IMG/VR virus record: IMGVR_UViG_3300012204_000025
Span: 1 to 25,292 of that record
Length of the DNA stretch: 25,292 nt
Direction: 5' to 3' (one strand)
Origin: a virus
Made by a program: the position numbers and the translations under genes. Below, piece after piece: positions 1 through 25,292 of this stretch (its first letter is position 1; every line of letters starts with the position of its first letter). The notes below the pieces were generated by a model that had not been told where the DNA came from, searched no databases, and was given only the letters and a program-made list of their open reading frames with translations.

Positions 1-159
1 AATGAAGTTGTCGATCAGACGCCGGCCTTCCGCGTCAAAGATCTTGCGCCTTTTGTTGCGCCGGTGGAACTCGTGGCCGATCTCGAAGATGACAGCCAAA
101 ACGAGAAGTCCGACGAAGCCGACGACGATTCCGACTAGAATTTGAAGAATCCCCATCAT
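1..159 (-). CDS. Small membrane protein, 3' end outside the window
   Basis: An open frame of 53 codons starts at tandem ATG codons (159 or 156) and runs off the left edge without a stop. The protein opens MMGILQILVGIVVGF. A hydrophobic segment covers about residues 4-25, followed by a basic patch (HRRNKRRK), which suggests one membrane span with a cytoplasmic positive tail. It starts 3 nt after the stop of the 152-residue protein upstream, so the two are probably co-transcribed. The SD is weak (AAGG about 10 nt upstream of the first ATG). No family was recognised. The location beside other small membrane proteins suggests an accessory membrane role, but this is inference. Confidence 0.6.
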   Translation of the reverse strand, partial: MMGILQILVGIVVGFVGLLVLAVIFEIGHEFHRRNKRRKIFDAEGRRLIDNFI

Positions 160-161
160 GA

Positions 162-620
162 TCAGCCGACCTTGACCCACTCGCCGCAACCGCGCGACTC
201 GAATGCCGTGTCGGTCTTCTTGATGGTGACCGTCTGCGGACCATTGCCGAGATGATTGGTGATGATCGAACCCAGCGATCCATCCAGATCGCGGAGACGC
301 GCCCAGTAGCAGAAGTCGTCACCGTTGGTCTTGTACTCGCCGGACTCGACGTCGACGCCGACCTTGCGGGTTCCGTCGGAGAACGTGGCTGGCTTGGCCT
401 TGGTCGGCGCCGGCTTCTTCACGGCCGGTGAGGGAGTGGAGTTGAGTGTCGGCCGGCTGAACGAGGGGTTCGATCCGGCGTCGGGAGTCGTGGTGCTGGC
501 AGCCGCGCCCAGGATCAGGCCGACGATCAGCGCGGTGAGAAAGACGATCGGGTAGACGAAGAAATGGACGAGCGAGCGCTTCGTCTTGGGTGCCTTGAAC
601 TGCGCGTGATACTCGGACAT
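162..620 (-). CDS. Membrane-anchored extracytoplasmic protein, 152 aa
   Basis: The start is ATG at 620, behind a strong SD (AGGAGG, 6 nt spacing). A short basic cytoplasmic N-terminus (KAPKTKR) is followed by a hydrophobic segment at about residues 18-40, then a Pro/Thr/Ser/Lys-rich linker (about 41-78). The compact C-terminal domain (about 80-152) has two cysteines, C104 and C145, that could form a disulfide, and segments YWARLRDLDGS and TVTIKKTDTAFESRGCGEW. This layout resembles small secreted or lipoprotein-like domains of actinobacteria, but here it follows a transmembrane anchor and I see no lipobox. It lies directly downstream of the structured interval at 641-747. A role at the host surface, such as superinfection control, is only a guess. 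The gene looks GC-richer than the region just upstream. Confidence 0.85.
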   Translation of the reverse strand: MSEYHAQFKAPKTKRSLVHFFVYPIVFLTALIVGLILGAAASTTTPDAGSNPSFSRPTLNSTPSPAVKKPAPTKAKPATFSDGTRKVGVDVESGEYKTNGDDFCYWARLRDLDGSLGSIITNHLGNGPQTVTIKKTDTAFESRGCGEWVKVG

Positions 621-640
621 GATTGCCTCCTAGGCAAAAG

Positions 641-656
641 AAAAATAAAAGGTGAG
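641..656 (-). repeat. 16-nt U-rich 3' element, copy 1
   Basis: The minus strand reads CTCACCTTTTATTTTT, identical to the copy at 782-797. Each copy ends a hairpin-rich interval that begins with a P1/P2-type promoter. This fits a shared transcript 3' end or a shared protein or RNA binding site. Confidence 0.6.
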
Positions 657-687
657 GATGTGTTAGTCTCACGGGTAATGACACATC
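657..687 (-). other. Hairpin 2 of candidate RNA A
   Basis: The arms at 657-663 and 681-687 are perfectly complementary (7 bp). The 17-nt loop includes the 13-nt motif at 667-679, which is also in the loop of the hairpin at 705-734. It lies just upstream of the T-rich run at 641-650 (minus-strand reading), so it may be the stem of a terminator or attenuator. Confidence 0.55.
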
Positions 688-704
688 GGATAGACTTCTT
701 TATA

Positions 705-734
705 GAATCAAGTTCTCACGGGTAATCTTGATTC
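705..734 (-). other. Hairpin 1 of candidate RNA A
   Basis: The arms at 705-712 and 727-734 are perfectly complementary (8 bp). The 14-nt loop contains the 13-nt motif at 714-726, identical to that at 667-679. The stem sequences of the two hairpins differ, so the shared loop is not explained by simple duplication of the whole hairpin. Confidence 0.55.
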
Positions 735-749
735 GGAAGTTGTCTCTTC

Positions 750-783
750 TCTCACTATAGGCTCTGTAATTCTTGCGAGACAA
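750..783 (-). promoter_or_regulatory. Promoter-like element P1
   Basis: Minus-strand TTGTCT (778-783), 18-bp spacer, TATAGT (754-759), then GAGA. It shares the pattern TCGC-N7-ACA-N5-TATA(A/G)TGAGA with P2 to P5. It would start a transcript near 747 that crosses the twin hairpins and could continue into the gene at 620. Confidence 0.65.
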
Positions 784-797
784 AAATAAAAGGTGAG
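782..797 (-). repeat. 16-nt U-rich 3' element, copy 2
   Basis: Identical to 641-656 over 16 nt. It lies 4 nt downstream (minus-strand direction) of the hairpin at 803-823, and its T run touches the -35 region of P1 (778-783). The base before the repeat extends it to TCTCAC, which is complementary to GTGAGA in the loops of the hairpins at 657-687 and 705-734. Confidence 0.6.
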
Positions 798-902
798 AAG
801 GTAACAGTCCAACGAAAACTGTTCATTAACTAGCTATCTCTATCGCTAGCACTCCGGGTAGGTATCGCGCCTACACATTCGTGTCTCGGAATCCTTTCGG
901 AT
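783..902 (-). ncRNA. Candidate small RNA B with several hairpins
   Basis: This interval lies between promoter-like elements P2 and P1 and has no convincing gene. On the minus strand it folds locally as follows. A GATCC/GGATT stem closes a GAAA tetraloop (890-903). A 5-bp stem has arms 858-862 and 870-874, mutually exclusive with an ACAC/GTGT stem at 873-884. A 5-bp stem has arms 830-834 and 845-849. A 6-bp stem has arms 803-808 and 818-823. It ends in the same CTCACC plus T-rich element as candidate RNA A. No tRNA T-loop motif or cloverleaf was found. Promoter, stem series and U-rich end together suggest a small RNA of about 120 nt. Confidence 0.45.
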
Positions 903-904
903 CT

Positions 905-938
905 TCTCATTATAAGGCCTGTGATTCTTGCGAGACAA
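905..938 (-). promoter_or_regulatory. Promoter-like element P2
   Basis: Minus-strand TTGTCT (933-938), 18-bp spacer, perfect TATAAT (909-914), then GAGA. Its -35 overlaps the T run of the terminator at 937-966, so the terminator of one unit and the promoter of the next are interlocked. The predicted start is near 902, at the beginning of candidate RNA B. Confidence 0.7.
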
Positions 939-966
939 AACCTAAAGACCGTGTTAGGGTCTTTAG
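937..966 (-). terminator. Intrinsic terminator after the 60-aa gene
   Basis: A 9-bp perfect stem (arms 942-950 and 958-966, loop of 7) lies just downstream of the stop codon at 976. It is followed on the minus strand by GTTTTG. It is well placed to end the transcript of the 60-residue membrane protein. Confidence 0.7.
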
Positions 967-975
967 ATTGTGAGA

Positions 976-1158
976 TCAGACTTCGTCCATCTCGTAATAC
1001 TCGTCGAACAGGTCCTTCTCCTTCAGGAAGTCGTTGAAGGACTTCGCGGTCCTCATCTGCAGGGCGGCGGCCGCGGTAGCGGTAACGACGACTGCGATGG
1101 CAACTCGGTGGTCAGCAACGAACTTCTTGACGGATTGGGTCTTGGCCTTGACGGTCAT
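976..1158 (-). CDS. Small single-span membrane protein, 60 aa
   Basis: The start is ATG at 1158 behind GAAAGGAAA; a longer frame beginning at 1188 would overlap the promoter and lacks an SD. A basic N-terminus (KAKTQSVKKF) precedes an Ala/Val-rich hydrophobic stretch at about residues 17-33 and an acidic C-terminus (DLFDEYYEMDE). The central segment RTAKSFNDFLKEKDL resembles small membrane proteins I associate with actinobacterial phages, of unknown function. It has its own promoter-like element (P3, 1183-1216) and terminator (937-966), so it looks like a one-gene transcription unit. The role is unknown. Confidence 0.8.
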   Translation of the reverse strand: MTVKAKTQSVKKFVADHRVAIAVVVTATAAAALQMRTAKSFNDFLKEKDLFDEYYEMDEV

Positions 1159-1182
1159 AACGTTTCCTTTCAGATAGTGGGG

Positions 1183-1216
1183 TCTCATTATAGCCCCTGT
1201 AAATTTCGCGAAAGGA
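1183..1216 (-). promoter_or_regulatory. Promoter-like element P3
   Basis: Perfect minus-strand TATAAT (1187-1192) followed by GAGACCCC. The 18 bp upstream have the family's CGC and ACA positions. The -35 position reads TCCTTT, a poor match to TTGACA, so recognition may depend on the conserved CGC and ACA elements or on an activator. It lies about 25 nt upstream of the ATG at 1158. Confidence 0.65.
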
Positions 1217-1243
1217 AAAACCTAAACCCTTGTGGGGTCTAGG
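1216..1243 (-). terminator. Intrinsic terminator after the 72-aa gene
   Basis: A 9-bp stem (arms 1221-1229 and 1235-1243, one G-U pair, loop of 5) is followed on the minus strand by TTTTT. It starts about 10 nt after the stop of the 72-residue protein and abuts the -35 region of P3. Confidence 0.75.
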
Positions 1244-1252
1244 CTTTGATGA

Positions 1253-1471
1253 CTACTTCTTGGTTCCATGGTGGATGGCGATCTCTTCGGCAACGTGCAC
1301 GATTGCGGCAGCAGCGATCACGGAAGCAACGCAGATGGCAGCGGTCTTCAGCACACCAGTGGCAACATCGATGATGTCGTCCTTGGGGAACTGATTCGCA
1401 GGCTCGGCGGGCTCCTGGATCTTGTTGTCGGTCTTGGCAACGCGGATTCGGATCTCACGATTCTTGAACAT
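1253..1471 (-). CDS. Small single-span membrane protein, 72 aa
   Basis: The start is ATG at 1471 behind GAAAGGACAATC; the in-frame ATG at 1495 would lie inside the promoter-like element and lacks an SD. The N-terminal 25 residues are charged (MFKNREIRIRVAKTDNK). A hydrophobic segment at about residues 41-58 (LKTAAICVASVIAAAAIV) is followed by HVAEEIAIHHGTKK. It has its own promoter-like element (P4) and terminator (1216-1243). It resembles other short MFK-type membrane proteins of actinobacterial phages in layout only. No function can be assigned. Confidence 0.8.
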   Translation of the reverse strand: MFKNREIRIRVAKTDNKIQEPAEPANQFPKDDIIDVATGVLKTAAICVASVIAAAAIVHVAEEIAIHHGTKK

Positions 1472-1489
1472 GATTGTCCTTTCGTAGGG

Positions 1490-1523
1490 TCTCATTATAG
1501 CCTCTGTAAACCCTGCGAAGGGA
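1490..1523 (-). promoter_or_regulatory. Promoter-like element P4
   Basis: Perfect minus-strand TATAAT (1494-1499) followed by GAGACC, with the shared CGC and ACA positions in the 18-bp spacer. The -35 position is TCCCTT. It precedes the ATG at 1471 by about 22 nt, giving a very short leader with the SD inside it. Confidence 0.65.
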
Positions 1524-1564
1524 AAAAATATATAGCCGTTGTATAGGAGAGCGAAACAAGAAGA

Positions 1565-1594
1565 CGTGTAAGATTTGGTATTATCTCTTACACG
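1565..1594 (-). terminator. Stem-loop, probable terminator after the 95-aa gene
   Basis: A perfect 9-bp stem (arms 1565-1573 and 1586-1594) with a 12-nt loop is followed on the minus strand by TCTTCTTGTTTC. It lies about 35 nt downstream of the stop codon at 1629. The T run is interrupted, so termination is less certain than for the two hairpins nearer to P2 and P3. The rest of 1524-1628 holds no gene I can support. Confidence 0.5.
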
Positions 1595-1628
1595 CCTTCC
1601 AGTTTCATCTCCTTGTTCAGGGCTGTAG

Positions 1629-1916
1629 TCAGCGCGCTTTCAGCACGAAGCTCAGGGCCTTCGAGGTCACGACGTGAGCTTTCTCGTGTCCCACGATCAT
1701 CAAGATTCCGGCGAGGTTTCCAGCAACGATCGCAATCGTATCCGGACTTACGCGCTTGGGAGCATTGTTGCTCTTCAGCCCGTATAGTGTGGATAGATGT
1801 GCGACCATTGTGGCGTACTCGTCAGAAGCCTTGTCGTACGTGGTCATGTCGATCAGCAGACTGTCGATTTCCGCGTTTAGAAGCCTGTCTTCGCGTTGGG
1901 GCTTAACGGCGAACAT
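1629..1916 (-). CDS. Small membrane protein of RVSPDT type, 95 aa
   Basis: The start is ATG at 1916 (MFAVKPQRED) behind TTAGGAG with 6 nt spacing. The upstream in-frame ATG at 1931 overlaps the promoter region and has no SD. Residues 1-55 are hydrophilic and probably helical (LLNAEIDSLLIDMTTYDKASDEYATMVAHL). They are followed by KRVSPDTIAIVAGNLAGIL, a hydrophobic segment at about 60-77, and GHEKAHVVTSKALSF. I recognise this RVSPDT...GHE...VVTSKA pattern from other phages of actinobacteria, where the function is unknown. It has its own promoter-like element P5 and a downstream stem-loop. Confidence 0.85.
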   Translation of the reverse strand: MFAVKPQREDRLLNAEIDSLLIDMTTYDKASDEYATMVAHLSTLYGLKSNNAPKRVSPDTIAIVAGNLAGILMIVGHEKAHVVTSKALSFVLKAR

Positions 1917-1936
1917 ACTTTCTCCTAACATAGGGG

Positions 1937-1970
1937 TCTCATTATAGGAGATGTAACTTACGCGACCCCA
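1937..1970 (-). promoter_or_regulatory. Promoter-like element P5
   Basis: Perfect minus-strand TATAAT (1941-1946) followed by GAGACCCC, with the CGC and ACA positions of the family. The -35 position (TGGGGT) is poor. It begins 3 nt after the holin stop codon, with no terminator between, so read-through from the late operon and a separate start here could both supply the gene at 1916. Confidence 0.6.
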
Positions 1971-1973
1971 AAA

Positions 1974-2348
1974 TTACGCCTTGTGTTCGACCTTGAAAAT
2001 CACTGCCGACTGCTTCTCGAGCTCTGACGGATCACCGTTCAGTTCCAACTGGTAAAGTTTCTTACCCTCTTCCGGTTCGAAGACATTCAACGATCCGCTG
2101 AACGGCAGATCGGTCTTGTTGTAGCTCGCAGTCGAGAGACCGAGAAGAACGCCGAGAAATGTGTCGAGCGCGACGACAGTCCCGACAACTTGTTCGGATG
2201 CCGGAAGCATCAACGTGCCCGACAGCGCGAAGTACAACGCGCCGACTGCAGGAAGTCCGATCTGGGCTAGCCACTTGAGCCGGTCGTACATCTCGTCACT
2301 GAGGAACGGCTTCTTCGCCGGAGTCGTCGGCTCGTTGATGTCTGACAT
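1974..2348 (-). CDS. Holin, r1t-like, 124 aa
   Basis: Holins make the membrane lesion that lets the endolysin reach the cell wall. The protein has two hydrophobic segments, LKWLAQIGLPAVGALYFAL (about 24-42) and VVGTVVALDTFLGVLLGLS (about 55-73), joined by a short loop (SEQ). The motif FLSDEMYDRLKWLAQIGLPA before them and the SYNK end of the second are typical of the r1t holin family. The roughly 45-residue polar tail is long for a holin. The start is ATG at 2348 with AGGAG 7 nt upstream. Its first 53 nt overlap the end of the preceding membrane-protein gene in another frame, so the two are likely translated together. Confidence 0.85.
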   Translation of the reverse strand: MSDINEPTTPAKKPFLSDEMYDRLKWLAQIGLPAVGALYFALSGTLMLPASEQVVGTVVALDTFLGVLLGLSTASYNKTDLPFSGSLNVFEPEEGKKLYQLELNGDPSELEKQSAVIFKVEHKA

Positions 2349-2670
2349 TTTTGATCTCCTCGCTTGGTTTGAAATTGTAGTGGAACAACATCAACGTGAG
2401 GAAGAGCGATGCCACGGAAATGAATGACAGCGTCAGTACGTTGACGATGAGAATGGCGGTGAGGCTCCATTCTGTAGCCCAGTATGACCGGACCACTGAG
2501 ATGTCTACAGCAAATGCCACAGACACCGATTGGATCATCATGGCACGACCGAGATTCGATCGGTACCATGGCGAAAAGAGGTAAAGCAATGGGAACGATG
2601 TGACACATACGGCCGTGATCACAAGAAATATCCTGATGATGTGAATCACGGTCTGAATGTCTCGGGGCAT
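2296..2670 (-). CDS. Multi-span membrane protein next to holin, 124 aa
   Basis: The start is ATG at 2670 behind AGAGGATAATT, right after the TAA of the previous gene. Hydrophobic stretches cover about residues 9-31, 43-61 and 69-97; the last is long and might span twice, so there are three or four spans. The C-terminal tail (about 101-124) is charged and ends DDSGEEAVPQ. Its last 53 nt overlap the start of the holin gene. The setting in a run of small membrane genes ending with the holin suggests a lysis role, either a second holin, antiholin or a regulator of lesion timing. That is inferred from position; no family motif was recognised. Confidence 0.8.
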   Translation of the reverse strand: MPRDIQTVIHIIRIFLVITAVCVTSFPLLYLFSPWYRSNLGRAMMIQSVSVAFAVDISVVRSYWATEWSLTAILIVNVLTLSFISVASLFLTLMLFHYNFKPSEEIKNVRHQRADDSGEEAVPQ

Positions 2671-2672
2671 AA

Positions 2673-2864
2673 TTATCCTCTTTCCATGATGGATCGCAGA
2701 TTTTCTGCGAAATGGTTCCTCTCTCGGATCGAGCGGAGGGACCCCGAGATTTTATGTACCTCGCCGTTCCGAGCTTCTACCCGGCGCACTGCTCTGTGCG
2801 CATCTAACACGGCTTGCTCAGAATCGACGATTGCCTGCCGGTTACGCTTTCGGAATGGCCACAT
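2673..2864 (-). CDS. Small MWPF-type charged protein, 63 aa
   Basis: The preferred start is ATG at 2864 (MWPFRKRNRQAIVDSEQ), one nt after the stop of the upstream gene, with GGGAG about 9 nt away. Another ATG nine nt upstream (2873) is possible. After the MWPF opening and a basic patch the protein is a continuous charged helix with likely coiled-coil character (heptad-like VDSEQAVLDAHRAVRRVE) and ends in a basic segment. No membrane span is present. MWPF proteins of this size often accompany the lysis region of actinobacterial phages, as I recall, but their function is unknown. Confidence 0.75.
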   Translation of the reverse strand: MWPFRKRNRQAIVDSEQAVLDAHRAVRRVEARNGEVHKISGSLRSIRERNHFAENLRSIMERG

Positions 2865-2865
2865 T

Positions 2866-3141
2866 TCATGCATCTCCCGATTGGATTCGTTCGCTGCTTT
2901 TGACGACTGCAGATATGAACGATTCGCTCGTTCTGGCCATCTCAAGAAGCTCACGAGTTTGAGCGTCGGACAATGTCCGGGCAGAACGCTCAGCCTCGTA
3001 GGCTTGCCTCCACTGCTCGGCTTCTTGGGCCTTGTCTCGATATGTCGCGCGAGGTACAAGGCGACCAAACAGCATCATAAGAATCACGATGCCTAGAAGC
3101 CCAGCTGGAGTTAGACCAACTACAGATATGCCGTCGATCAT
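2866..3141 (-). CDS. Single-span membrane protein with coiled coil, 91 aa
   Basis: The start is ATG at 3141 behind AGGGGAG. A short N-terminus (MIDGISVVGLTPAG) leads into one hydrophobic segment at about residues 10-26 (LLGIVILMMLFG), then RLVPRATYRD and a long charged helix (about 35-80) rich in Glu, Gln and Arg, probably a coiled coil. The TPAGLLG...GRLVPR pattern is common near lysis genes of actinobacterial phages. It could be a holin-like or spanin-like membrane component, but no feature proves this. It follows the fibronectin III tail gene and precedes the MWPF gene by one nt. Confidence 0.8.
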   Translation of the reverse strand: MIDGISVVGLTPAGLLGIVILMMLFGRLVPRATYRDKAQEAEQWRQAYEAERSARTLSDAQTRELLEMARTSESFISAVVKSSERIQSGDA

Positions 3142-3149
3142 GGGCTCCC

Positions 3150-3857
3150 CTACTGTTTGATTTCGTTCCAGAAGCCCACAGTTCGAGTCCAAGGGCTAGC
3201 TAGTTTCCAAACGCCGGCGACCTTCACCCAGGGAAGAGCTCGTTTGTAAACAAGCCCAACCTTGACTTTGGCGCCGGCGACCAACATTCCGGTATTTCGA
3301 GCTGACCAGTTGCTTTCGCCGTGAATGTTGAGAGCTTTGCCCCAGAAGTAATACGTACCTCCTGGGCTCAAACCGGTCAAATCGAATACCAGATCGGATA
3401 TAGCTTGTGTAACCTCCGTCGTGGGCGACGAAGAACTTAGCCCATATCCGAGCTTGACATACGTCAGTGGATCTCCACCGTCATCTGTGCTCAGGTTGAA
3501 TTTCAGTCCAGCTGACGTCTGGTTCACATAGGTGAAATATGGAGAACCCGGAGCATTCGGAATGCCCTTAGTCCTGCACGACGATCGTCCTGACCAGCCG
3601 CTCCAACCTACAGCCGTCCTTACCCTGGCCCAGAAGTAATATGTTACCTTTGAAGCCAGGGGGGATATGGAACCAGCACCGTCAAGACCGATCAAGCTAT
3701 TGTAAGCTTGCGGCGAATTCGGATCGGTTCCATATCCAACCTGATACTGAATGATCGGCGATCCGCCATCACCACGAGGATTCGAATTGCCTACAACACT
3801 CAATTCAAATATGGTAGTGATGTAGAACGGAGTTGGTGGGGGAGGAAGCGTAGCCAT
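3150..3857 (-). CDS. Minor tail protein with two fibronectin III domains, 235 aa
   Basis: The start is ATG at 3857 behind GGAGG. A Pro-rich opening (MATLPPPPTPF) is followed by two fibronectin III-like units at about residues 10-95 and 98-190. Each has the paired signature (VGYGTDP... then TYYFWARVRTAVGWSGWS; LGYGLSS... then TYYFWGKALNIHGESNWS). The C-terminal 45 residues have repeated tryptophan motifs (ALPWVKVAGVWKLASPW), a pattern seen at the ends of phage minor tail proteins. It probably sits at the tail tip and may bind host surface carbohydrate; that is inference. It is the last virion gene before the membrane and lysis genes. Confidence 0.85.
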   Translation of the reverse strand: MATLPPPPTPFYITTIFELSVVGNSNPRGDGGSPIIQYQVGYGTDPNSPQAYNSLIGLDGAGSISPLASKVTYYFWARVRTAVGWSGWSGRSSCRTKGIPNAPGSPYFTYVNQTSAGLKFNLSTDDGGDPLTYVKLGYGLSSSSPTTEVTQAISDLVFDLTGLSPGGTYYFWGKALNIHGESNWSARNTGMLVAGAKVKVGLVYKRALPWVKVAGVWKLASPWTRTVGFWNEIKQ

Positions 3858-3865
3858 GACGCCTC

Positions 3866-4105
3866 CTACGGCAGAATCTGGAAGTAGATATCGCCGTCGT
3901 TACCACCCGACGGAGCAGCCGTGCCAGATGAGATTCCAGCAGCTGCTCGGTATGCAGGCTTACCCACAGGGATGAGCGCCTTGACCTGCGCGATGTAATC
4001 GCGGGCTCGGTTGATCTCTCGACCACCCCAGCGAACTCGCCCATCCTCACCCGTGTCGGGTACCAGGGACAATCCTGCGGCTACAGCTTCGTCTCCGATC
4101 GCCAT
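3866..4105 (-). CDS. Short tail-region protein, 79 aa
   Basis: The start is ATG at 4105 with GGAGG 7 nt upstream. The protein is hydrophilic with no membrane span. It contains VPDTGEDGRVRWGGREINRARDYIAQVK and a Gly/Ser-rich stretch, and ends GGNDGDIYFQILP. The DGD-aromatic-ending pattern resembles short segments at the ends of phage tail fibre or upper baseplate proteins, so it may be a small tail-tip subunit. It lies between the Gp37-like tail protein and the fibronectin III protein, with only 8 nt to the next gene. Function is not established. Confidence 0.75.
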   Translation of the reverse strand: MAIGDEAVAAGLSLVPDTGEDGRVRWGGREINRARDYIAQVKALIPVGKPAYRAAAGISSGTAAPSGGNDGDIYFQILP

Positions 4106-4126
4106 GTCAACCCTCCTTCGCGTAGA

Positions 4127-5296
4127 TCATGCTTCAGCCCAGTGAAGCGAGTCGGTGTCGTAGTCATACCAGACCTTGTTAGGCCAACCAAGCCAGGTGT
4201 CTGGTGTGATGAGTTCCTTGGCAGTGAACGTTGGATATGCTCTACTACCTTGATCGTCAGCAACGAATATCTGCTCCGTCACTCGCATGTAGATGCCGGT
4301 TCCATCAGAAGCCCGCATCTCGATGAAGTCTCCGAGATAATAGTCCGTGTCGTACTTGTATTGGACGTCTTGGCCGACTTCACCGTCAAAGGCTCTGATA
4401 TCGCGGTATTTCGCCAACTCTTCAAGACCGCGTTGGATCATCTTGGCTGTAGCATTGGCCGGAATCACATCGACGATGTCGTCCGCGCGAACTGATATCA
4501 CGCGTCGGTCAAATCCCTCGACAGCCGGATCGACATTCGGTGCCGGCACAACCTCATACCCGACGGGAGAGAACACATACGCGATGTTCTTAACGCCTGC
4601 TGTAGACGCGAACTCGGTCGTGTTCTTAAGATTGTCGAAGTCGGGGCTGAAAATGACCGGATTGAGAACCGATTGTCCTGTAGTCCGGTCGCTTCCCGTA
4701 TAGACATCAAACTTCAACTGATTGCTATCCGGGTTACGACATAGACGAAACCCGAAATCATAATTCTCACAGACATACTTAACCGCCTCATAGACCGAGA
4801 CGATGTCGATGGTTATGGTTACGGAGCCTGTTGGTTCCGGAATGCTGCTTGCCGGAAATATTGGAGTAGTCGTGAGATAAGGGATGATGTCGAGTGCGGT
4901 TGTGCTGCCGAATTGGCAGACATCCGAAAAGAATTCCCGCGCAGTACTTATTGCGGTGCCCGTTATGGACCATTGGTCCTGCGCCGTCAGACTTTCCAAC
5001 GCTTGCCTAGCAGTTCGTTCCTCCATGAGCACCTCAATCGAAGGGCCCTTGACGGTGAGGATCTTTCGACCTTCATCATCGACCGCATCTTCGATCGTCT
5101 CTACCCGCATGCACCGATATGACTCACTGAGAGACAACCAGGTGCCGGGCTGCAGATATTTCCGATACTCGTTGGTCGACTCAATGACCAGCTCGAAATC
5201 CCCGAGGGACTGCCAGCGTTCGGTCCAAATGAGAGAGTCGAAACGATCGATGACCCGTTCACGACGAAGAAGACTGTCCAGAGTATAAAGCTCCAT
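4127..5296 (-). CDS. Tail protein, ReqiPepy6 Gp37-like family, 389 aa
   Basis: The start is ATG at 5296, overlapping the previous stop as TGATG, with GGAGG 8 nt upstream; the GTG three nt earlier is less well spaced. The N-terminal region MELYTLDSLLRRERVIDRFDSLIWTERW, then GDFELVI and LQPGTWLSLSES, matches the siphovirus ReqiPepy6 Gp37-like family of virion proteins, which I place at the tail tip in a Tal or baseplate-hub position. Later segments include DYYLGDFIEMRASDG and a C-terminal WPNKVWYDYDTDSLHWAEA. There is no obvious peptidase or glycosidase motif. Gene order (tape measure, Dit-like, then this) supports a tail-hub role. Confidence 0.85.
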   Translation of the reverse strand: MELYTLDSLLRRERVIDRFDSLIWTERWQSLGDFELVIESTNEYRKYLQPGTWLSLSESYRCMRVETIEDAVDDEGRKILTVKGPSIEVLMEERTARQALESLTAQDQWSITGTAISTAREFFSDVCQFGSTTALDIIPYLTTTPIFPASSIPEPTGSVTITIDIVSVYEAVKYVCENYDFGFRLCRNPDSNQLKFDVYTGSDRTTGQSVLNPVIFSPDFDNLKNTTEFASTAGVKNIAYVFSPVGYEVVPAPNVDPAVEGFDRRVISVRADDIVDVIPANATAKMIQRGLEELAKYRDIRAFDGEVGQDVQYKYDTDYYLGDFIEMRASDGTGIYMRVTEQIFVADDQGSRAYPTFTAKELITPDTWLGWPNKVWYDYDTDSLHWAEA

Positions 5297-6123
5297 CACA
5301 GACCTCCATACCTATTGTAATAGGTAATCGTGAACGGGATCGTAGCTCCGACCGCGTAAACGTTGAAATAATTAGCTCCCGGCTGCAAATCAATCCACTT
5401 AGACAGTCGAGCCATCGAATATAGAACTGACGTGGTGACGCCGGCCCGTAGCAATGTGACAGCTTTCTGTCCAGGAATCGTATTCACAGTGAGCACATCC
5501 CCCGAGAGGAGGGCGTACGAGAAATCCATCGTCCTGATAGTACCGTCCGGAGCGACATGCTTGATTGTGAATGCCGATAGCGCTCGGTTTAACGCCAGAG
5601 CAAATTTGAATCCAGATTCGGTAGTTCCGGGGTAGTTGACAGTCAAATAACTGGCGTCAGCAACTGTCCCGCTTGCGACTACCGTGGAATCATTCGAAAC
5701 GAAATCTGGATCGAAACACATGACCGAGACATCGACCGCGGGTTCGCTTGTGAACAGTGCAGTCTCAGTGGACTCCACAATGCCGACAATGTCGTTCGAG
5801 TTCAGACCACCAGCACTGTCGTAGAACTGCATGGTGATCTTTGCTTTGGGCATGAAGAAGTCGTAGATCTGCTTCCTCAAACTCTGAACGCTATCGGTTG
5901 TGTAATCGGGCTCCAGACCCAGCCGGAACTTAATGTTCCTGGGCTCTCGGCGACTGGATTGGAATGTTGCTCCATCCAATGTCGAGAACGAAGACGACAC
6001 CAACGTCGCCTTGACTGGGTCCAGACCCTCGATACTCTCAACCAGAACCCCGGTTATATCGTCATTCAATTCCAAGACCAGAATGTTGCCCTGACTGTTC
6101 GTAACAACAACTTCGGTAAGCAT
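5296..6123 (-). CDS. Distal tail (Dit-like) protein, 275 aa
   Basis: The ATG at 6123 overlaps the tape measure stop codon as TAATG, a sign of coupled translation. It is the first gene after the tape measure, the usual place for the distal tail protein that connects tube and tip. An N-terminal beta-rich domain (about 1-135, including IEGLDPVKATLVSSSFSTLDGATFQ and PRNIKFRLGLEPDY, which are typical of Dit-like proteins) is followed by a second beta-rich domain (about 140-275, with LTVNTIPGQKAVTLLRAG and WIDLQPGANYFNVYA) that may be a galectin-like or carbohydrate-binding module. Assignment rests on these patterns and on position. Confidence 0.8.
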   Translation of the reverse strand: MLTEVVVTNSQGNILVLELNDDITGVLVESIEGLDPVKATLVSSSFSTLDGATFQSSRREPRNIKFRLGLEPDYTTDSVQSLRKQIYDFFMPKAKITMQFYDSAGGLNSNDIVGIVESTETALFTSEPAVDVSVMCFDPDFVSNDSTVVASGTVADASYLTVNYPGTTESGFKFALALNRALSAFTIKHVAPDGTIRTMDFSYALLSGDVLTVNTIPGQKAVTLLRAGVTTSVLYSMARLSKWIDLQPGANYFNVYAVGATIPFTITYYNRYGGL

Positions 6124-9100
6124 TACGTCAGAGCTCCCTTCGCTACGGACAGTTGGTTCTTGGTTTGGCGATAGATCTCGGCGTTGCTTAGCGCCTTGGG
6201 CGAGTTGTTGATCTGTGTGAATGACACTGCAGCTGCAGCTTCTTGTTCAAACTCAGCCATTTGCTGTGCAATCCTTAGAGCTGCTGCGGCCGTAGATATA
6301 TCTTTGGCCCGTGCCGTGGATGTAGTAACGTCAATCGGAAGGACCTTCATCATTCCGCTGATTGACGTAGCGTTCTTCTTCACATCCGTCAGATCAAGAA
6401 CCGGACGAATAATCGGCCTGAACGAAGGATCGGTTACCAGGATGCTTGAAACTCCCGACATTGTCTTACGAAGAGACTCAATGGCTTGATCGCCAACACT
6501 CTTAGCAGACTCCGATACGACATCTGCATACTGATCCAAACCACGAGCCATACCCTCGGCTGAATATCGACCGATCTCAGCCATGATCTTGGAAGGCGAC
6601 TTGATGCCCAGAGATTTCTTGATCGTAGCGACCATTCGAGCGGCAAGAGCATCCATCACCTTTTCGAGCGCAGCCTGCTGAGACTGCAATCCCTTGACAA
6701 GACCAACCGCCGCAGAAATTCCGGCGTTGTACAGCGCACCAGAAGCCTGGTTGCCGAGGCTTGCGCCGGCAACATTCAGATCCTTCTCGAGCTTGTTGAC
6801 TTCGTTTACAGCCGCCTGTCCGCCAGCGAGAAGGTTCTCTGCAAACGGAAGAGCAGTAATACCCTTAGCCAACAGATCCCTGTACAACTCGTCATTCAGA
6901 CCCTTTGCCCGAAGCTTCGCGAGAATATTAGCAAACTTCTTGACATCCGCGAGTTGCTTCTTGCCGGCATCGACGAATTCCCTCGCCGACTGAGCGTCTT
7001 CTGGCGTAGCTAGATCCGAATACTGCTCAGTGATGCTGGCTCGGTAGTCGTTACGAGCCTGGACCAAGTTGTTCACACTTTGGCGCGCAGCATTGATCTT
7101 CGACGTGTACTGGTCGTACCTAACCGCCAGCTTGCCGAGCTGAGCCTGCTCGTCCTTCAGATGCTTGTTCGTCGTGATGTATGCGAAGTGGATCTTGTTG
7201 ATTTCGGAGCGAGTCTGAGCAATCGCAGCGCGGACCTTGTTGATCTCTGCCGTATTCCTGAGAACTCCAGGAGCTTCCAGCTTCTTCAACTTGGCCTGAA
7301 GCGTCGCAAGCCGCGCCAGCTCCGTCTTCTGGAGACTGGACATCTGCTGCTTCAGAGACTTGAACGCTGCGTCGATCTGGCCCTTGTTGCCGTCCAGACC
7401 CTTGATGAAGCCCTGGTTGACGTACTTACCGAGCTTCTCGAATTCCTTCGAAGGGGAACTGATCCCAAGGATATCTTTAGCCGCGTTCAACGCGCCCTGC
7501 GCAGCTTCCTTAGCCTTGCTGGCGATGCGACCGGCGCCGGACCCCAGACCTCTTACCATTCCCTCAACAACGGCTAGGCCCAAGTTTGCGCCTGCTTCGC
7601 CCATTGCACTGGAATTAGCGCGAATGGAAGCAGCAACGCCGTTGATGAAGCTGATTATCAGATTCGTGCCAGCTTGAATAATCCGAGGCAGGCTTGCTGC
7701 GACTCCATTGATGAAGTTCACAGCCACATCCGTACCAGCCTTGACCAGCTGCGGCATCTTCGCCGCGAGAGCCTTCAGAATGGCGAGCATGATCCTCAGA
7801 CCTGCGTCGGCCATCATCGGAGCGTAACGCACCATAGCGCTGAGCATATGTGCCAGCATAACGCCGAGTGTTTGAACGATCTTCGGCGTCAGCTTGATGA
7901 TCGCATTCAACAATGCAGTCAGAACAGCGACAATGGCTTGAACAACCGCCGGAGCCGCTTTCCTGATCGCGTTTGCAAAGGCGACCATCGTCGCGCCCAA
8001 CTTCGTAACAATCTCAGGAAGGAAGTTGAGAATGGCTCTGATCGCACCGATCAGAACGCCAACTGCAGCTCCACCTGCGGCAGCGACTGCCGTCAAGCCG
8101 AGGCCGAACAGGAACAAGCCGGCGCCGGCCGCAAGCATACCGACACCCAATAGACCGACTGCAACGCCTAGAGCGAGCAGAATCGGCGTGAGAGGTGCAA
8201 GCACAAGCCCGGCGGCACCAAGCACGACAAATACGCCTGCTAGCATGAGCAGACTCTTGCCGATCTCGCCTAGAGACATTTGGCCGAAAGCCATGACCAC
8301 GGGAGCAAGAACGCGAAGCGATGCGGCAGCAACAAGAAGTGCTGCTGAACCCGCAAGTGTGCCCGTCATCAGGTACAGTGCAGCCGCGATGATCCCGAGA
8401 GAACCCGCTAGGGTAACGAGACCCTTAGCGATTTCCTCCCAGCTCATTCCGCCCATAGTTCCGAGAGCCGTAGCGATCATTCCGAGCGAAGATGCTACGA
8501 CAAATATCGCTGCCGCCGAGAGAAGCGTAGACGGAGGAAGAAGTGCCAATGCAGCTGCTATCAGCGTTAAAGCTCCAGCCATCGCGGTAAGACCCTTAGC
8601 GATTTCACTCCACTTCAAGCCGCCCATAGCGCCAATAGCTTCGCCAATACGACTCAAAGAAGCCGCGACAATAAATATGCCTGCGGCGGAGAGCAGTGAA
8701 GATGGAGGAACCAATGCCAACGCAACAGCCATGACGGTAAGACCGCCGGCCATAGCGACCAATCCACGGGCAATTTCTCCCCATGATAGCTGGCCTAGAA
8801 TTTGCATAGCCCCCGCTAAAATCTTGATACCCTCTGCGAGTAGCAAGAGGCCGGCGCCTTGTGCGATACCGCCAGCATTTGCGGAGCTGAATTTGGTGAA
8901 GAGGGCAAGTGATACAAGAAGCGCCGCGACACCGATCAAGCCCTTGGTCATGTCGGCCCAGCTGATGTCGGAGAAACTCTTTACTGCCTTGACGAGGATG
9001 TTGATGCCCGTAGCCAAGAGAATTATTCCGACCCCTGATGTGGCGTTTGCGGTAGAGAATCGGGCAAAGAGAGACAATGAAGCGAGCAGAACTGCTACGC

Positions 9101-11384
9101 CTGTGAGACCCTTTGCCAGTTCGTTCCAATTCAGTGCGGCCAACTTGGAGACCGCGACGGCCAATAGATCCATCGCGATGGCCAGAGCGATCATTGAAGC
9201 TGTCATGAACGGCATCTTCAAGAATCCCTTAGATGCCACAATCTTCTCAAATATGGCCATTGCGCCCAGAAGCTGCGTAAACATGATGCCTAGAGCACTT
9301 AGCGCCGAGGCAAGCTTCTTAGAATCGATAAGCGACAAAGCGACAACCGACACGGTCAACAATGCGATAGCGCCGGCAATCTTGAGAAGAGCATTGGCCT
9401 TCAGTTGTGCCTGCATGGCAGACATTACGCTGGTCAAACCCTCGAACGACTGCTTGATGCTCTTGAGGAAACCTCCGCCAAGATCGACGTTGATTCCGCC
9501 GGACAAGAACTTCTTGAACAAGAGCACAAGCCCCGCAAGCAATCCAGTGTTGACTGCGTCCAAGACACCGCTGAAGTTGGAACCGCTGAAACTCTTCTCG
9601 ACTGCATTGCCGAAACCTGAGAAGAATTCTGTGAACTTGTCCACGATGGGTTCAAAGGCCCGCATTACAGCCGTGAATATCTTGATTATTCCCGACCAAG
9701 CTTTCGCGATTCCTTCGCCGAGCTTTCCAAGAGGAGCGAAACGCGCGCTCAGATTGCCTAGACCCACAGATCCTAGATCGACGCCAGAGACGAGATCCTT
9801 GATAAGACCGATGACGATCTTGAGGAATATGATCGGCGCGGCAAGAACCTTACCGAGACCGACGAAGAATTGCGTAAATCCCTCACCACTCTTGATCGCC
9901 TTATCCAGAGCTACGAGCCAGTCTCCGATGTTTCCGGTGAACTCGAGAATCCCACCGGACCCACCCTTGAATGACGAGAACATCGTGGCGATTGCCGTGA
10001 TAATGCCCTTGACGATCTGGATACCGATGTCGAAAATGGCGAAGATTCCCCGGAAAGTCCTCCGGAGATTATCGACGGTCTTCTGTCCTGGCTTGAGCGC
10101 AGCCATGAAGTTTCGGAATATAACCGTCAGTCGGAATAGACTCTCGCCGGTTTGTGGCGGGAAAATATCCCGGAACGCATCCTTGATCGGCTTTATCACC
10201 GTAACCAAAGCGCTGAATGCGTTGGATATGCCCTTGATAAGAACGGTTCGTCCACCAAGTGCTTTCCAGTCACCGAGAACTTTGTTGCGAGCATTGGCTG
10301 ACGTCTGAATAAACCCGCCAAGAACATTGCTGACGTTGGTGAACAACGATCGAGCCTCATCGAAATCACCGAAGAGAAGCTGGAAAGTCCTAGACCAACC
10401 AGAACCAACGGCTTCTTGCAGAGTGTCGATCAGCTGAGAGACCGTCTTGACCTTGGTAGCGGCATCCTGAGCTGTCTTACCCATCTTGAGGATGCCGGCG
10501 ATCTGCTGATCGGTGTACCCCATCGTCTTGAGCTGCTTGGCGTTCAGGTCACCGGTGAACTTGCCGAGAGTTTCCGTCAGAACCTCAGAGGTGAGCCACC
10601 CCGTCTGAAGAGAATCCCTGAAACTTCCTTCATCCTTGATGATCTGGTCCACGGCGACACCGTGAGCTCGGGCAGTCTCCTTCAGAGATTCCTGGAAGAC
10701 CTTTCCGCCCATTCCGGCATTGACGACCGAGTTCCAGTCCATCAACGACACACGACCAGAAGCCAAAGCCTGAGAAAGCTGATACATCGCAGTGGAAGCT
10801 TGCTCAGCATTCGAACCCGAAACCGCTGCGAGGTTGGCGATACCCTTGATGGCCGCGGTCGAAGTCTTCAGATCGACGCCGGCAGCTGTAAAGGTGCCGA
10901 TATTTCGAGCCATCTGAGAGAAGTTGTAGATGGTCTTGTCGGAATATGTGTTCAGGTTATTCAGGGCGGCGTTGACCTGATTGAGACCCTTCTGACCTTC
11001 AAGACCTGTGTTCGCCAAAATCGTCTGAATCGAGTTCAGGTTGGTCTCATACTCCTGAAGACCAGCCTTGAGCGGACCAACCGTCAGATTCTTGAGCATG
11101 GCGGCGCCCGTGAGAGCAGCCTTGCCTGCGATTGATGCCAGAGCGGCAGTGCCGACGACGCCCAGTGTGCTGAACCTGCTGGAGATGGTCTGCAAATGAG
11201 ACGCGATATTCCCCAGGTTGAACTTCGAAGCACTTGAGGCCAGATGATCCAGGCCTGAAGTAGCGCCTTCCATCTTGAGACCCTTTTTCAGGTTCTCAAG
11301 AGACTTCAAGGAGGACTGGATCCCCCTCTCGAACTCGGAGTTCTTGAACTGCATCTCGACTATGCGAGAGTCGATGCTGCTCAT
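6123..11384 (-). CDS. Tape measure protein, 1753 aa
   Basis: This fixes tail length and is carried in the tube lumen. The start is ATG at 11384 (MSSIDSRIVEMQFKNSEFE) with GGTGA 7 nt upstream and an ATGA overlap with the preceding gene; the in-frame ATG at 11405 lacks an SD. The N-terminal part (about residues 90-350) holds the conserved tape measure region (TYSDKTIYNFSQMARNIGTF, GRVSLMDWNSVVNAGMGG). The centre (8.2-9.2 kb) has six degenerate repeats of about 57 residues around (W/L)xEIAKGL, strongly hydrophobic. The C-terminal part has two SPSK...G...GL motifs separated by a coiled coil. At about 1.5 angstrom per residue the tail would be near 260 nm (inference). Confidence 0.97.
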   Translation of the reverse strand: MSSIDSRIVEMQFKNSEFERGIQSSLKSLENLKKGLKMEGATSGLDHLASSASKFNLGNIASHLQTISSRFSTLGVVGTAALASIAGKAALTGAAMLKNLTVGPLKAGLQEYETNLNSIQTILANTGLEGQKGLNQVNAALNNLNTYSDKTIYNFSQMARNIGTFTAAGVDLKTSTAAIKGIANLAAVSGSNAEQASTAMYQLSQALASGRVSLMDWNSVVNAGMGGKVFQESLKETARAHGVAVDQIIKDEGSFRDSLQTGWLTSEVLTETLGKFTGDLNAKQLKTMGYTDQQIAGILKMGKTAQDAATKVKTVSQLIDTLQEAVGSGWSRTFQLLFGDFDEARSLFTNVSNVLGGFIQTSANARNKVLGDWKALGGRTVLIKGISNAFSALVTVIKPIKDAFRDIFPPQTGESLFRLTVIFRNFMAALKPGQKTVDNLRRTFRGIFAIFDIGIQIVKGIITAIATMFSSFKGGSGGILEFTGNIGDWLVALDKAIKSGEGFTQFFVGLGKVLAAPIIFLKIVIGLIKDLVSGVDLGSVGLGNLSARFAPLGKLGEGIAKAWSGIIKIFTAVMRAFEPIVDKFTEFFSGFGNAVEKSFSGSNFSGVLDAVNTGLLAGLVLLFKKFLSGGINVDLGGGFLKSIKQSFEGLTSVMSAMQAQLKANALLKIAGAIALLTVSVVALSLIDSKKLASALSALGIMFTQLLGAMAIFEKIVASKGFLKMPFMTASMIALAIAMDLLAVAVSKLAALNWNELAKGLTGVAVLLASLSLFARFSTANATSGVGIILLATGINILVKAVKSFSDISWADMTKGLIGVAALLVSLALFTKFSSANAGGIAQGAGLLLLAEGIKILAGAMQILGQLSWGEIARGLVAMAGGLTVMAVALALVPPSSLLSAAGIFIVAASLSRIGEAIGAMGGLKWSEIAKGLTAMAGALTLIAAALALLPPSTLLSAAAIFVVASSLGMIATALGTMGGMSWEEIAKGLVTLAGSLGIIAAALYLMTGTLAGSAALLVAAASLRVLAPVVMAFGQMSLGEIGKSLLMLAGVFVVLGAAGLVLAPLTPILLALGVAVGLLGVGMLAAGAGLFLFGLGLTAVAAAGGAAVGVLIGAIRAILNFLPEIVTKLGATMVAFANAIRKAAPAVVQAIVAVLTALLNAIIKLTPKIVQTLGVMLAHMLSAMVRYAPMMADAGLRIMLAILKALAAKMPQLVKAGTDVAVNFINGVAASLPRIIQAGTNLIISFINGVAASIRANSSAMGEAGANLGLAVVEGMVRGLGSGAGRIASKAKEAAQGALNAAKDILGISSPSKEFEKLGKYVNQGFIKGLDGNKGQIDAAFKSLKQQMSSLQKTELARLATLQAKLKKLEAPGVLRNTAEINKVRAAIAQTRSEINKIHFAYITTNKHLKDEQAQLGKLAVRYDQYTSKINAARQSVNNLVQARNDYRASITEQYSDLATPEDAQSAREFVDAGKKQLADVKKFANILAKLRAKGLNDELYRDLLAKGITALPFAENLLAGGQAAVNEVNKLEKDLNVAGASLGNQASGALYNAGISAAVGLVKGLQSQQAALEKVMDALAARMVATIKKSLGIKSPSKIMAEIGRYSAEGMARGLDQYADVVSESAKSVGDQAIESLRKTMSGVSSILVTDPSFRPIIRPVLDLTDVKKNATSISGMMKVLPIDVTTSTARAKDISTAAAALRIAQQMAEFEQEAAAAVSFTQINNSPKALSNAEIYRQTKNQLSVAKGALT
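8250..9140 (-). repeat. Six degenerate ~57-residue repeats inside tape measure gene
   Basis: The core motifs WNELAKGL, WADMTKGL, WGEIARGL, WSEIAKGL, WEEIAKGL and LGEIGKSL lie near 9125, 8955, 8775, 8604, 8433 and 8263, a spacing of about 170-180 nt. Each is followed by a hydrophobic block such as MAGALTLIAAALALL. The two near 8775 and 8604 are the most alike. The array probably forms membrane-seeking helices. Confidence 0.75.
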
Positions 11385-11764
11385 GCGGAGGTCACCGCCT
11401 TCCATACTGTCTCGGCTATCTGGTCAAATATGGGTCGCATGGCAGGATTGATGTAGTCCCGCCCTTGAACGTAACCGCCGGTTCCGGTTCCATAGCCATA
11501 TTGAAGCATCAAGGCCACCGGAAAACCATTCTCAACATCGGAGTTAGTCCAAGTAATTCTGGCTCCGCCTCTACCGCCGGAAATCGTGTAGCTCCAGGAA
11601 GACGCGGCCAAACCAGAATCCTCGGGTGTGGCTGCTCGTAGAGCGTTAACGCCTCGTTCGGCTTCTCTCCGTAAAATATCTTGGATTCGAAGATTGGCTA
11701 CAGTCTTCAGGAATTTCTCAGTCCTGTCGAAGGAGCCCGATGTTCTGAACGTGATAACGCCCAT
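11381..11764 (-). CDS. HK97 gp10-like neck or tail-completion protein, 127 aa
   Basis: The start is ATG at 11764 behind AAGGAG. The protein reads TSGSFDRTEKFL, then RREAERGVNALRAATPEDSGLAASSW, TWTNSDVENGFPVALMLQYGYGTG and GGYVQGRDYINPAMRPIFDQI. These motifs match the HK97 gp10 family of head-tail joining or tail-completion proteins. Such genes usually lie between the capsid and the major tail protein; here it lies directly before the tape measure, as in some related phages. Its stop overlaps the tape measure start (ATGA). Confidence 0.85.
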   Translation of the reverse strand: MGVITFRTSGSFDRTEKFLKTVANLRIQDILRREAERGVNALRAATPEDSGLAASSWSYTISGGRGGARITWTNSDVENGFPVALMLQYGYGTGTGGYVQGRDYINPAMRPIFDQIAETVWKAVTSA

Positions 11765-11773
11765 TTGGACTCC

Positions 11774-12532
11774 TTACGTGATTCGATCAACGATCAACAC
11801 TGCGGGCCGAGTCGAGTTCGCCGAATATCGATACGTATTGGCGAGCGGAACACACGTCACAACAACGTTATACGGATTTGCTCCATTCGTTCCCGTATAT
11901 GTGAACTCGATGACGATGCTGGTTCCAATCGCCCTTGTATCCGGGTGGTTGATACAAGCTTCCGCAATCTGAGTTCCGCCAGTAACTGCGCTGAGCCCAT
12001 GCTTTACACGAACTCGTCCCTCAAGGCTTGCACTTGCGATGAAGTTGCCGTGAAACGTAACGCGATAATCCGCGCCATTGATCGGGTTTGGAATTGTGAA
12101 TGAACAGACATTCACTTCGGAAGCCGACAGAGTTCCATCTGTAGTTTTGAGAGTCTTACCCTCGCGAATTACATGATGCTGGGCTTCAATCACATCAAGT
12201 CGGGTATCTAGCGCGGCAATATCCGATACTCGAGACGAGTTTAACCCGTCGACATAGCCTTTGGTTGTCGCATCCTCGGTGGCAGTTGGAGTAGCTACCT
12301 TTCCTCGGCCGTCTGAGGTACGAACGATGGTTGTATCTGCGACAACCGTTACAGAACCAGGAGCCGCATCAGTCCCATCCGTACCAGCAGGCCCACGAAC
12401 ATTTCCGGCATTGACGGTCGATCCATCGTGTTTCGTAAGGATTAGGTTGTCGCCGGAAATATCACCATCGACAATTGAGGCGTTCTCGATTGCCAACATT
12501 CGAGCCGCGGTGAAGCCAGTAACCGAAGCCAT
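11774..12532 (-). CDS. Collagen-like fibre protein, 252 aa
   Basis: The start is ATG at 12532 with AGGAGG upstream. The N-terminal part RMLAIENASIVDGDISGDNLILTKHDGSTVNAG is a pattern common at the start of phage tail fibre and minor tail proteins. A short collagen-like stretch follows (GPAGTDGTDAAPG, about 47-59), then a helical or coiled segment (TKGYVDGLNSSRVSDIAALDTRLDVIEAQ) and a C-terminal beta-rich domain (about 125-252). This is the architecture of a trimeric fibre or decoration protein. It sits between the tail-tube paralogues and the neck protein, upstream of the tape measure, where receptor fibres are not usually found. Confidence 0.75.
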   Translation of the reverse strand: MASVTGFTAARMLAIENASIVDGDISGDNLILTKHDGSTVNAGNVRGPAGTDGTDAAPGSVTVVADTTIVRTSDGRGKVATPTATEDATTKGYVDGLNSSRVSDIAALDTRLDVIEAQHHVIREGKTLKTTDGTLSASEVNVCSFTIPNPINGADYRVTFHGNFIASASLEGRVRVKHGLSAVTGGTQIAEACINHPDTRAIGTSIVIEFTYTGTNGANPYNVVVTCVPLANTYRYSANSTRPAVLIVDRIT

Positions 12533-12544
12533 CTTGCCTCCTGT

Positions 12545-13249
12545 CTACAGTGAGTGAATCGTATACGTCGTCGAGTTGATGAACACCGCACTCGGCCAGG
12601 TGATCTGGAATGTAGTTGAATCCAACATCACGATGGCATCGTCTGGACCAGTAACCGTGAATGTTCCATCTCCATTGTCAACCACTCGAAGAATGGAATT
12701 GATTTCAAACACTTCGAATACTTCGGATGGCGTTGGAAGTCGAGCCTCAGAAATTTCTGTCCCGTATAGAATATCCTCGAGGTCTGAAACCGCTGAGGAA
12801 TATGCTATCGAGGTATCTACTATGAGATGCGATGCAGCTCCACCCTCAGGTAGAGGAATTGGAGTTGTAGACAGAAGCCACTGATATAATCCCGGCTCAC
12901 CGTGCAGATGCATCAATGGAGAAGGTCTTGCCACACAGTTGTAGATGATGTGAATCTGATTCATCGTTCGATACGTGAATCCAAAATGAGCTCGTCGAGA
13001 TAGATATATGCCATCAAACCACGACGAGGGATTCGAATAGCACGACACTTTGGCTGAATATGGTGCTTCGCCTCGTCTACTGGAACGTTTAACGCCGTCC
13101 AAATATGACGATCGATCAGAAATGGTCTCAGGAGCTTCCTCGACTGAAACGATTCCGTTCCAAACCTCCCCCGGGGAATTTTTGGGATAGAAAACCCCGC
13201 GTTCTATCCCAGTGTCATAATCCCGACCATCCCACTGAAGCCTAGACAC
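12545..13249 (-). CDS. Tail-tube paralogue 2, 234 aa
   Basis: The start is GTG at 13249, overlapping the upstream gene by 8 nt; the SD is weak, so translation may be coupled. The N-terminus (MSRLQWDGRDYDTGIERGVFYP then VWNGIVSVEEAPE, SSYLDGVK, FGFTYRTM, IHIIYNC) aligns with the major tail protein at 14802-15671 and its neighbour at 13242-13880. A C-terminal segment (VDNGDGTFTVTGPDD, FQITWPSAVF) is a small beta domain often attached to actinobacterial phage tail-tube proteins. It is probably a second tube-fold protein, either a minor tube subunit or a tail-completion or decoration protein. Base composition is lower in GC than the main tail gene. Confidence 0.8.
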   Translation of the reverse strand: MSRLQWDGRDYDTGIERGVFYPKNSPGEVWNGIVSVEEAPETISDRSSYLDGVKRSSRRGEAPYSAKVSCYSNPSSWFDGIYLSRRAHFGFTYRTMNQIHIIYNCVARPSPLMHLHGEPGLYQWLLSTTPIPLPEGGAASHLIVDTSIAYSSAVSDLEDILYGTEISEARLPTPSEVFEVFEINSILRVVDNGDGTFTVTGPDDAIVMLDSTTFQITWPSAVFINSTTYTIHSL

Positions 13250-13880
13250 TGAACATCGCGATCAAGTCGTATACGTACGGAATATAGGCCACCTGAATGT
13301 CCGTTCCGTAGAGCATGTCTTCGACATCGGCTAACAATGTCGGAGTTGTGAGTCTCGAGTCGATCACGAAATGCGCCGTCGGCTTGATGGTTGTTGTGGC
13401 CCATGGATCCGGCATCGACGTGATATGCCAGCTTAGCGTCATCGGCTCGGGAGACTGATTGATCGTGTTGTTTACTCGTTCTGCTGGAGCAGCGAGAGCA
13501 TGATACACGATATGAAGCTTGTAGCCGAGATCGGGGTCCGTATCGCTTCCAATCATCGTTCGATAGGAAAGCCCAAATGTCTTACGGCGCTGCTGCGTCG
13601 CAAACAATCCGTTCTGAATTCCGAGTACGCCCTCACATTGGTTGAACTCTGCTGGACTTGAAAGAGCGTTGATCGTGGCCTCGTACTCCTCAGCGGATGC
13701 CAAGTTCAGATACTTCTGACCATCGATGTAGTACGGCCGCGGCTCTCCACCGGAGGGGGACTCAGAAACTGAGATCAGACCGGGCCAAGCGGTTCCGATA
13801 TAGTCGATGTATAAAACCCCTTGATCGACACCGTTCTCATACAGGCGTTGCCCATCGGTGTCCCAAACCAATCGCGTCAT
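13242..13880 (-). CDS. Tail-tube paralogue 1, 212 aa
   Basis: The start is ATG at 13880 behind GAGGAGG. It is clearly homologous to the major tail protein at 14802-15671. Shared blocks in the same order are LVWDTDGQRLYENGVDQGVLY, WPGLISVSESPSG, QKYLNLASAEEYEATI, FGLSYRTM and YKLHIVYHALAAPAE, then VIDS and a LEDLLYGT-like DVEDMLYGTDI. It stops right after that, so it lacks the C-terminal beta domain of the main tail protein. Gene duplication is the simplest explanation. It may be a minor tube or adaptor subunit; that is inference. Confidence 0.85.
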   Translation of the reverse strand: MTRLVWDTDGQRLYENGVDQGVLYIDYIGTAWPGLISVSESPSGGEPRPYYIDGQKYLNLASAEEYEATINALSSPAEFNQCEGVLGIQNGLFATQQRRKTFGLSYRTMIGSDTDPDLGYKLHIVYHALAAPAERVNNTINQSPEPMTLSWHITSMPDPWATTTIKPTAHFVIDSRLTTPTLLADVEDMLYGTDIQVAYIPYVYDLIAMFSV

Positions 13881-13892
13881 GTTTTCCTCCTC

Positions 13893-14429
13893 TCAGCCTC
13901 TCGTGCCAAGCCGTTCGCGACGCTCGGCATTCAACTTTCGGTGCATTGCAGCTGCTTCTTGACGACTCATCTTCTTCTGAGGCGCGTTCTTTTGGTTGCA
14001 CACCTTGATAAGGGTGAGCAGACGGTTCAAATGCCAAGTCTGGCACTCAAACGGAATGCTCAACGAAATCATCCAGTAGTAGATGATCTCCGCCGTCACA
14101 ATTTCTTTACTCCGGCCTTTTCCCTCTTCTTTGAACCACGTCGCGGTCATTTTAGCGTTTACATACGCGTTTATCGCCTCAACGTTTTCATTCGTAAGTT
14201 TCTGGAAAATCTCCGGAGGAACATTGGCGCCCAACGCCATGGCTTGGACGTACCAAAGAGTTTCTTCCGAAGTTTTGTCGGAACTAAGGAAAGGCTTCTC
14301 GAAGAATGACTCCCATTTTGAAAGAGAGACCAGAGAATGCTCGAGCTCCAAGGTAAAAGTCTCAGAGACTATGAATTCGCTAGTCTCCTCGTTGAAAGAC
14401 TCAGCCAAAGGAACTAAAAGGGTGAGCAT
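13893..14429 (-). CDS. Tail assembly chaperone, 178 aa
   Basis: This binds the tape measure during tail assembly. The start is ATG at 14429 behind AAAGGAG. The segments [54 protein letters not shown] and the C-terminal [28 protein letters not shown] are characteristic of a tail-assembly chaperone family in Gram-positive phages. The full protein is encoded in one frame; I saw no slippery heptamer plus overlapping extension frame, so the common -1 frameshift product is not supported. It lies between the small virion protein and the tail-tube paralogues instead of directly before the tape measure. Confidence 0.85.
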
Positions 14430-14461
14430 TCTCTGGTCTCCTTTCTAGAAGGGGCTTGTGA

Positions 14462-14749
14462 TTACTCCTCGAACCACTGGAGAGTCGGCGCGACGCTGTA
14501 GGTGAGCTCGAACGTGCTGCCGGCCCGAACCCGGATCCACTCGTTCGTGGTCACACCGCCGAGAACGACGCCGTCCACCTTCACGACGGTCACGGTACCT
14601 GCGGAGATCCGTCCCCACAGGTTCTTGCCGGTGTTGTTGGTGCCGGCGACGCCGGTGGCAGGGAGTGCCGGCCCGTTGCTCAGCGTCCCCTTCGTCTTCG
14701 CGGAGTTCGCCGCATTCTGGGTTGCCTTCAACTGGGCTACGTCGACCAT
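14462..14749 (-). CDS. Small beta-rich virion protein, 95 aa
   Basis: The start is ATG at 14749 (MVDVAQLKATQNAANSAKTKG) behind AAAGGAACAGAC; upstream in-frame codons overlap the tail gene and lack an SD. Residues 1-45 are Ala/Thr/Gly-rich and probably flexible. Residues 48-95 form a likely beta domain (GTVTVVKVDGVV, NEWIRVRAGSTFELTYSVAP, ending LQWFEE). The composition, high GC and position right after the major tail protein suggest an abundant virion component such as a decoration protein, but no family was firmly identified. It is not membrane-associated. Confidence 0.8.
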   Translation of the reverse strand: MVDVAQLKATQNAANSAKTKGTLSNGPALPATGVAGTNNTGKNLWGRISAGTVTVVKVDGVVLGGVTTNEWIRVRAGSTFELTYSVAPTLQWFEE

Positions 14750-14801
14750 GTCTGTTCCTTTCCGAAAGATCTTGCAGTTGGATGGTTGGATACCCGGAGG
14801 A

Positions 14802-15671
14802 TCAGGCGAAGACGATCGTCCAGTCGTCGTCCGAGGTCGCCGTGAACGAGTAGCCCGGCGCCGGACGCGCGGTGACCACGGTGTTCTGGGTGATGGGACC
14901 GAACGTGCCGGTGGGAATGAGCACGTTGTTGATGTAGTACTGGACACCAGTGACAGCCGGGATGGTGATGAGATCGGTCGCCGCGGAGTACGTCGGAGCC
15001 ACAGTCGTGACCTCGATGATGGCGCCGGCGAAGATGCCCAGAACCTCGGCCGGAAGGGGAAGACGAGCGTCTCCGCCGACCGTGCCGTACAGAAGGTCCT
15101 CGAGAGCGGCCAACGAACCTGCGCTGACCAGCGTCGAGTCGATGACGAGGGTGGCCGACGGCTTCAGGTTGGGAACGGGCACCGCCGTGGTGGTGAACTC
15201 CCAACTGAAGGTGATCGCCTCGGGCGAGTCGTTGACGGTCGCATAGGCCTTCTCCGACGGCGACGCCAGAGCGCCGTAGACCAGGTGCAGCTTGTAGCCG
15301 TGGTCCGTGCCGTCCGTGTCGTTGCCGAGCAGCGATCGGTAGCAGAGACCGAAGACCTTCCGAGTCTGCTGACCCACCGAGACGCCGGGATCCGGGGTCG
15401 CCGTACCGTCGCACTGAGCGAACTCGTCGGGGTAGGTGAAGGCCTCGATGGTGCCGCCGAACTCCTCGACGGAGATCAGGTTCAGGTACTTGATGTTGTC
15501 TGCGTACTGCGGCGTCGCCTCGGCACCCGAAGGAGACTCGGTGACGGACACCAGACCGTTCCACGCGACACCCAGGTCGTAGGCGCCAGCCGTGGGAATG
15601 TACAGAACACCGCGATCGGCACCGGTCTCGTAGAGACGCTCGCCAACCGCATCCCAAGTTAGTTGAGTCAT
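14802..15671 (-). CDS. Major tail protein with C-terminal Ig-like domain, 289 aa
   Basis: This is the tube subunit of the tail. The start is ATG at 15671 behind AGGAAGGAAATC. The tube domain covers about residues 1-220 (LTWDAVGERLYETGADRGVLY, WNGLVSVTESPSG, FGLCYRSLLG, YKLHLVYGALASPSE, LEDLLYGT). Residues 225-289 form a separate Ig-like beta domain (APTYSAATDLITIPAVTG ... APGYSFTATSDDDWTIVF) of the kind phages display on tail or capsid surfaces. A related domain ends the capsid protein. The gene has high GC and regular codon use, fitting strong expression. Two paralogues lie downstream. Confidence 0.9.
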   Translation of the reverse strand: MTQLTWDAVGERLYETGADRGVLYIPTAGAYDLGVAWNGLVSVTESPSGAEATPQYADNIKYLNLISVEEFGGTIEAFTYPDEFAQCDGTATPDPGVSVGQQTRKVFGLCYRSLLGNDTDGTDHGYKLHLVYGALASPSEKAYATVNDSPEAITFSWEFTTTAVPVPNLKPSATLVIDSTLVSAGSLAALEDLLYGTVGGDARLPLPAEVLGIFAGAIIEVTTVAPTYSAATDLITIPAVTGVQYYINNVLIPTGTFGPITQNTVVTARPAPGYSFTATSDDDWTIVFA

Positions 15672-15686
15672 GGGATGATTTCCTTC

Positions 15687-15992
15687 CTAAAAGTAGATGC
15701 TGAAGACGTCATGGTTGAGGTTGTCTGCCACGAAGAACCGAGAGAAGGTGCATTTAGGCAGTTTTGCGACTTGATCGGGAACTGGGCTATCCGGATCCCG
15801 ATCGATGATGGTCACCATGTATCGCTTGTCGCGACGATACGGGCTGTTGTCAGCGAACTGAGTATTCGCGAGATCGCGTTTGTAAACGATGCACGGATAC
15901 GCCATTTGCACACTCGCCGGAGGCTGGAAATATACATTTCCATTGCCTAGAATTCCCTCAAGGATGGTCTGGAGATCAAGGCGTTGGCCCAT
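15687..15992 (-). CDS. Tail terminator or head-tail joining protein, 101 aa
   Basis: The start is ATG at 15992 behind GGGAGGG, overlapping the previous gene by 17 nt. The protein has MGQRLDLQTILEGILGNGNVYFQPPASVQMAYPCIVYKRD, then YMVTIIDRDPDSPVPDQVAKLP. This resembles the tail-terminator/tail-completion family, which has a LxxiLe...VYFQPP...YPCIVY pattern, caps the tail tube and joins it to the head. The position directly before the major tail protein fits that role. No catalytic motif is expected. Confidence in the exact joining step is moderate. Confidence 0.75.
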   Translation of the reverse strand: MGQRLDLQTILEGILGNGNVYFQPPASVQMAYPCIVYKRDLANTQFADNSPYRRDKRYMVTIIDRDPDSPVPDQVAKLPKCTFSRFFVADNLNHDVFSIYF

Positions 15993-16299
15993 TATATATC
16001 CCTCCCAACCTCAAGAGCAGGCGAGGCCTCTGCACTTCGACTTCTGAAACAGTCCACAGAGACCCCGCCCACTGGATGTATCGAATGGCAAAGAAGTGTT
16101 CGTAGGCGTATTCATCCGCGACGACACTGATGGAGTTGCTGACGGTCAGGTCGTTGTTGACCTTGTCGTCGTTTTGAAGTCGGCGGGTGTTTCGTAGGAC
16201 ATCGCCGTAGTAGTTGTACTCCACGAGAATATCTTTCCATACACCCGGCGACATTTCCACCTGCTCGGCATATCCGATTGCGCCGTAGAACCTTGCCAT
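15976..16299 (-). CDS. Head closure or head-tail connector protein, 107 aa
   Basis: The start is probably ATG at 16299 (MARFYGAIGYAEQVEM) with AGGAGG 10 nt upstream; the TTG at 16308 is too close to the SD. The segments GVWKDILVEYNYYGDVLRNTRR, NNDLTVSNSISVVADEYAYEHFFAIRYI and GSLWTVSEVEVQRPRLLLRLGG fit the small beta-barrel head-closure proteins that follow capsid genes. It would close the portal channel after packaging and receive the tail. The assignment rests on these patterns and on its place between capsid and tail terminator genes. Confidence 0.75.
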   Translation of the reverse strand: MARFYGAIGYAEQVEMSPGVWKDILVEYNYYGDVLRNTRRLQNDDKVNNDLTVSNSISVVADEYAYEHFFAIRYIQWAGSLWTVSEVEVQRPRLLLRLGGIYNGPTP

Positions 16300-16331
16300 T
16301 GTGGTCAATCCTCCTCAGAGGAGCCGGAGGA

Positions 16332-18344
16332 TTACGGACGCGTGAAGCTCCACTGGTCGTCGGCGTTGGTCGCGAAGTAGTAGCCGGCGTTCGCAGTCGC
16401 GATGACGTTGAGCGTGGCGCCGACAGCCAGAGCGGCCTGCGCGCCCGCGGACAGCGTGGCGAGGGTGTCGGCGTTCTTGTAGGTGACGCCGGTCTGGGTC
16501 GGAATCGTGACGACACCGGTGGCCGCGACGAACGTCGGGTCGGTGATCGGGTCGACCAGAACGGAGGCGGCCGCAACCTTCTTGACGACCATCGCGGACT
16601 TGATCTTGGTGAGCGCGCCGGAGACCCGGGTCTCGATCAGGTACTTGTACTGGTTGTAGTCGATGTCGAAGTCGTCGAACAGGCTGACTTCGCCGCCCCG
16701 ATCGGCGCCGATGTTGTAGTCCTGGAGGTTGACGATGATGCCAACCAGATCGGTCTCGTTCTCCATGACCTCGACGGTGACGATGCTCGAGACGCGCATC
16801 TCGTCGGCCAGCTCACCGACGTTCCTCCACAGACGACGGTTGAGCGTGTCGCGAGTGAGAAGCATCTTAGTGAGGTACTTCTCGGTGGTGTAGAACGTCG
16901 GCGTACCGGTGCCCTTGTAGAACTCGCGGGCGCCGAGGACCGCGTCCACGACCTCGATCATCTGGGGGGATCCGGACGGAAGATTGTCGTCGATGTTGAC
17001 GTTGATCGTAGTGACGTACAGCTCGTGGTCGTGCAGGATCGAGCGGATGCCGGCACCGTCAGCCGCACCCACCGGGTCCTTGATCTTGTCCTCGGAACTC
17101 ACGTCCCGACCGTCGCCGATGAGGATCGCTCGCGCGAGCTCCTCCTCGAGCATGAGGCGCATCTCGCCCTTCATCCACGCCACGACGTCGAAGTCCGTGA
17201 TGTCGACGATGTCGTCCCGGTCCAGCTTCTGCTTCTTGTAGACCGTGGTCGGAGTCGTGGTCCGCTTCGAGACGGAGAACCACTCTTCCTTCTTCAGAGT
17301 GCCCTTGATGTAGCCCAGGGCTCGCGCCGACTCCATCGTGATGTCAGCGATGATGGACTTCACCCGCGAGAAGGGCGACTTCCGAGTGTTGCCGAGTACG
17401 CCGGCGACCCACTCGGTGCGACGCTTGTTCCACTCGGGAGTGCTGGTGAGGCTCCTGGCCTCCGGGAACAGGACATCGATGTCCTCGATCCCGTGCGCGA
17501 GCGCGTAGGAGTCGACGGCCTCCTTCAAGGAGCCACCCTTGATGGCATCCTGGATGATGCTCTGCATGTCGGCGTGGGTGAGCGTGGTACCTTCGCTCTC
17601 TCCCGACTGACCGCCGCCGTTCTGCTCGAAGACGTTTCGAGTCATTTCGGTGGATCCTTCCTGGTGATCGAGGTCGCCCTCGGTGTTGTCGGCGGAGTTG
17701 CCGGTGTTGTTGTCGTCCGAAGACTCTTCCGATTCCTCGGAGTGCTTGGCGGAAGCTTCCTCGAGCGCTGTGCCGACCATGTAGTTGAGAAGATCCTTCT
17801 GCTCCTGTGAAAGCGAGTCGTAGACCTCCTGGACAGTGGCGTGCTCGACCACATCCTTGGTCGCCTGGCCCGGGCCTTCCTCGTGCTCGAGCGGGAGACC
17901 GGTGTGGATGATCGCTTCATCCTCGAGGGTCTCGTAGTCGCCGTCGCTGTGCGCGATGGTGATGTTGTCGATGAAGGCGCCCGGATTCGCTCCCGCGAGA
18001 GCCAGACTGACCTCACGAATCATGCCGTGGAAGACCTGCTTGGAACGCTCCACGAGCTTGTTGGCGTAGATGGACAAGGCCTTGATGTCCTCGTGCTCGA
18101 CGAGAGCTTTGGCATTCTTGCCCTGTTCGGTACCGTTGAAGTACCCGTACCCGTAGACGCCATCGTCACGAGACTCGAGGATCGCGTGTCCGAGCACGTT
18201 CTTGGGATCCTTGTGCCCGTGCTGCCAGACCAGTGGAACCGTGACGCCGTCCATGTGCTTGAATGCTTCGGGCATGATGGTCCGGCCGTCGGTGCACTTG
18301 AGTCCAGCCTTCGTGACATAGCCACTGAAGTCAGCTACTGTCAT
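16332..18344 (-). CDS. Prohead protease-major capsid protein fusion, 670 aa
   Basis: The start is ATG at 18344 (MTVADFSGYVTKAG) behind AAGGAGACAGTC, overlapping the portal end by 14 nt. Residues 1-130 are a prohead protease domain: H42/H44 in WQHGHKDP, S91 in KALSIYA and the REVSLALAGANPGAF strand. Which of these are catalytic is inferred from the assemblin-fold family. Residues 135-235 are an acidic linker, perhaps a scaffold. About 236-600 form an HK97-fold major capsid protein (WNKRRTEWVAGVLGN, YKKQKLDRDDIVDITDF). Residues 601-670 are an Ig-like tail related to that of the major tail protein. A second start site for the capsid part may exist at 17645. No separate protease gene is seen in the window. 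Confidence 0.9.
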   Translation of the reverse strand: MTVADFSGYVTKAGLKCTDGRTIMPEAFKHMDGVTVPLVWQHGHKDPKNVLGHAILESRDDGVYGYGYFNGTEQGKNAKALVEHEDIKALSIYANKLVERSKQVFHGMIREVSLALAGANPGAFIDNITIAHSDGDYETLEDEAIIHTGLPLEHEEGPGQATKDVVEHATVQEVYDSLSQEQKDLLNYMVGTALEEASAKHSEESEESSDDNNTGNSADNTEGDLDHQEGSTEMTRNVFEQNGGGQSGESEGTTLTHADMQSIIQDAIKGGSLKEAVDSYALAHGIEDIDVLFPEARSLTSTPEWNKRRTEWVAGVLGNTRKSPFSRVKSIIADITMESARALGYIKGTLKKEEWFSVSKRTTTPTTVYKKQKLDRDDIVDITDFDVVAWMKGEMRLMLEEELARAILIGDGRDVSSEDKIKDPVGAADGAGIRSILHDHELYVTTINVNIDDNLPSGSPQMIEVVDAVLGAREFYKGTGTPTFYTTEKYLTKMLLTRDTLNRRLWRNVGELADEMRVSSIVTVEVMENETDLVGIIVNLQDYNIGADRGGEVSLFDDFDIDYNQYKYLIETRVSGALTKIKSAMVVKKVAAASVLVDPITDPTFVAATGVVTIPTQTGVTYKNADTLATLSAGAQAALAVGATLNVIATANAGYYFATNADDQWSFTRP
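17643..17661 (-). promoter_or_regulatory. Possible internal ribosome binding site for free capsid protein
   Basis: Inside the fusion gene, minus-strand GGAAGG (17656-17661) lies 10 nt before an in-frame ATG at 17645 (MTRNVFEQNGGGQSG, residue 234 of the fusion). This is at the junction of the acidic linker and the capsid domain. Initiation here would give a 437-residue capsid protein without protease. Confidence 0.5.
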
Positions 18345-19578
18345 TTTGACTGTCTCCTTCCTGAATGGTTGGTGATGCTGACCCCGACGGAGCCGGCAAA
18401 GGCATGTTGCTATTCCGAAGCTCATCAGCCTTTGGATCTTTCGAAGGCTTCATGCCTATGGCTTGTCTGACTTCGTTGGAACTCAAAACTTCATTCCTGG
18501 TGAACTTGTCGACAATCTCGGCAAGGTCGGCAACCGGAACAAGCTTGAATGGCTGCTGAATAAAGAGAACGGACTGCTTCTGAGATCGCGCCGTCTTGGT
18601 CAAGAAGGTGCGCCTCATGGCTTCAACCGTTGCCGCGAGAATTGGCTCGACCGTACGGTTGATGTAATTCAACATGGCCTTCTCGTCGGCCGTTCCATTC
18701 ATGATCTCCTTCGTCAGACCAAGTTGGCCATACAACATGGCCTCGAGATACTCGATCTGTACTAGGAGGTTGTTCTCTGCAGGACGATTCAGCTGGGTGA
18801 TCTTCTCGGTTCCATCGGTGTAGGCGATGCCGTACTGGCTGCCCTTCAGTTGGAATTCGATGTCCTTTCGACGCTGCTCGGCCTGCAGCCGCTTAGCTTC
18901 GGACTTGATCACATAGGGAAGCTGGATGATGAGATCGAGTTTGCCTGAAGCTGACTGCTCGTCGACTGCATCCAGAAGATTCAGTTTCCGGATCAATCGT
19001 TGAAGAGTCGAGTTAGGCTCATTCATCACCGCGTAAAGAGGATTTTCGACGATCGCGACGAACCTCTTCTCGAGAGTAAGATCCTCTCGATAGCCCTTCT
19101 TCTCGTTATAGACGCTTACGCGAACATGGCTTGGGAACCAGTTGACAACTTCTCCCACACGCATCGTCTGAACGTCGAAAGCTCCGGAAGTTTGAGGATT
19201 GATCGTCGTATCGACAGGAACAATCGCTGCAACACCCTTGTCGAGGAGCGTAAGCACGACATCCTGGCGGAATGCTCTCGCTGCCTGATCGATATTGGCC
19301 TCGACCGTCAGACAATTGTTAAGACCGCTAACAATGTCCTCGATATACCGACCTTCATCGTCCAACCGGACATGTCGCATGTCTACGGAAGCAACGTCGA
19401 CACTGATACGCGTGTATATCGAAGAGATGATTGAGCGCTCGCTCGAGAAGTTCAGCTTTACTCGATCCGGACGAGCGTAATAACTGGCGCTTCCATAATT
19501 GAACTGATCTCCCCGCACAGCATCCATGTTCTGGAAGGCATTCCATGCGTGCTTCAACCTGTCTGAGATTTTACCCAT
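18331..19578 (-). CDS. Portal protein, HK97-like, 415 aa
   Basis: The portal is the dodecameric ring through which DNA is packaged and ejected. The start is ATG at 19578 with AAGGAGGTGA upstream. Family features include the N-terminal region SERSIISSIYTRISVDVASVDM, KLNLLDAVDEQSASGKLDLII, an EYLEAMLYGQLGLTKEIMNGTADEKAMLNYI block typical of phage portal proteins, and the C-terminal LSSNEVRQAIGMKPSKDPKADELRN. The last about 25 residues are Pro/Ser-rich. It follows the terminase module and precedes the protease-capsid fusion in the usual order. Confidence 0.93.
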   Translation of the reverse strand: MGKISDRLKHAWNAFQNMDAVRGDQFNYGSASYYARPDRVKLNFSSERSIISSIYTRISVDVASVDMRHVRLDDEGRYIEDIVSGLNNCLTVEANIDQAARAFRQDVVLTLLDKGVAAIVPVDTTINPQTSGAFDVQTMRVGEVVNWFPSHVRVSVYNEKKGYREDLTLEKRFVAIVENPLYAVMNEPNSTLQRLIRKLNLLDAVDEQSASGKLDLIIQLPYVIKSEAKRLQAEQRRKDIEFQLKGSQYGIAYTDGTEKITQLNRPAENNLLVQIEYLEAMLYGQLGLTKEIMNGTADEKAMLNYINRTVEPILAATVEAMRRTFLTKTARSQKQSVLFIQQPFKLVPVADLAEIVDKFTRNEVLSSNEVRQAIGMKPSKDPKADELRNSNMPLPAPSGSASPTIQEGDSQNDSS

Positions 19579-19609
19579 GAGTCACCTCCTTCCTGATACT
19601 CGGCGAAGA

Positions 19610-19999
19610 TTATGGCTTGTCGTACTTCTTGAGATCCTGCTTTCGTTCGATGCGACGAGAAACGGCCGAGGTGGTAGCGATCGATGCGATACCTGCCGGC
19701 GCAAAGAGAATGAGCGAAACCGCCTTTTCTCCACGCGTCATCCGGGAAGCAACAGCTCGATCTGGATTCTTGAGAAAATCTGCCTGCATCTTGGCGAGCT
19801 CGGTTTTTCCCGTACCGGTTCGCTTGACGTCATCTCGCTTATCCAGGATCTCGTTTCTCTTGGTGCCCAAATTCCGGCGAGCTCGACGAATTTGGGTACC
19901 AGTTGCCTTGCTACGACTTTGACCCCACTTCATGCCCAGTACGCCGTAGTGAGCGAGCGTTTCTTCCAGACTGGGCTTCTCTTCACCCACTATAGTCAC
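19610..19999 (-). CDS. Small GMKWG-motif protein, 129 aa
   Basis: The start is GTG at 19999, overlapping the large terminase stop as GTGA. Near the N-terminus it carries LAHYGVLGMKWGQSRSK (residues 16-30), an example of the H(Y/F)GVxGMKWG motif found in phage proteins encoded near portal and capsid genes. The rest is highly basic and helical (TQIRRARRNLGTKRNEILDKRDDVK), with one hydrophobic stretch at about 92-112 (AVSLILFAPAGIASIATTSAV) that could span a membrane, and a basic end. The motif also occurs in the 2H protein on the other side of the terminase gene. Function is unknown; a virion or packaging-complex role is inferred. Confidence 0.8.
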   Translation of the reverse strand: MTIVGEEKPSLEETLAHYGVLGMKWGQSRSKATGTQIRRARRNLGTKRNEILDKRDDVKRTGTGKTELAKMQADFLKNPDRAVASRMTRGEKAVSLILFAPAGIASIATTSAVSRRIERKQDLKKYDKP

Positions 20000-21741
20000 T
20001 CGAAAGCCTCCTTGTTGGCTTTGTAGGCGACGTATGCGTCCATCATGGCCGATACGTTATCGATCTTCTCGTCTTGCCGCCTCTTAAGAAGCTTTCGATT
20101 ACCGTTCGTATCCTCTAGGGTAATTGCATTACCCATCGTAAAGGACATCAAGTCCTCATCAAATATGAGCAATCGCTCTTCAGCCAAGTTCTTGAGTTCA
20201 CCCAAAGGAACAGACTCTGTTCGAGCTCCCTGAATGACCTTCTCGATGCCAAACGATCCATTCTCGGCTTCCCACCGAGTAACAAACTCTTTGGCGTTGT
20301 ACGGATCGAATCCTAAAGACCGAACATCATACTCATTCGCCAGGATATGAGCATCGAGATCTTCATAGACTTCCATCATGTCGAGAACAGTGCCCTCAAG
20401 AACATGAAGACTGCCTTCCTCGATGAAAGTGTCGTATTTAGCTCGAAGAGCACCAGGCAGTTTCATCAAGGTTAACGATGTGATGTAACTACGGGTCTTG
20501 ATCCCAAATTTCTCGCCACGAAGGGGAAACATGAATGTGAACGCGCAGAAATCATCGCCTTGCGATAGGTCAGCGCCAAGAGAACATACCATGCCCCAAA
20601 ATTCTCGAGGACGATGGGCGATTGTTTCCTCGTAGGTGAAGAAGTAGGTGTACCCCTCCATCGGTATTCCGAATCGCTTGGCCAGAATATCGTTTCTGGC
20701 AGCTGGAGCCTTCTCAGCTCGTTCAACATCGAGTTGATACGTTTCGTATGTAACGGTTCTGCCAAGATTAGGGTTTGCTTTGGGCCACATGGCTGGATCA
20801 GCGACTTCCTCGATCTCATCAAGCTTGTAATGCCAGATGGAAACGTGAGGAGCTGAGTATTCACCCTTGAGAATGTCCGCGAGCTCCATCTTGATGGTGT
20901 CGCCGGATCCATTTCGAACCGTTCCTTCAGAGCTTATGGCGACAATCAAATAGTCGTCAAGCTTCGAAGCGCCCTGTTCGATAGCGCCGATAACATCTTC
21001 CCGAAGATCGCCCGAAAGCCACTCGTCAACCGTTGCGACTTTTGTCCTAAGCCCTTGAAGTTTGTTAATGGCCATGGGGCGAATTTCGAGCAATGAACCG
21101 GTAAGGAAGTTTTCGATGCCCTTCTTCGTGGAAACCAATTTCTGACGAAGAGCTCTGGAACCCGTGGTATTCTGCAATGAACCTTCCGTTAGGAACTTAA
21201 ACAGAGGCCCGCGTGCGCGCGTGATGGCCGTCCGGAACGGAGACATCACCTCGTCTGCCTGTTTCATCGTCGGCGCAGTTGTGATCTGATGTGTAGTCGA
21301 TGTGTCCACGTTGAGGAAATATGCTTGAATGCACTCGGCATACATCGACTTAGCCGCACCTCGAGCAACGATCAAATATTGCTTTGTCGTAAGGCGCTTC
21401 TTGATCGTCTTCTTTACGTAACGACCGCCATGATTGTCCTGTCTTGGCTCGTAAACACTTCGTTCGACGAAGTAATACCAACCAAATATCTGCTCAGCCC
21501 ACACCTTGAATGAGTCGAGCAGATGAAGATCGCTTCCATCGGTTAGCGTGAGCTCATTCTCGCAGTAAAGAATGAATCCTTCAACGGCTTTGTCGTCGTA
21601 GTAGACGTTTGGGTTAGCGATGAGCGCGTCGATACGATTCATCTCCATCGCGATCTCCCGATTCACAGGAATATCGCCGCGTACAACCGAATCGCGGAAC
21701 TGACCGTAATAGAACGGTACCGCTTTGTTCGACAATCCCAT
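19996..21741 (-). CDS. terL: Terminase large subunit, 581 aa
   Basis: This packages DNA by ATP hydrolysis and cuts it into genomes. The start is ATG at 21741 behind GGGAGGGT. The N-terminal ATPase has a Walker A-like ARGAAKS (residues 126-132; the usual GxxxxGK(S/T) is relaxed, as in HK97-type enzymes) and a Walker B TVDEW (D239, E240). The C-terminal RNase H-like nuclease has D391 in GADLSQGDD, D479 in LGFDPYN and D561/D568 in KIDNVSAMMDAY. Length and motif order fit the HK97-like terminase family. It lies between the two GMKWG-motif genes. Confidence 0.95.
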   Translation of the reverse strand: MGLSNKAVPFYYGQFRDSVVRGDIPVNREIAMEMNRIDALIANPNVYYDDKAVEGFILYCENELTLTDGSDLHLLDSFKVWAEQIFGWYYFVERSVYEPRQDNHGGRYVKKTIKKRLTTKQYLIVARGAAKSMYAECIQAYFLNVDTSTTHQITTAPTMKQADEVMSPFRTAITRARGPLFKFLTEGSLQNTTGSRALRQKLVSTKKGIENFLTGSLLEIRPMAINKLQGLRTKVATVDEWLSGDLREDVIGAIEQGASKLDDYLIVAISSEGTVRNGSGDTIKMELADILKGEYSAPHVSIWHYKLDEIEEVADPAMWPKANPNLGRTVTYETYQLDVERAEKAPAARNDILAKRFGIPMEGYTYFFTYEETIAHRPREFWGMVCSLGADLSQGDDFCAFTFMFPLRGEKFGIKTRSYITSLTLMKLPGALRAKYDTFIEEGSLHVLEGTVLDMMEVYEDLDAHILANEYDVRSLGFDPYNAKEFVTRWEAENGSFGIEKVIQGARTESVPLGELKNLAEERLLIFDEDLMSFTMGNAITLEDTNGNRKLLKRRQDEKIDNVSAMMDAYVAYKANKEAFE

Positions 21742-21759
21742 CGCTGACCCTCCCTTCGA

Positions 21760-22653
21760 TTACTTCCCGGCCGCTGCGGCCTTTATAGCTGCCTCGAAAC
21801 GAGATTTCGCCTCGTTGTTTACCGTCTGTTGAGTCGCCTGCTTACCTGCGTCACCGAGAAGCTTGGAAACGTACGCCTTGGCTTTCTGCGTACGAGTTTT
21901 ATCGAGACCACCAGAAAGTTTCGTGAATTCCTGCTCGAGTCGCATACGCTTGATGGCATCCTCGAGTTCTTCGTTACTGAGATGCCGAGTCGTCTTCTGA
22001 GTCTTGACGCCGCCCTTTAGGGCGCTGACTCGGGTAGTATCCGATGAATCGGAAGAAGTTTGACGATTGCGATGAACTCCCCACTTCATGCCCTTGACGC
22101 CGAAGTGCTCAAGAATATCGGCAACGGCCGTCGAACTCTCTTCAGACATGGAGAAATCACTCAAAAGGGCGTCGTCGGACTTGAGCCGGAACGTTGGCCC
22201 CGAGGAGTCTTCCGTCCATAGAGCGATTTGATCGAAGTTCATCCAGCTGAATCCTGGATAATCCCGAGGATCCTTTTTTGCTGGCGTGGCAGGAAACCCC
22301 AACGTCAGATGAGGAATCCAGTCCGGAAACCGCTCATTGGCTCGAGCCGCAGCGTTGATGAGCGAATTCGCCAATAGATTTGAACGGAACTGCTCGACCT
22401 TGCGAAAGTTCCACTCTTTCGAGAAGAACAGAACGTCGGCTTTCTTGTCTCCGAGTTCTCCGCGACGGTCGACAGACAGTCCAAATCGAGTCATCAACGA
22501 GGCCGCATGCTCGATGTAGTCGGAAACTAATGCGAGTTCCTCTGGCGTCCAGCCAGGATCTTCGAATGCAAGAAGAGTCATGTGCGGAATTTTCTCGCTC
22601 GAGATCCTCCACACGTAGTCATCTTGAATCGGGATTGCTACGATTGCAAACAC
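21760..22653 (-). CDS. 2H phosphoesterase-like protein with GVKGMKWG motif, 297 aa
   Basis: The preferred start is GTG at 22653, with AGAGGAGG 4 nt upstream; the ATG at 22671 is inside the previous gene's end and has no SD. Residues 1-165 resemble the 2H (LigT / 2'-5' RNA ligase-like) fold, with two HxT motifs, HMTLLAF (H24) and HLTLGFP (H115), about 90 residues apart as in that family. At about 182-194 is EHFGVKGMKWGVHRNR, and the rest is a charged, helical C-terminus. Known 2H enzymes act on RNA 2'-3' cyclic ends, on 2'-5' oligoadenylate or on cyclic phosphates. The substrate here is unknown. It lies between a connector gene and the large terminase. Confidence 0.8.
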   Translation of the reverse strand: MFAIVAIPIQDDYVWRISSEKIPHMTLLAFEDPGWTPEELALVSDYIEHAASLMTRFGLSVDRRGELGDKKADVLFFSKEWNFRKVEQFRSNLLANSLINAAARANERFPDWIPHLTLGFPATPAKKDPRDYPGFSWMNFDQIALWTEDSSGPTFRLKSDDALLSDFSMSEESSTAVADILEHFGVKGMKWGVHRNRQTSSDSSDTTRVSALKGGVKTQKTTRHLSNEELEDAIKRMRLEQEFTKLSGGLDKTRTQKAKAYVSKLLGDAGKQATQQTVNNEAKSRFEAAIKAAAAGK

Positions 22654-22664
22654 GTTGCCTCCTC

Positions 22665-23063
22665 TCACCATCCGTCGAGTGGATACTCGTATGAAGTTGT
22701 CGTGACTGGATCAGGATCCGTCCAGATGCTTTCTTCCATCTGAACGTTGAGCCGCCATTCAAGCTCCTTGATCTGCTGCTGCATTGCCTCGATGGCGTAT
22801 GACGTAGTCGGCGGATCGAAAAGCAGTCGAACTCGCAGGTAAACGTACGTCTTCACCGCATTCAGGCGAATGTCGGAACCGAGGAAGTCACTCCACACAG
22901 GCGTGGCATCCTCGATCATGAATCCCACAGTCGGTCCCACCCCAAGCTGGGTCAGGGTCGAAAAGACCGAGTTGATATGGGTGATGATGTCGAGGTCGAA
23001 AGCTGTGTAGCTCGCCTCGATACCCAGAATCTTCTTGGTGCTAGTGAGAATGCTGTCACTCAT
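22665..23063 (-). CDS. gp6-like head-tail connector protein, 132 aa
   Basis: The start is ATG at 23063 (MSDSILTSTKKILG) with AGGAGGTGA 5-7 nt upstream; the GTG at 23072 overlaps that SD. The pattern ILTSTKKILGI...FDLDIITHINSVFSTLTQLGVGP...RLNAVKTYVYLRVRLLFDPPTTSYAIEAM...IKELEWRLN is characteristic of the phage gp6-like head-tail connector (adaptor) family, which docks beneath the portal. These genes usually follow the capsid gene. Here the gene lies upstream of the large terminase, between endolysin and 2H protein. Confidence 0.9.
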   Translation of the reverse strand: MSDSILTSTKKILGIEASYTAFDLDIITHINSVFSTLTQLGVGPTVGFMIEDATPVWSDFLGSDIRLNAVKTYVYLRVRLLFDPPTTSYAIEAMQQQIKELEWRLNVQMEESIWTDPDPVTTTSYEYPLDGW

Positions 23064-23103
23064 GTTGGTCACCTCCTCGGTTCCCTACCATTTTGACGGT
23101 TTG

Positions 23104-23961
23104 TTACAGGACCTTGCCGTCGTAGCTGATGATCGTGTAGCCGAACTGCTTCATCTTCAACAGAAGCTCCAGGATGTGCGAAGAGTCCTCTCCGATCCCG
23201 AAGTAGTCCTGCAGGTTGGTGATGCAGCTCCGATAGAGCGAGCCAGCGTGAACGAAGTTGTCGGCAACGACGGCCGAGATCCACTCCTGCTCGACCGACG
23301 GATTGACCGGCTGATGTGGAAGCGAACGACCCCAAGCCAGAACCTGACGAGCATCCGCGTAGTACGAGTCCGAGATGTTCATCGGGCTTCCGCCATAAGC
23401 CAAGACGACGGCCCTGGTAGAGATGGTGAGATTCGCCGTCACAGACCTGAAGTGGTCGTACCACTTCTGGGCCGAAACCAAGACCTTGGCGTAGATCGAG
23501 TCCATGTACGGGCCGGCACACTCGGTTGCTGCCCAGTAGTGGTGATAGTGCAGGTTGGCCGAACTCGGGCGGGGTCGGCCGTCGACCACATTGGCAAAGA
23601 GCCAGCCAGCGAGGCGAGCTGCCTTCGTCCAGGTGGTGTCGGAAACCACCCACGTCGGCGCAACGGTCTCATTGCACATCTCGATGGAGATGGATTCCTG
23701 GTTGCCGACATAGTTGCCGGTGGCCCAGGCGTACTCCTGAACTCGGACGTACTGCGCGAGATCGCCATAGCGATCCACGTCGAAATGAGCCGACGCGGGC
23801 CTCGTCTTCCAGACGTTCAGAACGCCTTCGTGTGAGAGCCGGCCGCCGTTGTGATGTAGCGTGACCGACTTCTTCTTGTAGGCGATATGGGTGACGTGAC
23901 CCGTGGCATCCAGCTCGTCGATCAGGTCCTTGACCGGAAGATCGTAGTCGATGGTTGTCAC
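23104..23961 (-). CDS. Endolysin, N-acetylmuramoyl-L-alanine amidase, 285 aa
   Basis: This cleaves the amide bond between muramic acid and the peptide stem to release phage. The start is GTG at 23961, overlapping the upstream stop as GTGA. Residues about 20-165 are an amidase_2-type zinc domain: VTLHHNGG (H36 or H37 as ligand), SISIEMCNE (E94), HYHHYWAATECAGPY (H in 138-141 and C148 as ligands). The C-terminal 120 residues (166-285) probably bind the cell wall; no known repeat was recognised. No signal peptide is present, so export needs a holin. The holin gene lies about 21 kb away, after the tail genes. Confidence 0.9.
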   Translation of the reverse strand: MTTIDYDLPVKDLIDELDATGHVTHIAYKKKSVTLHHNGGRLSHEGVLNVWKTRPASAHFDVDRYGDLAQYVRVQEYAWATGNYVGNQESISIEMCNETVAPTWVVSDTTWTKAARLAGWLFANVVDGRPRPSSANLHYHHYWAATECAGPYMDSIYAKVLVSAQKWYDHFRSVTANLTISTRAVVLAYGGSPMNISDSYYADARQVLAWGRSLPHQPVNPSVEQEWISAVVADNFVHAGSLYRSCITNLQDYFGIGEDSSHILELLLKMKQFGYTIISYDGKVL

Positions 23962-24116
23962 TCGCCGGCTCCCTCGTCGTCGCTCGAGTCGATGTCGGAC
24001 TGCGGAAGATCGGCCTCGGGATCGGGGTAGGACTCGTGGAATCCAGATCCGTCGGCGGTGTCGCGCGCGAGTAATTCCGACACGTCCTCGTCGTCGTAGT
24101 TCAAGTTGTCAGTCAT
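23958..24116 (-). CDS. Small acidic protein, 52 aa
   Basis: The start is ATG at 24116 (MTDNLNYDDEDVSELL) behind AAAGGG, overlapping the basic gene upstream by 8 nt and the endolysin start by 4 nt. Nearly a third of residues are Asp or Glu and there are almost no basic residues. It is probably disordered. No family was recognised. Its close coupling with an equally small basic protein invites the idea that they act together, but nothing proves it. Confidence 0.7.
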   Translation of the reverse strand: MTDNLNYDDEDVSELLARDTADGSGFHESYPDPEADLPQSDIDSSDDEGAGE

Positions 24117-24261
24117 TGCGTCGCCCTTTCTGCTTCTTTCCGTACACCGCACCAAGGAAACCACGCGGCCCCTTGTCCAACGCCTGGTCATCCTTCTGAA
24201 TCTTACCGATGTCTGTCGGTTTCTTTTTAGATCCAGAAGCCTTCTTTTTAGGCTTGGCCAT
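24109..24261 (-). CDS. Small basic protein, 50 aa
   Basis: The start is ATG at 24261 (MAKPKKKASGSKKK), because the SD AAGGAG, which overlaps the HNH stop codon, is well spaced for it; the ATG at 24264 is only 2 nt from the SD. The protein is Lys/Arg-rich at both ends, with one hydrophobic patch (GFLGAVYG). It may bind nucleic acid. It lies between the HNH endonuclease and the small acidic protein. No family was recognised. Confidence 0.7.
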   Translation of the reverse strand: MAKPKKKASGSKKKPTDIGKIQKDDQALDKGPRGFLGAVYGKKQKGRRND

Positions 24262-24270
24262 CATTGCTCC

Positions 24271-24678
24271 TTACCAAAGTTTTGTGTCGCCAGGTCTACG
24301 TTCGACGAGAGGCCGGGGAAGTTGTCGCTCGTCGCCGTAATGAATGGCGTTATGCGTTCGATGTGTAGTGGTGATCAAGAACTCAGGATCGAGAATAGAT
24401 GGGTCTCCTTCCACAATGTCATCCGAATCCATCGGGTTCATATGATGGATTAAAAGTCTCTCGTGGATCTCGTATCCTGGTACAGCAAGATCACAGCCAA
24501 GGTCGCGCGCGATAACGTCGTATCGAACACGTTTCCATTCTCGAGAAGCATAGAACCCTTGATTGATGTAGCGATCAAACCCGAAGGTCGAATTGCCAAC
24601 ACCCCCGCGGAGAACTAAGTACCTGAAACGCTCCTCGAAAGTTTCAAGCCGAATGAGCTCTGAGTATGTCCTAATCAT
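24271..24678 (-). CDS. HNH endonuclease, 135 aa
   Basis: The start is ATG at 24678 (MIRTYSELIRLETFEERFRYL), overlapping the terminase small-subunit end by 8 nt. The HNH site is visible as LLIHHMNPM (paired His), then an Asp/Asn-containing region and LITTTHRTHNAIHYGDE with the last His. The N-terminal YSEL...TFEERFRYL and ending RRPGDTKLW are familiar from phage HNH enzymes beside terminases, which assist cutting at cos sites in HK97-like packaging. It probably works with the small and large terminase subunits. It lies between the small-subunit candidate and the tiny basic gene. Confidence 0.88.
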   Translation of the reverse strand: MIRTYSELIRLETFEERFRYLVLRGGVGNSTFGFDRYINQGFYASREWKRVRYDVIARDLGCDLAVPGYEIHERLLIHHMNPMDSDDIVEGDPSILDPEFLITTTHRTHNAIHYGDERQLPRPLVERRPGDTKLW

Positions 24679-25021
24679 CGTAGTACTCATCCGTGTCGAC
24701 TGGTTCCTGACCAGCGTAAGATCGCATGGCATCAAGTGCAGACGAATACAACTCTTCCACCCGCTTCGCAGAAGCAAGAGCTTCCATCTTAACTTGTGTA
24801 AGACTGTTCTCCAACTCAAGACGTTCTTGCTCGAGTCTTTCTCGAGAAGAACCGAGCTTCAAGTAGTGAGTAATCACCTGCGCTGAAGCCGAACCGTCTT
24901 TGAGTTGCTTTTCTGCTAAATCAACGGCGGCTACAATGAGTTGATTCTCTCTAGCGTCAGGAGTTGTGGCCGGTTTCCGCCGATCTGGTTCGCCTTTCGG
25001 CTCTGTGGTTCGACGGGGCAC
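24671..25021 (-). CDS. terS: Terminase small subunit candidate, 116 aa
   Basis: The start is GTG at 25021 behind AAGGGAG. The N-terminal 25 residues are charged and Pro-rich. They are followed by ENQLIVAAVDLAEKQLKDGSASAQVITHYLKLGSSRERLEQERLELENSL, a helical pattern widespread in Gram-positive phages just upstream of HNH and terminase genes, and an acidic tail (PVDTDEYYDD). The HYLKLGS segment and long coiled coil fit a DNA-binding, oligomeric small subunit. I assign it by similarity in pattern and by position; a plain DNA-packaging accessory protein is the alternative. Confidence 0.7.
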   Translation of the reverse strand: MPRRTTEPKGEPDRRKPATTPDARENQLIVAAVDLAEKQLKDGSASAQVITHYLKLGSSRERLEQERLELENSLTQVKMEALASAKRVEELYSSALDAMRSYAGQEPVDTDEYYDD

Positions 25022-25044
25022 GATTCAACTCCCTTCAGTAGAAG

Positions 25045-25206
25045 TTATGGGGACAGTTGGATGATTCGCACCAGAGTCACGAACACCAAACCTAGGCCGA
25101 GGAAGCCTAGACCGGACCAAGCAGCCCTTTTCGTGAACGTCAGAAAAGTTCCGATGGAGAAACAAACGATTGCGAGTAGGTAGATGAACAAATACAAGCT
25201 GTTCAT
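25045..25206 (-). CDS. Small two-span membrane protein, 53 aa
   Basis: The start is ATG at 25206 behind AGGGAGAC. Two hydrophobic segments, LYLFIYLLAIVCFSIGTFL (about 4-22) and WSGLGFLGLGLVFVTLV (about 29-45), are separated by TKRAA, giving a hairpin topology with a basic loop. It is the first gene of the cluster in transcription order within the window and precedes the terminase small-subunit candidate. No family was recognised. The basic loop suggests both ends lie outside the cytoplasm, which is inference from the positive-inside rule. Confidence 0.75.
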   Translation of the reverse strand: MNSLYLFIYLLAIVCFSIGTFLTFTKRAAWSGLGFLGLGLVFVTLVRIIQLSP

Positions 25207-25263
25207 GTCGTCTCCCTAGTAGTTCCTGGTGACTTTCTACCGAGTTCTTTAGGGCTGTTTAGG

Positions 25264-25291
25264 CCAAATATCCCTCCGGGGCTATTTTTGG
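25264..25291. other. Imperfect inverted repeat at right edge
   Basis: The arms CCAAATA/CCC and GGG/TAT...TGG flank a TCCG loop (25275-25278) with one mismatch and a small bulge. On the plus strand a T run lies in the right arm, so it could terminate plus-strand transcription. It could also be part of a packaging-site region near the terminase genes. Nothing else decisive is visible in 25207-25292. Confidence 0.3.
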
Positions 25292-25292
25292 G

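Follow-up and report, generated by a model that had tools for sequence, protein, structure and literature searches.

Phage small RNAs, phage single-chain RNA polymerases and pseudo-tRNAs are known kinds of element. Type III toxin-antitoxin RNAs (ToxI-like) are small RNAs carried by phages or plasmids, which consist of repeated structured units with a terminator. YonO, the single-chain RNA polymerase of the Bacillus phage SPbeta, transcribes the late genes of the phage; transcription starts upstream of an unannotated non-coding RNA, and the promoter sequence was stated to be undetermined (PMC5467207). For gp64, the non-virion RNA polymerase of phage P23-45, the assigned promoter is a less conserved GC-rich motif (PMC10770324). 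Among pseudo-tRNAs, tRNAOther of Bacillus cereus served as the comparison case (PMC3399842).

The DNA studied here (the window) is a 25,292-nucleotide virus fragment, IMG/VR record IMGVR_UViG_3300012204_000025. The terminase has about 85% identity with its counterparts in Gordonia phages (e.g. Duffington) and in the Streptomyces phage ClubPenguin, indicating that the window is a fragment of an actinophage of this kind. A DNA-level similarity search of the window against phages gave no match. Genes of 95, 72 and 60 residues lie behind the holin gene, each preceded by a copy of a promoter motif, and are followed by two more copies, P2 and P1 (Table 1). Each of the latter stands before a hairpin-rich stretch which an earlier note on this sequence had described as lacking a convincing gene; a check for ORFs found none in either unit. 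The best explanation, which we hold to be probable, is that two tandem small-RNA genes lie here, in the late accessory part of the genome of a siphophage of actinobacteria. Sequence comparison shows that both belong to a TCGC-N15-TATA regulon which tracks with a QDE-1-like phage polymerase, and that the P2 RNA represents a conserved pseudoknotted family. The 95-residue gene is followed by a long imperfect inverted repeat at 1553-1606 with arms of 21 nt and a loop of 12 nt, apparently its terminator.

Table 1. Features assigned in the P1-P2 region of the window (sequences are given in the sense of the transcript)
Feature	Position	Strand	Remarks
Promoter P2	905..933 (motif match 905-936)	-	TCGCA 933-929, ACA 922-920, TATA 914-911
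P2 start region	+1 = A910; initial TGAGA 909-905	-	assigned from promoter logo
Promoter P1	750..778 (motif match 750-781)	-	TCGCA 778-774, TTACA, TATA 759-756, +1 = G755
Third promoter copy	1183..1211 (motif match 1183-1214)	-	before 60-residue gene
Fourth promoter copy	1490..1518 (motif match 1490-1521)	-	before 72-residue gene
Fifth promoter copy	1937..1965 (motif match 1937-1968)	-	before 95-residue gene
Predicted P2 small RNA, 129 nt	782..910	-	HMM, covariance model, covariation
Closing stem, 5' arm UGAGAAG	903..909	-	pairs with 800-794 (7 pairs); in unconstrained minimum-energy fold; kept and covarying in relatives
Extra hairpin AUCC-GAAA-GGAU	891..902	-	window's subclass only: L296, L212, L266, L311
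Helix, 5' strand UCCG	887..890	-	pairs with CGGA 856-853; 5/5 family pairs double-changed
Pseudoknot strand ACGAA	878..882	-	pairs with UUCGU 816-812
T-arm-like hairpin GUAGG-CGCGAUA-CCUAC	858..874	-	5/5 pairs double-changed
Helix, 3' strand CGGA	853..856	-	partner of UCCG 887..890
Variable hairpin CUAGC...GCUAG	830..849	-	sequence comparison and fold
Hairpin AACAGU-UUUCGUUGG-ACUGUU	803..823	-	loop carries second pseudoknot strand 816-812
3' closing arm CUUCUCA (800-794), CC and U-tract	782..800	-	predicted terminator from the RNA's two ends
Predicted P1 RNA, 115 nt	641..755	-	leader of ORF 162-620, small RNA or both; has promoter, closing stem, U-tract and two perfect hairpins
P1 hairpin A	705..734	-	stem GAAUCAAG/CUUGAUUC, loop AUUACCCGUGAGAA
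P1 hairpin B	657..687	-	stem GAUGUGU/ACACAUC, loop CAUUACCCGUGAGACUA, same 13-nt core as hairpin A
CUCACC and U-tract, end of P1 unit	641..656	-	CUCAC 656-652 pairs with GUGAG 755-751
95-residue gene	1629-1916	-	phrog_5818; behind fifth promoter copy
72-residue gene	1253-1471	-	behind fourth promoter copy
60-residue gene	976..1158	-	phrog_12653; upstream of P2; terminator hairpin 936-972
152-residue membrane protein gene	162..620	-	downstream of P1; only weak database matches

The five copies of the promoter motif in the window are all on the minus strand, and none occurred in 100 dinucleotide shuffles. P1 and P2, already noted as near-identical and about 155 bp apart, are the last two copies in the direction of transcription, with a spacing of 155 bp. 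Duffington, ClubPenguin and many metagenomic phages carry the motif in the corresponding part of their genomes. A logo of 330 distinct aligned sites has T-23 C-22 G-21 C-20 A-19, an A/T stretch, A-12 C-11 A-10 and TATA at -4 to -1, followed by (A 0.75 / G 0.24) T G A G A; the strength of these letters is partly a matter of construction because the search pattern included ACA, TATA and TGAG, and sites without the upstream TCG were discarded. TCGC is present too in phages found by other routes than this pattern. The motif is abbreviated here as TCGC-N15-TATA.

P1 and P2 had originally been taken for promoters of the sigma-70 type. As ordinary host promoters (TTGTCT-18-TATAAT, starts near 902 and 747) they score sigma-70-like, having a TATAAT-like -10 and a partial -35 element at 17-18 bp. 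Across the 330 aligned sites, however, no -35 element is conserved, TTGACA-like or other; the conserved elements are TCGC at -23, TATA at -4 and the (A/G)TGAGA behind it. Moreover, the 3' arms of the units are complementary to bases from +2/+3 on, which would remain untranscribed if the start lay 7 nt downstream, and the promoter diverges in step with a phage polymerase (both described below). Recognition by the host enzyme is thus improbable, and, to judge from the aligned sites, the promoter of P1 and P2 is a phage promoter and not a sigma-70 one.

The 16-mer CTCACCTTTTATTTTT (CTCACC plus a T-rich run), reported to be identical at the ends of the two units, was confirmed at 782-797 and 641-656 on the minus strand. 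It had 114 exact matches in viral contigs, mostly unrelated, and one contig recovered in this way (L052) carries a unit ending with the same CTTCTCACCTTTTATTTTT as P2. Between promoters spaced by less than 190 bp there are 26 units, nearly all ORF-less, in which the bases after TATA are complementary to those preceding the U-tract. Since the first bases of the RNA pair with the last ones before the U-tract, the start appears to lie right after TATA and not at 902 and 747, the 5' ends assigned earlier. Most simply, transcription would start at the purine following TATA and the two RNA ends would build the terminator stem; the transcripts are then likely to be 910-782 (129 nt) and 755-641 (115 nt).

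Folding was consistent with the revised ends. With the 5' ends at 902 and 747 the folds were modest (z -1.4 and -1.8). From 910 the P2 RNA reached -35.0 kcal/mol (z -2.5, 4 of 500 shuffles) and from 755 the P1 RNA -23.2 kcal/mol (z -2.1, 22 of 500 shuffles), and both formed the 5'/3' closing stem in the unconstrained minimum-energy fold. Among 23 members of the P2 family, positions +3 to +6 and +8 are paired in all 23 and +7 in 22, and AG/CT (12) and GG/CC (9) substitute for each other. A control in which 5' ends were swapped among sites gave 62.9 of 381, against 109 of 381 observed; the control is high because most 5' ends share GAGARG, so that for the closing stem the counts of covariation weigh more. 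In the mechanism that we propose, the phage polymerase would start at the purine right after TATA (910, 755), and pairing of the first 5-8 bases of the RNA with those preceding the U-tract would end transcription there. This would yield two stable RNAs, about 129 and 115 nt long, whose ends are paired.

With the window and L266 left out of the profile, nhmmer still detected P2 at 888-795 on the minus strand (E 3.1e-12, 40.7 bits), and the covariance model R1, whose training set included the window, scored it at 81.1 bits. Further matches of R1 were found in the Gordonia phages Avazak and Petito, the Rhodococcus phage ReqiPepy6, the Arthrobacter phage Sporto and additional contigs. The Avazak copy lies in an unannotated intergenic gap, whereas in ReqiPepy6 the RNA stands in tandem behind an annotated 'tRNA-OTHER', again making two RNA units. 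In a MAFFT alignment of 24 members, RNAalifold found double compensatory changes at 16 of 19 pairs. The chosen structure including the pseudoknot had 93.6% of cells paired, compared with 74.4% in shuffled alignments (none of 500 reached it) and 33-42% when the partners were slid. Because the helices were picked after inspection of the sequences, weight should be placed on the compensatory changes and not on these percentages. Three helices have double changes in all five pairs each; one of them, the hairpin at 803..823, is 96.7% paired. At the position of the T-arm-like hairpin L266 has a canonical CCAGG-UUCGAGU-CCUGG. The pseudoknot, present also in the window's P2, joins the GACACGAA loop to the UUUUCGUUGG loop. 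Over the 24 sequences it has 91.7% of cells paired and double changes at three of five pairs, and its G37-C116 pair is exchanged for U-A in five sequences and for C-G in one. The stems of P2 were thus found to co-vary in its relatives rather than to vary freely.

Searches of known RNA families did not identify the units. Against Rfam 15, positions 1-2500 of the window gave a single chance-level match (E 0.23) outside both units, and the whole window together with seven P2-family loci gave no match at the RNA. Neither ARAGORN nor RF00005 found a tRNA or tmRNA in the window. Two contigs carrying a P2-family RNA also contain a Pistol ribozyme above the Rfam cut-off (L254 11377-11437, minus strand; L226 13144-13206, plus strand).

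If the intervals were insulating terminator-promoter spacers whose hairpins have no function as RNA, they would suit a region that is a string of small genes each with its own promoter, and other promoter copies are indeed preceded by terminator hairpins as well. The plain terminators of this region, however, are simple hairpins of 12-13 bp, unlike P2, and compensation has kept the helices and the pseudoknot of P2 in phages of three host genera and in many contigs. We regard mere spacers as very improbable. The small-RNA reading of P2 is strongly supported, because it has 24 relatives with compensatory changes, a pseudoknot, and recurs as its own promoter-terminator unit; on this comparative evidence P2 appears to be a genuine small-RNA gene and its family a widespread, pseudoknotted and apparently undescribed phage RNA family.

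The stems of the two P1 hairpins are unrelated, but both hairpins carry the same 13-nt loop, AUUACCCGUGAGA. The longest direct repeat among 1000 shuffles was 10 nt, so the shared loop is beyond chance, which suggests a candidate binding site used twice and under selection. Hairpins that share a loop segment on different stems followed 37 of 430 promoter sites as against 12 in the control, a rough mononucleotide shuffle; strong cases with other loops occurred in L252 (18 nt), L201 (17) and L199 (14). No homologue of P1 was found, and its loop plus tail had no match in viral contigs; its closing stem, GUGAG/CUCAC, is short (5 bp). The claim of the earlier note that each unit makes a small RNA can therefore be upheld to different degrees: P2 has the family evidence given above, while for P1 the promoter, the terminator, the twin same-loop hairpins and analogy support it.

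P1 may, in addition, act as a leader for the 152-residue gene: downstream of P2 no other promoter precedes ORF 162-620, and none separates the U-tract of P1 from the ORF. Partial read-through of the P1 terminator would then allow expression of the protein. More generally, both units could be cis-acting leaders that control the gene behind them by attenuation or in a riboswitch-like manner, and most metagenomic P2-family members do have a ribosome-binding site and a small gene without its own promoter directly behind, the start codon lying 14-42 nt past the terminator. Such direct adjacency makes a leader or attenuator role possible, least doubtfully for P1. The genes downstream of P2-family RNAs, however, are of many kinds and differ between members with no one kind associated, which is unlike riboswitches. 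In the window (P2), in Gordonia and Rhodococcus phages and in several contigs a further promoter stands behind the RNA, leaving nothing to be controlled in cis. In addition, the closing stem itself is the terminator, and no conserved, mutually exclusive antiterminator is present. Leaders are on balance possible but rather unlikely, and both the diversity of the downstream genes and the promoter that follows favour P2 as an RNA acting in trans. We infer, with less weight, that the RNAs may act in trans and engage a protein, either as its structured ligand or as a decoy: P2 by way of its T-arm-like hairpin and pseudoknot, P1 by two copies of one loop.

The proposed explanation also involves the polymerase with which the promoter is associated. 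Gene 91 of Duffington codes for a 900-aa protein annotated as hypothetical, which belongs to phrog_4291, 'RNA-dependent RNA polymerase'; such a gene is absent from the 25-kb window fragment. The sequence SGADFDGD is invariant among 32 relatives, and the Duffington protein has helix-turn-helix-like ends. The AlphaFold model (mean pLDDT 80.5, pTM 0.65) had Neurospora QDE-1 as best fold match in the PDB (E 7e-10), followed by the RNA polymerases 8f5m (deposited as phage P74 gp62) and 8f72 (P32 gp64) and then by that of the crAss-like phi14:2. Global TM-scores were low, about 0.3, so that the match shows the kind of polymerase and not a near relative. In this sense phrog_4291 is predicted to be a QDE-1-like (DxDGD, two-barrel) single-chain RNA polymerase. 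A search with PF00940 (T7-like single-subunit enzymes) matched none of 13 records, the positive control being likewise without signal.

Polymerase and promoter tend to occur together. Phrog_4291 was detected in 20 of 24 records picked by the motif, whereas the 20 background contigs had neither polymerase nor motif. All 19 actinophage records carried the polymerase and 17 of them the strict motif. When 20 long records were picked by the polymerase, the strict motif was present in nine, essentially those at least 49% identical to the Duffington enzyme. A looser pattern, TCGC-N15-TATARTR, was found in 18 of 22 polymerase-bearing records (missing from four) versus none of 21 without polymerase (Fisher p 1.4e-8); 121 of its 122 sites in the former were on the majority strand. 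Several phages with more diverged polymerases have altered promoters: TATAGTAGAA in G067 (L513), TATAATGCAAAC in G075 (L518) and TATAATGAAAC in G072 (L516), and a TATARTA variant in both Curtobacterium phages, in each case with TCGC at unchanged distance. This co-divergence fits a polymerase and its own promoter; shared ancestry could partly contribute too. The evidence for the pairing consists of co-occurrence and co-divergence, from which we infer that the phage polymerase reads the TCGC-TATA promoter.

Other RNAs occupy the same type of promoter unit. tRNA-like RNAs were observed at L262 945-1011, L387 507-579 (ReqiPepy6 41206-41278), L271 1913-1981 (minus strand) and L293 8714-8780 and 9102-9168. 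Their anticodon loop is shortened or absent, with a GCAA tetraloop in L262 and ReqiPepy6. They exceed the Rfam tRNA cut-off, and ARAGORN calls none in L262; judged by cloverleaf, ARAGORN or RF00005, the units of L262 and ReqiPepy6 count as tRNAs. Clusters of different small-RNA units were seen in single phages (L252 ~9630-11157, L278 5009-5341 and L201 11226-11846, minus strand), and a class of about 62 nt recurs within clusters (L252, L256, L323, L201). It is conceivable, though doubtful, that phages with this QDE-1-like polymerase run a dedicated RNA regulon, in which the TCGC-TATA promoter would yield stable trans-acting RNAs as decoys against host proteins, e.g. tRNA-targeting defences. 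Its members would include the pseudoknotted P2 family, same-loop hairpin sponges of the P1 type, and tRNA mimics that lack an anticodon and carry a GNRA tetraloop.

No earlier description of a P1-/P2-type promoter or of P2-family or P1 RNAs was found in the literature searched, a coverage outside which many subscription papers lie. Neither Rfam nor this literature contained the RNA family, the promoter or the link between that promoter and this branch of polymerases, all of which are apparently new. The P2 family is well supported, apparently unnamed and present in cultured phages, and can therefore be tested now. TCGC-TATA provides a large branch of the single-chain RNA polymerases with a candidate promoter. 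It opens the way to operon maps of more than 200 sequenced actinophages carrying a homologue of the 95-residue gene, and may serve in actinobacteria as part of an orthogonal polymerase-promoter pair. The results also point to a layer of RNA genes hidden in phage genomes that were annotated without any.

Compared with the known systems, the polymerase resembles YonO in being single-chain and related to multi-subunit RNA polymerases, and five of nine actinophage enzymes weakly match the YonO family phrog_8308 (best 2e-5), which is nevertheless a separate PHROG family. Direct profile comparison by hhalign gave nothing meaningful, leaving the weak PHROG matches. SPbeta contains neither the strict nor the loose motif. 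In SPbeta NC_001884 near 59.87 kb (L337 about 7866-7885, minus strand) TTATAATGGGTC was noticed in the yonN-yonK gap, the region of the YonO start, and TTATAATGGG near 59.87 kb is a candidate site for the published start (2225998, strain 168). With gp64 of P23-45 and its relatives the likeness lies in a single-chain two-barrel phage RNA polymerase and phage promoters repeated over the genome; the predicted fold of the Duffington enzyme matches the solved structures 8f5m and 8f72, whereas a sequence-level search of the PDB gave no match. The phages related to the window differ in their hosts and in their strong TCGC-N15-TATA-(A/G)TGAGA motif. P1 is loosely like ToxI-type RNAs in its repeated structured units and terminator. 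Unlike theirs, its hairpins share the loop only and not the stems, and no endoRNase toxin gene was identified beside it, the weak matches of the 152-residue membrane protein including none to such a toxin. Finally, P2 differs from the tRNA-OTHER or pseudo-tRNA type in that it lacks a D arm and an acceptor stem arranged as in tRNA, contains a pseudoknot and fails the Rfam tRNA model. Both have the same promoter-terminator packaging and a T-arm-like hairpin, and the tRNA-OTHER of ReqiPepy6 (41206-41278) adjoins a P2-family RNA.
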